Assembly (NCBI RefSeq): GCF_000331995.1
Contig: NC_020134.1
Coordinates: forward strand, 905,465 to 969,464
Length of the DNA stretch: 64,000 nucleotides
Direction of reading: 5' to 3'
Origin: Thermoclostridium stercorarium subsp. stercorarium DSM 8532
Lineage (GTDB): Bacteria; Bacillota; Clostridia; DSM-8532
The notes beneath the pieces were generated by a model. That model did no database searches. It was given only the letters and a program-made list of their open reading frames with translations, and was not told the origin of the DNA. The number at the start of each line of letters is the position of its first letter. The first letter of the stretch is position 1. Position numbers and translations under genes: made by a program. Below, piece by piece: positions 1 to 64,000 of the stretch.

Positions 1-1
1 T

Positions 2-34
2 ACCGAAAAAGAAACAGCAGCGGCAGCAAACTGA
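2..34 (+). CDS. C-terminal end of an upstream gene (partial)
   Basis: The first bases can be read as the last ten codons of a gene entering from the left, ending TEKETAAAAN and a TGA stop. The reason to believe it is the strong intrinsic terminator that begins 16 bases after the stop. The fragment is too short to assign a family. The other two frames of this stretch do not stop before the terminator. Confidence 0.35.
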   Translation, partial: TEKETAAAAN

Positions 35-50
35 AAAAAATTGTGGTGCG

Positions 51-77
51 CCCGTGGGTTACCCACGGGTATTTTTT
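51..77 (+). terminator. Rho-independent terminator of the gene to the left
   Basis: Perfect inverted repeat CCCGTGGGT / ACCCACGGG (51-59 and 61-69) followed directly by a run of T. It separates the truncated upstream gene from the ferredoxin-like gene at 184. Confidence 0.85.
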
Positions 78-183
78 TAAATTTTGTAGCCACGGCAACA
101 GATATCAAACCACTTTTGCGTTATTATCTTAGGTAAGGATGACAAAAGAATTTGATTATTAACAAGTGAAAGGAGAAATATTG

Positions 184-912
184 ATGAAAAGAAAAATTGT
201 GGAGATAGATCAGGAAAAGTGCAATGGCTGCGGGCTTTGCGTGAACGCATGCCACGAAGGTGCCATAGAAATCAGGAACGGAAAAGCCGTGCTTATAAGT
301 GACGAATACTGTGACGGTTTGGGAAACTGTCTGCCCGAATGCCCGACGGGTGCGATAAAAATTGTTGAAAGGGAAGCGGCGGAATACAATCATGAACTTG
401 TGATGAAAAAAATGGAGGAAAGAAAAGGCATGGCGCATTCAAACCCGTTCAGCGGATGTCCCGGACAGCGGGCGATGACGCTTGAAAGGAATTCCCGAGA
501 AAATAAAGCCGATGAAGGCGAAAGTGCTGAAAAAACAATATTTTCAGAACTGAATCAGTGGCCGGTGCAGCTAAATCTTATAAACCCGCATGCCTCTTAC
601 CTTGACGGAGCACACCTGTTAATCGCCGCCGACTGCTGTGCTTATGCATACGGTAATTTTCATAAGGATTTTATTGCGGGCAAAATCACTCTGATAGGCT
701 GTCCGAAACTGGACGACAATGAATACTATATCGAAAAGCTTACCGAAATATTCTCGGTAAACGATATAAAAAGCATTACCGTGACCCGAATGGAAGTTCC
801 GTGCTGCGGCGGAATTGTGCATGCAGTAAAAACCGCCATGCTGAATGCCCGGAAAATAGTCCCGTACAGAGAAGTGATAATAGGAATCGACGGGAAAATA
901 GTAAATGAGTGA
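184..912 (+). CDS. 4Fe-4S ferredoxin-like iron-sulfur protein
   Basis: A protein of about 242 residues. The N-terminal 60 residues form a two-cluster ferredoxin fold: a first motif C-x2-C-x2-C-x3-C (CNGCGLCVNAC) and a second with wider spacing, C-x5-C-x3-C (CDGLGNCLPEC), which probably ligate two [4Fe-4S] clusters for low-potential electron transfer in the cytoplasm. The C-terminal half carries further cysteines (DCCAYAY, GCPKLD, VPCCGG) that could bind another centre or act in redox. The ATG at 184 is chosen over one at 166 because AAAGGAG lies just upstream of 184 and overlaps the earlier candidate. It stands as a single gene between two terminators and converges on the DeoR-type regulator. 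The electron partner is unknown; proteins of this layout are common in anaerobic Clostridia. Confidence 0.85.
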   Translation: MKRKIVEIDQEKCNGCGLCVNACHEGAIEIRNGKAVLISDEYCDGLGNCLPECPTGAIKIVEREAAEYNHELVMKKMEERKGMAHSNPFSGCPGQRAMTLERNSRENKADEGESAEKTIFSELNQWPVQLNLINPHASYLDGAHLLIAADCCAYAYGNFHKDFIAGKITLIGCPKLDDNEYYIEKLTEIFSVNDIKSITVTRMEVPCCGGIVHAVKTAMLNARKIVPYREVIIGIDGKIVNE

Positions 913-917
913 ATTTA

Positions 918-955
918 AATCCTGTGCCGCTGGAAGCCGGCATGGGATTTTTTTT
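918..955. terminator. Bidirectional terminator between convergent genes
   Basis: A 12-bp stem (918-929 with 938-949, two G-T pairs) has A residues on its left and a run of T on its right, so it can stop transcription from both the ferredoxin gene and the DeoR-type gene. The last bases overlap the 3' end of the regulator gene. Confidence 0.75.
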
Positions 956-1718
956 AAAGAACGGTTACGCCGGCTTCTTCAGCCTTTTTTACAATATAAT
1001 CGGGTATTTTGTCATCACTTATCAAAACGTCCAGATCAGACAAGTGAGCAAAGGTAAATGCCATGACTTTGTTGAATTTGCTGGAGTCGATAAGCATAAT
1101 AACTTTTTTTGCCTTTTTGATCACGGTTTTTTTAAGCTCGCATTCAAAAAAATTCGAAACGGTAAAACCGTTCTCAAAGGTGAAGCCCGATGCAGCCATA
1201 AAAGCAATGTCGATGTTAATCATATCAAGCATTGCGAGTGCGGTCGGACCTGCCGAGGACAGTGTATTGTTGTTAAGTTGCCCGCCTGTATGGTAAATGG
1301 TGATTTTCTTTTTTTTCGTAAGTTCCAACGCCGTTATTATCCCGCTGGTGACAATTGAAAAATTGTCGTCGGGGATTAACCGTGAAAAATACATTATTGT
1401 GCTGCCCGCGTCGAGATAAATAGAACGGCCGCTGTCAAGAAACTTAACGGCCTTTTCTGCAATAAGCATTTTTTCCTCAACGTTTTCTGCGGCCCGCAGC
1501 GAATATGCGTCCTCTTCCCCGTAAATGGACGTAAGCTTTTTAATATTTACCGCCCCGCCGTGAGTTCTTATCAGCATTCCCTTGCTTTCGAGATATGCAA
1601 GATCGCGTCTTATCGTCATTGCGGAAACCTGAGGAAAAATTTCCTTCAGTTCCGAAACCTGGACTTCTCCCTTTTCGTTAAGTATGCTCAGTATTTTTTC
1701 CTGCCTTTCGTTGTACAA
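954..1718 (-). CDS. DeoR-family transcriptional repressor
   Basis: 254 residues with the standard DeoR layout. An N-terminal winged helix-turn-helix (residues 1-57; the recognition helix includes SAMTIRRDL) is followed by RTHGGAV, the linker signature of the family, and a C-terminal sugar-phosphate-sensing domain with DAGST and the later IDSSKF motif. The start is a TTG (YNERQEKIL follows) with AGGAG nine bases upstream; no ATG lies in frame nearby. The gene is divergent from the operon that starts at 1958, so it probably represses that operon and is released by a phosphorylated sugar intermediate. Three GTTTATT repeats in the shared upstream region are candidate binding sites. The effector is not known. 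Confidence 0.88.
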   Translation of the reverse strand: MYNERQEKILSILNEKGEVQVSELKEIFPQVSAMTIRRDLAYLESKGMLIRTHGGAVNIKKLTSIYGEEDAYSLRAAENVEEKMLIAEKAVKFLDSGRSIYLDAGSTIMYFSRLIPDDNFSIVTSGIITALELTKKKKITIYHTGGQLNNNTLSSAGPTALAMLDMINIDIAFMAASGFTFENGFTVSNFFECELKKTVIKKAKKVIMLIDSSKFNKVMAFTFAHLSDLDVLISDDKIPDYIVKKAEEAGVTVL

Positions 1719-1760
1719 GACATTTCACTCCTGCTATTGTAAAATATCAGTATTATTAAT

Positions 1761-1843
1761 GTTTATTATTTCCGATCGGTTTATTATATATCTTAACTTA
1801 TTTGAAAAAAAAGTACAATACAAATTAAATATATGTTTATTTT
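1761..1843. promoter_or_regulatory. Candidate DeoR operator: repeated GTTTATT sites
   Basis: GTTTATTAT occurs at 1761-1769 and 1779-1787, an 18-bp step, and a third TGTTTATT lies at 1834-1841 next to the likely promoter. A small palindrome CCGATCGG (1772-1779) sits between the first two. DeoR-family repressors often bind several copies of a short direct repeat. The region is very AT-rich, so chance recurrence cannot be excluded. Confidence 0.35.
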
Positions 1844-1864
1844 AATCAACAGTAATGTTATAAT
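1836..1864 (+). promoter_or_regulatory. Probable promoter of the dehydrogenase-complex operon
   Basis: A perfect TATAAT is present at 1859-1864, about 94 bases before the first start codon of the operon. The -35 region (TTTATT, 1836-1841, 17-bp spacer) is weak, which would suit a regulated promoter. Confidence 0.4.
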
Positions 1865-1957
1865 AAAACATGAAATTAAAAAAACAAACATTTTCAATTT
1901 TGGCACACCGAACAGGGAATACTAATCTTATATAAATAAAAGGTAGGAGGATGTTTA

Positions 1958-3223
1958 ATGAAAACCAAAGCGGTACGTCTGTACGGCAAAAACGATCTGA
2001 GGCTTGAAGAATTTGAACTTCCCCCAATAAAGGACGACGAAATACTTGCACAGATTATTTCGGACAGTATTTGCATGTCATCATACAAAGCGGCAATCCA
2101 GGGTGAGGATCACAAGAGGGTTCCAAAGGATGTCAGCCAAAATCCGGTTATAATAGGCCATGAATTCTGCGGAATAATCCTTGAGGTAGGCGATAAGTGG
2201 AAACATAAGTTTAAGCCCGGAATGAAATTCTCCATTCAGCCTGCTCTGAACCTGAAGGAGAATCCCTACGCTGCTCCGGGTTACTCATTCAAATATATAG
2301 GCGGAAGCGCCACGCATATCATTATTCCCAATGAAGTAATGGAACAGGGATGCCTTCTTGAATATAACGGAGACGCTTTTTTCTATGGTTCCCTTTCCGA
2401 ACCCATGTCCTGTATTATAGGCGCCTTTAAAGCCAATTATCATACCGAAAGCGGGAAATATGAACACAAAATGGGTATTAAAGAAGGCGGAAACATGGCC
2501 ATCCTGGCTGGCGTCGGCCCGATGGGGCTTGGTGCGATCGATTATGCCCTCCATGCTGACAGAAAGCCCAAACGCCTTGTTGTGACCGATATTGACGAAG
2601 CGCGCATTAAAAGGGCGGAATCCCTTTATAGGGCTGAAGAGGCAAGGAAAAACGGAGTTGAACTGATCTACGTCAATACAGGAACGGTTTCTGATCCTGT
2701 GAAATATCTGCTTGACCTTACCGGCGGTGAAGGTTACGATGACGTATTCGTTTTCGCGCCGGTAAAGGCGGTTGTCGAACAGGCTGATAAAATACTTGCG
2801 AAGGACGGCTGCCTGAACTTCTTTGCCGGTCCTACAAATCCAAATTTTTCAGCGGAGTTGAACTTCTATAACGTGCATTACAATTCCACCCACATTGTGG
2901 GTACAAGCGGCGGAAATACCGAAGACATGATTGACGCGTTGAGACTTATGTCCGAGGGAAGAATTAATCCCGCTTCAATGATAACCCATATAGGCGGTCT
3001 GGACTGTGTTGTTGAAACAACGCTTCATCTGCCCGAAATCCCCGGAGGGAAAAAACTGATCTACACAAATATTTCGATGGAACTTACAGCCATAAGCGAT
3101 TTCCGTAAAAAGGGAGAGACCAGTCCGTTGTTTGCAGCGCTTGCTGATATAGTTGAAAAGAATAACGGATTGTGGTGCCTTGAGGCCGAAAGGTATTTGC
3201 TGGAAAATGCTGATAAAATATAA
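1958..3223 (+). CDS. Zinc-dependent MDR dehydrogenase, sorbose-1-phosphate-reductase-like
   Basis: 421 residues of the medium-chain dehydrogenase/reductase superfamily. The catalytic zinc cysteine is in SICMSSYK and the GHEF motif is at about residues 68-71; the nucleotide-binding Rossmann fold has GVGPMG near residue 186. The N-terminus (MKTKAVRLYGKNDLRLEEFE), the long insert after GHEF and the overall length resemble L-sorbose-1-phosphate reductase (SorE), which makes D-glucitol 6-phosphate with NAD(P)H. The structural four-cysteine zinc lobe of alcohol dehydrogenases is not evident. It is the first gene of a seven-gene operon and ends 18 bases before the E2 gene. The operon also has a sorbitol-6-phosphate-dehydrogenase-like SDR, so the SorE reading is attractive, but the true substrate may be another ketose phosphate or polyol. 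Confidence 0.75.
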   Translation: MKTKAVRLYGKNDLRLEEFELPPIKDDEILAQIISDSICMSSYKAAIQGEDHKRVPKDVSQNPVIIGHEFCGIILEVGDKWKHKFKPGMKFSIQPALNLKENPYAAPGYSFKYIGGSATHIIIPNEVMEQGCLLEYNGDAFFYGSLSEPMSCIIGAFKANYHTESGKYEHKMGIKEGGNMAILAGVGPMGLGAIDYALHADRKPKRLVVTDIDEARIKRAESLYRAEEARKNGVELIYVNTGTVSDPVKYLLDLTGGEGYDDVFVFAPVKAVVEQADKILAKDGCLNFFAGPTNPNFSAELNFYNVHYNSTHIVGTSGGNTEDMIDALRLMSEGRINPASMITHIGGLDCVVETTLHLPEIPGGKKLIYTNISMELTAISDFRKKGETSPLFAALADIVEKNNGLWCLEAERYLLENADKI

Positions 3224-3241
3224 AAGGGAGTGGCGAATGAT

Positions 3242-4612
3242 ATGGCAACACCGGTTGTAATGCCCAGGCAGGGAAATACGGTTGAAAGTTGCATTTTAAC
3301 CCAGTGGTTCGTAAAAAAAGGAGACAGGGTTAAGGAAGGCGATTTGCTTTTTGCCTATGAAACCGACAAAGCGGCTTTTGAAGAAGAGGCGAAGGTAAGC
3401 GGTACCGTTCTTGAGATTTTTTTCAACGAGGGTGATGATATACCCGTCCTTACAAATGTCTGTGTAATAGGTGAGGAAGGAGAGGATATTACGCCATTTA
3501 TTCCCGGAGGTGCACCGGGAAATGAAGAGGGACGGGAAACGGGGAAGATTGAGCCTTTGGAAAAAACGGCGGATGAAGCTCAAAAGCCGGCTGAAACAAT
3601 CATGGCGAAAGACGGGGAAGAACGGATATTCATATCCCCGAGGGCAAGAAATCTTGCCGAAAAAATAGGCGCCGATTTTAGATTTGCGACCCCCACAGGG
3701 CCGGAAGGAAGAATAATTGAACGGGATATAAGGAAGTTGCAGCAGGAAGGGTATCTGGTCACACCGGCTGCGAAGGAGGAATATCTGAACCTGGATCGGC
3801 CTGTAGAAGGCTCAGGTATAGGCGGACGCGTCACCACCGCCGACGTTGGCCGCACCGCAACAATTTCCGTGTCCGGTGAAAGGGCCGACGAAACGCCGAA
3901 AGCCGAAACCGTTACTTCGGAATATGAAGAAGTTAAACTCACGAACATTCGCAAGGTTATTGCAAAAACAATGCATGAGTCGTTGTCGCAGATGGCTCAG
4001 CTGACGATGAATATCTCTTTTGATGCGACCGAAATACTGAATTTAAGGCAAAAATTCAAAGCAACCGCTGAAGTGATTGGGCTTGCAAACATTACATTGA
4101 ACGATATCCTGATTTATGCGGTAAGCCGCGTATTGCCGAAGCATAGAGACCTGAATGCCCATTTTATGGGCGATACGATAAGATATTTTAAAAACGTCCA
4201 TATGGGCGTTGCCGTTGACACCGAACGCGGGTTAATGGTACCCACTCTTTTCAATGCCAATCTCAAGTCCCTGAATGAGATAGCAATGGAAACAAAAGAA
4301 CTGGCAAACGCTTGCAGAAAGGGAACAATCAGCCCTGATCTTCTGAAGGGCGGAACATTCACAATAACCAATCTTGGGGTTTACGGGATTGAATCCTTCA
4401 CACCCGTTATTAACCCGCCGCAAACGGCCATTTTGGGAGTTAATACCGTTGAACGGAAGTTCAGGGAAAAAGACGGTGTAATAGAACCGTATATGTCAAT
4501 GTCCCTGTCTTTAACCTTTGATCACCGGGCTGTGGACGGGGCGCCCGCAGCAAGATTCCTGAAGGATTTGAAAGATGCCCTCGAAAACTTTACCGTTCTG
4601 CTTGCAAAATAG
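3242..4612 (+). CDS. Dihydrolipoamide acyltransferase (E2) of a 2-oxo-acid dehydrogenase-type complex
   Basis: 456 residues. A lipoyl domain (1-77) has the lipoylated lysine in ETDKAAFE (K43). It is followed by a linker, a peripheral-subunit-binding domain (ISPRARNLAEKIGADFRFAT to about residue 165), a second shorter segment resembling that domain (TPAAKEEYLNLDRPVEGSGI), and the catalytic CoA-dependent acyltransferase domain with the C-terminal FDHRAVDG active-site motif. The protein forms the core that passes the acyl group from E1 to CoA. ATG 3242 is preferred over GTG 3230 because the ribosome binding site AGGGAG overlaps the GTG. The acyl group handled cannot be told from sequence; pyruvate, acetoin and branched-chain complexes share these motifs. 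Confidence 0.9.
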   Translation: MATPVVMPRQGNTVESCILTQWFVKKGDRVKEGDLLFAYETDKAAFEEEAKVSGTVLEIFFNEGDDIPVLTNVCVIGEEGEDITPFIPGGAPGNEEGRETGKIEPLEKTADEAQKPAETIMAKDGEERIFISPRARNLAEKIGADFRFATPTGPEGRIIERDIRKLQQEGYLVTPAAKEEYLNLDRPVEGSGIGGRVTTADVGRTATISVSGERADETPKAETVTSEYEEVKLTNIRKVIAKTMHESLSQMAQLTMNISFDATEILNLRQKFKATAEVIGLANITLNDILIYAVSRVLPKHRDLNAHFMGDTIRYFKNVHMGVAVDTERGLMVPTLFNANLKSLNEIAMETKELANACRKGTISPDLLKGGTFTITNLGVYGIESFTPVINPPQTAILGVNTVERKFREKDGVIEPYMSMSLSLTFDHRAVDGAPAARFLKDLKDALENFTVLLAK

Positions 4613-4630
4613 TTTAAGGAAGTGGTGGAT

Positions 4631-5995
4631 GTGGTTTACGATCTGATTGTAATCGGAGGAGGACCCGGCGGCTATCTGGCGGCTGAACGTGCAGGTCAGG
4701 CAGGTTTGTCGGTGGCGCTTTTTGAAAAAAGGGCTTTGGGCGGGGTTTGCCTGAACGAAGGCTGCATTCCTTCGAAAGCTCTGCTGAATTCGGCAAAAAT
4801 AGCTGACTATGCAAAACACGGAAGCAAGTACGGCATAAGCTGTGAAAATGTGTCAATTAATCACAAAGCCGTCGTAAAAAGAAAGGATAAGGTGGTCAGA
4901 ACCCTTGTCGCCGGCGTGGCAATGAAAATGAAAAAGAACAAAGTAACGGTGGTCAGTGAGGAGGCTGTCATTCAGGGGCGTACTGCCGAAGGGTTTGTCG
5001 TTAAGGCAAAGGATAACGAATATATTGCCAAAAGACTTGTAATTGCAACGGGGTCCGTGCCTGCAATGCCGCCAATTCCGGGACTTCACGAGGGATATAA
5101 AAACGGATTTGTTCTTACAAACAGGGAAATTCTCGACATTACCGAAGTGCCTGAGAAACTGGTTATAATCGGAGGCGGTGTTATTGGCCTTGAAATGGCT
5201 TCATATTTCAATTCTGTGGGAAGTCATGTAACCGTAATAGAAATGCTGGATCATATTGCCGGTCCTACCGACAGGGAAATAAGCAATATTCTTCTCAACA
5301 ACTACAAGAAAAAAGGTGTCGATTTCAGGCTTTCCGCAAAGGTCACCGAAATTACCGGAAACGGGGTTGTTTTTGAAACGGCTGAAGGACGTCAGTCAGT
5401 TTCTGCCAACAAAGTACTTGTGAGCATAGGCAGGAGGCCGTTCACCGAAGGGCTTGGACTTGAGAAAATCGGCGTCGAAACAGAGCGTGGAAGGATTAAA
5501 ACCGATGAATGCATGCAGACGAATATTCCGGGGGTTTACGCGGTGGGAGACGTAAACGGGGTTTCAATGCTTGCCCATACCGCGTACCGGGAAGCAGAGG
5601 TCTGCATAAACAATATCCTTGGGAAACGCGACACAATGCGTTATAACGCCATTCCTTCAGTTATATATACGAATCCTGAAGTGGGATGTGTTGGAGAAAC
5701 CGAGGAATTGGCAAAAGAAAAAGGGATCGACGTGGAAATTGTAAAACTGCCGCTGACCTACAGCGGAAGGTATGTGGCGGAAAACACCGAACTGGACGGA
5801 ATTGTCAAGGTTATTGTGAATAAAAAATACAGAACAATTCTCGGCGTGCACATGATCGGAAGCTATGCATCCGAGATTATTTACGGTGCGGCAATGATGA
5901 TAGAAAGCGAAATGCGGGTGGAGGATATCCGCCAGATAGTATTTCCGCACCCGACAGTCGGTGAAGTGATAAAGGAAATTATGTGGGAACTTTGA
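4631..5995 (+). CDS. lpdA: Dihydrolipoamide dehydrogenase (E3)
   Basis: About 454 residues, a flavoprotein disulfide reductase that reoxidises dihydrolipoamide with NAD+. It shows the FAD-binding GGGPGGY near the N-terminus, the redox-active pair in GGVCLNEGCIPSKAL (C40 and C45), the NAD-binding GGGVIGLE, the second FAD motif YAVGDVNG, and the C-terminal catalytic His in FPHPTVGE. GTG 4631 is chosen because AAGGAAG at 4616-4622 is correctly spaced for it but overlaps GTG 4622. There is no N-terminal lipoyl domain, unlike some clostridial E3 proteins. It lies between E2 and E1 and is the third gene of the operon. Confidence 0.93.
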   Translation: MVYDLIVIGGGPGGYLAAERAGQAGLSVALFEKRALGGVCLNEGCIPSKALLNSAKIADYAKHGSKYGISCENVSINHKAVVKRKDKVVRTLVAGVAMKMKKNKVTVVSEEAVIQGRTAEGFVVKAKDNEYIAKRLVIATGSVPAMPPIPGLHEGYKNGFVLTNREILDITEVPEKLVIIGGGVIGLEMASYFNSVGSHVTVIEMLDHIAGPTDREISNILLNNYKKKGVDFRLSAKVTEITGNGVVFETAEGRQSVSANKVLVSIGRRPFTEGLGLEKIGVETERGRIKTDECMQTNIPGVYAVGDVNGVSMLAHTAYREAEVCINNILGKRDTMRYNAIPSVIYTNPEVGCVGETEELAKEKGIDVEIVKLPLTYSGRYVAENTELDGIVKVIVNKKYRTILGVHMIGSYASEIIYGAAMMIESEMRVEDIRQIVFPHPTVGEVIKEIMWEL

Positions 5996-6026
5996 TGAAA
6001 ATGCGAACATGGGAGGAGATAGATAA

Positions 6027-8501
6027 ATGCCTAAGTCACAGTTTATTGATCCCGCTGAAATGAGAAAACCGGGAAAAATTACCTTCAGGGATATTCCTGT
6101 AAACCAATACAACAAAACCATTGAGGAGGAAAAGGAGAATTTTACCACCGAAGATTTTCTCAGAATTTACAGGGATATGGCGATAATCCGTGAGTTTGAA
6201 ACAATGATGAATGAAATAAAAACCAAGGGTGAATACAACGGGATACAGTATAATCATCCCGGACCTGCCCATCTTTCCATAGGACAGGAGGCTGCCGCCG
6301 TCGGTCAGGCTTACCTTCTGGACGTGGATGATTATATTTTCGGATCTCACAGAAGCCACGGCGAGATACTGGCTAAGGGCCTGTCTGCCATTCAAAAGCT
6401 TCCTGACGAGGAGCTTATGAAAATAATGAAAAACTTCCGCAACGGTTTAATTCTTAAGATTGTTGAGAAGCACAGCGCCGCGGAAAGTGTCAAGGAACTG
6501 GCAATAGATTTTCTTGTATACGGCGCAATGGCGGAGATATTCGCCAGGGAGACAGGTTTCCAGGCCGGTCTCGGCGGTTCGATGCATGCGTTCTTCACGC
6601 CTTTCGGAATTTATCCGAACAACGCGATTGTCGGAGGTTCCGCGGACATTGCCGTCGGGGCTGCGCTGTACAAGAAAGTTAACAGGAAAAAGGGAATTGT
6701 TATAGCAAACATCGGCGACGGAGCAATGGGTTGCGGGCCGGTGTGGGAAGCCTTATGCCTGGCGGCGATGGACCAGTATAAGAAGTTGTGGGAAGGTGAA
6801 TACAAAGGAGGACTCCCGTTTATCCTGAATGTTTTCAATAACCATTACGGAATGGGAGGACAAACAAGAGGAGAGACGATGGGCTTTGACATGCTTGCCC
6901 GCATCGGCGCAGGCGTGAATCCCGAACAGATGCATGCGGAAAGGGTGGACGGCTATAATCCGCTGGCTATTATAGACGCCATCAGAAGGAAGAAAAAGAT
7001 ACTCCTTGAGGACAAGGACGGGCCGGTGCTTCTTGACACTGTAACATATCGTTATTCAGGTCATTCACCGTCAGACGCGTCGAGCTACAGGACAAAGGAA
7101 GAAATAGAGGCATGGATGGCTCAGGATCCCCTGATAACGTTCCGCAAACAGCTTGTTGAGGCGAATGTAGCTCCTGATGAAACTTTTGATGAAATATGGG
7201 ATTACTCCAGAAAACTGATAACAAGGATACTGAAACTTGCCACAGATGATTCGGTGTCACCGAGGATGGATTTGAGAAAGGATCCCGACGCGATCGGCAG
7301 GCTGATGTTTTCCAATCAGCGGGTTGAGAAAATGGAAGACAGGAAATGTGAAGTGCTGATACCGAAGGAAGAAAACCCGCAGTGGAAAAGAGTTCAGCAG
7401 AAGGAACGTTTCGGCCTTGACAAGGACGGCAAGCCTGTATCGAAAAACAGGGTACTGCAGCTGAGGGATGCCTTGTTTGAAGCATTAATAGACAAATTTT
7501 ATACCGATCCCACATTAATAGCCTACGGCGAAGAAAACAGAGATTGGGGCGGTGCATTTGCCGTATACCGCGGTCTGACCGAATCTTTGCCGTATCATCG
7601 ACTGTTCAACTCCCCGATATCTGAAGGCGCAATTGTGGGTTCAGCGGTTGGATATGCGTTAAGCGGCGGCCGCGTCGTTGTGGAACTTATGTATGCCGAC
7701 TTTATGGGGCGTGCGGGAGATGAAATATTCAACCAGCTTGCAAAATGGCAGGCAATGAGCGCGGGACAACTGAAAATGCCTGTTGTTCTCCGTATTTCTG
7801 TCGGGTCAAAATACGGGGCTCAGCATTCCCAGGACTGGTCATCCCTGATCTCCCATATACCGGGGCTGAAGTGTGTGTTCCCTGCAACACCGTATGATGC
7901 GAAGGGATTGCTGAACAGCGCCCTGTCGGGTACCGATCCCGTTATTTTCTTTGAAAGCCAGAGAATCTATGATGTCGGCGAATTGTTCCATAAAGAAGGA
8001 GTACCGCGGGATTATTATGAAATCCCGATAGGGGAACCGGATATAAAGAAAGAAGGCAAGGATATAACAATCCTTACTATAGGCGCCACATTGTACCGTG
8101 CAATGGAAGCCGCAAAAATACTTGAAGAAAAATACGGCCTGTCGGCTGAAATCATCGACGCACGGAGCATTGTTCCGTTTAATTACGAGAAAGTCATTGA
8201 GTCGGTTAAAAAGACAGGAAGGATATTGCTCACAAGCGACGCCTGTGAAAGAGGCTCTTTCCTTAAGGAGATGGCACAGACCATTACCGAGCTGGCATTT
8301 GACTATCTTGATGCGCCTCCTGTTGTAGTTGGTTCAAGGAACTGGATAACCCCGGCGCATGAACTGGAAGAATTCTTCTTCCCGCAGCCTGAATGGATGA
8401 TAGACGCCATTCATGAAAAAATTCTTCCGCTGCCCGGACATGTTCCTTCGACTAATTTTACGAAACAGGAAATGTTAAGGCTTAAAAGGCTTGGAATTTA
8501 A
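6027..8501 (+). CDS. Fused E1 alpha-beta thiamine-diphosphate-dependent dehydrogenase
   Basis: 824 residues that join the alpha and beta subunits of a 2-oxo-acid or acetoin dehydrogenase E1. The alpha half (about 40-420) has the ThDP motif from GDG (230-232) to NN (271-272), GSHRSHGE and GGSMHAFF. The beta half (about 465-824) has the beta-subunit signatures [27 protein letters not shown] and [10 protein letters not shown]. Between AKG (118) and GGSMH (183) is a helical insert of roughly 40 residues that ordinary E1 alpha chains lack. E1 decarboxylates a 2-oxo acid, or cleaves a ketol such as acetoin, and loads the acyl group on the lipoyl arm of E2. AGGAG lies upstream of the ATG. The substrate is unknown; the sugar-enzyme neighbours argue against a purely housekeeping pyruvate dehydrogenase. 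Confidence 0.88.
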
Positions 8502-8530
8502 TAACCACGAGTTTGAAAGGGGATTTGCGT

Positions 8531-9307
8531 ATGTGCAGAATGCTTGACGGAAAAGTGGCAATAGTTACCGGAGCTGCCCAGGGCCTTGGTGAAGCACTGG
8601 CAAGAAGGCTTGATAGGGAAGGCTGCAAGGTGGTCGTTGCGGATATAAATTATGAAAAGGCAAAGGAAGTTGCGGATTCATTGTCCGATGCGGTTGCGGT
8701 TAAGGTTGACGTTACAAATGAGGAAGAAGTGGAGGCAATGGTCCGGAAAGCCGTTGATACCTACGGTACACTGGACATACTTGTCGCAAACGCCGGAATA
8801 GTAATAGCGATGCCCATCACGGAGTTTCCGTATGATAAGTGGAAAAAGGTCATAGATGTAAACCTTAACGGATATTTCCTGTGTGCCCGTGCTGCCGCCA
8901 GAGTAATGATACCGCAAAGAAGAGGGGTAATAATTCAGATTAACAGCAAATCGGGAAAGAAAGGCTCATACAGGAACGCAGCCTATGCTTCAAGCAAATT
9001 CGGAGGAATCGGGCTCACCCAGAGTCTTGCGCTCGAACTGGCCGAATACGGCATCCGTGTAAATGCCATTTGCCCCGGAAACCTTTTGGATTCACCGCTT
9101 TGGGTAAACAGCCTGTATAAACAGTACGCGAAGAACCAGGGAATTACCGAGGAGGAAGTAAGGCAGAAATATCTGAATCAGGTGCCTTTAAAGCGGGCAT
9201 GTACTTATGACGACGTGGCAAATGTCATGGTATTTCTGGCATCCGACCAGGCAAGCTATATGACAGGCCAGGCGATAAACGTAACCGGTGGTCAGGAAAT
9301 GAGGTAA
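8531..9307 (+). CDS. SDR-family dehydrogenase, sorbitol-6-phosphate 2-dehydrogenase-like
   Basis: About 258 residues of the classical short-chain dehydrogenase fold. It has the NAD-binding TGAAQGLGE, ANAGIV in place of NNAG, a catalytic Ser in INSKSGKKG, and Tyr-x3-Lys in YASSKFG. The C-terminal part (NLLDSPLWVNSLYKQYAKNQ, then VPLKRACTYDDV and TGQAINVTGG) closely resembles SrlD-type sorbitol-6-phosphate dehydrogenases, which oxidise D-glucitol 6-phosphate to fructose 6-phosphate. ATG 8531 follows GAAAGGGG; an earlier TTG overlaps that site. With the SorE-like first gene it could form a two-step route between a ketose phosphate, a polyol phosphate and a second ketose phosphate. The exact substrate is inferred. 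Confidence 0.82.
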   Translation: MCRMLDGKVAIVTGAAQGLGEALARRLDREGCKVVVADINYEKAKEVADSLSDAVAVKVDVTNEEEVEAMVRKAVDTYGTLDILVANAGIVIAMPITEFPYDKWKKVIDVNLNGYFLCARAAARVMIPQRRGVIIQINSKSGKKGSYRNAAYASSKFGGIGLTQSLALELAEYGIRVNAICPGNLLDSPLWVNSLYKQYAKNQGITEEEVRQKYLNQVPLKRACTYDDVANVMVFLASDQASYMTGQAINVTGGQEMR

Positions 9308-9319
9308 TGGAGGATAGCC

Positions 9320-10615
9320 ATGCAGGAATTGAATGACAAGCTGAATCATCCTGACAAGAATACAAGGCTTGAGGCCCTGAAGGAACTGTACAGGCTCTAT
9401 CTTGAAGGCAAAATTACGAAAGATGCGGTGGATTTTGAATATGTGAACAATCACATTCATACCACCTATTCGTTTTCGCCCTATTCTCCCGCAAAAGCGT
9501 TATGGATGGCTTTTAAATCAGGCCTTCAGACCGCAGGTATCATGGATCATGACTCGGTCGGCGGCGTTTTTGAGTTTATAGAAGCCGGAAAAATATTGAA
9601 CATGGCAACAACGGTTGGGATGGAACTGAGGATTGACATGTCCGGAACAAGTCTGAAAGACAAAAGGATTAATAATCCGGACCAGAAGGGGATTGCCTAT
9701 GTGGCGATGCATGGCATTCCCCATACCCAGCTGGGCAGGGTTGAAAGCTTCATAAAGCCATACCAGGAGGCGCGTAACATCCGCAACAGGGCGATGGTGG
9801 AAAATATAAACGGTATCATGAACAAATATGGAATTTCACTGGACTTTGACAAGGATATCGTGCCCGTTTCAATGGCTCATGACGGTGGAACAATAACCGA
9901 AAGGCATCTTTTGTACGCGCTGTCCGAAAAAATTACGGCAATGACGGGTAAGGGCACGAAAACCGTGAATTTTATCAGGAATGACCTGCAGATTCCTCTG
10001 TCGCCGAAACTTGAAGCCTATCTTTCCGATGAAGGCAATCCTTTTTACGAATATGACCTGCTTGGCGTTTTGAAAAGCCATATGGTGGAAAAGTTTTACA
10101 TTCCTGCGACGTCTGAATGCCCGCCGGTTGAAGCCTTTATTGAGATATGCAAAGAGACGGGGGCGATTCCTGCTTATGCATATCTCGGAGATGTGGGTGA
10201 TTCGGTGACGGGTGACAAGAAATCGCAGAAGTTTGAAGATGATTACATAGATTTACTGTTTGAGGAATTAAAACGCCTTGGTTTTAAAGCGGTCACATAT
10301 ATGCCTTCAAGAAACACAAAAGAGCAGCTCAGAAAAGTAAAAGCATTGTGCGAAGAATACGAAATGTTCCAGATAAGCGGTGAAGACATCAATACGCCAA
10401 GGCAGAAATTTATCTGCGAAGCACTGAAAGATCCCGAATTTAAGAACCTTACCGACGCCACATGGGCGTTGATAGGGCATGAGATTGCGGCTACCGAAGA
10501 CCTCCGCAGAGCAATGTTTTCAGAAGAGTCTGATAAGATATTTATGGACTTGGACGAACGGATACAGTATTATAAAAATATAGCCACTAAGACATGGAGG
10601 AGGGAACGGGTGTGA
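9320..10615 (+). CDS. PHP-domain metal-dependent phosphoesterase
   Basis: 431 residues. After a helical N-terminal region of about 50 residues comes a PHP domain: NHIHTTYSFSPYSP with the metal-binding His-x-His, MDHDSVGG with Asp-His-Asp, the metal-ligand-like VGMELR, a central His in VAMHGIPH, and a late Asp/His region (SGEDINTPRQ). PHP enzymes usually hydrolyse phosphomonoesters with two or three divalent metals; histidinol phosphatase is the best known example. The length and the inserted middle region differ from HisK and from DNA polymerase PHP domains. Its place between the SDR and the kinase, with a 4-base overlap into the kinase, suggests that it removes phosphate from a sugar intermediate or from a by-product. 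Confidence 0.8.
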   Translation: MQELNDKLNHPDKNTRLEALKELYRLYLEGKITKDAVDFEYVNNHIHTTYSFSPYSPAKALWMAFKSGLQTAGIMDHDSVGGVFEFIEAGKILNMATTVGMELRIDMSGTSLKDKRINNPDQKGIAYVAMHGIPHTQLGRVESFIKPYQEARNIRNRAMVENINGIMNKYGISLDFDKDIVPVSMAHDGGTITERHLLYALSEKITAMTGKGTKTVNFIRNDLQIPLSPKLEAYLSDEGNPFYEYDLLGVLKSHMVEKFYIPATSECPPVEAFIEICKETGAIPAYAYLGDVGDSVTGDKKSQKFEDDYIDLLFEELKRLGFKAVTYMPSRNTKEQLRKVKALCEEYEMFQISGEDINTPRQKFICEALKDPEFKNLTDATWALIGHEIAATEDLRRAMFSEESDKIFMDLDERIQYYKNIATKTWRRERV

Positions 10616-12087
10616 TAAACATCCTTGCTTTTGACTATGGTGCCAGCAGCGGAAGAGCCATTCTGGGCAGCTTTGACGGAGAAAAGCTCACCCTTAAGGA
10701 AATACACCGCTTTTCAAATGATCCCGTTATGGTGGGTGACAGTTTATATTGGGATATATTAAGACTTTATCATGAATTAAAACAGGGAATACTGGCAGGA
10801 TACAAGGAAACGGGCGGAAATATTGACAGTATAGGAATAGATACGTGGGGCGTGGATTTCGGTCTTCTGGACAAAAACGACGTTTTGCTGGGTAATCCTT
10901 TTCATTACCGGGATTCCCGTACCGACGGGATGATAGACGAAGCTTTGAAGGTTGTCAGCCGTGAAAGAATATATAATGATACAGGCATCGCTTTTCAGAA
11001 ATTTAACACGTTATACCAGCTTCTCGCAATGGTGAAAAACAGGTCCACACTTCTTGAAAATGCCGAAACTTTACTTTTTATACCCGATCTTCTGGCATTT
11101 TTCCTTACCGGGAACAAGACATGCGAATATACCATTGCCTCGACTTCCCAGATGCTTCAGGCAGGCAGGGCCACTTGGGCTTATGATTTGCTTAATGATC
11201 TTGGAATTCCCGTGGAAATTTTGCCGGATATAACAGATCCGTGCACCTGTGTGGGAACTCTCAGACAGTCTGTACGGGAAGAGCTGGGAGTGAAGGATAT
11301 ACCCGTAATAGCCGTCGCAAGCCATGACACTGCTTCTGCCGTTATTTCGGCTCCGCTGGAAAACGCAAATGACGCATATATCAGCAGCGGCACGTGGTCA
11401 TTGCTCGGCACCGAAAGGGAAAAGCCCGTTATAAATGAAAAGACATTGAATCTGAATTATACCAATGAAGGCGGTATTAACAGAACTGTTCGCCTTCTTG
11501 TAAACATCATGGGTTTATGGGTATACCAGGAATGCAGAAGGGCATGGAGAAAACAGGGAATTGAGATAAGCTACGATGAAATGGATGCTCTCGCTGAAGG
11601 AGCAAAACCGTTCCAGGCGTTTATAGACGTGGATTATCAAACATTCTACAGTCCGGGGAATATGCCCGAAAAAGTTATTGACTACTGTAAAAAGACGGGG
11701 CAGGACGTGCCTTCGGACAAAGGCAGCATTGTGCGTATTGTCATGGAAAGTCTTGCCATGAAGTACAGAAGTGCGGTGGAAGGCCTGGAAGAGATAACGG
11801 GAAGCAAGGTTCCCGTTCTTCATATCGTAGGCGGAGGCTGCAAGAATAAAATGCTCAGTCAGTACACCGCAGATGTGTTGAACCGCCCCGTAACCGCAGG
11901 ACCTGTCGAGGCAACCGCCATAGGAAATATTATGTCCCAGCTGATTGCGTTGAAAGAGGTCAAGGACTTGAATGAGGCAAGGGAAATAGTAAAACGCTCA
12001 TTCCCGACCGAAGTCTACCGGCCTGAGAATGCAGATGCATGGGATGAAGCATACAGGAGATACAAAGAGATTATTAAAAAAATATAA
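10612..12087 (+). CDS. rhaB: Rhamnulokinase-like carbohydrate kinase (FGGY family)
   Basis: About 491 residues of the FGGY kinase family, closest in pattern to rhamnulokinase. It shows the N-terminal phosphate-binding motif FDYGASSGRAILG, the GIDTWGVDFGLL and NPFHYRDSRTDG motifs that are typical of RhaB, SHDTASAV, the adenosine-binding HIVGGGCKN and a C-terminal EATAIGNI. It phosphorylates a ketose with ATP; L-rhamnulose is the usual substrate. The start is GTG 10612, which overlaps the PHP stop in GTGA and has GGAGGAGGG just upstream; an ATG at 10594 would lie inside that site. No rhamnose isomerase or rhamnulose-1-phosphate aldolase is present in the window, so another ketose such as sorbose, tagatose or a deoxyketose is possible. 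It is the last gene of the operon. Confidence 0.8.
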   Translation: MINILAFDYGASSGRAILGSFDGEKLTLKEIHRFSNDPVMVGDSLYWDILRLYHELKQGILAGYKETGGNIDSIGIDTWGVDFGLLDKNDVLLGNPFHYRDSRTDGMIDEALKVVSRERIYNDTGIAFQKFNTLYQLLAMVKNRSTLLENAETLLFIPDLLAFFLTGNKTCEYTIASTSQMLQAGRATWAYDLLNDLGIPVEILPDITDPCTCVGTLRQSVREELGVKDIPVIAVASHDTASAVISAPLENANDAYISSGTWSLLGTEREKPVINEKTLNLNYTNEGGINRTVRLLVNIMGLWVYQECRRAWRKQGIEISYDEMDALAEGAKPFQAFIDVDYQTFYSPGNMPEKVIDYCKKTGQDVPSDKGSIVRIVMESLAMKYRSAVEGLEEITGSKVPVLHIVGGGCKNKMLSQYTADVLNRPVTAGPVEATAIGNIMSQLIALKEVKDLNEAREIVKRSFPTEVYRPENADAWDEAYRRYKEIIKKI

Positions 12088-12411
12088 CACTAAAATGATT
12101 ATTTAGCGGTTTTTGGCAAGTGTTTGATTTTACGTATTTTGCTGTGGGGGGGCAAAGGTATAAATATTAGAGAACTAATGAAACATGGGCATGGCAAAAG
12201 CCCGTGCTAAATTACCGGAGAAAATTTAAGGCATCCGAGGATTTGAAAAACCCGCCGGAATTCAAATTTCCGGCGGGTTTTTTACGGTTTTAGCTTGGAT
12301 GTGTTTCAGAATCACCGGTGTTTTATCACAAATAATTTTTTCAATATACTCATTTTTGATGGCTAAGAAAGAGGATATTCAACGTGGAAATAACTCAAAA
12401 ATAGCGGTTCG
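12088..12411 (+). other. Intergenic region after the kinase gene
   Basis: No gene is visible. It holds a small hairpin CATGGGC / GCCCGTG (12184-12206) and the operon terminator described separately. The following peptidase gene begins with no clear promoter in this stretch, although the AT-rich part after 12290 could contain one. Confidence 0.5.
12246..12286 (+). terminator. Terminator of the dehydrogenase-complex operon
   Basis: A perfect 13-bp stem AAACCCGCCGGAA / TTCCGGCGGGTTT (12248-12260 and 12268-12280) runs into a T tract. It lies about 160 bases after the kinase stop. Confidence 0.9.
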
Positions 12412-13719
12412 GTGGAAATTATTACAGAGCACAGTGATATATATAAAACAGATAAATATAACGGCCCCGTGGTGGATGGAGTTATGCCGGATATGCTGAA
12501 TCCGTCTTTTTGGGTGGAATTGTATGAAGACTCTGATAAAATTATTATGACCAGCGACGAAATAAGGCAGTTCAATGAACGGAATTTCAAGGCTCTGCCG
12601 TTTCTGTTTGACTTTAAGGTATTGCCCCGAATGGTTGAGGGTGAGGAAGTGCTGAAATGGATAAACGGACTGAGCACAGTGCCTGCGTCAGCGCGGTATG
12701 ATGAAAGCGGGAATAGGTATCAGCAAAAGGATTATGATAAGCTTAAAGAAAACCTTAATAAAGGGAAAATCGCAGAAAGCATGAATGTTGCATACGGCTT
12801 TACGGTAAAACGGACTCAGATGCGCACATGGCCTTCGTTTAAGAAGTCTTTTCCTGATGCTGCAAGCCGGCGGATTGATTATTTTACCGAAACTGCCGTA
12901 TATGCGGCGGAGCCTGTTCAGATTTATCACATCAGCGCCGACGGACACTGGTATTTTGCCAGGGTTTATAACTACAGGGGATGGATACCTGCGGGGGACA
13001 TTGCCCTGTGTCCTGCGGAAGAACTGGAAAAATACCTGAATTTCAGTGATTTTCTTGTGGTCAAAGGGCCTAAAATATATATACCGGAATCTCAGGACTT
13101 ACGGATTTCGGGGCTGCAGCTTGACATGGGTGTTAAGCTTCGGGTTTTGTCCGAGAGTTCGGAGGGCTATGTTGTAAATTTCCCCGTTTGCGATGACAAT
13201 AACGGTCTTCGTTTTGTTCCGATAACCATACCTTTTTCCGAAGATGTGTCGCGCGGGTTTCCTGATTATACGGTAAAGAACGTGCTGATACAGGCTTTCA
13301 GGTTCCTGGGCGAACCCTACGGATGGGGTGGAATGAATAATGCCGGGGACTGCTCTTCTTTCATAGAGGATGTATACCGTTCGTTCGGAATAATTCTTCC
13401 TCGGAATTCCAATCAGCAGGAAAAATTGGAGGGCTTTGTGTCCTTTGCCGGGAAAGGCAGAATGGAAAGGCTGAAAATACTTGATTCGTTAAAACCGGGG
13501 ACACCTTTGTATATGCCCGGGCATGCAATGATGTACCTGGGCAGGTTTAACGGAAGATATTACATAATTCATAATGTTACCACGATATACATAAAAGATG
13601 CCGACGGCGCATTGACCCCCGCAGAACTGAATCAGGTTTCGGTAACGCCTCTGGATATATACAACAGCGAGGGAAATGAATACATTATGATGCTTACTAA
13701 GGCGGTACCAGTTGAATAG
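12412..13719 (+). CDS. SH3 / NlpC-P60 family cell-wall endopeptidase
   Basis: About 435 residues. The C-terminal 150 residues are an NlpC/P60 domain with the catalytic Cys in NAGDCSSFIEDVY, the His in GHAMMYLG and a third polar residue in IIHNVT. In front lie SH3-like segments (YAAEPVQIYHISADGHWYFA and the following strands) that in YkfC-type enzymes help to recognise the stem peptide. Such enzymes cut the gamma-D-glutamyl-diamino-acid bond of peptidoglycan peptides. There is no signal peptide, so it may act on recycled muropeptides in the cytoplasm. The GTG at 12412 has a poor ribosome binding site and an in-frame stop lies seven codons upstream; ATG 12478 is an alternative. It stands alone and converges on the Mrr-like gene. 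Confidence 0.82.
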   Translation: MEIITEHSDIYKTDKYNGPVVDGVMPDMLNPSFWVELYEDSDKIIMTSDEIRQFNERNFKALPFLFDFKVLPRMVEGEEVLKWINGLSTVPASARYDESGNRYQQKDYDKLKENLNKGKIAESMNVAYGFTVKRTQMRTWPSFKKSFPDAASRRIDYFTETAVYAAEPVQIYHISADGHWYFARVYNYRGWIPAGDIALCPAEELEKYLNFSDFLVVKGPKIYIPESQDLRISGLQLDMGVKLRVLSESSEGYVVNFPVCDDNNGLRFVPITIPFSEDVSRGFPDYTVKNVLIQAFRFLGEPYGWGGMNNAGDCSSFIEDVYRSFGIILPRNSNQQEKLEGFVSFAGKGRMERLKILDSLKPGTPLYMPGHAMMYLGRFNGRYYIIHNVTTIYIKDADGALTPAELNQVSVTPLDIYNSEGNEYIMMLTKAVPVE

Positions 13720-13749
13720 GCCGGATTTTCTACCACGCTTATTATATCG

Positions 13750-14250
13750 CTATTTTGAAAAAACCGACTGGGCTGACAGACGCTGAACGCTTTTAAACAT
13801 TCGTAACAGCTCGTCGCCGTTTATGCATTTTATGACATTTGTATGACAGTAATTTTTCGTATTGGCTTTAAAATCCCCTAAAGTGATTATCATTCCGCGG
13901 TAAATTTTGTTGTCCCTCATATGTTTGGCGAGCTTTTTAGCCTGTTCTATTTCTACAAGATTGTGAAAACTGTCCTTCCTTACCATTACATAGTAGGTTT
14001 CGTCAAGAATAATCCCCGTTCCGCCTTCACCGAAATGGCTGGACATGCGGACTTTATGTCCTTGCCTTCTGAAAACCTCGGCAACTGCGTATTCAAAATC
14101 CTTAAGCTTCAAATATAAAAGATCATCCCTGCATTTGATGCCGTCCACCAGAAAACTGATTTTAACAAGATACAGAATGTGGATTATCCGGCTTATAATC
14201 TCACAAACAATTGATGATGCCAAAATCAGAAAAATATATATTATTAACAT
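13750..14250 (-). CDS. Membrane-anchored Mrr-like protein lacking the nuclease motif
   Basis: About 166 residues from the chosen ATG, which follows GGTGA at 4 bases; longer starts add an unsupported N-terminus. One hydrophobic segment (LIIYIFLILASSIVCEII) is followed by a domain with the outline of Mrr-type restriction endonucleases: LKDFEYAVAEVFRRQGHKV, then SSHFGEGGTGIILDETYYVM, a helical region, GMIITLGDF and a final INGDELLRMF. In active Mrr domains the second segment reads GGxD with a later Q-x-K. Here these are GGTG and V-R-K, so the metal-binding Asp and the Gln are missing. It may bind DNA or another ligand at the membrane without cutting, or be a sensor. It is a single gene divergent from the ABC module. 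Confidence 0.6.
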   Translation of the reverse strand: MLIIYIFLILASSIVCEIISRIIHILYLVKISFLVDGIKCRDDLLYLKLKDFEYAVAEVFRRQGHKVRMSSHFGEGGTGIILDETYYVMVRKDSFHNLVEIEQAKKLAKHMRDNKIYRGMIITLGDFKANTKNYCHTNVIKCINGDELLRMFKSVQRLSAQSVFSK

Positions 14251-14408
14251 AAAATCACCAATCATAGCATTTGTAATTTTGCACAGCTTTATACAGGAAA
14301 TATATTGCATATTCTGTTGGGCATGATAAATTAAAAAAATTTTAAACAAATATGAAACTTTTATTAATTTTTTTTCGTCGATATAAGTAATGGACAGAAA
14401 AAATATTA

Positions 14409-14437
14409 TTGACTTTACCAATTTGTTCTAATACTGT
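14409..14437 (+). promoter_or_regulatory. Sigma-A promoter of the ABC/FtsX module
   Basis: TTGACT (14409-14414), a 17-bp spacer and TACTGT (14432-14437) lie about 58 bases before the ATPase start codon. Confidence 0.6.
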
Positions 14438-14494
14438 TATTGTGACGGGCATATTATTAAAATAACGCAACAGGGGGCCTTGGGAGAAAGAATC

Positions 14495-15229
14495 ATGGAA
14501 AACGTAATTGTAATCAAAGATCTTAAAAAAGTCTACCGTATGGGACAGGAGAAGGTATATGCCCTTAATGGTATAGATCTTGAAGTGAAAAAGGGTGAAA
14601 TATGTTGCCTTTTCGGTACTTCAGGATCGGGAAAGACAACCCTTCTCAATATGGTGGCGGGTTTGGAAAAGCCCACTAAAGGGAGTGTCATAGTCAAGGG
14701 GATTCATGTGGAAAAGCTGAATGAGAAGCAGCTTGCGAAATTCAGGCAGCAATATATAGGTTTTATATTCCAGTCATATAACCTTCTGCCGAATATGACC
14801 GCCCTTGAAAATGTTACACTGCCGCTGATATTTAAGGGATACCCTAAAAAGCTCAGAACCAGGGAAGCATTGAAAATGCTGAAAGCTGTTGGGCTTGAAC
14901 ACAGGGTTAACCACAAGCCAAACCAGATGAGCGGTGGTCAGCAGCAGCGCGTAAGTATAGCCCGCGCTTTTGTGGAAAAGCCGGAGATTATACTTGCGGA
15001 CGAACCTACCGGAAATCTGGATTCAAAAACCACAATTGAAATAATGAATTTGATATCCGAAATGGCTGAAAAATACGGGCAGACGATACTTATTGTCTCC
15101 CACGATACCGAAGCCGCCGCATATGCAGACAGGATTGTCCATATGAGGGATGGCATGATTGAGAAGATTGAAGTGAAGGATAAGTATTACAAAAAATTTG
15201 GTTTGAAGGAGTGTGCTTCAAATGCATAG
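14495..15229 (+). CDS. ABC transporter ATPase, MacB/LolD type
   Basis: 244 residues. It has all ABC motifs: Walker A GTSGSGKTT, Q-loop FIFQSYNLLP, signature MSGGQQQR, Walker B ILADEPTGNLD and the switch His in VSHDTEAA. The sequence is of the MacB/LolD class that works with FtsX-like permeases, using ATP to drive conformational work across the membrane rather than classical import. ATG 14495 follows GGGAGAAAG. Its end overlaps the next gene by 8 bases, and the third gene of the unit is the matching permease. Confidence 0.9.
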   Translation: MENVIVIKDLKKVYRMGQEKVYALNGIDLEVKKGEICCLFGTSGSGKTTLLNMVAGLEKPTKGSVIVKGIHVEKLNEKQLAKFRQQYIGFIFQSYNLLPNMTALENVTLPLIFKGYPKKLRTREALKMLKAVGLEHRVNHKPNQMSGGQQQRVSIARAFVEKPEIILADEPTGNLDSKTTIEIMNLISEMAEKYGQTILIVSHDTEAAAYADRIVHMRDGMIEKIEVKDKYYKKFGLKECASNA

Positions 15230-17672
15230 CAGACAGTTAAAGGCTTTTTTAATGGTTTTAGTAATGATTTTTTCGTTTGTATTCAGCAGCAATACAGTTT
15301 TAGCCGAGGGGGAAAAGGTGGATATTTCCGCAACGGCGAACAACGATGAGCTCATTAGGGCGAAGGAATATTTTGACCTTTCAATAACTGTAACCAACAA
15401 CAACAACGAAGGATCTATATCGAACATCGAAGTAATATTTGGGAAGACCAGTTCCTTCATTCCGTCAGGCGGCCATGTGCAAACCATTGAAGTTACGCTG
15501 GCTCCCGGCGAATCGGTTACAGAGGACTTTGAAATGTTCTATTCCGGAGAAAAAGAAACAGCTCTTATGATTACTGTAAGATATAAATACGACGGACAAT
15601 ATCAAAAGGTAGCCAAGACGATAAACATTGACAATGTCGCCCCAGACACTTCATCGGGTGGCGACAACACCGGCGGTGGAGACGGTGGAGGCGGCGGCCT
15701 TACAAGTGAGTTTAAACCTGTTTTGGAGATTACTTCTGCTGCCATGCCCGAAGGGAAGGCGGGCGGAACAATTACCATTCCGCTTACCATATCCAATATT
15801 GCAAAATATGAGGCAAGGGAAGTAAGAATTACTCCCACACTGCCTGAAAATGTGTTTATAATTGATCAGTTGACGGTTTACAAGGTTGTGGACAAGATAC
15901 CTGCCGGAAAGTCGGCGGATGTTGAATTTAAGTTTAAAATTAACGAAAAAGCCGATGAAAATATTTATAAAATACCTTTGCAAATCAAATATAAAAACAT
16001 TTACGGAAACGATTTCACCGATACGAAAGAGATATACATCAAAATTACGAACAACAATTTACCTGCCAGACTGGTGGTCAGGGACGCAAAAACAAATCCG
16101 GAAGTTATAAAGCCTGGTGAGACGTTTGCTCTGACCTTTGATCTTTGGAATATGGGGACTCTTGAAGCCAAAAACGTTACCGTGGATTTGAATCCGGGCA
16201 ATGAATTCTTTGTCCTTAACAATGTCACGAAAAATTACTTTTTTGAAATTAATGGCTTGAACAACAAAGAAGTAACTTACAACCTGAAAGCAAAGGATAA
16301 GCTGGAGTCGGGTACATATGTCGTTAAAGTTCTGATGTCGCATGACGGTGAAACAAATCTGGAATATCCGCTGTACGTGAAGGTGGAAGGTGATGAAAAG
16401 GAAGAAAACGTTGATATTGTAACCGAAAACGTTCAGACTCCTAATCAGGCGGTTTTGGCCGAGCAGCCTTTTACCGTGTCTTTTGACATCAAAAATACCG
16501 GTACGACCGAAGCCGAAGAAATAAAAGTTACGGTGGAAGCGGGAGACAAAATACTTCCTCAGTCGCTGAACGTGCTTACTATAAACGGTTTGAAACCGGG
16601 CGAATCAGTTCCCGTGTCGTTCAGTTTCATTTCGACAAAGGATGTTGAAAGCAAGGTATATCCGATTAAGGCCGTAATCGAATACAAAAAAGGAGAGGAA
16701 CAGGTAAAAAAGGAACAATACATGGGCGTGCTGATTGAAGCCGAGAAAGATAAGCAAACCCTTAACACCGTTCCTAAAATAATTATTTCGGAATATTCTT
16801 CTGATCCCGCCGTGGTTAAAGCGGGCGAAAACTTTACGCTGTATATGACATTTCTGAATACAAGCAAGGTGAAAGCCGTTGAAAATATGAAAATAACCTT
16901 GGTGGTTAATGAGACAAGCGAAGAAACAGGGGGAAGCGTCTTCACTCCCGTTCAGTCGAGCAATACTTTCTATATCGACAGGCTTGAACCGGGCGAAACC
17001 TCCCAGAAAACACTGGTGATGTATACCATACCCGATGCGAAGGCAAAAACATATGTAGTAACTGCTGTATTCGAGTATGAATACGAAGAAAACGGCGAGC
17101 TGAAAACAAACAAAATGGAGGACGTTTTCGGTATTCCCGTGATACAGCCTGCGAAACTGGAAGTTACCGACGTGATTGTCCCCGATCCTGCCTATATCGG
17201 CGAACCTGTGTATATTTCATCGGAATTCTACAATATGGGAAGGGTTAAACTTTCCAAACTGATGGTCAGGATTGAAAGCGAGGATTTTGATACAAGAGAA
17301 TCCAACTATTTTGTCGGGAATTTCGATATCGGCGCCAGTGATTATTACGAAGCGAGCATCACTCTGACAAAACCCGGCGAGAACAGGGGAAAGGTGGTTT
17401 ATACCTTTGAAGATGCCGCAGGAGAGGAGCACAGAATAGAAAAAGAGTTTACCATTAATGCGATAGAAGCCGAACCGGTGATAAATCCGTTCCCGGGGGA
17501 TTTTCCCGGAGATATGGGAAAAGACCCGAACATGTCCGGAGGGAAAAATTCGTTCCCGTTTGTCTGGGTTGCTGTCGGCGGCGGTGTGCTGGTGATAGGC
17601 GTCATAGTTCTTGTGATTGTTCTGAGAAAGCGCAAAAAGAGAAAAGAGTTGATGCTGGATGAAGATATTTGA
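15222..17672 (+). CDS. Secreted, membrane-anchored CARDB-like repeat protein
   Basis: About 816 residues. There is an N-terminal signal peptide (RQLKAFLMVLVMIFSFVFSS, then TVLA), five or six tandem beta-sandwich repeats of roughly 110-130 residues of the CARDB/NEW3 type (recurring phrases such as LxPGESxxxxF, ITVTNN and PAxxKAGENF), a Gly-rich linker near residue 150, and a C-terminal transmembrane helix followed by a basic tail (RKRKKRKE). The domains would face outside, anchored at the C-terminus. ATG 15222 is properly spaced from GAAGGAG; GTG 15213 is too close. It sits between the ATPase and the FtsX-type permease and overlaps both, so it probably acts as the extracellular partner of that transporter. 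Substrate unknown. Confidence 0.8.
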   Translation: MHSRQLKAFLMVLVMIFSFVFSSNTVLAEGEKVDISATANNDELIRAKEYFDLSITVTNNNNEGSISNIEVIFGKTSSFIPSGGHVQTIEVTLAPGESVTEDFEMFYSGEKETALMITVRYKYDGQYQKVAKTINIDNVAPDTSSGGDNTGGGDGGGGGLTSEFKPVLEITSAAMPEGKAGGTITIPLTISNIAKYEAREVRITPTLPENVFIIDQLTVYKVVDKIPAGKSADVEFKFKINEKADENIYKIPLQIKYKNIYGNDFTDTKEIYIKITNNNLPARLVVRDAKTNPEVIKPGETFALTFDLWNMGTLEAKNVTVDLNPGNEFFVLNNVTKNYFFEINGLNNKEVTYNLKAKDKLESGTYVVKVLMSHDGETNLEYPLYVKVEGDEKEENVDIVTENVQTPNQAVLAEQPFTVSFDIKNTGTTEAEEIKVTVEAGDKILPQSLNVLTINGLKPGESVPVSFSFISTKDVESKVYPIKAVIEYKKGEEQVKKEQYMGVLIEAEKDKQTLNTVPKIIISEYSSDPAVVKAGENFTLYMTFLNTSKVKAVENMKITLVVNETSEETGGSVFTPVQSSNTFYIDRLEPGETSQKTLVMYTIPDAKAKTYVVTAVFEYEYEENGELKTNKMEDVFGIPVIQPAKLEVTDVIVPDPAYIGEPVYISSEFYNMGRVKLSKLMVRIESEDFDTRESNYFVGNFDIGASDYYEASITLTKPGENRGKVVYTFEDAAGEEHRIEKEFTINAIEAEPVINPFPGDFPGDMGKDPNMSGGKNSFPFVWVAVGGGVLVIGVIVLVIVLRKRKKRKELMLDEDI

Positions 17673-19038
17673 TGTGATCAGACTGGCTTTTAAAAATTTG
17701 TTCCGCAGCAAGGTCAGGACAATCCTGACAGTTCTGGGTATTATAATAGGCACTACTGCCATTATAATAATGCTTTCCCTCGGTATTGCGATAAACAAAA
17801 CGGTGGATGAACAGATGAAAATGCTGGGGGACGCCACAGTAATTACCGTTTACCCCAATTGGGACATCAGCTATAGTAGCAGAAGAAGCAGGAAAAATGA
17901 ATGGGTGGAGCCTACCATTTCAAAGGATGAACTGGACAAAATTGCCCAAATACCCAATGTGGTGGCGGTGAGCCCAATTTATGAAACCACCGTTAAAATG
18001 GAAGTGGGCAAATATCTGGGGTATGTAAATCTTGTCGGTATAAACCCGGAAGCCATGGAAGCCTTCAACTACAAAGTCAGTGAAGGAAGGTTACTGAGCG
18101 CGGGCGATACGAATCAGGTGGTTTTCGGTTTCGATATAAAGAGCCAGCTTTGGGATCCCAAAAGCAGGAGCAGGAGACGCGGGTGGTATTATGATGTCAG
18201 CAATGAAGAAAAGGATATCAACTTTTTTGAGGACAAAATCAGAATGACTTTTGATCTTTCTTATGGCGAAACAATACCCGGAGGCTCGACGAGAAAGCCG
18301 AAACTTTATAAACTCGAGGGCGTCGGAATTCTCGCCGAGGGAGACTGGGAAACGGCTTACAGGGTATTTATGAATATTGACGAGCTGCTAAAACTGCAGC
18401 AGGATTACAATAAAAGCAATAATACCGACAATATAGGCAATGGCGGTAGCAGCCGCAGCAAAAAGAAAGAACAGGAAATCGGTTTTCAGCAGGCGCGCGT
18501 TAAAGTGGATGATATAAAAAAAGTTATGGATGTTCAGGAACAAATTCAGGCAATGGGGCTTAACGCGTACAGCATGGTGGAATACCTGGAACAGACTAAG
18601 AAAACCCAGGCGGTTATGCAGGGGATTCTCGGCGGTATTGGAGCAATATCACTGCTTGTGGCAGCGATAGGCATTGCCAATACAATGGTTATGGCAATAT
18701 ACGAGAGAAGAAAAGAAATAGGAATTATGAAAGTGATAGGAGCACAAATTAAGGATATCAGACGCTTATTCTTATATGAATCGTCGATGATAGGCTTTAT
18801 AGGCGGTGCCTGCGGTGTTGGGGTCAGCTATGGGGTTTCGTACTTCCTTAACACCGTCGGTGCACGGTTTTTAACGGTAAACGTTGGCGACATGGGAGGT
18901 TCCAAACTCTCGATAATCCCTGCGTGGCTTGCCGTGTCGGGCATGGTATTCAGTGCGTTTATAGGACTCGTATCGGGCTTCCTTCCTGCAAGAAAGGCAA
19001 CAAAGCTGAGCGCTTTGGCAGCAATTCATACCGAATGA
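17659..19038 (+). CDS. FtsX/MacB-family ABC permease
   Basis: 459 residues. It has an N-terminal transmembrane helix (TILTVLGIIIGTTAIIIMLS), a long extracytoplasmic MacB-type periplasmic core domain (about 50-310), and three C-terminal helices forming the FtsX domain (from MQGILGGIGAISLLVAAIGI to the end). The motif around IGIMKVIGAQIKDIRRLFLYE is typical of the coupling region that contacts the ATPase. A Ser/Arg-rich insert (SSRSKKKEQE) lies in the external domain. Its start overlaps the CARDB-like gene by 14 bases. With the ATPase it forms a Gram-positive MacB-like mechanotransmission unit that could export peptides or lipids, or act on the cell envelope. Confidence 0.88.
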   Translation: MKIFDVIRLAFKNLFRSKVRTILTVLGIIIGTTAIIIMLSLGIAINKTVDEQMKMLGDATVITVYPNWDISYSSRRSRKNEWVEPTISKDELDKIAQIPNVVAVSPIYETTVKMEVGKYLGYVNLVGINPEAMEAFNYKVSEGRLLSAGDTNQVVFGFDIKSQLWDPKSRSRRRGWYYDVSNEEKDINFFEDKIRMTFDLSYGETIPGGSTRKPKLYKLEGVGILAEGDWETAYRVFMNIDELLKLQQDYNKSNNTDNIGNGGSSRSKKKEQEIGFQQARVKVDDIKKVMDVQEQIQAMGLNAYSMVEYLEQTKKTQAVMQGILGGIGAISLLVAAIGIANTMVMAIYERRKEIGIMKVIGAQIKDIRRLFLYESSMIGFIGGACGVGVSYGVSYFLNTVGARFLTVNVGDMGGSKLSIIPAWLAVSGMVFSAFIGLVSGFLPARKATKLSALAAIHTE

Positions 19039-19055
19039 TTTTACGCGGTGTATAT

Positions 19056-19100
19056 AAAGACGGGGTTTATGCCGAAAGGAATAAACCCCGTCTTTCTTTT
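19056..19100. terminator. Bidirectional terminator between the ABC module and uvrA
   Basis: A perfect 15-bp inverted repeat AAAGACGGGGTTTAT / ATAAACCCCGTCTTT (19056-19070 and 19081-19095) has T residues after it and A residues before it. It lies between convergent genes. Confidence 0.88.
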
Positions 19101-19130
19101 GATTGCGGATAAATCTTATTTCATATAAGT

Positions 19131-21956
19131 CTATTTTGATAAGTATTTTTTCAAATATATGCCTGTATATGATTTTGGGTTTTCAGCCACTTCTTCAGGA
19201 GTTCCCGTGGCTACAACCGTACCTCCCATGTCTCCGCCCTCGGGCCCGAGATCAATTATATAATCTGCAGATTTAATCACGTCCATGTTATGCTCGATTA
19301 CAATTACCGTATTGCCACTGTCCACCAGTTTCTGGAGTATATTGATGAGTTTATGGACATCTGCGAAATGCAGTCCTGTTGTGGGCTCATCCAGTATATA
19401 CATTGTTTTGCCGGTGCTTTTTCTGCTTAATTCGGCGGCAAGTTTAATTCTCTGCGCTTCGCCTCCCGATAATGTGGTGGAAGGCTGGCCCAGTTTGATA
19501 TATGAAAGACCGACGTCATACAGAGTCTGCAGCTTGCGCCTGATAGCCTCGATGTTTTCAAAAAATTTCAGGGCTTCCTCCACCGTCATTTCCAAAACAT
19601 CGTATATATTCTTACCTTTGTATTTTACTTCGAGAGTTTCCCTGTTGTAGCGTTTCCCGTTGCATACTTCACACGGAACGTATACATCTGGAAGAAAATG
19701 CATTTCAACCTTGACGGTACCGTCACCGTTGCACGCTTCACAGCGGCCTCCGCTTACGTTAAAGCTGAAACGGCTTTTGGTATATCCCCTTGCTTTTGCG
19801 TCGGGAGTGGACGCGAACAAATCCCTGATCAAGTCAAACACGCCTATGTATGTCGCAGGGTTTGACCTCGGAGTCCTTCCGATGGGGCTTTGATCAATGT
19901 TTATTATTTTGTCCAGATTCTCAATACCTTCAATTCTGTCGTGCTTTCCGGGAATTGTCCTTGCACGGTTGAGTTTCCTCGCCAGCGCCTTATATAAAAT
20001 ATCATTGACAAGGGAGCTTTTCCCTGACCCTGAAACACCGGTCACGCAGACAAATACTCCCAGCGGAAAGGTGACGTTGATGTTTTTCAGATTGTTTTCC
20101 CGCGCCCCGTACAGCGTCAGAAATTTGTCCGAAGTCCTTCTTTTTTCGGGCACGGGTATTGAAAGTCTTCCGCTCAGGTAAGCGCCGGTGATGGAATCAG
20201 GATTGTTTTTGATATCCTCCACTGTACCGCACGCAACCACATGACCTCCGTGTTCACCGGCCCCCGGTCCTATATCTATAACATAATCGGCGGCAAGGAT
20301 TGTGTCCTCGTCATGTTCCACCACTATAACGGTATTGCCCAAATCCCTGAGATTGTGCAGGGCTCTGATGAGCTTGTCGTTATCCCGCTGGTGAAGGCCT
20401 ATGCTGGGTTCGTCAAGAATATAATCAACCCCGACGAGACCCGACCCAATCTGGGTGGCCAGACGAATGCGCTGGTGTTCGCCGCCGGACAGGGTACCCG
20501 CCGATCGCGACAGTGTAAGGTAATCCAGGCCGACATCAATAAGAAATCCCAATCTCGCCTTTATTTCTTTCAGGATATGTTTTGCAACGGCCTGCTCAAA
20601 GTCGGTAAGGGAGATTTGATCAATGAAGTTGTATAAATCTTTTATTGACATATCGGTCATTTCATAAATATTTTTACCGGCAACGGTGACGGCCAGCGAT
20701 TCTTTTTTCAGCCTCCGGCCTTTGCATAACGGGCACGGGGTTATGCGCATGAATTCCTCATATTCGGCCTTTACCGTGTCGGATGCCTCCCTGTAATGGC
20801 GTTCAACGCTTTCCAGTATCCCCTTGAATACCACTTCGTGTTCATAACCCCCGTACCTGCTCTGGTAATAAACCTTAACGGGCTTGTCGGTACCGTACAT
20901 CAGCAGGTCGTGTATTTCCTTTGGATAGGATTCAAAGGGAACAGTCAATGAAAAGTTGAATTCCCTTGCCAGGGCTTCAAGGACGGCTCTTGTCCAGCTT
21001 CCCTTATCTTTGCTCGACTGCCAGCCGTATACGGTAATAGCTCCCTCATCGATGCTCAGACTTTTGTCGGGTATCATCAGGTCTTCGTCAAATTCCATTT
21101 TATAGCCTATGCCAGAGCATTCGGGACAGGCACCGAAGGGATTGTTGAATGAAAAGCTTCTCGGTTCTATTTCGGCAATGCTGATACCGCAGTCGGGACA
21201 GGCAAAATTCTGGCTGAAAGTAAGAGTTTCACCACCGACTATACTTATCATGACAATACCGCCGGTCAGTCTGAAAACGCTTTCGATGGAGTCGGTAAGC
21301 CTGGATTCTATTCCGGGCCTTACAATCAGGCGGTCCACGACAATTTCAATATTATGCTTGACATTCTTGTCCAGGCTGATTTCCTCGGATAAGTCATACT
21401 GAATTCCGTCCACTATAACACGCACATAACCGTTCTTTTTTGCCTGCTCAAAAACTTTCTCATGACGGCCTTTTCTGCCTCTTACCACGGGGGCAAGGAC
21501 GAGAATTCTCGTGCCTTCGGGCAAGGACATTATCTGATCCACAATCTGATCAACTGATTGCCTTTTAATCTCCCTTCCGCATTCGGGACAGTGGGGAATA
21601 CCTATTCTTGCGTATAACAGACGAAGATAGTCATATATTTCAGTAACCGTTCCCACCGTCGAACGTGGATTGTGGCTGGTTGACTTCTGAGAAATCGAAA
21701 TGGCGGGCGAGATCCCTTCTATGCTCATAACCTCGGGCTTCTTCATGTTCCCGATGAACTGTCTTGCATAGGAAGACAGAGATTCCATGTACCGTCTCTG
21801 ACCGTCGGCGTATATTGTGTCAAAAGCAAGGGACGATTTGCCCGAACCGCTGAGGCCGGTTATAACAACCAGCTTGTTTTTCGGAATGTCTATGTCAATG
21901 TTTTTCAGATTATGTTCAGAGGCGCCCCTGATTCGTATATATGATGTCTCGCTCAT
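19131..21956 (-). CDS. uvrA: Excinuclease ABC subunit A
   Basis: 941 residues, the usual length of UvrA, the damage-sensing ATPase of nucleotide excision repair that works as a dimer with UvrB. Two ABC modules are present: Walker [15 protein letters not shown] near residue 32 and [14 protein letters not shown] near 640, signatures LSGGEHQR and LSGGEAQR, Walker [12 protein letters not shown] and [11 protein letters not shown]. Zinc-binding cysteine pairs appear in [27 protein letters not shown] and [18 protein letters not shown] precedes the ATG. uvrB and uvrC are not in the window. It is divergent from the miaB-mutS cluster, so the two DNA-repair units share an upstream region. Confidence 0.97.
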
Positions 21957-22146
21957 TTGTATCTCCTTTCAATAAGCATTGAAGTTACGCGGCAGTAAAC
22001 GCCTGAGGATATATTATGTCTATAATAATAATTTTATCAGATTATAAACATTAAGGGTAATTACCGGAGTTGAAAATAACTGGCAGATGAGTTGCTTTGA
22101 CCGGAAAATAACCGAGGGCCCTTCCGGGGTTATATTTTATAAAAAC

Positions 22147-22175
22147 TTGTCTGAGGGTAAAATAAAACGTATAAT
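22147..22175 (+). promoter_or_regulatory. Sigma-A promoter of the miaB-mutS-mutL-miaA-hfq cluster
   Basis: TTGTCT (22147-22152), a 17-bp spacer and a perfect TATAAT (22170-22175) lie about 50 bases before the miaB start. Confidence 0.75.
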
Positions 22176-22225
22176 AAATTAAATGGATAATTAAATTCTT
22201 TTGTTTTAGGAAGGGTTTTAAATAA

Positions 22226-23668
22226 ATGGCTGAAAGAAAGGTAATGGAAAGAAACGAAGAACTGATACAGAGACAGTATGTTTATATTGATAAAGTAAAG
22301 GAGATAATCAGCGAGAAAGCCAACAACGAGGGAAGGCAGCCAACGTATGAGGTAAAGGTTTTCGGATGCCAGATGAATGAGCTTGAATCTGAGCAGCTTG
22401 CGGGAATGCTGGAGGAAATGGGCTTTACAAAGGCTGCACCGGGCGAACAGGCAGACATTATTGTGTTCGATACTTGCTGCGTCCGGGAAAACGCCGAGGA
22501 GAAAATTTACGGAAATCTTGGTTTTTTAAAGTCCATGCTGGATAATAAAAAGAGCATTATTGCGATAACGGGATGCATGATGCAGCAAAGCCATGTGGTG
22601 GAGAGAATCAAAAAGTCCTACCAGCATGTGGGTATTGTGTTCGGAACTCACAACCTGTTTACTTTTCCCGAGCTTTTGTATAAACACCTGACACGTCAGG
22701 AACGGATATTTGATGTCTGGGATTCGGAAGGACAGATAGTGGAAGGTACCCCGATATCTAGGTCAGACAAAGTCAAGGCTTATGTCAGTATCATGCAGGG
22801 ATGCAATAATTTCTGTTCCTACTGCATAGTTCCTTATGTCCGCGGAAGAGAGCGGAGCAGGAAAAAGGAAGACATCATGGATGAAGTAAAGCGTCTTGCG
22901 GAGGCTGGTTACAAGGAAATCACCCTTCTGGGCCAAAATGTTAATTCATACGGAAACGATCTTGGCAAAAAAGACGCTTTTGCCGACTTGCTGTATTCAC
23001 TTAATGAAATTGACGGAATAGAAAGAATCAGGTTTACCACATCGCACCCGAAGGATCTTTCAGACAGCCTGATAACCGCGATGAAGGAGCTGCCGAAGGT
23101 CTGCGAACATCTGCATCTGCCGTTCCAGGCCGGAAGCACGAAAATTTTAAGGGCAATGAACAGAAAGTATACAAAGGAGCAGTACCTTGAGCTTGTTGAC
23201 AGGGTACGTGCCGCAGTACCGGGTATTTCTTTTACCACCGACATTATCGTAGGTTTCCCCGGTGAAACCGAGGAGGATTTCCAGGATACCCTTGACGTGG
23301 TAAAAAAGGTGCGTTTTGATCAGGCATATATGTTTATGTATTCAAAAAGAAAGGGGACAAAAGCTGCGGAATTTGAGAACCAGGTTCCTGAAGATGTAAA
23401 GAAGGAACGCTTCCAGAGGCTGGTGGAACTGCAGAATGCCATTGTTGCCGAAATAAACAAGACTTATGAGGGCAGGACCGTTGAGGTATTGGTGGAAGGC
23501 ATAAGCCGGAACAATGACAAAATGTACACCGGACGCACAAGAAATTATAAACTGGTTAATTTCCCCGCAAGTGAGGATTTGACGGGAAAACTTGTACGGG
23601 TGAAAATTGTGAGGGCATGGCCTTTCTGGCTGGAAGGAGCGGTAATTCCGGAAGGTGAAGTGTCATGA
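22226..23668 (+). CDS. miaB: tRNA-2-methylthio-N6-isopentenyladenosine(37) synthase
   Basis: 480 residues. MiaB is a radical SAM methylthiotransferase that modifies A37 of tRNAs after MiaA has added the isopentenyl group. The N-terminal UPF0004 domain has three cluster-binding cysteines (VFGCQMNE, DTCCVREN, GCMMQQ). The radical SAM core has the CxxxCxxC motif in GCNNFCSYCIVPY, and a C-terminal TRAM domain (GRTVEVLVEG onward) binds RNA. It overlaps mutS by 4 bases. The presence of miaA in the same cluster joins both steps of the ms2i6A pathway. Confidence 0.97.
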   Translation: MAERKVMERNEELIQRQYVYIDKVKEIISEKANNEGRQPTYEVKVFGCQMNELESEQLAGMLEEMGFTKAAPGEQADIIVFDTCCVRENAEEKIYGNLGFLKSMLDNKKSIIAITGCMMQQSHVVERIKKSYQHVGIVFGTHNLFTFPELLYKHLTRQERIFDVWDSEGQIVEGTPISRSDKVKAYVSIMQGCNNFCSYCIVPYVRGRERSRKKEDIMDEVKRLAEAGYKEITLLGQNVNSYGNDLGKKDAFADLLYSLNEIDGIERIRFTTSHPKDLSDSLITAMKELPKVCEHLHLPFQAGSTKILRAMNRKYTKEQYLELVDRVRAAVPGISFTTDIIVGFPGETEEDFQDTLDVVKKVRFDQAYMFMYSKRKGTKAAEFENQVPEDVKKERFQRLVELQNAIVAEINKTYEGRTVEVLVEGISRNNDKMYTGRTRNYKLVNFPASEDLTGKLVRVKIVRAWPFWLEGAVIPEGEVS

Positions 23669-26277
23669 AACTTACACCCATGATGCAGCAATATATTGAA
23701 ACAAAGAAGCAATATCAGGACTGCCTGCTGTTTTTCAGGCTGGGGGATTTTTATGAGCTTTTCTTTGAAGATGCCGAAATAGCATCAAGAGAGCTGGAAA
23801 TTGCGCTCACCGGCAGGGACTGCGGCCTTGATGAAAGGGCGCCGATGTGCGGAGTCCCATGGCATTCCGCGCACCATTACATAGCCAAGTTAATAAATAA
23901 GGGATATAAGGTTGCCATATGTGAGCAGATGGAAGACCCGGCACTGGCAAAGGGAATAGTAAAGCGTGAGGTTACCCGCGTTATTACCCCCGGAACGGTA
24001 ACAGACCCTGAAATGCTTGACGAGAAAAAAAATAATTTCCTGATGTCGGTGTACTGTTCCCGGAATTATTTCGGAATTGCCGTTGCGGACGTTACCACAG
24101 GTGAATTTTACACCACCCAGCTTATTTACGGCAATACTGTGAATAAGCTGTTTGATGAAATATATCGTTATCAGCCTTCGGAATTATTGGTTAATCAGCA
24201 GTTTCTGAAAAATGTCCCCGGGGAAACCCTTGACATCCTTAAGGAAAGAATGGGGATTTATATTACCCCCCTTGACGATGAGTATTTTGACAGGAATAAA
24301 GCTTTAAGCGGCATTAAAAACTACAAAGGCTGTAATTCGATAGAACAGGACGAGTTTGCTCTGTGCGCGTCCGGGGCGCTGATAGGGTATCTGAAAGTAA
24401 CCCAGAAGGTTGATTTGAACCATATAAAGGAAATTCAGAAATACAAAATTGAAAATTACATGATTATTGACAGTTCAAGCCGCCGTAACCTGGAGCTTAC
24501 CGAAACATTAAGGGACAGAAAAAAACGCGGCACCCTGCTGTGGGTACTTGACAGGACAATGACGGCAATGGGCGGGCGCCTGCTCAGGAAATGGATTGAG
24601 CAGCCTTTGCTGGACGTAGATGAAATCAACAGGCGGCTTGACGCGGTTGAAGAGCTTAAGGACAAGTTCATGATACGGAGTGAGCTGAGGGAACTTCTTA
24701 AAAAGGTTTACGACATGGAAAGGCTGGCATCAAAGCTGGTTGTGGGAAATGTAAATGCCAGGGATTTGCTGGCGCTGAAAGCGTCAATGGGTCAGATACC
24801 CTCCATTCTGGATCTGATGTCGGATTTGAAAACCGAACTTTGTGTCGGAATCCGGGATGAAATAGATCATATGAATGACATATATGAACTTATTGATAAA
24901 TCCATTGCCGAGGATCCCCCGGTGACCATAAAGGACGGCGGAATAATCCGCGACGGCTATTCCGAAGACGTTGACACTTACAGAAAGGCATTTACCGAGG
25001 GAAAACAGTGGATAGCTGATCTTGAGGCGAAAGAACGGGAGCTTACGGGCATTAAGAATCTCAAAGTAAGGTACAACAAGGTGTTCGGGTATTATATTGA
25101 GGTAACCAAGGCCAATCTCAGCCAGGTACCCGACAGGTACATACGCAAACAAACCCTTGTAAACGGTGAACGTTTTATTACCGAAGAACTGAAAAAACTT
25201 GAGGATACCATACTCGGGGCGGAGGAAAAGGTTAAGAACCTTGAGTATGAGCTGTTCTGTGAAATAAGGGAGAAAATTGCCGCCGAAGTTCACCGTATAC
25301 AGCGCACGGCAGACAGACTGGCTCAGCTGGATGTTCTGTGTTCACTGGCGGAAGTGGCCGACAGGGAAAATTACGTTAAACCCGTAGTCCATGAAGGCAG
25401 CGAAATTGATATAAAGGACGGAAGACATCCTGTTGTTGAGAAAGTTCTCGGCTCCAGTCCCTTTGTTCCTAATGATGCTTATTTGAATGATGACACCGAC
25501 AGGGTGATTATAATAACCGGGCCGAATATGGCCGGAAAATCCACTTATCTGCGGCAAGTGGCTTTGATTGTGCTGATGGCGCAGATGGGAAGTTTTGTTC
25601 CCGCGTCAAAGGCGACCATCGGAATAGTGGACAGAATATTTACCCGTGTCGGCGCGTCTGATGATTTGGCATCAGGGCAGAGCACATTTATGGTGGAAAT
25701 GACCGAAGTGGCAAATATACTGAACAATGCCACACCCAGAAGTCTTTTAATTCTTGACGAAATCGGAAGGGGGACAAGCACCCATGACGGCCTGGCGATT
25801 GCTTGGTCGGTGATAGAATATATAAACGATAAAAGCCGTTTGGGATGCAGGACCCTTTTTGCAACCCATTACCATGAGCTTACCGAGCTGGAGGACAAGC
25901 TGACCGGGATAAAAAATTGCTGCATAGAGGTTAAGAAAAGGGGCGACGAAATAATCTTTCTGAGAAAAATCATACCGGGTGGTGCGGATCAGAGTTACGG
26001 CATAGAAGTCGCCGGTCTTGCAGGTGTTCCTGAACTGGTCATTGAAAGGGCGAAACATATTTTGAATGAGCTTGACGCCGCCGACATAAACAAAGGCGGA
26101 AAGGCGCGGAAGAAAAGCACCAAGCCTGTTGACGGCCAGCTGGATTTGCTGTCGGCGGGCATGCTGTCGAAGACCGAGCGGGAGGTAATTGATGAAATAC
26201 GGGCTCTGGATACAAATTCGATGACGCCGTGGGATGCAATGAACAAGCTTTATTATTTTCAGCAGAAGCTGAAATAA
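23665..26277 (+). CDS. mutS: DNA mismatch repair protein MutS
   Basis: 870 residues, standard MutS length. The mismatch-recognition domain carries FYELFFEDA with the conserved Phe-x-Glu. Connector, lever and clamp regions follow, and the ATPase domain has Walker A GPNMAGKSTYLRQ, STFMVEMTE, Walker B LLILDEIGRGTSTHDG and the His of FATHYHELT. It detects mispairs and recruits MutL. Translation is coupled to miaB by an ATGA overlap, and mutL follows after 26 bases. Confidence 0.97.
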   Translation: MKLTPMMQQYIETKKQYQDCLLFFRLGDFYELFFEDAEIASRELEIALTGRDCGLDERAPMCGVPWHSAHHYIAKLINKGYKVAICEQMEDPALAKGIVKREVTRVITPGTVTDPEMLDEKKNNFLMSVYCSRNYFGIAVADVTTGEFYTTQLIYGNTVNKLFDEIYRYQPSELLVNQQFLKNVPGETLDILKERMGIYITPLDDEYFDRNKALSGIKNYKGCNSIEQDEFALCASGALIGYLKVTQKVDLNHIKEIQKYKIENYMIIDSSSRRNLELTETLRDRKKRGTLLWVLDRTMTAMGGRLLRKWIEQPLLDVDEINRRLDAVEELKDKFMIRSELRELLKKVYDMERLASKLVVGNVNARDLLALKASMGQIPSILDLMSDLKTELCVGIRDEIDHMNDIYELIDKSIAEDPPVTIKDGGIIRDGYSEDVDTYRKAFTEGKQWIADLEAKERELTGIKNLKVRYNKVFGYYIEVTKANLSQVPDRYIRKQTLVNGERFITEELKKLEDTILGAEEKVKNLEYELFCEIREKIAAEVHRIQRTADRLAQLDVLCSLAEVADRENYVKPVVHEGSEIDIKDGRHPVVEKVLGSSPFVPNDAYLNDDTDRVIIITGPNMAGKSTYLRQVALIVLMAQMGSFVPASKATIGIVDRIFTRVGASDDLASGQSTFMVEMTEVANILNNATPRSLLILDEIGRGTSTHDGLAIAWSVIEYINDKSRLGCRTLFATHYHELTELEDKLTGIKNCCIEVKKRGDEIIFLRKIIPGGADQSYGIEVAGLAGVPELVIERAKHILNELDAADINKGGKARKKSTKPVDGQLDLLSAGMLSKTEREVIDEIRALDTNSMTPWDAMNKLYYFQQKLK

Positions 26278-26303
26278 TTCTACTATAATAAAAGGAGTTA
26301 CTG

Positions 26304-28274
26304 ATGGGAAAGGTTGTAATTCTTGATGAAAACACCGCCAATCAAATAGCGGCAGGCGAGGTTATCGAAAGGCCTGCGTCGGTTGTAAAGGAAATGGTGG
26401 AAAACGCCATTGACGCCCATGCAACTTCGATAACCGTCGAAATCACAAACGGCGGGGTTAAAAGTATAAAAATCGTAGACAACGGAGACGGAATTGAAGG
26501 CGACGACGTGGAACTGGCATTTGAAAGGCATGCCACAAGCAAAATCAGATCTATTGATGACTTAACCAGACTTTCAACGATGGGCTTCCGCGGTGAGGCC
26601 CTTGCAAGCATCGCTGCGGTTTCAAAAGTGGAAGTGATAACAAAAACCGAAGATGCCAAAACCGGGACAAGGGTTATAGTGGAGGGCGGAAAGGTTGTGC
26701 TTTCCGAACCCACCGGAGCGCCAAAGGGAACCACTTTTATTGTCCGGGAACTTTTTTATAACACTCCAGCCCGGTACAAGTTTCTGAAAAAGGATACGAC
26801 CGAGGCAACCTATATCCACGACGTTATTTCGAAAATTGCGCTGGCAAGGCCGGACATTTCGATAAAGTTTGTTAACCAGGGCAAAACGGTTATTCATACT
26901 CCCGGAAATCATGATCTTTTAAGTACGGTTTACAGTCTTTTCGGAAAGGATACCGCCCGCGCCGTTATACCGGTTAATCTCACATTTAACGGCGTTAAGG
27001 TTTCAGGTTTTGTGGGAAAGCCTGAAATATCCAGAGGAAATCGGAACCTCGAAATGGTATTTGTTAACGGAAGGGTTGTGTATAACAGGACAATAATCAC
27101 CGCAATAGAAGAGGCATATAAAACAAGGCTGATGCAGAAAAGGTTTCCGTTTACCGTTCTTAAAGTCGACGTGCCGCCCGAAACCGTTGACGTAAATGTG
27201 CATCCGGCAAAACTGGAAGTGCGTTTCAGTGATGAAAACATGGTTTACAGGACGGTTTACATGGCAGTTTCGGATGCACTGTCGGGAGCATCGCTTATAC
27301 AAAGCATCGAAGAAGAGGATGGTTCAGAAATATTCAGTTTCGGCGAGGTTAATATCGAAAACAAGCCTGAGCAGACAAAAATGCAGTTAAAACCTGTAAT
27401 CCGGCCTGCACCTTCCGATGCTTTCATCAGAGCAGGTGAACATTCAGGTAAAATTGAATCCGCAAGGAAAAATGATGATATTAGAAAAGAATCCTCTGAA
27501 AGCAATATTCCGGGTGAATCCCTGCATGTAAAGGAAATAACGGAATCCCCGGTACGGAAAGAAGAATATAAACAGTCTCACAAGGCTGAAGTCAGGCCAA
27601 ATGATAATATTTCCCGGGAAACAAAAACAGCCGGTGCGGTGGCCCGGCAGGCGGGAACAGATACGGACAAAGAAGCGGGTGACGACAGGGAAAGACTTTT
27701 AAATGCAAGGATTATCGGTCAGGCTTTCGATTCGTATATAATTCTCGAGGAAGGCGAGGATGTATTTGTCATAGATCAGCATGCCGCCCATGAGAGGATA
27801 AGATTTGAAACATTAAGGGAGTGGTTTGTCCATGAAGAGGCGTTCAGCCAGGGACTGCTAAGCCCCGTGATGGTGGAGCTTACTCAGCAGGAAATGCATG
27901 AATTTACCGAGCTGGAGCCTTATATCAGAAAACTTGGCTTTGAAGCTGAAGTATTCGGCAACAGGACGGTGCTGGTCAGGGCAATACCGTACCTGCTCAC
28001 CGAAGGTTTCTCAGACAGGGATTTCAGGGATATTCTTGGAAAACTCAGCGAGGAAACGCGCGGTGTTTTGGAAATAATCCCTGAGGAAACAATTTACATG
28101 ATGGCCTGCAAAAGTGCCATTAAAGCGAACAGACCCATGTCTGAAATGGAAATCCAAAGCCTTGTCAGGGAACTGGTAAAATGTGAAAATCCGTACACAT
28201 GCGTGCATGGAAGACCGGTAATAATCAGCATCAGCAAAAAAGAACTGGAGAAAAAATTCAAAAGGATAATCTGA
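26304..28274 (+). CDS. mutL: DNA mismatch repair endonuclease MutL
   Basis: 656 residues. The N-terminal GHKL ATPase has NQIAAGEVIERP, ENAIDAHAT, DNGDGI and GFRGEALASI. The linker between about 340 and 470 is low in complexity and rich in charged residues. The C-terminal domain holds the metal-dependent nicking motif DQHAAHERIRFE and the CVHGRP motif, so this is the nicking type of MutL found in bacteria that lack MutH. It is in one unit with mutS and miaA. Confidence 0.97.
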   Translation: MGKVVILDENTANQIAAGEVIERPASVVKEMVENAIDAHATSITVEITNGGVKSIKIVDNGDGIEGDDVELAFERHATSKIRSIDDLTRLSTMGFRGEALASIAAVSKVEVITKTEDAKTGTRVIVEGGKVVLSEPTGAPKGTTFIVRELFYNTPARYKFLKKDTTEATYIHDVISKIALARPDISIKFVNQGKTVIHTPGNHDLLSTVYSLFGKDTARAVIPVNLTFNGVKVSGFVGKPEISRGNRNLEMVFVNGRVVYNRTIITAIEEAYKTRLMQKRFPFTVLKVDVPPETVDVNVHPAKLEVRFSDENMVYRTVYMAVSDALSGASLIQSIEEEDGSEIFSFGEVNIENKPEQTKMQLKPVIRPAPSDAFIRAGEHSGKIESARKNDDIRKESSESNIPGESLHVKEITESPVRKEEYKQSHKAEVRPNDNISRETKTAGAVARQAGTDTDKEAGDDRERLLNARIIGQAFDSYIILEEGEDVFVIDQHAAHERIRFETLREWFVHEEAFSQGLLSPVMVELTQQEMHEFTELEPYIRKLGFEAEVFGNRTVLVRAIPYLLTEGFSDRDFRDILGKLSEETRGVLEIIPEETIYMMACKSAIKANRPMSEMEIQSLVRELVKCENPYTCVHGRPVIISISKKELEKKFKRII

Positions 28275-28285
28275 CGGGATGGAAT

Positions 28286-29218
28286 ATGGATAAGACAGTG
28301 ATTGTCATAGCCGGACCTACGGCATCAGGAAAAACCGATCTGGCAATAAATCTGGCGCTGGAAACAGACGGCGAAGTGGTATCCGCCGATTCAATGCAGA
28401 TTTACCGATATATGGACATTGGAACAGCAAAGCCCACAAAAGAGGAAATGCGGGGAATACCTCATCATATGATTGATATTGTGGATCCCGGCGAAAATTA
28501 CAGCGTTGCGTTATATAAGAGGGATGCCGAAAACTGTATAAGGGATATTCTGTCGAGAGGAAAGCTCCCGATTGTGGCGGGAGGAACAGGACTTTATATA
28601 AACAGCCTGATCTATAATATTAAATTCGGCGAAACGGTAATTGACGAGGAGTTTCGCGAAAGGATGCGGAAAATTGCCGAAACAGAGGGGCCGAAAGTTC
28701 TTCATGAAATGCTTGAAAAGGTTGATCCGGAAAGCGCGGCAAAAATACATTACAACAATGTAAAAAGGGTAATTAGGGCGCTGGAAGTATATGAGTATAC
28801 AAAAAAGCCCATATCCCAGCACCAGAAGGAGTCCAGAACCGAGCCTCCCGAATTCAGGTATCTGGTTTTCATACTCAGCATGGACAGAGAGAGACTGTAT
28901 GACAGGATTAACAGAAGAGTTGACAAAATGATCCAAAAAGGCCTTGTAGATGAAGTGAGAAGACTCCTGAAAATGGGGTATAAACCCGGTTCAACGGCGT
29001 TGCAGGGGCTTGGCTACAAGGAAATAATTCGTTTCCTCAACAATGAGTTGCCCTTTGAGGAGGCAATACGTATATTGAAAAGGGATACACGGCATTTTGC
29101 GAAAAGGCAGCTTACCTGGTTCAGGGCCATAAAAGAAGCAGTGTGGCTTGAGGGAGGAGAAGAAAATTTAGAAAAAAATACTAAAAAAATTCAGGAATAC
29201 CTTGAAACATCGATTTAA
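28286..29218 (+). CDS. miaA: tRNA dimethylallyltransferase
   Basis: 310 residues, the usual size. It transfers the dimethylallyl group to A37 of tRNAs that read codons beginning with U. It has the P-loop GPTASGKTDLA, the catalytic DSMQIYRYMDIGTAKPT, HHMIDIVDPGENYSV, AGGTGLYI and the C-terminal RQLTWFR. The start is ATG 28286, 12 bases after the mutL stop; an upstream in-frame ATG lies inside mutL and would add 29 unsupported residues. Confidence 0.96.
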   Translation: MDKTVIVIAGPTASGKTDLAINLALETDGEVVSADSMQIYRYMDIGTAKPTKEEMRGIPHHMIDIVDPGENYSVALYKRDAENCIRDILSRGKLPIVAGGTGLYINSLIYNIKFGETVIDEEFRERMRKIAETEGPKVLHEMLEKVDPESAAKIHYNNVKRVIRALEVYEYTKKPISQHQKESRTEPPEFRYLVFILSMDRERLYDRINRRVDKMIQKGLVDEVRRLLKMGYKPGSTALQGLGYKEIIRFLNNELPFEEAIRILKRDTRHFAKRQLTWFRAIKEAVWLEGGEENLEKNTKKIQEYLETSI

Positions 29219-29293
29219 TTTATATACAATAAGGATAATATTATATTTTTTGTTTATTTTTTTGATTTTATTTTTTGGCGAGGAGGCTCTATT

Positions 29294-29539
29294 ATGAACA
29301 AAAACATTAATTTGCAGGATGTTTTTCTCAACCAGGTAAGAAAAGAACACATACCGGTAACAGTGTATCTTACAAACGGTTTTCAGCTCCGCGGTATGGT
29401 AAAAGGTTTTGACAATTTCACCGTAGTTATAGACAGCGAAGGAAAGCAGCAGCTTGTTTACAAACATGCCATATCCACCGTTTCACCGATGAAAGCTGTG
29501 AACATAATTTTCAGCGATAATAATTCAAAATCACAGTAA
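29294..29539 (+). CDS. hfq: RNA chaperone Hfq
   Basis: 81 residues with the Sm fold: [20 protein letters not shown] (Sm1, the family's conserved N-terminal helix), [17 protein letters not shown] and YKHAISTV with the Lys-His of the Sm2 motif. Hfq forms hexamers that bind U-rich and A-rich RNA and assist small RNAs. GGCGAGGAGG precedes the ATG. The short C-terminal tail (SDNNSKSQ) is typical of Gram-positive Hfq. It follows miaA by 75 AT-rich bases, a classical gene order. Confidence 0.96.
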
Positions 29540-29556
29540 TAACTTGGAAGTGTTGA

Positions 29557-29597
29557 AGGACCCGGAGGCGTGTTAAACCCAGCCTCCGGGTCTTTTA
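29557..29597 (+). terminator. Terminator after hfq
   Basis: Perfect 11-bp stem GACCCGGAGGC / GCCTCCGGGTC (29559-29569 and 29582-29592) followed by TTTT. It ends the repair and tRNA-modification cluster. Confidence 0.85.
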
Positions 29598-29686
29598 AAT
29601 TATACAGGTTGCTTTTCAGACAATAATATAGTATTATTTAATTGATACCTTAATGTCAGTTTTTTGATATCGATAAGGAGTAGAAT

Positions 29687-30661
29687 ATGCCAAAAACCGA
29701 GGATATAATTCAAAGATCAGGGGTATCGCGAAGCACGCTTTTCAGGTTTCTGAGAGGCAATAACGTAAGGCCTGAAGCGAAAAAAGCCATACTGAAAGCA
29801 ATGCACGAACTGGGCTACAGCACAAAGGAACTGTTTTTGAAAGATGTGGTTCTGGAAATCAGTGTCGCGAAGGATTTTGAGAAATTTAAAGGTTTCACTG
29901 AAGTGATACATGGTATCACTGAAAGAGCCGAAATGAAAAAAATAAGAATTCAGCTTGTCATACGTACCGGGGAACAGATTAGAAGGGACTACGAAAAGTG
30001 GAGTGATAAAAACGATGCGAAAGGGGTTATCATTATAGGCAAGGATGCGGAAAACGAAAACCTGGAGGCACAGTGGCTGAAGCAGAAAAAAATCCCGCAT
30101 ATTTTTGTCAACCGCGTAATGGAAGACCCGGATATAAGTTATGTGGCCGTAGATGTGAGAAAAGCGGCATGTGATATTGTGGAGTACCTGATTAAGAAAG
30201 GCCATACGAAAATTGCAACGCTGGGATATCCCGATATTCTCAGAATAGACAGAGACAAACTGGCGGGTTACGACGATGCCTTTGAGAAAAACGGTTTAAA
30301 AGCTGATAAAAAGTATAAATTTATACTTAAGGAACATGATACATCGATTGATGCAATTGAGGCCATACTTAAAATGGAAGATAGGCCCACGGCCTTTTTC
30401 GGCATATGCGATTCATATGCGATGGAATTCATTAACAAGGCAAGGGAAATGGGGCTGAGAGTGCCCGAGGATATTGCCGTGGTGGGAATGGATGATCTGG
30501 ATATAGCGCAGTACTTTAAGCCCTCCCTTACGACGGTGAAAACTCCGTTCAGGGAACTGGGAATATTGGCGGTGGATTATCTGCTGCAGATGTTAACGGA
30601 CGATGTGGCAAGCGTTAAGGCTATTGTAAAACACACTTTGCACATCCGTGAATCTGCTTAA
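29687..30661 (+). CDS. LacI-family transcriptional regulator, probably of uronate catabolism
   Basis: 324 residues. An N-terminal helix-turn-helix (EDIIQRSGVSRSTLFRFLRG) and hinge (KKAILKAMHELGYS) precede a periplasmic-binding-protein-like sensor domain with VGMDDLDIAQYFKPSLTTV near the C-terminus, typical of LacI proteins. The helix-turn-helix is slightly shorter at its N-terminus than in most family members. GATAAGGAG lies 6 bases before the ATG. It is 45 bases upstream of kduI and in line with kduI-kduD, so it probably senses a pectin-derived keto-deoxy sugar acid and controls its own operon. The ligand is inferred from position only. Confidence 0.85.
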   Translation: MPKTEDIIQRSGVSRSTLFRFLRGNNVRPEAKKAILKAMHELGYSTKELFLKDVVLEISVAKDFEKFKGFTEVIHGITERAEMKKIRIQLVIRTGEQIRRDYEKWSDKNDAKGVIIIGKDAENENLEAQWLKQKKIPHIFVNRVMEDPDISYVAVDVRKAACDIVEYLIKKGHTKIATLGYPDILRIDRDKLAGYDDAFEKNGLKADKKYKFILKEHDTSIDAIEAILKMEDRPTAFFGICDSYAMEFINKAREMGLRVPEDIAVVGMDDLDIAQYFKPSLTTVKTPFRELGILAVDYLLQMLTDDVASVKAIVKHTLHIRESA

Positions 30662-30706
30662 TTTTTCATAACATAATAAAAAAATAAAAAATGGAGGTAA
30701 TTAAAA

Positions 30707-31537
30707 ATGGAAATTCGCTACAGTACACATCCTAATGATGTAAAACGCTACACAACCGAAGAATTGAGAAAAGAGTTCCTTATACCGAAGGTGTTTATTC
30801 CGGGTGAAATCAATCTTGTTTACAGCCATGTGGACAGAATGATTGCCGGAGGAGCTACTCCGCTCGACAAGCCATTGCGCCTTGAAGCAGGCAAGGAAAT
30901 TGGCGCTGAATATTTTTTGGCCCGCAGAGAAATGGGAGTTATCAATATCGGAGGCAGAGGAAAGGTTATACTCGACGGCGAAGAATATGTTCTTGATGCG
31001 CGTGAAGGTTTGTATGTAGGCATGGGTACGAAGGAAGTAATCTTTGAAAGCGAAAATCCTGAAAAACCGGCTAAATTCTATATTAACAGCGCTCCGGCCC
31101 ATACTTCATATCCCACCGTTAAAATTGATATCAAAAAGGCAAACCCCAGACATCTCGGTTCGCTGGCTCAGTCAAATGAGCGTACGATTTACCAGTATGT
31201 TCATCCTGCCGTTTGCAAGAGCTGCCAGTTGGTTATGGGATTAACCGTACTTGAACCCAACAACGTATGGAATACGATGCCATGCCATACTCATGAGCGC
31301 AGAATGGAAGTATATATGTATTTCGACATGAAGGAGGACGACCGGGTATTCCATTTCATGGGTGAACCGGGTGAAACCCGCCATATTGTTGTGAAGAACG
31401 AGCAGGCTGTTATTTCGCCGAGCTGGTCAATTCACTCCGGCGTCGGAACAAGCAATTATTCATTTATCTGGGGAATGGCCGGTGAAAACCAGACCTTCGA
31501 CGATATGGACGCAGTGTCAATGGAATATCTGAAGTAA
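30707..31537 (+). CDS. kduI: 5-dehydro-4-deoxy-D-glucuronate isomerase
   Basis: 276 residues, the standard KduI length. It isomerises 5-keto-4-deoxyuronate, which arises from unsaturated galacturonate released by pectate lyases and unsaturated-uronyl hydrolases, to 2,5-diketo-3-deoxygluconate. Cupin-fold metal ligands are visible in MPCHTHERRMEVYMYFD (two His and a Glu) with a further His in SWSIHSGVGT. The N-terminal RYSTHPNDVKRYTTEELRKE is a family signature. GGAGG precedes the ATG. kduD follows after 40 bases, so both steps are encoded together. Confidence 0.96.
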   Translation: MEIRYSTHPNDVKRYTTEELRKEFLIPKVFIPGEINLVYSHVDRMIAGGATPLDKPLRLEAGKEIGAEYFLARREMGVINIGGRGKVILDGEEYVLDAREGLYVGMGTKEVIFESENPEKPAKFYINSAPAHTSYPTVKIDIKKANPRHLGSLAQSNERTIYQYVHPAVCKSCQLVMGLTVLEPNNVWNTMPCHTHERRMEVYMYFDMKEDDRVFHFMGEPGETRHIVVKNEQAVISPSWSIHSGVGTSNYSFIWGMAGENQTFDDMDAVSMEYLK

Positions 31538-31577
31538 TTTACGAAAATTTAAATTACTGTGAACGGGGGATTGATTT

Positions 31578-32339
31578 ATGATTCTGGATCAGTTTAAACT
31601 TGACGGTAAAGTGGCAATTGTAACCGGTGCCAGCAGAGGCCTGGGGCAGGGGATGGCCGTTGCCCTTGCTGAAGCCGGTGCGGATATAGTCGGAGTCAGC
31701 TCCGGAGACATGTCGGAAACTAGGAAAAAAGTTGAGGAAACTGGCAGGAAATTTCTTGAGATACAGGCCGATCTCAGAGGCATAGAACCTATTGATGAAA
31801 TAATAAAGAAGACGGTCGACACTTTCGGCAAACTGAATATTCTGGTAAATAATGCCGGAATAATCAGAAGGACCGATGCAGTTGATTATTCGGTTCAGGA
31901 CTGGGACGACGTAATAAACATCAACCTCAGAACGGTATTCTTCTTCTCCCAGGCTGCCGCAAAGCAGTTTATTAAACAGGGCACCGGCGGTAAAATTATA
32001 AACATTGCGTCAATGCTGTCCTACCAGGGCGGTATCCGTGTTCCTGCCTATACGGCAAGCAAGCACGGAGTTATGGGCATAACAAGGGCCCTTGCGAACG
32101 AGCTTGCAAAACACAACATAAACGTGAATGCCATTGCCCCCGGGTATATGGCTACCGACAATACCGCGCCGTTGCGTGCCGATGAAAAACGTTCAAAGGA
32201 AATTCTTGAAAGAATTCCTGCAGGCCGCTGGGGCACGCCTGAGGACCTCGCGGGCGCGGTGGTATTCCTGGCATCCCCGGCTTCAGACTATGTCAATGGG
32301 TATACCATTGCGGTTGACGGCGGCTGGCTTGCAAGATAA
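31578..32339 (+). CDS. kduD: 2-dehydro-3-deoxy-D-gluconate 5-dehydrogenase
   Basis: 253 residues of the short-chain dehydrogenase family. It has the NAD motif TGASRGLGQG, NNAGIIRR, a catalytic Ser in IASMLSYQGG and Tyr-x3-Lys in YTASKHG, with VNGYTIAVDGGWLAR at the C-terminus as in KduD. It reduces 2,5-diketo-3-deoxygluconate to 2-keto-3-deoxygluconate with NAD(P)H. The next enzymes, KDG kinase and KDPG aldolase, are not in this window. It ends the three-gene unit before a bidirectional terminator. Confidence 0.93.
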   Translation: MILDQFKLDGKVAIVTGASRGLGQGMAVALAEAGADIVGVSSGDMSETRKKVEETGRKFLEIQADLRGIEPIDEIIKKTVDTFGKLNILVNNAGIIRRTDAVDYSVQDWDDVININLRTVFFFSQAAAKQFIKQGTGGKIINIASMLSYQGGIRVPAYTASKHGVMGITRALANELAKHNINVNAIAPGYMATDNTAPLRADEKRSKEILERIPAGRWGTPEDLAGAVVFLASPASDYVNGYTIAVDGGWLAR

Positions 32340-32362
32340 ACCGGGAAAAAAAGCCCATGGTT

Positions 32363-32396
32363 GAAAAGACCTCTGTCAAAGGCAGAGGTCTTTAAT
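32363..32396. terminator. Bidirectional terminator between kduD and the importer operon
   Basis: Perfect 11-bp stem AAAGACCTCTG / CAGAGGTCTTT (32365-32375 and 32383-32393) between convergent genes. Confidence 0.85.
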
Positions 32397-32399
32397 ATT

Positions 32400-33284
32400 T
32401 TACTCTTTGACACTTCCTATGTTAATGGTTACGAAATATTTCTGAAGAAAAGGATACACGACGAGAATAGGGACTGTTGCCACAATTGTCATGGCTGCCC
32501 GCAATGAATTGGGTGTAACCGTGTTGCGCGACGTCTGGGATTCCGTCAGGTAGTCCGGCTGTTTTATTCCCATCTGCATAGATGAAGCTATAATTTTCAT
32601 CATTTCGTATTGCAGCGTGCTTAACTCTTGTTTTGGTGCAAAAATGTAAGAGTCAAACCATGAATTCCATGCGCCTACTGCTACCCAGAGTGCGACGGTG
32701 GCCAGAACAGGCAGGCACATCGGGATAATGATACTGCAGTATATTCTGAGTTCACCGGCGCCGTCAATTTTCGCAGATTCCACGAGTGACGCTGGCAGGG
32801 AATTAATGTATGTGCGTATTACAATGACATTGAATGCGCCCACAAGAGAAGGAAGTATATATACCCAGAATTTGTTGATCAGGCCTAAACTGCGGTAAAG
32901 GAAGTACTGAGGTATCAGTCCTGCGTTTATGTACATAGTCATAACCATAAACACCGTAAGGTGTTTTCTGAAAACGAAATTCTTATGACTTAATACATAC
33001 GCCAGCAAACCTGAGAAGAATACGTTCAATACCGTTGTCAGTAATGTACGGGCAACAGATATCAAAAAGGCCCTGAAAATTTTGTCTGTTTTAAATATAC
33101 TCTGATAGTTATAAAGTGTCCATTTTCTGGGCCAGAAGTATATACCGCCCTTTATTGAATCCAGTGCGTCGTTGAAAGATATAACCAGCGTATTCCACAT
33201 CGGATATAGCATAATAATGACAACAATGCACATTATAAATACTATTATTGCGTCAATAACCTTGTCACCGAACGTTTTTTTCAT
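32400..33284 (-). CDS. Carbohydrate ABC importer permease, LplC/YtcP type
   Basis: 294 residues with six predicted membrane helices. The conserved EAA-type loop that docks the ATPase reads SAKIDGAGELRIYCSIIIP, and the C-terminal end VTINIGSVKE is characteristic of the LplC/YtcP group. GGAGG lies 8 bases before the ATG. It is the last gene of a binding-protein, permease, permease operon. No ATPase is encoded here, so a shared MsmX-type ATPase elsewhere probably energises the importer. Relatives serve rhamnogalacturonan and xylan oligosaccharides. Confidence 0.92.
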   Translation of the reverse strand: MKKTFGDKVIDAIIVFIMCIVVIIMLYPMWNTLVISFNDALDSIKGGIYFWPRKWTLYNYQSIFKTDKIFRAFLISVARTLLTTVLNVFFSGLLAYVLSHKNFVFRKHLTVFMVMTMYINAGLIPQYFLYRSLGLINKFWVYILPSLVGAFNVIVIRTYINSLPASLVESAKIDGAGELRIYCSIIIPMCLPVLATVALWVAVGAWNSWFDSYIFAPKQELSTLQYEMMKIIASSMQMGIKQPDYLTESQTSRNTVTPNSLRAAMTIVATVPILVVYPFLQKYFVTINIGSVKE

Positions 33285-33316
33285 ATATCTAACCTCCGTG
33301 CAGAATGGAAATGTTT

Positions 33317-34264
33317 TTAAACCAGCCTCTCTTCATCAAGCAAGGCTGCAATTTTATTACACAGAAGCAGTATGATGGTACTGACCACTGTCTTGAACAT
33401 ACCGGCGGCCGTTCCGAAAGAGAAACCTCCCGATCTGCCAAATCCCCGTTTTAGCACGAATATGTCAATGGTTTCAGACACATCAAGCACAAGTCCGTTT
33501 GAACCGAGGATATACTGCATTTCAAAGCCGGCATTAAGGATCCATCCCGCATTCATAATAAGGAGAACAATGATTGTGGATTTAATGCCCGGCAGAGTGA
33601 CATGCCACATCCTGCCAAAACGCCCGTAACCGTCTATAGCTGCTGCTTCATACAGACATGGATCTATAGAAGTAATTGCCGCTAAATATATGATGCTATT
33701 CCACCCCATTGATTTCCACACGTTTGTAAACCCAACTATCCACCAGAAATATTCGGGTTTACCGAGGAAATGTATCTTCTCCTTAATAAGTCCCGATCTT
33801 AACAGTATTTCATTGAGAATTCCGTCGTCCATCGAGAGAATGTTTGAAACCAGTCCGCAGACAATAATCCATGAAAGGAAATGGGGCATATATGATATTG
33901 TCTGAACGACGCGTTTAAAATGATACAGATTTCCGGTAAGCTCGTTTAAAAGCAGCGCAAAAATGATTGCCGTAATAAAACCAAGGGCAAGATTTATTAA
34001 ACTCATTCCGATGGTATTTCGCATTACACGATAGAAATCGGGATCGGTAAAAAGATTTTTAAAATGCAGTAATCCAACCCATTCCTGCTCCCAAAACTTA
34101 TGGTATGGTTTATAATTCTGAAACGCCAGAGTCAGACCCCACAGCGGCAAGTAGTTAAAAATAAAAAAGTAGATAAAAAAAGGTATTGATATCAGTATTA
34201 AGCTCTTTTGTTTCCGGGCCAATTTCCAAAACTCTTTTTTTGAAACTGTTTTGCTTGTAGCCAT
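33317..34264 (-). CDS. Carbohydrate ABC importer permease, LplB/YtcP-partner type
   Basis: About 315 residues with six predicted membrane helices. The first membrane segment is SLILISIPFFIYFFIFNYLP and the ATPase-docking loop reads YEAAAIDGYGRFGRMWHVTL. ATG 34264 is chosen because AGGGGG lies 7 bases upstream of it and inside the longer reading that would start at 34282. It pairs with the LplC-like permease downstream (32 bases apart) to form the membrane channel of the importer. Confidence 0.92.
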   Translation of the reverse strand: MATSKTVSKKEFWKLARKQKSLILISIPFFIYFFIFNYLPLWGLTLAFQNYKPYHKFWEQEWVGLLHFKNLFTDPDFYRVMRNTIGMSLINLALGFITAIIFALLLNELTGNLYHFKRVVQTISYMPHFLSWIIVCGLVSNILSMDDGILNEILLRSGLIKEKIHFLGKPEYFWWIVGFTNVWKSMGWNSIIYLAAITSIDPCLYEAAAIDGYGRFGRMWHVTLPGIKSTIIVLLIMNAGWILNAGFEMQYILGSNGLVLDVSETIDIFVLKRGFGRSGGFSFGTAAGMFKTVVSTIILLLCNKIAALLDEERLV

Positions 34265-34304
34265 TGTAATCCCCCTAATCATGAATTTCGGCGGGTGAAT
34301 TATT

Positions 34305-34345
34305 ATACAGGAGAGTTGGCCGAAATCGGGTCAACTCCCCTGTAT
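34305..34345 (-). other. Intercistronic hairpin between binding protein and permease genes
   Basis: A 14-bp stem with one mismatch (34305-34318 with 34332-34345) lies between the binding-protein stop and the permease start and has no T run on the coding strand. Such hairpins usually protect the 3' end of the abundant binding-protein mRNA or cause partial termination. A similar hairpin occupies the same place in the second importer operon at 49539. Confidence 0.65.
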
Positions 34346-34371
34346 CAACAATTTCAGAAAAAACAGGGTTA

Positions 34372-36084
34372 TTAGTATATAACCTTACGTTCGCGGATTT
34401 CACGTTCTATTTCTTTCTCAAGGAAATGATAATCAATTTGTTCGTATTTTTTGACATATTCTTCCCAAGCAGCTTCAAAGTCTTCTGCCATGATTACGTT
34501 TGGAAGGTGACGGTTCTGGAGATCCGTAATCTGGTCGAATATGGCCTTGACCGGGTTATCTTCTTCCATTGTGGAGAAAATTGACCATACTTCAGGATAT
34601 CCGGGATCCTTGCCCATCGGGAGGAAATCGGATTTGCTATAGAAGCCGTAGTGAGAATAGAATTCCCTGTCGTAATCGCTAAGGCCCTCAAGTTTTTCTT
34701 CCGGCTGATTTCCGGCACTGCATGCATTACCATTGGAATAACGACCTTCCAGTTTCGGGAACTGATCGCCAAGTACTGCTCCGGAGTTAGCCAGTCTCCA
34801 CTGAGGATCGGCAAACTTGTCTCTCTGTTCCTGAGTGCGCCTGTAGCGTCCGTTTGCGTCCACATAATAGTCCTCGCCTTCAATGCCCCAGTACATTAGG
34901 CGGTGTACTTCCTCGTCAAGTAATGTATCCATAAACTGTAATGCACGTTCCACGTCTTTACACTTGATGCTGATACCCATACCGTTACCGCCTATAATTC
35001 CGTCGCTCTTGTATCTGTTATACGGCATCGGGGTTCCGTCAAGGCTTACGCCGATGGGTACGTATGTTCTCTCGTATTTTTTCTCGGCAATCAGTACGTT
35101 TTCGCCGTCCTGGAAGTTCCACTGTTGATCGAACATAGCAAGAACACGGCCCTGAGAGATAACTTTCAGATATTCGTCATAATTTCTTGTGAATGTTTCG
35201 GGATGAATCAGACCTTTTTTAAATGCTTCATTAAGTTTCTTATAATATTCTTTGGCATACCATTTGTTCTGGTAGATTTCGACTTCGAGAGTCTCGGGAT
35301 TGACCACAACGTCGCCTTCGTTACGCCCGCCTATTAAGTGCTGGGGCGCGTTTTTCAGACAGAATGAACGCCAATCCTGGGAATGTACCTCGAAAGGAAG
35401 TGTAGGTTGCCCGTCAATTGTCGGATGCTCCTTATAGTAACGCTCTAACAGGTCGAAGAAATCATCCAGTTTTGTGGGATTTGAATATCCGTCCCATGCA
35501 AGTACATCTTTCTGAATCCAGAATGCAGGTCCGTTATAATCTCCGTAATAGAAATGATCCTGGCCGTCGTTAAGCCAGTACTCACGGCCCCATATGTCCA
35601 GTATGTATATTTTATTGTCGGGTGAAATACTGCGGAGTCTGTTAAGATAAGGTTCATAGTGTTTCCAAAGATTTGGATAGTTAGGAAGGTAATCGTCCAG
35701 TGCCACAAATGCACGGGCATTCAGAAATCTTCCGCGTGCCTGTCCTGCTCCTATAAGATCGGGATATTCGCCGCTCGCTATCATAATACCGACTTTTTGA
35801 TCCATGTCACCGACGAGAAATTCAAACTCAATGGTAACGCCTGTAATTTCCTGGATTTTTTTAATGATTTTATTGTCCTTTGGGGGCGCTTCGCCGGGAC
35901 CGGCTACAAACATCGTAAAGGTTATCGGTTTAAGTTTTTCACCTTCTGATGTTTCTGAGATTTGCCCTGGAGTTGGAGTGGAAGATTCTGACGTTGTGTC
36001 CTTGGCCTGAGGTGAACATGCTGCAGATGTGGCAACAATCATCATGACAGCCATAACCAGTGAGATAATTCTTGCTTTTTTCAT
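34372..36084 (-). CDS. Extracellular solute-binding lipoprotein, LplA/YtcQ type
   Basis: 570 residues. The signal peptide ends in a lipobox (VATSAAC), so the mature protein is anchored by a lipid on Cys and followed by a Ser/Thr-rich linker. The rest is a large family-1 type sugar-binding domain (Asp, Tyr and Trp-rich segments such as WGREYWLNDGQDHFYYGDYN) of the LplA/YtcQ group. ATG 36084 follows AAAGGAG at 7 bases; an upstream ATG overlaps that site. It captures an oligosaccharide for the two downstream permeases. An AAAACGTTTT palindrome at 36279 lies upstream, so it is likely controlled by the LacI protein at 37994. Confidence 0.92.
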   Translation of the reverse strand: MKKARIISLVMAVMMIVATSAACSPQAKDTTSESSTPTPGQISETSEGEKLKPITFTMFVAGPGEAPPKDNKIIKKIQEITGVTIEFEFLVGDMDQKVGIMIASGEYPDLIGAGQARGRFLNARAFVALDDYLPNYPNLWKHYEPYLNRLRSISPDNKIYILDIWGREYWLNDGQDHFYYGDYNGPAFWIQKDVLAWDGYSNPTKLDDFFDLLERYYKEHPTIDGQPTLPFEVHSQDWRSFCLKNAPQHLIGGRNEGDVVVNPETLEVEIYQNKWYAKEYYKKLNEAFKKGLIHPETFTRNYDEYLKVISQGRVLAMFDQQWNFQDGENVLIAEKKYERTYVPIGVSLDGTPMPYNRYKSDGIIGGNGMGISIKCKDVERALQFMDTLLDEEVHRLMYWGIEGEDYYVDANGRYRRTQEQRDKFADPQWRLANSGAVLGDQFPKLEGRYSNGNACSAGNQPEEKLEGLSDYDREFYSHYGFYSKSDFLPMGKDPGYPEVWSIFSTMEEDNPVKAIFDQITDLQNRHLPNVIMAEDFEAAWEEYVKKYEQIDYHFLEKEIEREIRERKVIY

Positions 36085-36278
36085 TTTTTGCTCTCCTTTC
36101 ATTTTTTTTATATTAAAGATTATTAATTACGTTTTTTCTCACCGGCTGCCAATTTCCACAGAGTTGCTAATTGATTGGTAAAAAGTTGTAAAATTCATAT
36201 ACTGCCATATTTTATTATTGTTAATTTTATTATATTTAGTTAATTTTATTATATTTAATAGAATTTTGGGTTGTCAAG

Positions 36279-36292
36279 ATAAAACGTTTTAT
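36279..36292. promoter_or_regulatory. LacI-type operator upstream of the importer operon
   Basis: Perfect 14-bp palindrome ATAAAACGTTTTAT with the central CpG typical of LacI-family sites. It lies about 195 bases upstream of the binding-protein gene on the minus strand. Confidence 0.7.
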
Positions 36293-36417
36293 ATTATTAA
36301 TTTTGTGCCGACTTTATATGAGTTAATATTTTTAACTTCGCTTAGCGCCTTGATAAACACTACAATAGTGTCTGGCAGGCAATAATTGCCGAACTGAGTG
36401 ACCAAAGGCATATAATA

Positions 36418-36427
36418 AAAACGTTTT
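36418..36427. promoter_or_regulatory. LacI-type operator upstream of the GH43 gene
   Basis: AAAACGTTTT with imperfect flanks, about 140 bases before the GH43 start. It is the same core as the sites at 36279 and 39267. Confidence 0.65.
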
Positions 36428-36569
36428 ATACTAATCATAATATATGCAAATAGGATTTATTAAATGAAATCGTGTAAATAAAAGTTGTTAAATTAAATAA
36501 ATTACTGTATATTGAAACTAAGGTAAAAAAAGATATAAAGAAATTCCGGAAAGAAGAGGAGGCGAAATA

Positions 36570-37991
36570 ATGAGAAAACAGAGATTCAACCCATATCTTC
36601 CTTCATGGGAATATATACCCGATGCCGAACCTTACGTGTTTAACGGCAGAGTATATATTTACGGCTCTCATGACCGGTTTAACGGCCACGCCTTTTGTCT
36701 AAACGATTATGTATGCTGGTCTGCGCCTGTTGACGATCTTTCCGAGTGGCGGTATGAAGGTGTGATATACAGAAAAACCGATGATCCGCTTAATCCTGAT
36801 GGCAGAATGTGCCTCTATGCGCCTGATGTTACTTTGGGGCCTGACGGAAGGTATTATTTGTATTATGTTCTGGATAAAGTCCCTGTTGTGTCGGTTGCGG
36901 TTTGCGATACTCCTGCGGGTAAATACGAATTTTACGGTTATGTTCGTTACGCTGACGGAACGCGTCTTGGCGAAAGGGAAGGGGATTGGCCGCAGTTTGA
37001 TCCGGCGGTACTTACAGAAGGGGAAAGAACATATCTGTATACAGGTTTTTGTCCCAAGGGTGACAAATCAAGGAAGGGAGCAATGGCTACCGTTTTGGGA
37101 CCTGATATGCTGACAGTGGTTGAAGAGCCTGTGATTATTGTTCCAAGTGAACCATACAGCAGGGGAAGCGGTTTTGAAGGGCATGAATTTTTTGAGGCGC
37201 CTTCCATCAGAAAAAAAGGAGACACATACTATTTTATATATTCTTCGGTTGTAATGCATGAACTTTGCTATGCTACAAGCAAGCATCCGACTAAAGGTTT
37301 TAAATATGGCGGCGTGATAGTCAGTAACTGTGATCTTCATATTGATTCGTATAAGCCTGCGGAAAAGCCAATGTATTATGGTGGAAACAATCATGGCAGT
37401 ATTGTTGAAATCAACGGAGAATGGTATATCTTTTATCATCGTCATACCAACGGGACCAGTTTCAGCCGGCAGGGATGCATGGAAAAAATTAAAATTCTTG
37501 AAGACGGTTCAATTCCTCAGGTGGAAATGACGTCGTGCGGTTCCGCCGACGAACCGTTACCCGGAAGAGGGGAATATCCTGCATATATAGCATGTAACCT
37601 GTTCTGCGGTGAAGAATCCGTTTATACCGATTTAACTGGCGCATGGATGAACAATCAGTTTCCGAAGATCACCCAGGACGGGAAGGACGGGGATGAAGAG
37701 CCGGGGTACATAGCGAACATGAAAGACTCTGCAACGGCGGGCTTCAAGTATTTTGACTGCAAGGGGATCAAATCGGTCAAGATTAAAGTGCGCGGGTATT
37801 GCCGAGGTGTTTTTGAGGTAAAAACATCCTGGAATGGGGAAGTACTTGGAAAAATCCCTGTTGAATTTTCAAATATATGGACTGAGTTCTCAGCCAGTAT
37901 ACCCATTCCGGACGGAATACATGCACTGTATTTTACATACAGGGGGTCGGGCAGTGCAAGCCTCAAATCATTCACTCTGTGTACTGACTAA
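36570..37991 (+). CDS. Glycoside hydrolase family 43 enzyme with C-terminal CBM6-like domain
   Basis: 473 residues. The five-bladed propeller of GH43 is indicated by the three carboxylates: Asp in PDAEPYVFNGRVYIYGSHD (base), Asp in LYAPDVTLGPDGRYYLYY (pKa modulator) and Glu in EFFEAPSIRKKGDTYYFIYS (acid). From about 330 a beta-sandwich resembling CBM6 follows (ATAGFKYFDCKGIKSVKIKV to the end). There is no signal peptide, so it acts on imported oligosaccharides in the cytoplasm, most likely as an arabinofuranosidase or beta-xylosidase; the family alone does not decide. GAGGAGGC precedes the ATG. It is convergent with the LacI gene 2 bases after its stop and is likely under that regulator. Confidence 0.9.
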   Translation: MRKQRFNPYLPSWEYIPDAEPYVFNGRVYIYGSHDRFNGHAFCLNDYVCWSAPVDDLSEWRYEGVIYRKTDDPLNPDGRMCLYAPDVTLGPDGRYYLYYVLDKVPVVSVAVCDTPAGKYEFYGYVRYADGTRLGEREGDWPQFDPAVLTEGERTYLYTGFCPKGDKSRKGAMATVLGPDMLTVVEEPVIIVPSEPYSRGSGFEGHEFFEAPSIRKKGDTYYFIYSSVVMHELCYATSKHPTKGFKYGGVIVSNCDLHIDSYKPAEKPMYYGGNNHGSIVEINGEWYIFYHRHTNGTSFSRQGCMEKIKILEDGSIPQVEMTSCGSADEPLPGRGEYPAYIACNLFCGEESVYTDLTGAWMNNQFPKITQDGKDGDEEPGYIANMKDSATAGFKYFDCKGIKSVKIKVRGYCRGVFEVKTSWNGEVLGKIPVEFSNIWTEFSASIPIPDGIHALYFTYRGSGSASLKSFTLCTD

Positions 37992-37993
37992 AG

Positions 37994-39082
37994 TTAGTCC
38001 ATGCTGTTTTCAACTGGGTTGGTATTTTCAAGCGAAGCATCTTCGCTTATTTTTTTTACCGACTCGCGAATAACAAGCCTGCAAGGTATTTTAATGATTT
38101 CTCCGGGAGCAGGTTCATAGCCCTGTTCGAGCATCTGTATCATTACTTTTGCAGCCTCATGCCCTATTTTCCCCAGTTGAATCTCATTTGTTGTGAGGCC
38201 GGGCTTAATACATTCAGCAATCTCTTTGTTGTCATAACCGGCTACCGAAATATCTTCTCCTATTCTGATACCTTTTTCATAAAGATAGTGGTATAAGCCC
38301 ACCGCCATTAAATCATTCATGCAGAAGACCGCGGTAACGCCCTGACTTACAAGGCTTTCTGCAAGTTTGTAGCCTGATGCTCTCATCCAGTCGCCGTATT
38401 TGACAAGGTCAGGATTGAACAGAATTTTTTCTTCAAACAGTGCCTTCTGAAATCCTTCCAGACGTTTCATTGTATGTATATTATCAGGGGTGCCTGCGAT
38501 TACGCCTATTTTACGATGCCCCATTGAAATCAGGTATTTGGCAATATCATATCCTCCTTTTTCATCATCAATTACAATTGAGGTATACTTCGGCGAATCA
38601 GATATTCCATAGACAACAATTCCCGGAATGCCGAAGTCATCGGGGAAACATTTTATAATACGGCAGTGACCGGCAACATATACAATACCGTCCACCTTTA
38701 TTGAGAGCAGTTCCTTGACGGAAGGCTGAAGTACCGAGTTATATTTTTGACTGTCGTTATACCACGTGTTGGACCATTTATAATACAGCCGCATGTCAAC
38801 AAGAACGGTGCGGTAATTATGCTCCTCGCAGTAAGCCATTATTGCCCCGACAATAGGGGCCGTGCTGAATATATTTAAATCTTCCACAATAATGCCGATA
38901 ATCCGTGTTTTTTGCTTACGAATGCCCTGGGCAAAATAATTTGGCTTATAACCGGTCCGACGGACAACTTCAAGTACCTTCTGCCTTGTTTTTTCGCTGA
39001 CGTTTGTTTTGCCGTTCAGTATGTTTGAGACTGTACTTACGGATACATTACATAATTGCGCTATTTCTTTCAGTGTAACCAA
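37994..39082 (-). CDS. LacI-family repressor of the GH43/esterase/importer genes
   Basis: 362 residues. The helix-turn-helix (LKEIAQLCNVSVSTVSNILN) and hinge (VLEVVRRTGYKPNYFAQGIR) are standard for LacI proteins and the sensor domain ends with the VAGYDNKEIAECIKPGLTT motif. The start is TTG 39082 with GGAACGGGG upstream; an ATG further up is out of frame. The C-terminus has an acidic tail of about 15 residues. Three AAAACGTTTT palindromes around it (36279, 36418 and 39267) are its probable targets, which would make the importer, GH43 and esterase genes one local regulon. The inducer is unknown. Confidence 0.88.
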   Translation of the reverse strand: MVTLKEIAQLCNVSVSTVSNILNGKTNVSEKTRQKVLEVVRRTGYKPNYFAQGIRKQKTRIIGIIVEDLNIFSTAPIVGAIMAYCEEHNYRTVLVDMRLYYKWSNTWYNDSQKYNSVLQPSVKELLSIKVDGIVYVAGHCRIIKCFPDDFGIPGIVVYGISDSPKYTSIVIDDEKGGYDIAKYLISMGHRKIGVIAGTPDNIHTMKRLEGFQKALFEEKILFNPDLVKYGDWMRASGYKLAESLVSQGVTAVFCMNDLMAVGLYHYLYEKGIRIGEDISVAGYDNKEIAECIKPGLTTNEIQLGKIGHEAAKVMIQMLEQGYEPAPGEIIKIPCRLVIRESVKKISEDASLENTNPVENSMD

Positions 39083-39266
39083 TTTTCCCCGTTCCTTTCC
39101 ATTGTAACCGGTAAAACATTTAATCAGAATTCAGCGATTGTAAAAATTTTCACGAAATGATAATATATTTGTAATATATTATACAATTCTTTTAAAATAA
39201 AGTAAATTTATTCTTTATAAATTTACTGAGCAAAGTCAGGTGGCATGATTTTTATTTTAATATTTT

Positions 39267-39280
39267 GTAAAACGTTTTAC
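39267..39280. promoter_or_regulatory. LacI-type operator upstream of the esterase gene
   Basis: Perfect 14-bp palindrome GTAAAACGTTTTAC, 55 bases before the esterase start and in the region shared with the divergent LacI gene. A weaker half-like sequence GGTAAAACATTT lies at about 39110, next to the regulator's own start. Confidence 0.7.
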
Positions 39281-39334
39281 TAAGTTTTTTTAGAAGCTGG
39301 GATTTAAATATGCACAGGGAAGGGGGACCGAAAC

Positions 39335-40861
39335 ATGCTTAGAATGGTAAGGGTTGAAAACGGATTGGTAAGGGGGCTTCCTGCTGCCGATCCCCGGATA
39401 ACAAGTTTCAAGGGGATACCCTTTGCAGCTCCTCCTGTCGGGGAAAACCGCTGGAAGGCACCGCAGCCGGCAAAAGACTGGGAAGGAGTTCTCGAGGCAT
39501 TTGAATTCGCACCAATATCAATGCAGGCGAAGACAGCGCTTGATCCGAATAACATTTATACGAGGGAATGGCACGTGGATCCCGATATTCCAATGAGTGA
39601 AGACTGTCTTTACCTTAATGTGTGGACTCCGGCACGAAACGGTGATGAAAGACTTCCTGTGTTCGTTTGGTTTTTCGGAGGAGGTTTTCAGGTCGGATAC
39701 ACGTCAGAGATGGAATTTGACGGAGAACGTATAGCAAGGCGGGGTATTGTCGTAGTAACAGTGAATTACAGGCTTAATTCTTTCGGTTTTCTGTGCCATC
39801 CGGAAATTACGGCAGAATCTCCAGATGCTCCCGGGAATTTCGGTTTACTTGACCAGCAGGCGGCGCTCAGATGGGTTAAGAGGAATATTGCCGCATTTGG
39901 CGGAGATCCTGACAATATTACGATTGGAGGGCAGTCGGCTGGCGGAGGAAGTGTATTATTCCATCTGACATCTCCCCAAAACAAAGGGTTGTTTCAGCGG
40001 GCTATCATTCAAAGCGGCGTTTTTACGCCACTTTATGCAGGAAATCCGGTACCGAGGATGAATATGACCTTAAAGGAAGCGGAACGGGAGGGTATAAAAT
40101 TTTTTGAGTTTCTTGGGGTTTCTTCTCTGAAGGAAGCCCGTAAACTGGATGCGGAATACATACTTAAAAAAACGTTGGAATATAATCATTTCTGGTGGCC
40201 TGTTATAGACGGTGTTTTCTGTACAGGGGACGCTTTTCGGCTTTTTGTTGAGAACAGGCGTTTGCAGGTGCCGTTAATTATGGGGCATACATCGGATGAA
40301 TTTTTGGCGGCGCCTGATGTTAAGAGCAAGGAAGAATTCAGACGTATGGCAGACGAAATGTTTGGCAATGATGCGGGCGAATTTCTTGAGTTGTGCGGCT
40401 TTAATTCCGGAAGTATCGAGGAAATTAAAAAGAATGCAACCGTAAATTCGATCGAATATGCAATCCGGGTTGCAGCAAAAGCCAGTTTGGATGCAGGCTC
40501 TAAATCCCCGATTTATTATTACGTTTTCGATGCGGACATTCCTGGATGGGACAATCCCGGAGCCTTTCATTCGGTGGATTTGTGGTTTACTTTCGAGACT
40601 CTTGCAAAGTGTTGGCGGCCGTTCGTCGGAAAACACTATGACCTTGCAAGGCAAATGTGTAACTATTGGGCTAATTTCATCCGAACGGGCAATCCTAACG
40701 GGAAGGATTCAACAGGAGAGGAAATGCCTGAATGGGAGCCGTACGCTGTTGATGCACCTTATGGCATGCGGTTTGGGGACAGGGTAGAATTTGTCAGGCA
40801 GCAGCCAGGCGAACTGATGAAATTCCTGGTCAGGCAGTATTTTAAAAGGAATCTTTCGTAA
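39335..40861 (+). CDS. Type-B carboxylesterase
   Basis: 508 residues of the alpha/beta-hydrolase carboxylesterase type-B family. The nucleophile Ser is in IGGQSAGGGSV, the family signature is SEDCLYLNVWTP, the oxyanion region is WFFGGGFQVG, and the catalytic His is in NPGAFHSVDLWF. The Glu of the triad is probably in GHTSDEF. It has no signal peptide, so it would remove acyl groups such as acetyl or aromatic esters from imported oligosaccharides in the cytoplasm. AGGGGG lies upstream of the ATG. It is a single gene with its own LacI-type operator and terminator. Confidence 0.9.
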   Translation: MLRMVRVENGLVRGLPAADPRITSFKGIPFAAPPVGENRWKAPQPAKDWEGVLEAFEFAPISMQAKTALDPNNIYTREWHVDPDIPMSEDCLYLNVWTPARNGDERLPVFVWFFGGGFQVGYTSEMEFDGERIARRGIVVVTVNYRLNSFGFLCHPEITAESPDAPGNFGLLDQQAALRWVKRNIAAFGGDPDNITIGGQSAGGGSVLFHLTSPQNKGLFQRAIIQSGVFTPLYAGNPVPRMNMTLKEAEREGIKFFEFLGVSSLKEARKLDAEYILKKTLEYNHFWWPVIDGVFCTGDAFRLFVENRRLQVPLIMGHTSDEFLAAPDVKSKEEFRRMADEMFGNDAGEFLELCGFNSGSIEEIKKNATVNSIEYAIRVAAKASLDAGSKSPIYYYVFDADIPGWDNPGAFHSVDLWFTFETLAKCWRPFVGKHYDLARQMCNYWANFIRTGNPNGKDSTGEEMPEWEPYAVDAPYGMRFGDRVEFVRQQPGELMKFLVRQYFKRNLS

Positions 40862-40882
40862 GAAGCGTATAATTGAACATAT

Positions 40883-40925
40883 GGACGCAGTTCATGTCTC
40901 ATAAAGGAACTGTGTCCTTTTTTTA
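40883..40925 (+). terminator. Terminator after the esterase gene
   Basis: Stem GGACGCAGTTC / GAACTGTGTCC (40883-40893 and 40907-40917, one G-T pair) followed by a run of T. Confidence 0.85.
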
Positions 40926-41011
40926 TATTCCTGTTTAAAACACGTTAATATATTCAGCGGCTCCGGCGTATTATTTTTTTCTGCGAATACATACCTATAC
41001 GTTTAAAATAT

Positions 41012-41039
41012 TTGAATTATTGAAAATTTTTGTTAGAAT
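41012..41039 (+). promoter_or_regulatory. Probable promoter of the SPFH gene
   Basis: TTGAAT (41012-41017), a 16-bp spacer and TAGAAT (41034-41039) about 50 bases before the start codon. Confidence 0.45.
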
Positions 41040-41091
41040 ATCAATAAATATAATAAAACGAAAATAATTTTTAACAGAGGGTGGTTATGGA

Positions 41092-42222
41092 ATGAGTCTG
41101 AAAGAAAGTCTGAAAAATTTCATAAAAAATCAGTTCATTGAGGTTATTGAATGGACCGATCCGAGCGTGGATACGATTGTCTACCGCTTTCCCGTTGCCA
41201 ATAAGGAGATAAAAATGGGTGCGATGCTGACGGTCAGGGAATCCCAGGTGGCAATTTTTGTTAACCAGGGCGAACTGGCAGACGTTTTCGGACCGGGACT
41301 GTATGAACTGTCTACAAACAATATGCCCGTCATGACAAAGCTGAATTCCTGGAAGTACGGATTTAACTCGCCTTTTAAAGCGGAAGTGTATTTTGTCAAT
41401 ACGAAACAATTTCTTGATCAGAAGTGGGGTACAAAATCCCCCGTTCCAATGATGGATCCCGTATTCGGACAAATTGAGGTAAGAGCGCGCGGTACATACT
41501 CATTCAGGGTGTCGGATCCTGTTAAATTCATGCGGGAGGTTTTCGGTACAAAGGAAAGCCTTAAAACCAGTGAAATAACATCTCAGATCCGTTCGTACAT
41601 TATACAGTATATGAAAGATACAATGGCTGAATCAAAGCTTTCGTTCTTTGATTTACAGGGAAACCTGGTTGAATTTTCAGAGAAGGTTAAGGAAAACTTG
41701 TCGGCAAAACTGGGGAATCTCGGAATAGAAATTATTAATCTCACCATTGAGGATTTTTCAATGCCCGAGGAACTGATGGAGGCCTACCGTGAAGGGGCGA
41801 AGTACAATCTGATAGGCGGATTTGACAGGCATGTTAAAAAGGAAACGCTGAAAGCCCTGAATACTGCAGCGGCAAATGAAGGGGGAATGGCAGGACTGGG
41901 GGCTACCCTCGGTGCCGGGCTATTTTTCGGGAATATGATGAAAGAAAGTTTTTCACATCCTTCAGGAACTGAAAATGTGCTTTGTCCGCATTGCAGAAAC
42001 GTGATAAGTGCGAATTCAAAGTTCTGTTCCAACTGCGGTAAACCTTTAGGGGCTGAAACCACGAGCTGCGTCAAATGCGGAGCTGAAATTCCGAAGGGCT
42101 CAAAATTTTGCATGAGCTGTGGCGCGCCTCAGACTACCGAAAAGACATGCCCCGAATGCGGAGCAAAAATATCTGCCCGGGCAAAATTCTGCAGTGAGTG
42201 CGGAGCTGTTTGCATGAGCTGA
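41092..42222 (+). CDS. SPFH-domain protein with C-terminal zinc ribbons (YdjI-like)
   Basis: 376 residues. The first 280 form an SPFH/Band-7-like domain of the type once called virion core protein (VDTIVYRFPVANKEIKMGAM, IEVRARGTYSFRVSD, NLTIEDFSMPEELMEAYREG). A short Gly-rich segment follows, and the last 80 residues hold three CxxC...CxxC zinc ribbons (LCPHCRNV/FCSNCGKP, SCVKCGAE/FCMSCGAP, TCPECGAK/FCSECGAV). B. subtilis YdjI has the same design and is linked to membrane stress and to recruitment by phage-shock-type systems. A good ribosome binding site, GAGGG, precedes the ATG. A second zinc-ribbon protein follows after about 100 bases, and the two probably work together at the membrane. 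Confidence 0.85.
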   Translation: MSLKESLKNFIKNQFIEVIEWTDPSVDTIVYRFPVANKEIKMGAMLTVRESQVAIFVNQGELADVFGPGLYELSTNNMPVMTKLNSWKYGFNSPFKAEVYFVNTKQFLDQKWGTKSPVPMMDPVFGQIEVRARGTYSFRVSDPVKFMREVFGTKESLKTSEITSQIRSYIIQYMKDTMAESKLSFFDLQGNLVEFSEKVKENLSAKLGNLGIEIINLTIEDFSMPEELMEAYREGAKYNLIGGFDRHVKKETLKALNTAAANEGGMAGLGATLGAGLFFGNMMKESFSHPSGTENVLCPHCRNVISANSKFCSNCGKPLGAETTSCVKCGAEIPKGSKFCMSCGAPQTTEKTCPECGAKISARAKFCSECGAVCMS

Positions 42223-42324
42223 CAGCAGAAAATAAAAACCATTTTGTTTTGTGCAGCTGTTTGGAGACAAGAGAATTTTGTTGGCAGTCAACATATAAAA
42301 TTTTACCGTTTCGGAGGTTGGAAA

Positions 42325-43431
42325 ATGAGCGAGGTAACCCAGTCGACACAGGAAGTTATCCATCAGTTTCCCTGTTCCGGCTGTGGTGCAGACATGGTTT
42401 TTGACGTCGAAAAACAGGCTCTTTCCTGTCCCTATTGCGAAAACATAATTGAAATTAACGCCGAGAATTCATCCATAAAGGAATATCCGATAGAGGCAGC
42501 GGCTGAGACTGCATCGAGAAACTGGGGAGGGAAAACGGTTATTATACATTGCGACAGCTGCGGTGCGGAAACTGTTATGGATGCAAACCGGTTAACGGCA
42601 GAATGCGCTTTCTGCGGTTCAATACATATCAGAACCCAGTCCAATGAGGACGTTATTAAGCCTGAATCCCTTGTTCCGTTCAAAATTGACAAGCAAACTG
42701 CAATAAATAAGTTCAGGACATGGCTTAAAAAACGCTATCTGTCACCGGGCAACCTAAAAATTTTGGCACGGGAAGAGAAAATACATGGAGTGTATATTCC
42801 GTTCTGGACGTTCGATGCCGACACAAACTCTTTTTACACTGCCGAAAAGGGAATATACTACTATGACACCGAGCGTGTTTATGTGAAGGACGGAAAAGGC
42901 GGAGGACGGTATGAGCAGAGAAGAGTCAGAAAAACCCGCTGGTACCCTACATCAGGCGTATACAGACATTACTTTAACGACGTTTTGGTATGTGCTTCAA
43001 ATCAGGAAGGAAGGAACCTGATAAAAAGAATTGAACCTTTTTATACAACGGAGCTGGTTCCGTACAGAAGTGAATATTTGCCGGGCTTTTGCGCCGAAAA
43101 ATACAGTATTGGCCTTGAGGAGGGATTCATTGAAGCAAGAGCGAGAATGGATTCCGAGCTGAGAAAACTTATCACCAGGCACATTGCTGCCGATGAGGTA
43201 AGGAATTTAAGAGTACGAACGTCTTATTCAAACGTAAAATTCAAACATATCCTTTTGCCCGTGTGGATAGCTGCATACAGATACGGGGACAGGATATACA
43301 AATTTGTTGTAAACGGCCAGACCGGGCTGGTAAAGGGTGAAGCGCCAGTCAGTATCGTAAAGGCGGCCGCAATAGCTGTTGTGGTATTGTCTCTTATTGT
43401 GCTGTATTATTTTTACCGCACAAACGGTTAG
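42325..43431 (+). CDS. Zinc-ribbon protein with C-terminal membrane anchor
   Basis: 368 residues. Two TFIIB-like zinc ribbons are at the N-terminus (FPCSGCGADMVF...LSCPYCENI and IHCDSCGAETVM...AECAFCGSI). A central domain of about 220 residues with IHGVYIPFWTFDADTNSFYT is rich in aromatic residues and resembles the uncharacterised protein family often named PriA-related zinc-ribbon or YdjH-type. One C-terminal transmembrane helix (AAAIAVVVLSLIVLYYFY) anchors it. ATG 42325 follows CGGAGG at the right distance; a longer reading from 42244 adds 27 unlikely residues. It belongs with the SPFH gene before it. The function is unknown. Confidence 0.8.
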   Translation: MSEVTQSTQEVIHQFPCSGCGADMVFDVEKQALSCPYCENIIEINAENSSIKEYPIEAAAETASRNWGGKTVIIHCDSCGAETVMDANRLTAECAFCGSIHIRTQSNEDVIKPESLVPFKIDKQTAINKFRTWLKKRYLSPGNLKILAREEKIHGVYIPFWTFDADTNSFYTAEKGIYYYDTERVYVKDGKGGGRYEQRRVRKTRWYPTSGVYRHYFNDVLVCASNQEGRNLIKRIEPFYTTELVPYRSEYLPGFCAEKYSIGLEEGFIEARARMDSELRKLITRHIAADEVRNLRVRTSYSNVKFKHILLPVWIAAYRYGDRIYKFVVNGQTGLVKGEAPVSIVKAAAIAVVVLSLIVLYYFYRTNG

Positions 43432-43454
43432 CATGCTTACTTATGTTGTCCGGA

Positions 43455-43483
43455 TTGGCAGAAAACCACAGAAGTAGTATAAT
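43455..43483 (+). promoter_or_regulatory. Sigma-A promoter of the GH39 gene
   Basis: TTGGCA (43455-43460), a 17-bp spacer and a perfect TATAAT (43478-43483). The 5' untranslated region contains a small hairpin CCACAG / CTGTGG at about 43498-43522. Confidence 0.7.
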
Positions 43484-43572
43484 ATTGACCGGTATTTCCA
43501 CAGTTTTCTTTTAGGCTGTGGCAGTAAATGACGGCGATAGCGCGGAATACAAATGCGGAGGAGGATATTTCT

Positions 43573-45081
43573 ATGGCAAGGGAAATCACAATACCGGCTG
43601 CCGGTAAGCCTTTTAAAAACAACGCCACCTTCTGCGTGGGAAGCGGAAGATTAGGACTGGCACTGCAGAAGGAATACATAGACCATTTGAAAATTGTCCA
43701 GGAACGCATCCATTTTAAATATATCCGCGGGCACGGGCTGTTCTGCGATGATGTGGGAATATACCGCGAAACCGAAGAGGACGGGAAGCACGTCGCCTAC
43801 TATAATTTTACATACCTTGACCGCATTATAGATTCTTTTCTTGAACACGATATAAGACCGTTTCTTGAATTGGGATTTATGCCTGAAAAGCTGAAATCCG
43901 GGGAACAGACAATATTCTACTGGAAAGGAAATACCACGCCCCCTGTTTCGTATGAAAAATGGGCCGAACTTGTGGAAACTACGTTAGCCCATCTTATCGA
44001 CAGGTATGGAGCGGAAGAGGTTATAACATGGCCGGTTGAAGTCTGGAATGAACCCAATATAGCTTTTTGGGCGGGAACAATGGAAGAGTATTTCAAACTG
44101 TATGAGTATTCCGCAAAAGCGGTGAAAAGGGTTGATCCCCGAATAAAAGTCGGCGGGCCGGTGATATGTGGTATAGAAACCGAAAAATGGCTGCGTGCCT
44201 TTTTTGAGCATTGCATAGAAAATAATTTGCCTCTGGATTTCGTAAGCCGGCATTGTTATACTGTGGGAAAGCCGGTGCGCAAGGGGCAGTTTATTTATCA
44301 TGAAATATTCAGTCCAACGTATATGATAGAGGAATTAAAGGAAACAAGAAAAATAATGGCCGATTATCCGCAGATTGCTAATCTGCCGCTGCATATAACC
44401 GAATTTAACAGTTCTTACGTTCCTGTATGCCCGGTGCATGACACAACTTTCCAGGCTGCATATATTGCGAGGATTCTCAGTGAGGCCGGTGAATATGCCG
44501 ATTCCTATTCTTACTGGACATTCAGTGATGTTTTTGAGGAATATGACGTTCCAAGATCGGCGTTTCACGGAGGTTTTGGCCTTGTGGCGCTGAATTCAAT
44601 TAAAAAACCGGTATTTCATACTTTTGAATTTTTTGCCAATGCGGGCAAGGAACTGCTTTACCGCGATGAGAATCTGATTGTTACAAGGGATGACAAAAGA
44701 TATGTTATAATAGGCTGGAACTACCATGACACAAGAAAGGGTGAGCCGGGCCCGGATAAAGAGTATGTACTCTCAATTCCCTCCATCGGGCAGCAGGCAA
44801 TACTGATTAAAAAGCAGGTGGGAGGGAATTATGCCAATCCGCTGCAGACATGGAGCAATCTGGGAAAGCCACGGACGCTGAATAAGGAACAAAGAAAAAT
44901 ACTGATGGCGGCGTCTGAACCGCTTCAGACAGATGTGAAACTGTTTGACGAAAAGGGTTTTTATAAAGTGAAACTGACCATTCAGTGCAATCATCTGTAT
45001 ATGCTGGAAATTCTGCCTGTTAAGGATTTTACCGATACATATGACGGTTTTGAACCGGATGAATTTTTTGGACTTGAATAA
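43573..45081 (+). CDS. Glycoside hydrolase family 39 enzyme, beta-xylosidase-like
   Basis: About 502 residues. The catalytic TIM barrel carries the acid/base Glu in WPVEVWNEPNIAFW and the nucleophile Glu in LPLHITEFNSSY, both in the clan GH-A positions known for GH39. A small C-terminal beta domain begins near 400. It is a retaining enzyme that removes xylose from non-reducing ends. There is no signal peptide, so it acts in the cytoplasm. ATG 43573 is selected because GGAGGAGG lies 8 bases upstream. It is transcribed from its own promoter and converges on the AraC gene, which starts 10 bases after its stop on the other strand. Confidence 0.92.
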   Translation: MAREITIPAAGKPFKNNATFCVGSGRLGLALQKEYIDHLKIVQERIHFKYIRGHGLFCDDVGIYRETEEDGKHVAYYNFTYLDRIIDSFLEHDIRPFLELGFMPEKLKSGEQTIFYWKGNTTPPVSYEKWAELVETTLAHLIDRYGAEEVITWPVEVWNEPNIAFWAGTMEEYFKLYEYSAKAVKRVDPRIKVGGPVICGIETEKWLRAFFEHCIENNLPLDFVSRHCYTVGKPVRKGQFIYHEIFSPTYMIEELKETRKIMADYPQIANLPLHITEFNSSYVPVCPVHDTTFQAAYIARILSEAGEYADSYSYWTFSDVFEEYDVPRSAFHGGFGLVALNSIKKPVFHTFEFFANAGKELLYRDENLIVTRDDKRYVIIGWNYHDTRKGEPGPDKEYVLSIPSIGQQAILIKKQVGGNYANPLQTWSNLGKPRTLNKEQRKILMAASEPLQTDVKLFDEKGFYKVKLTIQCNHLYMLEILPVKDFTDTYDGFEPDEFFGLE

Positions 45082-45091
45082 AAATAAAAAA

Positions 45092-46018
45092 TCAGTCTCT
45101 GGTATACACGACCGAGAGGGGACTTGTTCTGGCAAAGGACGCGTTCCCTTTTTTTCTGTAATTACTTGGTGAAGTTTTGCAATATTTATTGAAAGCTCTG
45201 TTGAACTGGGAAAAACTTGAAAAACCGCATTGAGTGGCAATGTCGGTTATTTTTTTGTCTGTGAACAGAAGAAGCTGTTGGGCGTTTCTTATCCTTGTCA
45301 TCTGAATGTAATCGGTCAGGGAAAAACCTGTAACTTCCTTGAATAAATGGGACAAATAATACTTGCTGAGGAAAAACTTGTTTGCAAGTACGCTGAGGGA
45401 TAAATCCTCATTATAGTGATTGTGAATATATGCGGTGATTGAATAAATTTTTGAAGCAGGAGTATTAAGGGTTTCAGGCATATAAATGTTTTCATTCCGG
45501 TGATTGTATATTGTGCATAAAAGATCTATGAACCTGCAGTGAATGGATAAATCCCGAACGGGGTTTTCGGATTTGGATATTATAAAAATGTCGTTCAGAG
45601 TATCTATAATTTTATCCTTGTTATTCTGCTCAAAACGGTAAATGGGCAAAGGCGCTTCAAAAATACTCAGCAGTTCGTTTAAATTATCCTGCAATATCCC
45701 TGTCTGCGCAGGTATGTTGAACTGGATTATCAGCCTTTTTTTCGGCGGACCTTTCGGATACTCGGATTTGTGAAGGCTATAAGGTTTCAGGCATACAAAA
45801 TCCAAAAATTCAATTCTGTAAAGGTTACCTTCGATTATGTGGTTGGCATGATCATCGAGTAAAACGTGTATTTCGTAAAAATTATGAAAATGCTGGAATT
45901 CCATATTTATATCGTAGTACCTTTCATCATAATCAAAGAAATAGTAAAGGCTTTCAGTAGGTTTACCTATTTCGACAAGGTACCCTTTTTCATATATAAG
46001 TTTATTGTTCAGAAGCAT
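45092..46018 (-). CDS. AraC-family transcriptional activator
   Basis: 308 residues. The N-terminal cupin-like sensor domain has HFHNFYEIHVLLDDHANHII. The C-terminal 100 residues form the double helix-turn-helix (LSVLANKFFLSKYYLSHLFK and ITDIATQCGFSSFSQFNRAF) with the FNRAFNKYCKTSPSNYR end typical of AraC/XylS. It is divergent from the GH105 operon, and two exact 18-bp direct repeats at 46226-46266 lie just before that operon, so it is the likely activator. The inducer is probably a rhamnogalacturonan-derived or other oligosaccharide, which is inferred from the genes it faces. Confidence 0.9.
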   Translation of the reverse strand: MLLNNKLIYEKGYLVEIGKPTESLYYFFDYDERYYDINMEFQHFHNFYEIHVLLDDHANHIIEGNLYRIEFLDFVCLKPYSLHKSEYPKGPPKKRLIIQFNIPAQTGILQDNLNELLSIFEAPLPIYRFEQNNKDKIIDTLNDIFIISKSENPVRDLSIHCRFIDLLCTIYNHRNENIYMPETLNTPASKIYSITAYIHNHYNEDLSLSVLANKFFLSKYYLSHLFKEVTGFSLTDYIQMTRIRNAQQLLLFTDKKITDIATQCGFSSFSQFNRAFNKYCKTSPSNYRKKGNASFARTSPLSVVYTRD

Positions 46019-46225
46019 GAAGAATCACCCGGACGGTCTTTTGTTATAAATATATCACCGTATAGCAAAATATGCAACATATCATGAAAGACAAAAGCAA
46101 TTATTGCATAGATAATTTGCTTAAAAATTGTTAAATTAATCTTAGCAAGTTTGTGATATATGACAAAGATATTCCGATTTTTATCCAGTACATGCTAAAA
46201 ATATACAAAAAATTAAAATATTCTA

Positions 46226-46266
46226 CTTTATTGTTTATTTTGCTTTCACTTTATTGTTTATTTTGC
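46226..46266. promoter_or_regulatory. Tandem 18-bp direct repeats, candidate AraC binding sites
   Basis: CTTTATTGTTTATTTTGC occurs twice without mismatch (46226-46243 and 46249-46266), 23 bp from start to start, about two helical turns. They end 25 bases before the GH105 start, very near the promoter, in a position that fits activator binding. No other copy was seen in the window. Confidence 0.7.
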
Positions 46267-46291
46267 GATTTCAACGAAAGGGTTATATGCT

Positions 46292-47422
46292 ATGCAGGAA
46301 AAAAAAGAAACCTTTGACAATTCAATTGATATCAAATCCATTCAAGACAAGCTGGCTAAAGTTATCGACAAATCAAGGGAAACATTGTATGACGACGATG
46401 AAATCTTTATTAAAAACATGCAGAGCAAAAACCTGGCAGGAGACGACATTAACAGGTACCGGCACTGGGAGTGGCCTCAGGGCGTAAGCTTGTTTGGTTT
46501 CTGGAAATTGTTTGAAGCAACAAAGGACAAAAAATACCTCGACATTATCACTAATTATTATGACCTGCAGTTCCAAATAGGACTGCCTTCAAAAAACATC
46601 AATACAACAGCCCCGATGCTCACGATGATATTTCTGTATGAGTATACAAATAGCGATAAATACGGAGATTTATGCGTTGAATGGGCCGACTGGCTGGTAA
46701 AACACTTACCCAGGACGAGGGAGGACGGTTTTCAGCATCTTACGTCGGACACACTGAATAACGGAGAACTTTGGGTTGATACGTTATTCATGTCGGTTCT
46801 GTTTCTTGCGAAAACCGGTGCCGTAATGAAGCGTGAAGATTGGGTTGAAGAAGCCAAATACCAGTTTTTAATCCATTCAAAGTATCTGACCGATCGTAAA
46901 ACGGGATTATGGTTCCACGGCTGGACTTTCGACGGAAATCATAATTTCACCGAGGCGTTATGGGGAAGGGGAAACTGCTGGATAACAATATCCATTCCGG
47001 AATTTCTGTCAATAGTCAGGTGCGAAGCCGGAGTTAAGAAATATTTGGTGCAGTTGCTCACACGCCAGGTTGAGGCTCTGGAAAAATATCAGGATAAAGA
47101 CGGTATGTGGCACACCGTTATCAATGATCCGACATCATATCTTGAAGCCAGTGCAACCTGCGGTTTTGGCTATGGAATTTTAAAAGCGGTGGACAGCGGA
47201 CTGATAAGTGCACGTTTTAAAAATTGTGCAGTTAAAGCCATAAACCCCGTACTGGATTGTATTGATGATGAAGGTTATGTGAATAAGGTTTCTTATGGCA
47301 CAAGCATGGGCAGAGACAGCATTGAACACTATAAAAATATTGAAATCAGACGCATGCCTTACGGGCAGGCGATGGCAATGCTGTTTTTGCAGGAAGCGCT
47401 GAAAAGCGTTTCAAAGAAATAA
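46292..47422 (+). CDS. Unsaturated rhamnogalacturonyl hydrolase (GH105), YteR-like
   Basis: 376 residues with the alpha6/alpha6 barrel pattern of GH105. The catalytic Asp is in GELWVDTLFMSVLFLA, and the later WGRGNCWITISIPEF and DKDGMWHTVIND motifs are those of YteR/GH88-type enzymes. It hydrates and releases the 4,5-unsaturated galacturonate from rhamnogalacturonan fragments made by lyases, giving 5-keto-4-deoxyuronate, the substrate of the KduI encoded at 30707. There is no signal peptide, so it acts inside the cell. GAAAGGG precedes the ATG. It is the first gene of an operon with an oligopeptide-type importer. Confidence 0.92.
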   Translation: MQEKKETFDNSIDIKSIQDKLAKVIDKSRETLYDDDEIFIKNMQSKNLAGDDINRYRHWEWPQGVSLFGFWKLFEATKDKKYLDIITNYYDLQFQIGLPSKNINTTAPMLTMIFLYEYTNSDKYGDLCVEWADWLVKHLPRTREDGFQHLTSDTLNNGELWVDTLFMSVLFLAKTGAVMKREDWVEEAKYQFLIHSKYLTDRKTGLWFHGWTFDGNHNFTEALWGRGNCWITISIPEFLSIVRCEAGVKKYLVQLLTRQVEALEKYQDKDGMWHTVINDPTSYLEASATCGFGYGILKAVDSGLISARFKNCAVKAINPVLDCIDDEGYVNKVSYGTSMGRDSIEHYKNIEIRRMPYGQAMAMLFLQEALKSVSKK

Positions 47423-47501
47423 TTGACGGCACGGCTGAACGGCCATGTTTATACAATTTTTCACCATATGAATTTAATGGGGGTAAAAGGAGGTTTGTAT
47501 T

Positions 47502-49529
47502 ATGAAAAAACGAGTATTAGCTGTACTGCTGGTTGCGGTCATGATGGTCGGATTGCTGCCGGGGTGCGGTCAGAACTCGAACAATTCATCAACAGCAAAA
47601 CCAACAGAAGCGGCTCAAACTTCTGCGTCCAACGGTTCAGTGAAGGCTACTCCTACTCCGGTACCTGACAGCAAAACAGGAAGTACGGCAGCATTTACCG
47701 AAGCTCCGGAACTGAAGGCAAGAGTTGAATCCGGCGAGTTGCCGCCTGTTGAAAAACGCCTTCCCGATCCATCAGATGTGATGGTAGAGACCATGGAAAG
47801 CATAGGAACTTATGGCGAAGCCTTTACTTTCACTTTTAACGGTAAAAATGCTCAATGGTTCTATGGAAAAATAACCGAAGAGCCTTTGTTCAGGTTCAAA
47901 ACCGACGGTACAATTGAGCCAAATGTGGCGAAAGGATATGACGTTAATGAGAATGCCACCGAATATACTATTTACCTGAGAAAAGGCATGAAATGGTCCG
48001 ACGGTATGCCGTTCACCGCTGATGACGTACTTTTCTTCTATTACGAGATGTGTATTCCTGAGACCTTTGGAAAGAGCTTGTGGGACTGCTTCAAAGTAAA
48101 GGATGAAAACGGCAATGAAACAATTGCTGAATTCGAGAAAGTTGACGATTATACGTTTAAGGTAAAATTCCAGGCGCCGAAACCCACTTTCCTTGAGGAA
48201 CTTGCAATTAACGGCAAATGGTGTTTTGCACCGGCACACTGGTATAAGCAGATACTTCCGAAGTTTATAGGAGAAGCGGAAGCCGAGAAGAAAGCTAAGG
48301 AAATGGGTTATTCCGATGTCGCCGCAATGGGTAAGGAAACAGGTTATTATTACTGGAATGTTCCCGGAAGACCCACCCTCCGTCCGTGGGTTGTGTTCGA
48401 GAACAGACCCAACAACGACTGCGACGGCGACTATTTCGTAATGGAAAGGAACCCGTATTACTGGAAGGTTGATGAAAAAGGCCAGCAGCTTCCGTATATA
48501 AACGAACTAAGATTTATAAAAATACAGGATCCTGAGCAGGGGTTGCTAAAAATTCTGGACGGAACGGTTGACGTAGCAGCAGTGAGCTATGCTGATTACG
48601 ATGTTTTGTATGAAAACATGGAAAGAGGAGGATATGAGTTTGTTGAATGGGCATCTGTTTCTTGGGCAGATACTGTTTCACAACTTCATCTGAATCAGAC
48701 CGTGAAAGATGAAAAGAAGAGGGCTCTGTTCCAGAATCCTGATTTCAGACAGGCTCTGTCCATTGCAGTGGATCGTGAGGAGTATGCCGAGATTCTTTCG
48801 GAAGGTTTTGCTCAAGGAAGACAGGCCGCTCCTGCAGAAGGTGCGATGGGTTACAGCGAAGAATGGGCTAATAAGTGGACCGAATACAATCCTGAAAAAG
48901 CTAAGCAGTTGCTTGAATCCTGCGGTCTTGTTATGGGATCCGACGGATATTATGATTTTGCCGATGGTACCGACTTTGTTCTGAACATTCAGGCAATGAC
49001 CGATGCCAATGCAGATGCCTCTGCGGAGCTGCTGATGAAATATTTCAAGGAAGTGGGTATTAAGACAACTTATAAAACGATGGATCGTTCAGTACTTGAA
49101 AACATGTTGGCCAGCAATGACCATGAGGCGGTTCTTGCACCGGTTACACCTGCATCCACATTCAGTATCATTCTGAGACCCGATACCGTTGTACCTGTAA
49201 GAAATTATGCGGCGTGGTACGGCGCAGTCGGTAACTGGGTCGCATCCAACGGCAAGGAAGGAGTAGAGCCGACAGGCGATCTGAAGAAACTCTGCGAACT
49301 CTATCAGCAGATGAGATCTGCCATTACTGCAGAGGAGAAAGAAAGGATTGCGCTTGAAATGCTGAAACTCCATGAAAAGAATATCTGGATTATCGGCTAC
49401 ATGGAGGCCCTGCCTACTCTTATCATAAAAGACAAAAAAATAAAGAATTTCCCTGAAAACTCAATTTTCTGTGACGAGTTCAGGGATTTCGGAATTGCTC
49501 ACTTCCAGTGCTTGTATTATGGAGACTAA
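47502..49529 (+). CDS. Family 5 (oligopeptide-type) solute-binding lipoprotein, probably for oligosaccharides
   Basis: 675 residues. The signal peptide ends in a lipobox, MVGLLPGC, followed by a Ser/Thr/Pro-rich linker. The mature part is a large SBP family 5 protein (RKGMKWSDGMPFTADDVLFF is the classical motif, then DFRQALSIAVDREEYAEIL). It is longer than OppA (about 540), as is common for family 5 proteins that bind oligosaccharides. AAAGGAGG precedes the ATG. The operon has a complete set of permeases and two ATPases. Since the first gene is a GH105 enzyme, its ligand is probably a pectic oligosaccharide rather than a peptide. Confidence 0.9.
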   Translation: MKKRVLAVLLVAVMMVGLLPGCGQNSNNSSTAKPTEAAQTSASNGSVKATPTPVPDSKTGSTAAFTEAPELKARVESGELPPVEKRLPDPSDVMVETMESIGTYGEAFTFTFNGKNAQWFYGKITEEPLFRFKTDGTIEPNVAKGYDVNENATEYTIYLRKGMKWSDGMPFTADDVLFFYYEMCIPETFGKSLWDCFKVKDENGNETIAEFEKVDDYTFKVKFQAPKPTFLEELAINGKWCFAPAHWYKQILPKFIGEAEAEKKAKEMGYSDVAAMGKETGYYYWNVPGRPTLRPWVVFENRPNNDCDGDYFVMERNPYYWKVDEKGQQLPYINELRFIKIQDPEQGLLKILDGTVDVAAVSYADYDVLYENMERGGYEFVEWASVSWADTVSQLHLNQTVKDEKKRALFQNPDFRQALSIAVDREEYAEILSEGFAQGRQAAPAEGAMGYSEEWANKWTEYNPEKAKQLLESCGLVMGSDGYYDFADGTDFVLNIQAMTDANADASAELLMKYFKEVGIKTTYKTMDRSVLENMLASNDHEAVLAPVTPASTFSIILRPDTVVPVRNYAAWYGAVGNWVASNGKEGVEPTGDLKKLCELYQQMRSAITAEEKERIALEMLKLHEKNIWIIGYMEALPTLIIKDKKIKNFPENSIFCDEFRDFGIAHFQCLYYGD

Positions 49530-49538
49530 ATAAAGAAA

Positions 49539-49569
49539 AGGCTGGAGGCCGTTTACCGGCCTTCAGCCT
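49539..49569 (+). other. Intercistronic hairpin after the binding-protein gene
   Basis: A 12-bp stem AGGCTGGAGGCC / GGCCTTCAGCCT (one G-T pair, loop of 7 bases) without a T run, lying 10 bases after the stop and 30 bases before the first permease. It probably stabilises the binding-protein mRNA or gives partial termination, so that the binding protein is made in excess. Confidence 0.7.
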
Positions 49570-49598
49570 GATATCAGAAATGGGATGGATGTGGAGAC

Positions 49599-50597
49599 AT
49601 GAGAAACTATATATTTAGACGTGTTCTAATGTTTGTTCCTACAGTTCTGTTACTGTCAATTATTGTTTTCTTTATTATTCAGTTACCGCCCGGTGATTAT
49701 ATCACCAGTTACGTTTCCAGAATGTCTGCAGAGGGTGAAATTTTCACCAGCGAAGATATAGCAAAACTGAGGCAGCAGTACGGACTGGATAAGCCATGGT
49801 ACGTACAGTATTTTATGTGGATGAAGAATATAATTACTAAAGGCGATTTCGGCTATTCCTTTGCGTACAACAGACCGGTGTGGACGGTTATCATGTCCAG
49901 ATTGCCGCTGACTGTTATAATCACCCTGATTATTATGATTTTTACGTACCTGGTTTCACTGCCAATCGGAATCTACAGTGCACTTCACCAGTATTCGGTG
50001 GGAGATTTTGTATTCACCGCGTTTGGTTTTCTTGGTATTGCCACGCCTAATTTCCTTCTGGCAATCATATTAATGTATATATCTTTCAAATGGACAGGCG
50101 ACCCGCTGCTTGGGTTATTTTCAGAAGAAATTCTAAGAGAGGGTCTGAATATCAATAATTTGGGTTCATTTCTGAGACACATGATTATCCCCATAATAGT
50201 AATAGGGACCGACAGCACATGTGGTGTGATACGTACGGTAAGAGCCCAGATGCTTGATGAAATTACAAGGCAGTATGTGTTGACCGCACGGGCCAAAGGT
50301 GTAAGCGAAAGAACAATTATATACAAATACTGCCTCAGAGCGGCATTAAACCCTGTAGTCAGCGGACTTGCCGGATCCCTTTCAAAACTTTTCTCGGGTT
50401 CGACGATATCGGCCATTGTTATGAATATGGCTATTTTGGGGCCGGTGCTTTATGAGGCGTTAAAGACTCAGGATATGTATCTGGCGGGAACCATTCTTCT
50501 GACCCAGGGATTTCTGGTAGTGCTCGGAACATTATTGTCAGATATTGTGCTGGCATGGCTTGACCCGAGAATCAGGTACGCGGAGAGGAGTAACTGA
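49599..50597 (+). CDS. ABC importer permease, DppB/OppB type
   Basis: 332 residues with six membrane helices. It starts with the typical MRNYIFRRVLMFVPTVLLLS and carries the FFIIQLPPGDY and RTVRAQMLDEITRQYVLTAR (ATPase-docking) motifs. It forms the channel with the DppC-type permease, whose start lies one base after its stop. Substrate specificity is set by the binding protein. Confidence 0.93.
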   Translation: MRNYIFRRVLMFVPTVLLLSIIVFFIIQLPPGDYITSYVSRMSAEGEIFTSEDIAKLRQQYGLDKPWYVQYFMWMKNIITKGDFGYSFAYNRPVWTVIMSRLPLTVIITLIIMIFTYLVSLPIGIYSALHQYSVGDFVFTAFGFLGIATPNFLLAIILMYISFKWTGDPLLGLFSEEILREGLNINNLGSFLRHMIIPIIVIGTDSTCGVIRTVRAQMLDEITRQYVLTARAKGVSERTIIYKYCLRAALNPVVSGLAGSLSKLFSGSTISAIVMNMAILGPVLYEALKTQDMYLAGTILLTQGFLVVLGTLLSDIVLAWLDPRIRYAERSN

Positions 50598-50598
50598 A

Positions 50599-51717
50599 AT
50601 GACTTTGGAAGATGTCAAGGGCAAAAAAATGACTAAGGAAGAGGAATATTATCTTGCTTCTCAGTGGACGTTAATGAGGAGGAAGTTTAAAAAACATAAA
50701 CTGGCCACGGTAAGTCTGTGGGTACTGGGCTTTATGTATTTTGTGGCTTTGTTCGGCAATTTCATAGCCCCGTATGATCTGGTTTCCTATAACTCGAAAA
50801 TTGTTAACGCTCCTCCGACAAAAGTACATTTGTTTCATGAAGGCAAATACATAGGGCCGTTTGTATACGGCATTAAAATGGAACGGGATCCTGTAACGAA
50901 AAGAAAGATATATACCGAAAACACCGATGAAATATACAGGATAAAGTGGTTTACACACGGAAGCGAATATAAGCTGTTCGGAATAATAAAAACTGATATT
51001 CATCTGTTCGGTGTCGAAAAAGGCGGAGTAATACTGTTAATGGGAGCCGATTCAATGGGACGGGATCTGTTTTCCCGAATGATTTTGGGAAGTCAGGTCT
51101 CGCTTACGGTACCTTTTGCAGGTACGATAATAAGTTTTGTGTTGGGAATAATAATCGGCGGAATTGCGGGATATTTCGGCGGAGCAGTGGACACGGTGAT
51201 TTCAAGGGTTATTGAAGTTCTGTCGTCACTTCCGACAATTCCTCTGTGGATGGCGTTATCGGCGGCAATACCGCCTGATATACCTATCGTCAGAGTGTAC
51301 CTTTATATAACGATAATTGTTTCATTTATTTCGTGGACCGGTCTGGCAAGAATTGTACGCGGAAAATTCATATCATTGCGTGAGGAGGATTATATACTGG
51401 CTGCAAAAGTCGCCGGAGTAAGCAACTGGAAAATTATTACAAGACACCTTATTCCCGGTTTCATGAGTTACCTTATAGTTAGTCTTACAATGAGCATACC
51501 GGGAATGATCATCGGTGAAACATCGATGAGCTTTCTGGGCCTTGGTATCCGTTCTCCGGCAACAAGCTGGGGTGTTTTGCTGCAGGAAGCGCAGGATATA
51601 ACCAGTATAGCAATGCATCCTTGGAAACTTATACCGTTGTTTGCCGTAATTATTACGGTGCTGGCCTTTAACTTCATCGGTGACGGGTTACGGGATGCGG
51701 CAGATCCATACAAATAA
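50599..51717 (+). CDS. ABC importer permease, DppC/OppC type
   Basis: About 372 residues with six membrane helices. It is longer than usual because of an extra region of about 90 residues after the first helix (VKGKKMTKEEEYYLASQ at the N-terminus, then PTKVHLFHEGKYIGPFVYGI), a form seen in family-5 importers for oligosaccharides. The ATPase-docking loop is EEDYILAAKVAGVSNWKIIT. ATG 50599 has GAGAGGAG upstream; the reading from 50545 lies inside the previous gene. Confidence 0.92.
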   Translation: MTLEDVKGKKMTKEEEYYLASQWTLMRRKFKKHKLATVSLWVLGFMYFVALFGNFIAPYDLVSYNSKIVNAPPTKVHLFHEGKYIGPFVYGIKMERDPVTKRKIYTENTDEIYRIKWFTHGSEYKLFGIIKTDIHLFGVEKGGVILLMGADSMGRDLFSRMILGSQVSLTVPFAGTIISFVLGIIIGGIAGYFGGAVDTVISRVIEVLSSLPTIPLWMALSAAIPPDIPIVRVYLYITIIVSFISWTGLARIVRGKFISLREEDYILAAKVAGVSNWKIITRHLIPGFMSYLIVSLTMSIPGMIIGETSMSFLGLGIRSPATSWGVLLQEAQDITSIAMHPWKLIPLFAVIITVLAFNFIGDGLRDAADPYK

Positions 51718-51733
51718 AGGTTTGGAGGCAATT

Positions 51734-52723
51734 ATGGACGCAAAAGAAACTATTATCCGGGTAAATAATCTCCATATAAATATAAAAACCGAAGAAGGTA
51801 TCTTGACTGCAGTACGTGGCGTTTCTTTTCACATTGACAAAGGAGAGACGCTGGGACTGGTCGGGGAGTCGGGATGCGGGAAATCGCTTACATGTAAAGC
51901 CATATTGGCTCTAAATGATCAGAAATGTTCCACCACCGGCGAGATTCTTTTCAATTCCGGCGAAAGAGTTGTTGATATCCTTAAAATGTCGCCAAAGGGG
52001 CCCGAAATACGCGATATTCGTGGAAAACAGATATCGATGATTTTTCAGGAGCCTATGGTTTGCTTTTCCCCGCTGTATACAATCGGCAGTCAGATTAATG
52101 AATGTACGAGGCTTCATATAACAAAAGACAAAAAGAAGTCAAGGGAAATTACAATAGACATGATGAAAAAAGTAGGAATAGCCAATGCTGAAAAAAGATA
52201 TGACCAGTATCCCCATGAATTTTCAGGCGGAATGCTTCAGCGTGCTTTAATAGCGATGGCTCTGGTTTGCAGACCCAAGCTTCTGATAGCCGATGAACCT
52301 ACGACGGCACTCGACGTTACTATTCAGGCGCAGATCCTGGAACTTATAAAGGAACTTCAGAAAGATCTCAAAATGTCGGTTCTTTTCGTAACCCATGACC
52401 TTGGCACTGTTGCAAAAATGTGCGACAGGGTTGCGGTCATGTACCTTGGAAAAATTGTGGAAACAGGCCCTGTTGAGGAGATATATTTCAATCCGAAGCA
52501 CCCCTACACAAAAGGTTTGATTGGTTCGGTACATAAAATCGGTTCAAAGAGAAAAGAACGGCTGGATTCAATCGAAGGCACCGTTCCGCTGGCATTGAAT
52601 CTGCCGCCCGGCTGCGGTTTTTACGAACGTTGCCATTGCCGGATAGACGGGGTCTGCAATGTGAGAGAGCCCGAAACTATCGAGGTTGGGCCGGGACATA
52701 CCGTCAGCTGCCATGCTGTATAA
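51734..52723 (+). CDS. ABC importer ATPase, DppD/OppD type
   Basis: About 329 residues. Walker A is GESGCGKSLTCKA, the signature is FSGGMLQRALIA, Walker B is LLIADEPTTALD and the switch His is in VTHDLGTVA. The C-terminal oligopeptide-transport domain has four cysteines (PGCGFYERCHC...GVCNV), often linked to an iron-sulfur cluster in this group. ATG 51734 follows TTTGGAGG. It pairs with the next gene to power the importer. Confidence 0.94.
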   Translation: MDAKETIIRVNNLHINIKTEEGILTAVRGVSFHIDKGETLGLVGESGCGKSLTCKAILALNDQKCSTTGEILFNSGERVVDILKMSPKGPEIRDIRGKQISMIFQEPMVCFSPLYTIGSQINECTRLHITKDKKKSREITIDMMKKVGIANAEKRYDQYPHEFSGGMLQRALIAMALVCRPKLLIADEPTTALDVTIQAQILELIKELQKDLKMSVLFVTHDLGTVAKMCDRVAVMYLGKIVETGPVEEIYFNPKHPYTKGLIGSVHKIGSKRKERLDSIEGTVPLALNLPPGCGFYERCHCRIDGVCNVREPETIEVGPGHTVSCHAV

Positions 52724-52751
52724 CGGAATACCTGTGAGGAGGGGCGTAATA

Positions 52752-53762
52752 TTGAGCGAATATATACTTGAAGTAAAAAATTTATATAAGGAATATACGT
52801 CGAAAAACATAACTGTCAAGGCGGTAACCGATATAAGTTTCAGCATTAAAAAAGGCGAAACCGTCGGAATAGTAGGGGAATCGGGATGCGGAAAAACAAC
52901 GCTGGGAAGGTGCATAGTGCGTGCCATACCTGCCACAAGCGGTCAGGTATTATATACGGCCGAAGACGGTATAACATACGATTTTCTGAGTATTGACAAA
53001 AAGAAACTGAAAGAATTGCGCAAGGATATACAAATGATATTCCAGGATCCGTATTCCTCGCTGGATCCCCGCATGACCGTTCTGAATATAATCACCGAAC
53101 CGCTGAAAGCCAATTTCCCTAAAATGAAAAAAAGTGAAATGGAGCAGCGGGCCACTGAAATAGCTGAAAAGGTCGGTTTGAATCCCAGTTATCTGAGACG
53201 TTATCCTCATGCCTTTTCGGGTGGTCAGCGGCAGAGGATAGGAATTGCAAGGGCTTTGGTTATAAATCCGAGGATTGTGGTATGCGACGAACCGGTAAGC
53301 GCACTTGACGTATCCATACAGGCGCAGGTTATAAACCTCTTAAAGGATCTGCAGAGGGAATTCGGTCTTACATACATTTTTATCAGCCATGATTTGTCGG
53401 TGGTTGAATATATCTCGGATAAAGTAGGGGTAATGTATCTTGGAAAAATGGTTGAGTTTGCAGAAACCGAAACCCTGTTCTCAAGACCCATGCACCCGTA
53501 TACCGAGGCGTTGTTGTCTTCGGTTCCGGTAGCCGATCCAACATATAAGATGAACAGAATTCCGCTAAAAGGCGAAATACCCAACCCGGCCAATCCGCCA
53601 AGCGGCTGTTATTTCCATGAAAGGTGCAGTTACTGCAAAGACATTTGCAAAAAAGAACCGCCAGAATACCGCGAAATAGAAAAAGACCACTTTGTTGCGT
53701 GCCACAGGGTGGAAGAACTGAAACTGAGAGGTTTTTCATATGATGAACAGAGAGCAATCTAA
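52752..53762 (+). CDS. ABC importer ATPase, DppF/OppF type
   Basis: About 336 residues. Walker A is GESGCGKTTLGRC, the signature is FSGGQRQRIGIA, Walker B is IVVCDEPVSALD and the switch His is in ISHDLSVVEYIS. The C-terminal domain has the cysteine cluster SGCYFHERCSYCKDIC. The start is TTG 52752, which has AGGAGGGG 7 bases upstream; earlier ATGs lie inside the preceding gene and have no such site. It overlaps the HAD gene at the 3' end. Confidence 0.92.
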   Translation: MSEYILEVKNLYKEYTSKNITVKAVTDISFSIKKGETVGIVGESGCGKTTLGRCIVRAIPATSGQVLYTAEDGITYDFLSIDKKKLKELRKDIQMIFQDPYSSLDPRMTVLNIITEPLKANFPKMKKSEMEQRATEIAEKVGLNPSYLRRYPHAFSGGQRQRIGIARALVINPRIVVCDEPVSALDVSIQAQVINLLKDLQREFGLTYIFISHDLSVVEYISDKVGVMYLGKMVEFAETETLFSRPMHPYTEALLSSVPVADPTYKMNRIPLKGEIPNPANPPSGCYFHERCSYCKDICKKEPPEYREIEKDHFVACHRVEELKLRGFSYDEQRAI

Positions 53763-54285
53763 AAAACTTGTGATTTTCATAGACAGTGGTGATACAATAA
53801 TTGACGAATCAACTGAAATACGGGATGAAAACGGCATTGTGATCCATGCCGAACCGATAGAAGGTGCCGCCGAAACGCTGAAGGCACTCTATGAAGCCGG
53901 TTATACCATTGCACTGGTGGCCGACGGCGAATACCAGTCCTTTGAAAACGTCTATACCCAAAACGGTCTGAAACACTGTTTTAAAACATGGACCGTTTCG
54001 GAAATTGTGGGCAAGCAGAAACCTGCGGCCGTCATGTTTGAGGATGCAATGAAAAAAAACAGTTTAACCGAAGAAGACAAAAAAAGAATTGTAATGATTG
54101 GAAACAATTTAAAAAAGGATATAGTCGGGGCAAACAGGTTTGGTATAACGTCCATCCTTATGGCATGGTCCCCGCGGTATAACATGCAGCCTTCTTCACC
54201 CGAGGAAACGCCTGATTATATTGTTCATAAGCCGTCGGAATTGCTGCCGCTGATTGAGGAGTTAAACAGCCGGCTGGATGAATAA
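53740..54285 (+). CDS. HAD-superfamily hydrolase
   Basis: 181 residues. HAD motif I is VIFIDSGDTIIDES, with the nucleophile Asp and a Gly-Asp-Thr in place of the usual Asp-Gly-Thr. Motif II is probably ALVADGEYQS, the Lys of motif III is in VGKQKPAAVMFEDA, and motif IV is IGNNLKKDIVGANRFGI, where the first acidic residue is replaced by Asn. It may remove phosphate from a sugar phosphate. The lack of the second Asp in motif I is seen in several dehalogenase-like branches and leaves the activity open. It overlaps the ATPase gene by 23 bases and closes the operon. Confidence 0.8.
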   Translation: MMNREQSKKLVIFIDSGDTIIDESTEIRDENGIVIHAEPIEGAAETLKALYEAGYTIALVADGEYQSFENVYTQNGLKHCFKTWTVSEIVGKQKPAAVMFEDAMKKNSLTEEDKKRIVMIGNNLKKDIVGANRFGITSILMAWSPRYNMQPSSPEETPDYIVHKPSELLPLIEELNSRLDE

Positions 54286-54306
54286 CAAGCATAAGTAGTA
54301 AATTAG

Positions 54307-54352
54307 AATCAAGCGGTATCCTCCGGTGTGATGGGAGGATGCTTGCTTGATT
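54307..54352 (+). terminator. Hairpin at the end of the GH105/importer operon
   Basis: A long imperfect stem: AATCAAGC (54307-54314) pairs with GCTTGATT (54345-54352), and ATCCTCC pairs with GGAGGAT inside it. There is no T run directly after it, so termination may be inefficient or Rho-independent in a non-standard way. Confidence 0.5.
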
Positions 54353-54399
54353 GACAAAAATATGGGAAGTTGTAAAATAAAATGCCGTAATATATAGAA

Positions 54400-54469
54400 A
54401 ACTCATGGTAATCCATTGTAAAATGTTTAATAGCCAAAGAAAAACATTAGCAAAGGAGTACCATGAGTT
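54400..54469. repeat. 11-bp inverted repeat around the transposase translation start
   Basis: AACTCATGGTA (54400-54410) is the exact reverse complement of TACCATGAGTT (54459-54469). The right arm begins just after AAAGGAG at 54453-54459. The pairing could hide the ribosome binding site, as some insertion sequences do to limit read-through translation. Confidence 0.6.
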
Positions 54470-54473
54470 ATAT

Positions 54474-54608
54474 ATGAATAATAACACAGAAACAAGAAAA
54501 AACAAACACCTAAATGAAAGAGAAAGATACGCCATAGAGTTGTACCTAAAAGAAAAGTATACAGTAAGAGACTTGTCAAGAATTTTGTGTCTGCTCGAAG
54601 TAACGTAA
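54474..54608 (+). pseudogene. IS30-type transposase N-terminal stub
   Basis: 44 residues from ATG 54474: after an NNNTETRKNK leader comes HLNERERYAIELYLKEKYTV, then RDLSRIL. This is the N-terminal helix-turn-helix segment of IS30-family transposases. The reading then breaks (CLLEVT and stop) just where the recognition helix should continue, and no catalytic DDE domain follows. The element is therefore a 5' relic, probably cut by deletion near 54590. Its right end meets the start of another small reading frame on the opposite strand. Confidence 0.6.
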
Positions 54609-54731
54609 TTGGAAAATTTGCTGTATTTCATAAATATGGGACGGATCTGATTCAGAACTGTATTGATTTAAAACTTTTTCAATAGCTATCTTTTTAACTG
54701 TTTCAAAATAAGTATTTTTATCCATAATCAT
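54576..54731 (-). CDS. Short hypothetical protein, probably truncated
   Basis: 51 residues reading MIMDKNTYFETVKKIAIEKV, then LNQYSSESDPSHIYEI and on to FEQTQNS. GGGGGAGTT lies directly before the ATG, a good ribosome binding site for a gene of this size. The last few codons run into sequence that belongs to the transposase stub, so the original gene was probably longer and was cut when the insertion sequence arrived or was deleted. No family is recognised. It is divergent from the nuclease relic at 54792. Confidence 0.4.
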   Translation of the reverse strand: MIMDKNTYFETVKKIAIEKVLNQYSSESDPSHIYEIQQIFQLRYFEQTQNS

Positions 54732-54791
54732 AACTCCCCCTTGTGATTTAATTATATAATAGACACCATTTTATTTTTACTCCCGGTACCA

Positions 54792-55037
54792 AAGCATTAT
54801 CAGGGAATGGTAGTATTTAATGAAAAAGTATCATCTAAACCAAGTTTTACGAGAGGATTATTTATAAGTTATTCTGGATATACAAAAGACGCATTAGAAA
54901 CTTTTGCTGATGGTAGAACAGTACGTATTGTTCTTATGACGGTACAAGAGTTGGCCATATTACTTTCTTAAAAAAAGAGTTTTATAGATTTCATATGGAA
55001 TAAAGTTATGGCTTTAGCAGAAGAAGAAAAAATTTAA
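54792..55037 (+). pseudogene. C-terminal relic of a restriction-endonuclease-like protein
   Basis: One frame reads KHYQGMVVFNEKVSSKPSFT, then RGLFISYSGYTKDALETFAD, GRTVRIVLMTVQELAILLS, an in-frame TAA at 54969, and KKSFIDFIWNKVMALAEEEK. The order RGLFISYSGYTxDALE, then a short strand, then a C-terminal helix matches the last third of Mrr-type or related restriction endonucleases that carry a RGLFIS motif. No start or N-terminal nuclease core is present, and the sense codon before KKSF has become a stop. It is a decayed fragment, which fits the neighbouring IS stub. Confidence 0.55.
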
Positions 55038-55250
55038 TAAGTTAATTTATGAAATGAAGTTATAAGTGGATACTTACACTAAAACGTTATTTAATATCAA
55101 ACATAAATATTTGTTTTCTATATTTAGTTGTATTATTGCAACGGATTTACCAAATTTTTCACGGCATTTAATATTGCAATTTATATGCAATTTATATCTA
55201 TGAAATTTTACTTGATCTTTTTTTATTTATATTGTAATATAAAAGAGCAT

Positions 55251-55326
55251 CGGGGTGTGGCTCAGGTGGTAGAGCGCTTGGTTCGGGACCAAGAGGCCGC
55301 TGGTTCGAGTCCAGTCACTCCGACCA
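55251..55326 (+). tRNA. tRNA-Pro (anticodon CGG)
   Basis: A complete cloverleaf: acceptor arms CGGGGTG (55251-55257) and CACTCCG (55316-55322), D arm with GGCTCAGGTGGTAGAGC, anticodon stem CTTGG / CCAAG with loop TTCGGGA (anticodon CGG), T arm GGTTCGAGTCC, discriminator A and an encoded CCA. The 76-base length is normal. It is intact and sits alone inside a stretch of gene relics. Confidence 0.95.
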
Positions 55327-55357
55327 AAACCACTCTTCTTTATGAGAGTGGTTTTTT
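55326..55357 (+). terminator. Terminator after tRNA-Pro
   Basis: Stem AACCACTCT / AGAGTGGTT (55328-55336 and 55345-55353) followed by T residues, starting right after the CCA end. Confidence 0.85.
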
Positions 55358-55438
55358 ATATATAAAAGTTTAATCATTGTTCAATTATAAGCATGACAAA
55401 ATTAAAAAATTAATAAAAGGTGGCACCTAATCAGCATT

Positions 55439-55470
55439 AAGCAGGAGTGTTTTATCCGCTCCTGCTTTTC
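55439..55470 (+). terminator. Second hairpin with T tract
   Basis: Stem AAGCAGGAG / CTCCTGCTT (55439-55447 and 55459-55467) with a TTTT end. With no gene between it and the tRNA terminator, it is probably left over from a lost gene, or it serves the minus-strand remnant that ends at 55476. Confidence 0.6.
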
Positions 55471-55475
55471 ATATC

Positions 55476-55620
55476 TCAACTTTTAAATATTATCATAGCT
55501 ATTATGCTTTCCGCATCTCGACCGGGAAGGAATTCTTCAAACTCTCCGATAACTTCGTAAATCATTTTTCCATCATTTTATTCGGGTTGTACGGCCAGTC
55601 ATTAAACTCGGTTGAAGATA
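55476..55620 (-). pseudogene. Unidentified gene remnant
   Basis: On the minus strand, two frames join to give a plausible protein end: STEFNDWPYNPNKMMEK in one frame (up to a TGA near 55562) and MIYEVIGEFEEFLPGRDAES plus IIAMIIFKS in the next (55476-55565). A single-base shift near the AAAAATG would join them. No start or family can be named, so this is a tentative call based on the continuous protein-like composition and on the terminator-like hairpin at its 3' end. Confidence 0.3.
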
Positions 55621-55685
55621 CCTAATTGCCCTCCCATCTATATGCTGAGTGCGCAGTAATGATGTTGGATTTAAGCAAATTGTTG

Positions 55686-55720
55686 CCCCTGGCACAATAT
55701 GCTTATGTATGTGCCAGGGG
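55686..55720 (+). terminator. Perfect 11-bp hairpin
   Basis: CCCCTGGCACA / TGTGCCAGGGG (55686-55696 and 55710-55720) with a 13-base loop; a T5 run begins 8 bases later. It lies 28 bases before the first CRISPR repeat and is not next to any gene. Confidence 0.55.
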
Positions 55721-55748
55721 AATTAGCCTTTTTATGCATATTTTACGG

Positions 55749-56032
55749 GTTTTAAATTTACCTATAAGGAATTGAAACCATTGCCGGCAAGTTTCATAAC
55801 GGCGATTGTTTTAAGTTCTAAGTTTACATATAGAAGTTGAAACTCTGGAAATTCTTTCTTTTCTGATTATTGATTTAGGTCTAACTAAAAAGGACTGAAA
55901 TGTCGATGAAAGTTAAAGGATGTAGTCTGTGTACATAAAGTTTGTAGCCTACCCATAAGGAATTGAAACCCAACTTTTCCGACGCACAACTCTTTGTCTA
56001 TTGTTTTAAGCCTACCTATAAGGCATTTTTAC
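55749..56032 (+). CRISPR. Decayed CRISPR array
   Basis: Five copies of a 30-base repeat related to GTTTTAAGCCTACC...GGAATTGAAAC are visible: 55749-55778, 55815-55843 (29 bases, degenerate), 55872-55901 (about 22 of 30 positions kept), 55940-55969 and 56003-56032 (last third diverged). The spaces between them are 36, 28, 38 and 33 bases, a normal spacer size. The ATTGAAAC end is typical of clostridial type I-B and related repeats and sets the plus orientation. The copies differ from each other far more than in a working array, and no cas gene lies in the window, so this is a relic or a stand-alone array in decay. Confidence 0.75.
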
Positions 56033-56457
56033 GTTCTGTTTTTTCATACAAAATTTTCCTAACAAAAAAGATTGGGAATGCAGTTTTTGCCATATGGCAG
56101 AACATGAATATTGAAAAAATAAAATTAACTGTCAAAAAAACGCCTTAACTTAATAAAGCCTTTATAAATGCATTTTCATTTGACAAAATGCATCGGCAAT
56201 GGTTAATTGTAAGAATTTAATTGTTCCTTTGATTTGAAAAACGGGTGGTGTATGGCCCGGACATTTCCCGCCATTGGAAAAAGTATTAAAATTTGATTCG
56301 GCTTAATGACTGGTAATATACTATGATGGGCATTTAAAAAAACATGGTAAAAAGTTTTTTATATGGGTATACAATACTTGGTTTAAATTATAAAACGCTG
56401 CTTTTGCAGGACGCCGAAAATTATAATGCTTGAAGGATGATTTGTTCGATAAATTAA
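56033..56457 (+). other. Gene-free stretch after the CRISPR relic
   Basis: No convincing coding region, terminator or repeat was found. A reading frame through 55963-56148 crosses the CRISPR repeats and is not credible. Short low-complexity stretches and two near-copies of the sequence around TTAATAAAGCCTTTATAAATG are all that can be noted. Confidence 0.4.
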
Positions 56458-56733
56458 ATGTATACTGAATTGTCATCACGGAAAATAACGGAAAATAAGC
56501 GGTGGAATTGTACAGGAAGAACAGGAAAAAAGATATGCCGAAGCTGCGGAAACAGTTCACAGAATGAAAAGCAGTACAGGGAGCAAAGGGGCAAATCGTT
56601 GTTCGAAAGGGCTGCAGCTTTACAGAAAGCGCTTTTGGAAGAAGACAAAAAAGAGACAGGGAAACTTTACGCAATGTTTTCAGATTTATTCGGAAAGCTG
56701 ATTGATATATTAAGTTATTTGGATATTGGGTAG
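56458..56733 (+). pseudogene. Frameshifted HPt (histidine phosphotransfer) domain
   Basis: One frame gives ISGGIVQEEQEKRYAEAAET, then VHRMKSSTGSKGA, with the phosphorylatable His in the HPt motif H-x-x-K-S-S-x-G at 56558-56560. The next frame continues with KSLFERAAALQKALLEEDKK and ends LFGKLIDILSYLDIG. Together these are the second and later helices of an HPt domain. A one-base loss in the A run near 56593 joins the frames. The reading before it (MYTELSSRKITENK) is in yet another register. The fragment ends 26 bases before the response-regulator gene, so it may once have been the phosphodonor for that protein or part of a hybrid kinase. Confidence 0.5.
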
Positions 56734-56759
56734 CTTTGAGCTTGGGGGGTTTTTTTACA

Positions 56760-59243
56760 ATGCGGGTTAAAATTTTGGTCGCTGAAGATTCGACGGTTGA
56801 AAGAACAATAATAAAGGATATGCTCAGCGACTATCAGGTTTTGACGGCTTGTGACGGCGTGGAAGCGATGCATGTGCTTAACGAACACAATGACGTTGAC
56901 ATTCTTATACTTGATCTTAATATGCCAAGAATGGATGGTTTTCAGGTACTTGAGGCTTTGAGGTGCGACCGGCGTTTTAAAAATCTGCGGACGATAATTC
57001 TTACAAATTACGATGAGCTGGAAAATGAAATCAGAGGTCTAAGACTTGGTGCCGTTGACTTTATCCGCAAGCCAATCCATATGCATTCGCTGAAAGCAAG
57101 GATAGACGTACATGTTACACTGTTGCGTGCACAACAGGCTCTGGAACAGAGACTGGATGAACAAACCCTTACATTTGACATGATTTTTACACAGGCACCC
57201 ATCGGAATTGCCATTTCCCATGAGCTGAAAGGACACGATAAGCCCGTCATAAAGGTTAACCCGATGTTCGAGCAGATTGTGGGGAGAACAGAGGAAGAAA
57301 TAAATATTATCGGGTGGGAAAAGATAACCCATCCCGATGATCTGGGGGAAGACGCGGAAAACCTCAAAAAGCTCAGGGCTGGTGAAATTGGAATGTATTG
57401 CATGGACAAGCGCTATATAAGGCCTGACGGCTCGGTGGTCTGGGTACATATGATTGTAGCTCCGCTTATTCTGCCGGAAGATCGGATTTTCGGTCATATC
57501 TGTCTGGTACAGGATATTACTGACAGAAAAATATTTGAAGAAGCCCTGCATGAAAGTGAGCGCAGCAAATCGGTGTTTCTTTCCCATTTACCTGGACTTG
57601 CATACAGATGCAATTATGATCGTGAATGGACAATGCAGTTTGTTTCTGACGGATGTTATGCCCTTACCGGCTATCGTCCGGAAAGCCTTCTGAATAACAG
57701 GGAACTTTCATTTAAAGACATTATTTCCCCCGAATACCGGGAAGCTTTGTGGAATAAATGGAAGGAAGTCCTTGCCCAAAGACAGCAGTTTAAATACGAA
57801 TACGAGATTATAACCGCAACGGGTGAAAGAAAATGGGTTTTGGAACTGGGCCAGGGGATTTTCAACGACAACGGTGAAGTTGAAGCCCTGGAAGGAATTA
57901 TTCTTGACATATCGGATCGAAAGGCAGTGGAAGATGCGTTAAAATATAATAACGAGCATGACAGAACCACAGGATTGTATAACCGGGAGTACTTAATTTC
58001 ATTACTTGAAAATGATTTGAAGAAAAAGAAAGACATAAAAAAGGCGCTTATTGGCGTAAATCTTACAGCTGTTCAGTTATTGACGGTAAAATACGGGTTT
58101 AATTATACTCAAAGTCTGATAAAAAAGGCTGCTGCGGTTTTAAGCGCGCTTTGTTCCGAAAACAGGCAACTGTTCCATGTCCGTGAAAACCGGTTTGTTT
58201 TTTACATAGTGGGATATAGTGATAAAAACGAGCTTGTTGAATTTGGCAATGCCGTGGCGGAGACTTTGGAGTCACTGTTTATAACCGACAGAATAAATGG
58301 CGGTATAGGAATTGTTGAAATTGATCAGCATCAAAGCGAAATCAATGCAGAACTGCTTATGAGAAGGATGCTACTCGCCACTGATAGATCCATAAATCTG
58401 TATGATAATGATTATGTGATATGTTTTTATGATGATGAACTGGAGTCGATGGTTAACCGTGAAATAGAGATTGAAAGGGCGCTTTTTGCAATAGCAAACG
58501 ATACCGGTACAAAAGACGAGTTGTTTTTACATTATCAGCCTATTCTTGATTTAAAAAGCGGCTCCATTTGCGATTTTGAGGCATTGTGCAGATTAAAGAC
58601 CGAAAAGCTTGGACTTGTTTCCCCGGCGGAGTTTATCCCGGTTGCCGAAAAAACAAAACTCATAATCCCGATAGGTGAAAAAGTTATTATAAATGCTTTT
58701 AAGTTTTTGAGCAGGCTTAACGAAAACGGCTATGGAAACATTTCGGTTTCAGTCAATATTTCGGTTATCCAGCTTCTGAAACCTGAGTTTACCGACAGGC
58801 TGCTTGAATTAATAGCCAAAATGAACGTAAATCCGGGAAATATATGCCTTGAAATTACCGAATCGGTTTTCTCTTCCGATTTTGCGCGTATAAACAAAGC
58901 TATTAACAAACTGAGAACGGCGGGAATTCACATTGCAATAGATGATTTCGGAACAGGTTATTCCTCCCTTGCCAGGGAAAAGGAACTCAACGTGGACAGC
59001 CTGAAAATAGACAAATATTTTATTGATAATTTGCTGGATGCCAATCCGGACAAGGTTATAACCAGCGATATTATCTCCATGTCCCATAAGCTGGGGCATT
59101 GTACAGTAGCCGAGGGCGTAGAGCATGACATACAACTGCATTATTTAATGGAACACGACTGCGACAGAGTTCAGGGATACCTGATAAGCAAACCCCTTGA
59201 TGAAAACAACGCTATTGAGTTTTTGAAAAATTACAGTGCATAG
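56760..59243 (+). CDS. Response regulator with PAS, degenerate GGDEF and EAL domains
   Basis: About 827 residues. A receiver domain (1-125) has EDST, the phospho-acceptor Asp in LILDLNMPRMDG and the Lys-Pro in IRKPIHMHS. It is followed by a coiled coil, two PAS/PAC units (about 135-265 and 280-400, ending in VQDITDRK and ILDISDRK), a GGDEF-like domain whose active motif reads RENRF, and an EAL domain with DFEALCRL, NISVIQL, LEITES, AIDDFGTGYSSLA, LKIDKYF and AEGVEHD. The cyclic-di-GMP phosphodiesterase site seems intact and the cyclase site lost, so it probably degrades c-di-GMP in response to phosphorylation or a PAS ligand. ATG 56760 follows GGGGGG. The HPt relic lies directly before it. 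Confidence 0.9.
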   Translation: MRVKILVAEDSTVERTIIKDMLSDYQVLTACDGVEAMHVLNEHNDVDILILDLNMPRMDGFQVLEALRCDRRFKNLRTIILTNYDELENEIRGLRLGAVDFIRKPIHMHSLKARIDVHVTLLRAQQALEQRLDEQTLTFDMIFTQAPIGIAISHELKGHDKPVIKVNPMFEQIVGRTEEEINIIGWEKITHPDDLGEDAENLKKLRAGEIGMYCMDKRYIRPDGSVVWVHMIVAPLILPEDRIFGHICLVQDITDRKIFEEALHESERSKSVFLSHLPGLAYRCNYDREWTMQFVSDGCYALTGYRPESLLNNRELSFKDIISPEYREALWNKWKEVLAQRQQFKYEYEIITATGERKWVLELGQGIFNDNGEVEALEGIILDISDRKAVEDALKYNNEHDRTTGLYNREYLISLLENDLKKKKDIKKALIGVNLTAVQLLTVKYGFNYTQSLIKKAAAVLSALCSENRQLFHVRENRFVFYIVGYSDKNELVEFGNAVAETLESLFITDRINGGIGIVEIDQHQSEINAELLMRRMLLATDRSINLYDNDYVICFYDDELESMVNREIEIERALFAIANDTGTKDELFLHYQPILDLKSGSICDFEALCRLKTEKLGLVSPAEFIPVAEKTKLIIPIGEKVIINAFKFLSRLNENGYGNISVSVNISVIQLLKPEFTDRLLELIAKMNVNPGNICLEITESVFSSDFARINKAINKLRTAGIHIAIDDFGTGYSSLAREKELNVDSLKIDKYFIDNLLDANPDKVITSDIISMSHKLGHCTVAEGVEHDIQLHYLMEHDCDRVQGYLISKPLDENNAIEFLKNYSA

Positions 59244-59267
59244 ATACCGGATTTAAGTTGTTTACAT

Positions 59268-59308
59268 ACTGAATGCCGCCCGTTGCAGCGGCTATTCAGT
59301 TTTTTTGT
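59268..59308 (+). terminator. Terminator after the EAL gene
   Basis: Stem ACTGAATGCCGC paired with GCGGCTATTCAGT (one bulged base; 59268-59279 and 59288-59300) followed by seven T. Confidence 0.85.
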
Positions 59309-59459
59309 TTTATTCCGTAACTGTTCAGAGTGGATAATCTGCCGTCCTGAACGGTTTTTGCATCGTGCGAAATATGTTGATCGGTGATGACAAAAAGAAT
59401 ATATAATAGAAGTATACAGCTTAAAATGTGTATTTTACAGGAAGACAGGGATTTAGCTT

Positions 59460-61208
59460 ATGAATTTGTACGGCAGATATTTCAAAAAATACTGGTTTCC
59501 TTTCCTGACAGCCGTTTTTTGTGTTGCATGTGAGGCGGTGTGCGATCTGCTTGCCCCAACGCTTATGTCAAACGTAATTAATATGGGGATTGCTCAAAGC
59601 CAGATTTCCCAGGTTTATTACTGGGGAAGCCGTATGCTGCTGGTAACGTTTTTAGGCGCGTGTTTTGCAGTTACAAGAAACATTCTGGCCAGTATGGTAT
59701 CCCAGCGCATGGGAGCAGATTTAAGATATGATTTGTTTGAAAAGATAATATATTTTTCAGAACGAAGTGTTGACAAAATTGAAAGCGGATCGCTTATTAC
59801 CCGTATGACCAATGATACATCTCAAATAGTACAGTTTGTTAACGGTATTATGCGGATTTTTATGAAAGCGCCGATAACTTGCGCAGGCAGCATAGTTCTT
59901 GCAAGCATGCTCAACTTCAGGCTGAGCCTTATTGTATACTGTGTTGTTGCGATAGTTGCCGCTCTCATTATTGTCAGTATGAAGCTCAGCTATCCACGGT
60001 ATTCTGTATTTCAGAAAGCAATGGACAAGGTAAATTCGGTTGTCCAGGAATACCTCATAGGAGTGCGCCTGGTAAAAGCCTTTGGCACTTACGAAGAAGA
60101 AAGTGAGAAGTTTGAAAATGCCAATTCAAATCTTATGAAAAGCGGGATATCGGCTCAAATGATTATTACGCTGATATCGCCCGTAATTACCTTCACGGTC
60201 GGTATCGGAACGGTTACTGTAATTTATGCCGGAAGCAGGCTGTTTGCGGTAAATCTTGCAAACCCGGGCGATATTACGGCATTTACCGTTTATATGTCGC
60301 AAATGCTGACGTCCTTGATAATGATTACGAATATATTTAATACCTTTGTAAGGACAAAGGCTTCCACCGCCCGTATTAAGGAAGTATTTGAATGTGACGG
60401 GGATTTCACCGGCGGTGAGGAAAAAGAATTAAACGGGGATATTGAATTTGAAAATGTCACTTTTGCGTATCCAAACGGCAGTGGAGTACCGGCGCTGAAA
60501 AATTTATCGTTTTCGGTTAAAAGCGGTGAAACCCTTGCAATTATCGGACCTACGGGAAGCGGCAAATCCACTTTGGCATGGCTGCTTTTGAGGTTCTACG
60601 ACGTGAACGGCGGAAGAATTCTGATTAACGGATGCGACATCAGAGAACTGGATGTTGAGCTGTTACGCAAAAATATAGCGATTGTACCCCAGAAACCTAT
60701 GCTTTTTTCAGGTACAGTTGCCGAAAACATCAGGTGGGGAAACAGGGAAGCCACCGATGAAATGGTGAGAAAAGCAGCGAAGACGGCACTGGCCGATGAT
60801 TTTGTCAGCAGGATGAAGGACGGCTATGAAAGCCTTTTGGGGAGCGGAGGAGTGAATCTCTCAGGCGGACAGAAGCAGCGTGTATCCATAGCCAGGGCGA
60901 TACTTAAGAACTCCCCGGTGCTTATACTGGATGACGCCACCAGCGCACTGGATGCGGTAACCGAAGCAAAAGTGCGTGAAAATCTGATGAACAGGGACCG
61001 TACTCAGACCGTGATAATCATAACCCAGCGTTGCAGCACAGCCATGTATGCAGACCGGATTCTTGTTCTGGATAACGGCGAAAAAGTGGGTTACGGCACA
61101 CATGAGCAACTGATGAAGGAATGCGAAGTATATCGGGATATATACAGAACGCAAATAGAAAGCAGCAGGGGGGGCGCAGTGAATGGGACAGAATATTTCA
61201 AGACCTGA
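59460..61208 (+). CDS. ABC exporter half-transporter with degenerate catalytic site
   Basis: 582 residues. An N-terminal six-helix export domain is followed by an ATPase domain with Walker A GPTGSGKSTLAW, signature LSGGQKQR and Walker B VLILDDATSALD. The residue after Walker B is Asp instead of the catalytic Glu, and the switch region reads ITQRCST instead of the usual AHRLST. These are the known marks of the degenerate half of heterodimeric exporters such as TM287/288, BmrCD and LmrCD. A TATAAT at 59402-59407, with a weak -35, is the likely promoter. It overlaps the second half by 26 bases and would export drugs, lipids or peptides. Confidence 0.9.
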   Translation: MNLYGRYFKKYWFPFLTAVFCVACEAVCDLLAPTLMSNVINMGIAQSQISQVYYWGSRMLLVTFLGACFAVTRNILASMVSQRMGADLRYDLFEKIIYFSERSVDKIESGSLITRMTNDTSQIVQFVNGIMRIFMKAPITCAGSIVLASMLNFRLSLIVYCVVAIVAALIIVSMKLSYPRYSVFQKAMDKVNSVVQEYLIGVRLVKAFGTYEEESEKFENANSNLMKSGISAQMIITLISPVITFTVGIGTVTVIYAGSRLFAVNLANPGDITAFTVYMSQMLTSLIMITNIFNTFVRTKASTARIKEVFECDGDFTGGEEKELNGDIEFENVTFAYPNGSGVPALKNLSFSVKSGETLAIIGPTGSGKSTLAWLLLRFYDVNGGRILINGCDIRELDVELLRKNIAIVPQKPMLFSGTVAENIRWGNREATDEMVRKAAKTALADDFVSRMKDGYESLLGSGGVNLSGGQKQRVSIARAILKNSPVLILDDATSALDAVTEAKVRENLMNRDRTQTVIIITQRCSTAMYADRILVLDNGEKVGYGTHEQLMKECEVYRDIYRTQIESSRGGAVNGTEYFKT

Positions 61209-63060
61209 AACAAAGATGCCGTCGTTTGGCGCGATGAGGCCTGGCGGCGGGCCCAGCCGTTTTGCACCCGGAGCGAAACCTAAAAATGCAAAGGGAACTA
61301 TGACGCGTATCATAAAAATATATATGCGATGGGGGAAATCCATTTTTCTGGCTATGTTCCTTACTGCAGTTTCATCGTTAATTTCAGTCACGATTCCGTA
61401 TTTTACCGGAAAGACCTTTGATGCCTTTGAGCTTGCAGCCAGAACTGTGGACACAGGAATGCTCGTGAAATATTTGCTGATAATCGTGGCTTTACACGCA
61501 ATAAATTGGCTCATTTCAGCTTTCAGCGGAGTGATTATACTCAAAGTCTCGCAAAAACTTGTTTACACTGTGCGAAAAGAAGTTTTCGAAAAAATGCAGA
61601 AGCTTCCGTTGGAATTTTACGACACGCGTTCCCATGGCGACACGATGAGCCGGATTACAAATGACGTGGACAATATCAGTTCTACCATTGCCCAGACAAC
61701 AACACAGTTAATATCAAGTATTCTGACCCTTATAGGTTCCCTTGTGGTAATGGTACGAATGAACATACCGCTGACTCTTGTTGTTCTGTTATGTATTCCC
61801 CTTGTAACCGCTCTTACGCGGTTAATTGCATCCAGAAGCCGTGCATATTTTCTCGAACAGCAACGCAATCTCGGTGCGCTTAACGGGATCATTGAGGAAA
61901 ACATCCTTGGCCTGAAAATGGTAAAGGCTTTCGGAAAACAGAAGGATGTTCTAAAGAAGTTCAGGGAAGTCAATGAAAAGTTGAATGAAAGCAGTACAAA
62001 GGCTCATATATGGTCTGGATATATGATGCCCCTTCTGAACGTCATTAATAACCTTGTTTTCACCGCTACCGCGATAACAGGAGGAATACTTGCGGTGAAT
62101 TATAACCTTCCTGTCAGCACCGTGGTGAGTTTCCTGAGTTATTCAAAGCAATTTGCCCATCCTCTTAATTCCATTGCAGGCATGTTTAATACAATACAGT
62201 CTGCTCTGGCGGGCGCGGAACGGGTTTTTGAGATTCTGGACAGTGAGGAGGAAGCGGCTGACCCGGAAGGTGCTGCTGATCTGGAGCATCCGAAAGGACA
62301 TGTGGTGTTTGATAATGTGAGTTTTTCTTACAATAAAACAACTCCTGTATTGAGAAACATAAATTTCAGCGTAAAGGCGGGAGAAGTGATTGCGCTTGTC
62401 GGCGAAACAGGCGCGGGAAAAACAACTATTGTGAATCTCCTGATGCGTTTTTATGATCCGGATGACGGAAGGATACTGATTGATAATAAGCCGATAACCG
62501 GCATCAAACGAAACAGTCTCAGAAAATGCTTTTCGGTAGTGCTTCAGGACACATGCCTTTTTACCGGTACCATTATGGACAATATTCGCTATGCCAGAAA
62601 GGACGCAACCGATGAAGAGGTAATCAGGGCTGCCAAAATAGCCCGAGCCCATGACTTTATTAGCAGATTGCCTAACGGGTATAATACTATGGTTTCGGGT
62701 GCCACTGACAATTTAAGCCAGGGCCAGCGCCAGCTTATTGCAATTGCCCGCGCGGTGCTGTGCGACAGCCCTATATTAATACTGGACGAAGCAACCAGCA
62801 GCGTTGATACGAAAACCGAGAAAGACATCCAGCGGGCCTTGGTTAACTTGATGAAAAACCGCACATGCTTTTTGATAGCTCACCGTCTGTCCACAATAAG
62901 GGATGCCGATCATATTCTTGTTATCAGTGACGGAAGAATAGTGGAGAGCGGCAACCATGAAAGCCTTATGAACCAAAGAGGACAATATTATAAAATGGTA
63001 ATAAGCCAGATGGGCATTAACAGTCCGCTGTATAAAGACGTTTGTAAATCGGAGCTGTGA
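61183..63060 (+). CDS. ABC exporter half-transporter, catalytic half
   Basis: 625 residues. A Gly/Pro-rich N-terminal tail of about 40 residues (FGAMRPGGGPSRFAPGAKPK) is followed by six membrane helices and an ATPase domain with Walker A GETGAGKTTIVN, Walker B ILILDEATSSVDT including the catalytic Glu, switch IAHRLST, and an altered signature LSQGQRQL. The altered signature faces the degenerate Walker B of the other half, while the canonical signature of the other half completes the working site here. GGGGGG precedes the ATG. It is co-transcribed with a two-component system that probably controls it. Confidence 0.92.
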   Translation: MGQNISRPETKMPSFGAMRPGGGPSRFAPGAKPKNAKGTMTRIIKIYMRWGKSIFLAMFLTAVSSLISVTIPYFTGKTFDAFELAARTVDTGMLVKYLLIIVALHAINWLISAFSGVIILKVSQKLVYTVRKEVFEKMQKLPLEFYDTRSHGDTMSRITNDVDNISSTIAQTTTQLISSILTLIGSLVVMVRMNIPLTLVVLLCIPLVTALTRLIASRSRAYFLEQQRNLGALNGIIEENILGLKMVKAFGKQKDVLKKFREVNEKLNESSTKAHIWSGYMMPLLNVINNLVFTATAITGGILAVNYNLPVSTVVSFLSYSKQFAHPLNSIAGMFNTIQSALAGAERVFEILDSEEEAADPEGAADLEHPKGHVVFDNVSFSYNKTTPVLRNINFSVKAGEVIALVGETGAGKTTIVNLLMRFYDPDDGRILIDNKPITGIKRNSLRKCFSVVLQDTCLFTGTIMDNIRYARKDATDEEVIRAAKIARAHDFISRLPNGYNTMVSGATDNLSQGQRQLIAIARAVLCDSPILILDEATSSVDTKTEKDIQRALVNLMKNRTCFLIAHRLSTIRDADHILVISDGRIVESGNHESLMNQRGQYYKMVISQMGINSPLYKDVCKSEL

Positions 63061-63102
63061 AGGGACAATGAACAGGACGGCTTTTACCACAGGAGGATTG
63101 CG

Positions 63103-63795
63103 ATGGTGGTTGATGAAAAACGGAACATTTTAGTGGTTGACGATGATGAAGATTTATGTAAATTACTTAAAGACTATCTGGAAAAACAGTCTTACAATGT
63201 GGATATTAAAAACAATGGAGTGGACGCATTGCTAAGTGTTTTAAAAAGAGAGTATGCCTTAATAGTTCTGGATATAATGATGCCTTTGCTTGACGGGCTT
63301 GACACGCTGAAAAAGATTCGGGAAACCAGTTCTGTGCCTGTTTTGATGCTTACGGCAAAAGCCGAAACCGAAGACAAGGTTAAAGGGCTGAATACAGGTG
63401 CGGACGATTACGGCGCCCGTGTTAACTCGCTTATCCGCCGGGCCACCGAATTTAATGCTGCGGGCGGAACTAAAAAGGGTATTTACGTTTTTGATAATTT
63501 GGAAATCGACGATATTCAGAAAAAAGTATTTTTAAACAGCAACGAAGTTAAGTTAAATCCAAAGGAATATCAGGTACTCCTATATCTGGCACAAAACGCC
63601 GGAAGGGTTTTTACTAAAAAACAGATATATGAGGCGGTATGGGAAGAACCTTATGAGTACGATGACAGCAATATTATGTCGGTTATAAGCAGATTGCGTT
63701 CCAAAATAGAATCCGTTTCAGGCGGGGAAAAGCATAAGTTTATTGAAACGGTGAAAGGAATGGGGTACCGTTTTGTTTCAGGTGGTAAAAAATGA
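63103..63795 (+). CDS. OmpR-family response regulator with a shortened receiver domain
   Basis: 230 residues. The receiver has the acidic pair VVDDDED, the phospho-acceptor D57 in IVLDIMMP and the Thr in LMLTAKAE. The C-terminal winged helix (ending ETVKGMGYRFV) is a complete OmpR DNA-binding domain. After NTGADDY the sequence goes straight to GARVNSLIRRA, whereas relatives have about 12-14 residues there with the conserved Lys-Pro-Phe and the start of helix 5. The loss is in frame. GGAGG precedes the ATG. It probably controls the upstream exporter genes, and its signal partner is the kinase that overlaps it by 4 bases. Confidence 0.85.
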   Translation: MVVDEKRNILVVDDDEDLCKLLKDYLEKQSYNVDIKNNGVDALLSVLKREYALIVLDIMMPLLDGLDTLKKIRETSSVPVLMLTAKAETEDKVKGLNTGADDYGARVNSLIRRATEFNAAGGTKKGIYVFDNLEIDDIQKKVFLNSNEVKLNPKEYQVLLYLAQNAGRVFTKKQIYEAVWEEPYEYDDSNIMSVISRLRSKIESVSGGEKHKFIETVKGMGYRFVSGGKK

Positions 63796-64000
63796 TTGAA
63801 ACCGCTGTTATGATTGTGCTGGTTTGCGCCTGTATTTATTTGCTGTATAAGTATAAACAGTTGAAAGGCTCCGTTATGCGGGTGAGCAGGGAATTGGCGG
63901 AGATGGGTGAAGAAGAGTCTACAAGAAGAAAAATTTTAATCAGAAGGAATGCCCCTTTTTCTGAAATTGTATTTTCCATAAACGCAATTATTGATAAAAA
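63792..64000 (+). CDS. Sensor histidine kinase (N-terminal part, cut by window end)
   Basis: The first 69 codons are visible. The ATG overlaps the stop of the response regulator in ATGA. A single membrane helix at the N-terminus (TAVMIVLVCACIYLLYKYKQ) is followed by a charged cytoplasmic segment (RVSRELAEMGEEESTRRKIL) and SEIVFSINAIIDK, a region that often comes before the dimerisation helices of one-helix kinases such as YvcQ-like or intramembrane-sensing types. The kinase core lies outside the window, so the call rests on gene order and this N-terminal layout. Confidence 0.7.
   Translation, partial: MIETAVMIVLVCACIYLLYKYKQLKGSVMRVSRELAEMGEEESTRRKILIRRNAPFSEIVFSINAIIDK

Follow-up and report, generated by a model that had tools for sequence, protein, structure and literature searches.

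A response regulator gene of the OmpR/PhoB family, located at the right end of the window (the whole stretch of 64,000 nucleotides that was analysed), carries an internal deletion of 30 nucleotides and is most plausibly interpreted as a gene recently inactivated within a Cpr/LanFEG-like cassette in decay. Quite probably, this cassette is dispensable and in ordinary deletional decay, and the deletion in its regulator is not an adaptation. The regulator gene and the deletion junction are located as follows.

63103..63795, plus strand: OmpR/PhoB-family response regulator with an internal 30-nt in-frame deletion (230 aa, ATG start; open reading frame and Pfam)
63409..63417, plus strand: deletion junction Tyr103 (63409-63411) / Gly104 (63412-63414) / Ala105 (alignment)

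Across the junction, the open reading frame 63103-63795 (+) reads GLNTGADDYGARVNSLIRRA. The conserved Tyr and Arg columns are spaced by 2 residues in this protein, compared to 12 in all 136 distinct relatives of the OmpR family. The ten missing residues correspond to 30 nucleotides, were lost in frame, and comprise the Lys, the Pro, the end of β5 and the first turn of α5. The relatives contain Lys-Pro in 131 cases and Lys-Thr in the other five; the Lys is thus kept in each of them. This set consists of orthologues and paralogues, including paralogues from the same genome. It was obtained from 158 places in the collected loci by merging identical segments, after matches of fewer than 150 query residues and frames longer than 300 aa had been dropped. 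An earlier note had read GADDY as directly joined to GARV, with the Lys-Pro loop absent and the frame, Asp57 and the winged helix preserved, and the reading frame and the alignment agree with it on all these points. Its estimate of 12-14 lost residues (36-42 bases) was slightly too high; the loss as such stands, at ten residues and 30 nucleotides. The short form was detected in none of the 136 distinct relatives and was seen in one genome only. Because it is unique, we infer a loss in the regulator rather than a gain in its relatives.

The Pfam profile Response_reg matches the regulator only with its positions 1-96 of 111, and Trans_reg_C matches residues 147-224 with positions 2-77 of 77 (E 3.4e-24). 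Among the characteristic receiver residues, Asp57, the acidic pair, Thr84 and Tyr103 are present and the Lys is absent. The protein thus has the winged helix expected of an OmpR/PhoB regulator and lacks a receiver complete with its Lys. This Lys contacts a phosphoryl oxygen, and the missing segment belongs to the dimerisation face of OmpR-family receivers (PMC12632262), which is formed by α4-β5-α5 (PMC12632262; for the lantibiotic-resistance regulator NsrR, PMC4773095). Judged from its sequence, the regulator has likely lost normal phosphoryl switching and is probably signal-dead. No natural ten-residue deletion of the Lys-Pro loop was recognised in any OmpR-family receiver in the portions of the literature available to us.

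Structure prediction by AlphaFold2, based on 32 aligned sequences, yielded a model of the short regulator with a mean pLDDT of 78.3 and a pTM of 0.46. The model contains four receiver strands and none after β4, where local confidence is low; the mean pLDDT values of the ten-residue blocks covering residues 81-120 are 60, 46, 58 and 52. The intact relative L119, modelled with the same 32 sequences, reached a pLDDT of 89.3 and a pTM of 0.55 and displays five strands with β5 at 97-100; the blocks of its own residues 81-120, whose numbering is offset by 5, have values of 75, 91, 94 and 86. The contrast between the two models suggests a loss of β5 in the short form, and is regarded as supportive only: AlphaFold2 is not a test of stability, and the alignment is gapped at the deletion.

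The remainder of the gene is well preserved. An AGGAGG sequence resembling a ribosome-binding site was seen by eye directly 5' of the ATG. Outside the deletion, the regulator has no substitution at the 43 columns with a conservation of 90% or more among the 31 remaining sequences of the alignment. Compared to 13 relatives from cassettes, it has four substitutions at columns that are invariant in the relatives; the same measure gave 0 for nine of the 13, 1 for two, 3 for L135 and 4 for L131. The best identity was 53% among 391 genomes of the class (own genome included), where 17 others matched at E<=1e-48, and 49% among 60 relatives. A GTDB scan gave identities of 31-43% among the matches listed, which number at least 80, come largely from Clostridia and Bacilli, and possibly exclude records of the genome itself. 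A close orthologue or a second strain for dating the deletion was found neither among the 391 class genomes and the 60 relatives nor among the GTDB matches listed.

The conserved partners of the regulator are located downstream, mostly past the end of the window.

63792..64000, continuing to window-equivalent 64703 (L038:7257-8168), plus strand: start of a VanS-like histidine kinase (HisKA and HATPase)
L038:10013-10442 (window-equivalent 66548-66977, beyond the window end): permease 2, C-terminal half only (locus comparison)

The gene order is regulator, VanS-like kinase, LanF/CprA-like ATPase, ABC-2 permease 1 and the remnant of permease 2. The kinase has 303 residues and its start codon overlaps the stop codon of the regulator; kinase, ATPase and permease 1 are open frames with domain matches. 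Regulator, kinase and a LanF-like ATPase (59-64% identity) are collinear in 15 of the 18 loci that were read around the closest regulators, a set which includes the likely near-duplicates L145/L146 and L149/L150. In five of these 15, kinase and ATPase are separated by a permease-like match. Of the three loci lacking a collinear ATPase, two are cut off by a contig end, L139 some 300 nt after the kinase match and L153 at the match itself, and L152 has no such ATPase beside the regulator. A start codon overlaps the stop codon of permease 1, but the fragment of permease 2, which has lost its 5' half, is not in frame with it. In relatives, the second permease following the first has 254 aa (L141), a frame of up to 283 aa (L148), or about 200 aa with an early frame stop (L136). 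Among the 18 cassette loci, six match the fragment at E<1e-8, with L142 the best (3e-12), and another four at E<1e-3.

The best NCBIfam matches of regulator and kinase are VanR-ABDEGLN (164.8 bits) and VanS (149.5 bits), as in VanR/VanS pairs; unlike in these pairs, however, the scores fall far short of the cut-offs (350 and 400), and no other van gene is among those neighbours that were annotated. The ATPase scored 258.6 bits on TIGR03740 (lantibiotic protection ATPase), which is below the curated cut-off of 309.75. Permease 1 matched two lantibiotic permease models weakly (E 8e-6 and 4e-5), below their cut-offs of 145.2 and 117.2. In its make-up, the cassette resembles a peptide-resistance operon of the Cpr/LanFEG type: like CprABCK-R of C. 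difficile and LanFEG operons (PMC5786555), it would consist of a regulator and a kinase clustered with a single ATPase and two permeases. The likeness is based on this make-up and on model matches below the cut-offs. Differences are the gene order, which is regulator-kinase-ATPase-permeases here, and the lesions: the regulator is internally deleted, and the second permease is a C-terminal fragment, whereas the other four components of a LanFEG-type cassette are present.

Upstream of the regulator, two exporter genes and a signalling gene were assigned.

61183..63060, plus strand: ABC exporter half B, Pfam-intact (open reading frame, Pfam)
59460..61208, plus strand: ABC exporter half A, Pfam-intact (open reading frame, Pfam)
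56736..59243, plus strand: receiver-PAS-GGDEF-EAL gene, left-flank anchor common to G001 and G002 (locus comparison)

The earlier note had proposed that the regulator may control the adjoining exporter. The exporter pair is not a conserved neighbour: at E<=1e-8, only matches to ATP-binding domains and none to the exporter membrane domains were obtained in the 18 regulator loci, some of which contain little upstream sequence (e.g. 1.9 kb in L140). Control of the exporter was rejected as the default reading because no membrane-domain match occurs in any of these loci. An exporter-B relative at E<=1e-170 was not found in three genomes of the same genus, for each of which the best 39 candidates were scored. 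A frame of 124 aa in L149 (5240-5614) and at the same place in L150 resembles only the C-terminal end of an ATP-binding domain of the ABC type. It is located upstream of an intact regulator relative, at a distance of about 400 nt, and is possibly a relic of an exporter.

The same three genomes of the genus (G001, G002 and G003) were used to trace the cassette. The FGGY kinase gene of the right flank has an identity of 92-93% in G001 and G002, and of 84% in G003. The sister species G002 contains cassette relics between the EAL and FGGY genes.

L191:3263-4340 (G002:C75): cassette relics including an in-frame fusion frame of ATPase and permease 2

The first relic corresponds to kinase codons 175-302 (70%) and is preceded by a short, frame-broken N-terminal piece that was recognised by eye. 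In the second, ATPase codons 3-48 (85%) are fused directly to the fragment of permease 2 (67%). No match at E<=1e-8 was obtained in this interval for the regulator, permease 1 or the exporters. In G001, the EAL and FGGY genes adjoin and no cassette relic was detected at E<=1e-8; in the 18 kb that were read of G003, there is neither a cassette part nor an EAL match. The ATPase has no match at E<=1e-95 in 31 other genomes of the family. The relics at the same locus of G002 imply that the cassette was present in the common ancestor of both genomes or entered both. As far as can be read from the two sequences, the cassette is eroded by deletions in both this genome and G002.

The two genomes were further compared by means of dN/dS values (Nei-Gojobori). 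These were 0.21 for the kinase relic, 0.22 for the permease 2 fragment and 0.05 for the ATPase N-terminus (46 codons), compared to 0.027 for FGGY, 0.039 for ROK and 0.083 for EAL in the flanks; all values are below 1. The dN values of the kinase relic (0.16) and the permease 2 fragment (0.20) are about that of EAL (0.18). The ratios of these two fragments exceed those of the flanks mainly because of their lower dS of 0.75 and 0.90, as opposed to near-saturated values of 1.5-2.8 in the flanks. With a relic dN similar to the EAL dN there is no clear sign of relaxed selection.

Taken together, the regulator has a change that is absent from its relatives, and further lesions occur in the same cassette and at the same locus, as expected for decay by deletion. 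In the ancestral cassette, the kinase would have sensed a membrane-active peptide and then phosphorylated Asp57; the receiver would have dimerised via α4-β5-α5, and the winged helix would have activated the transporter genes. The present regulator may be misfolded or signal-dead and would not relay the phosphoryl signal, and the cassette would no longer be inducible. The loss of 30 nucleotides would be one early step in the loss of the cassette. Deletions of this kind are ordinary, since, among the single inactivating changes of Salmonella pseudogenes, short deletions (up to 20% of the frame) form the largest class (141 of 346; PMC2916853), which is not subdivided by reading frame in the part of this source available to us. 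Counting against decay, the deletion is in frame and the protein otherwise well preserved, kinase, ATPase and permease 1 are still open, and no dN/dS value reaches 1. That all deletions are in frame for a reason was ruled out, because permease 2 of this genome and the kinase of G002 are out of frame.

An alternative is a working pseudo-receiver, i.e. a regulator that would be independent of phosphorylation, locked on or off or relieved of receiver inhibition, and would constitutively drive the cassette or the exporter. The in-frame deletion, the winged helix, Asp57, the ribosome-site-like sequence and the intact conserved columns are all compatible with it. Moreover, pseudo-receivers lacking an active-site residue are estimated to make up about 6% of bacterial receivers (PMC12632262), and some atypical regulators such as BldM are active (PMC4125116). 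The regulator agrees with the former in missing one of the five active-site residues, the Lys; it differs in that this Lys was removed by a ten-residue deletion including part of β5 and α5 and not by a substitution, whereas six minor Pfam types of pseudo-receivers are said to retain the (βα)5 topology (PMC12632262). Such an activity is very unlikely, given that parts of β5 and α5 are gone and AlphaFold2 confidence falls there, that permease 2 is also broken, that no aligned relative has the short form, and that the G002 locus yielded no regulator (E<=1e-8). The locked state or constitutive control envisaged by the earlier note gained no positive support: permease 2 is truncated as well, G002 has only relics, and β5 is lost in the model. 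Even less probable is a four-stranded receiver in which the loss of the loop and of the dimer face has freed the winged helix for phosphorylation-independent control of cassette or exporter. Least of all is it to be expected that the regulator still pairs with a different regulator or passively accepts phosphate; it does retain Asp57 and the acidic residues, but it is missing the Lys that binds the phosphoryl group and a segment of the face used for dimerisation (PMC12632262). Deletional decay explains more of the data than a locked or constitutive regulator. It would make the genus a small, clear example of how a sporadic resistance-type cassette is lost step by step through deletions: it is nearly complete with two lesions in one genome, reduced to relics in another, and not found elsewhere. 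It also advises caution: neighbours and sister genomes should be checked before a missing signalling residue is called a new switch mechanism. Should the short regulator prove functional, it would be a test of how far a receiver can be reduced without loss of regulation.

An error of assembly or consensus, by which 30 bases were lost from the assembled sequence of a normal regulator, is unlikely, yet less so than a working short form. It would agree with the occurrence of several deletions in one assembly and with the well conserved remainder of the regulator. On the other hand, the genome consists of a single contig with a completeness rating of 100%, deletions are found in the same cassette of the independent genome G002, and the three lesions detected are all within two LanFEG-type cassettes. 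The second of these is located at about 94967-98874 of G000:C1, and its regulator keeps KPF.

L162:2468-3268 (G000:C1 94967-95767, outside the window): N-terminal part of a LanF-like ATPase continuing in frame into a C-terminal permease part

The fusion point is near residue 109 of the frame and roughly 670 bp are missing; in the family member G028, ATPase and permease are separate frames of 239 and 253 aa. A LanFEG-type ATPase remnant with two internal stops was observed in L169 (G024:C69:35586-35831). Together with the fusion, it indicates that the loss of LanFEG-type cassettes recurs in the family. A 94-aa open frame in L163 (G000:C1:387613-387804) matches only residues 7-70 of the LanF-like ATPase and is a possible ATPase relic.

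As a control for a genome-wide deletion artefact, the 39 other genes of the window were scanned with Pfam; 36 had a match and three had none at 1e-6. The two genes that looked most truncated turned out to be normal: the HAD gene 53740-54285 has relatives of 185-196 aa in G003, G017 and G028, and the LacI-type gene 29687-30661 has an HTH-like N-terminus, as seen by eye. The control is incomplete in that it rests on these two checked genes; further partial matches in the window include E1_dh (66-294/300) and MacB_PCD (1-133/207). A scan for promoter and terminator consensus sequences was uninformative, with 25 found versus 18.7 expected and 11 versus 7.4. Finally, the gene at 12412-13719 of the window has an SH3 domain followed by a partial NLPC_P60 match (profile 1-74 of 105), which may reflect simple divergence.
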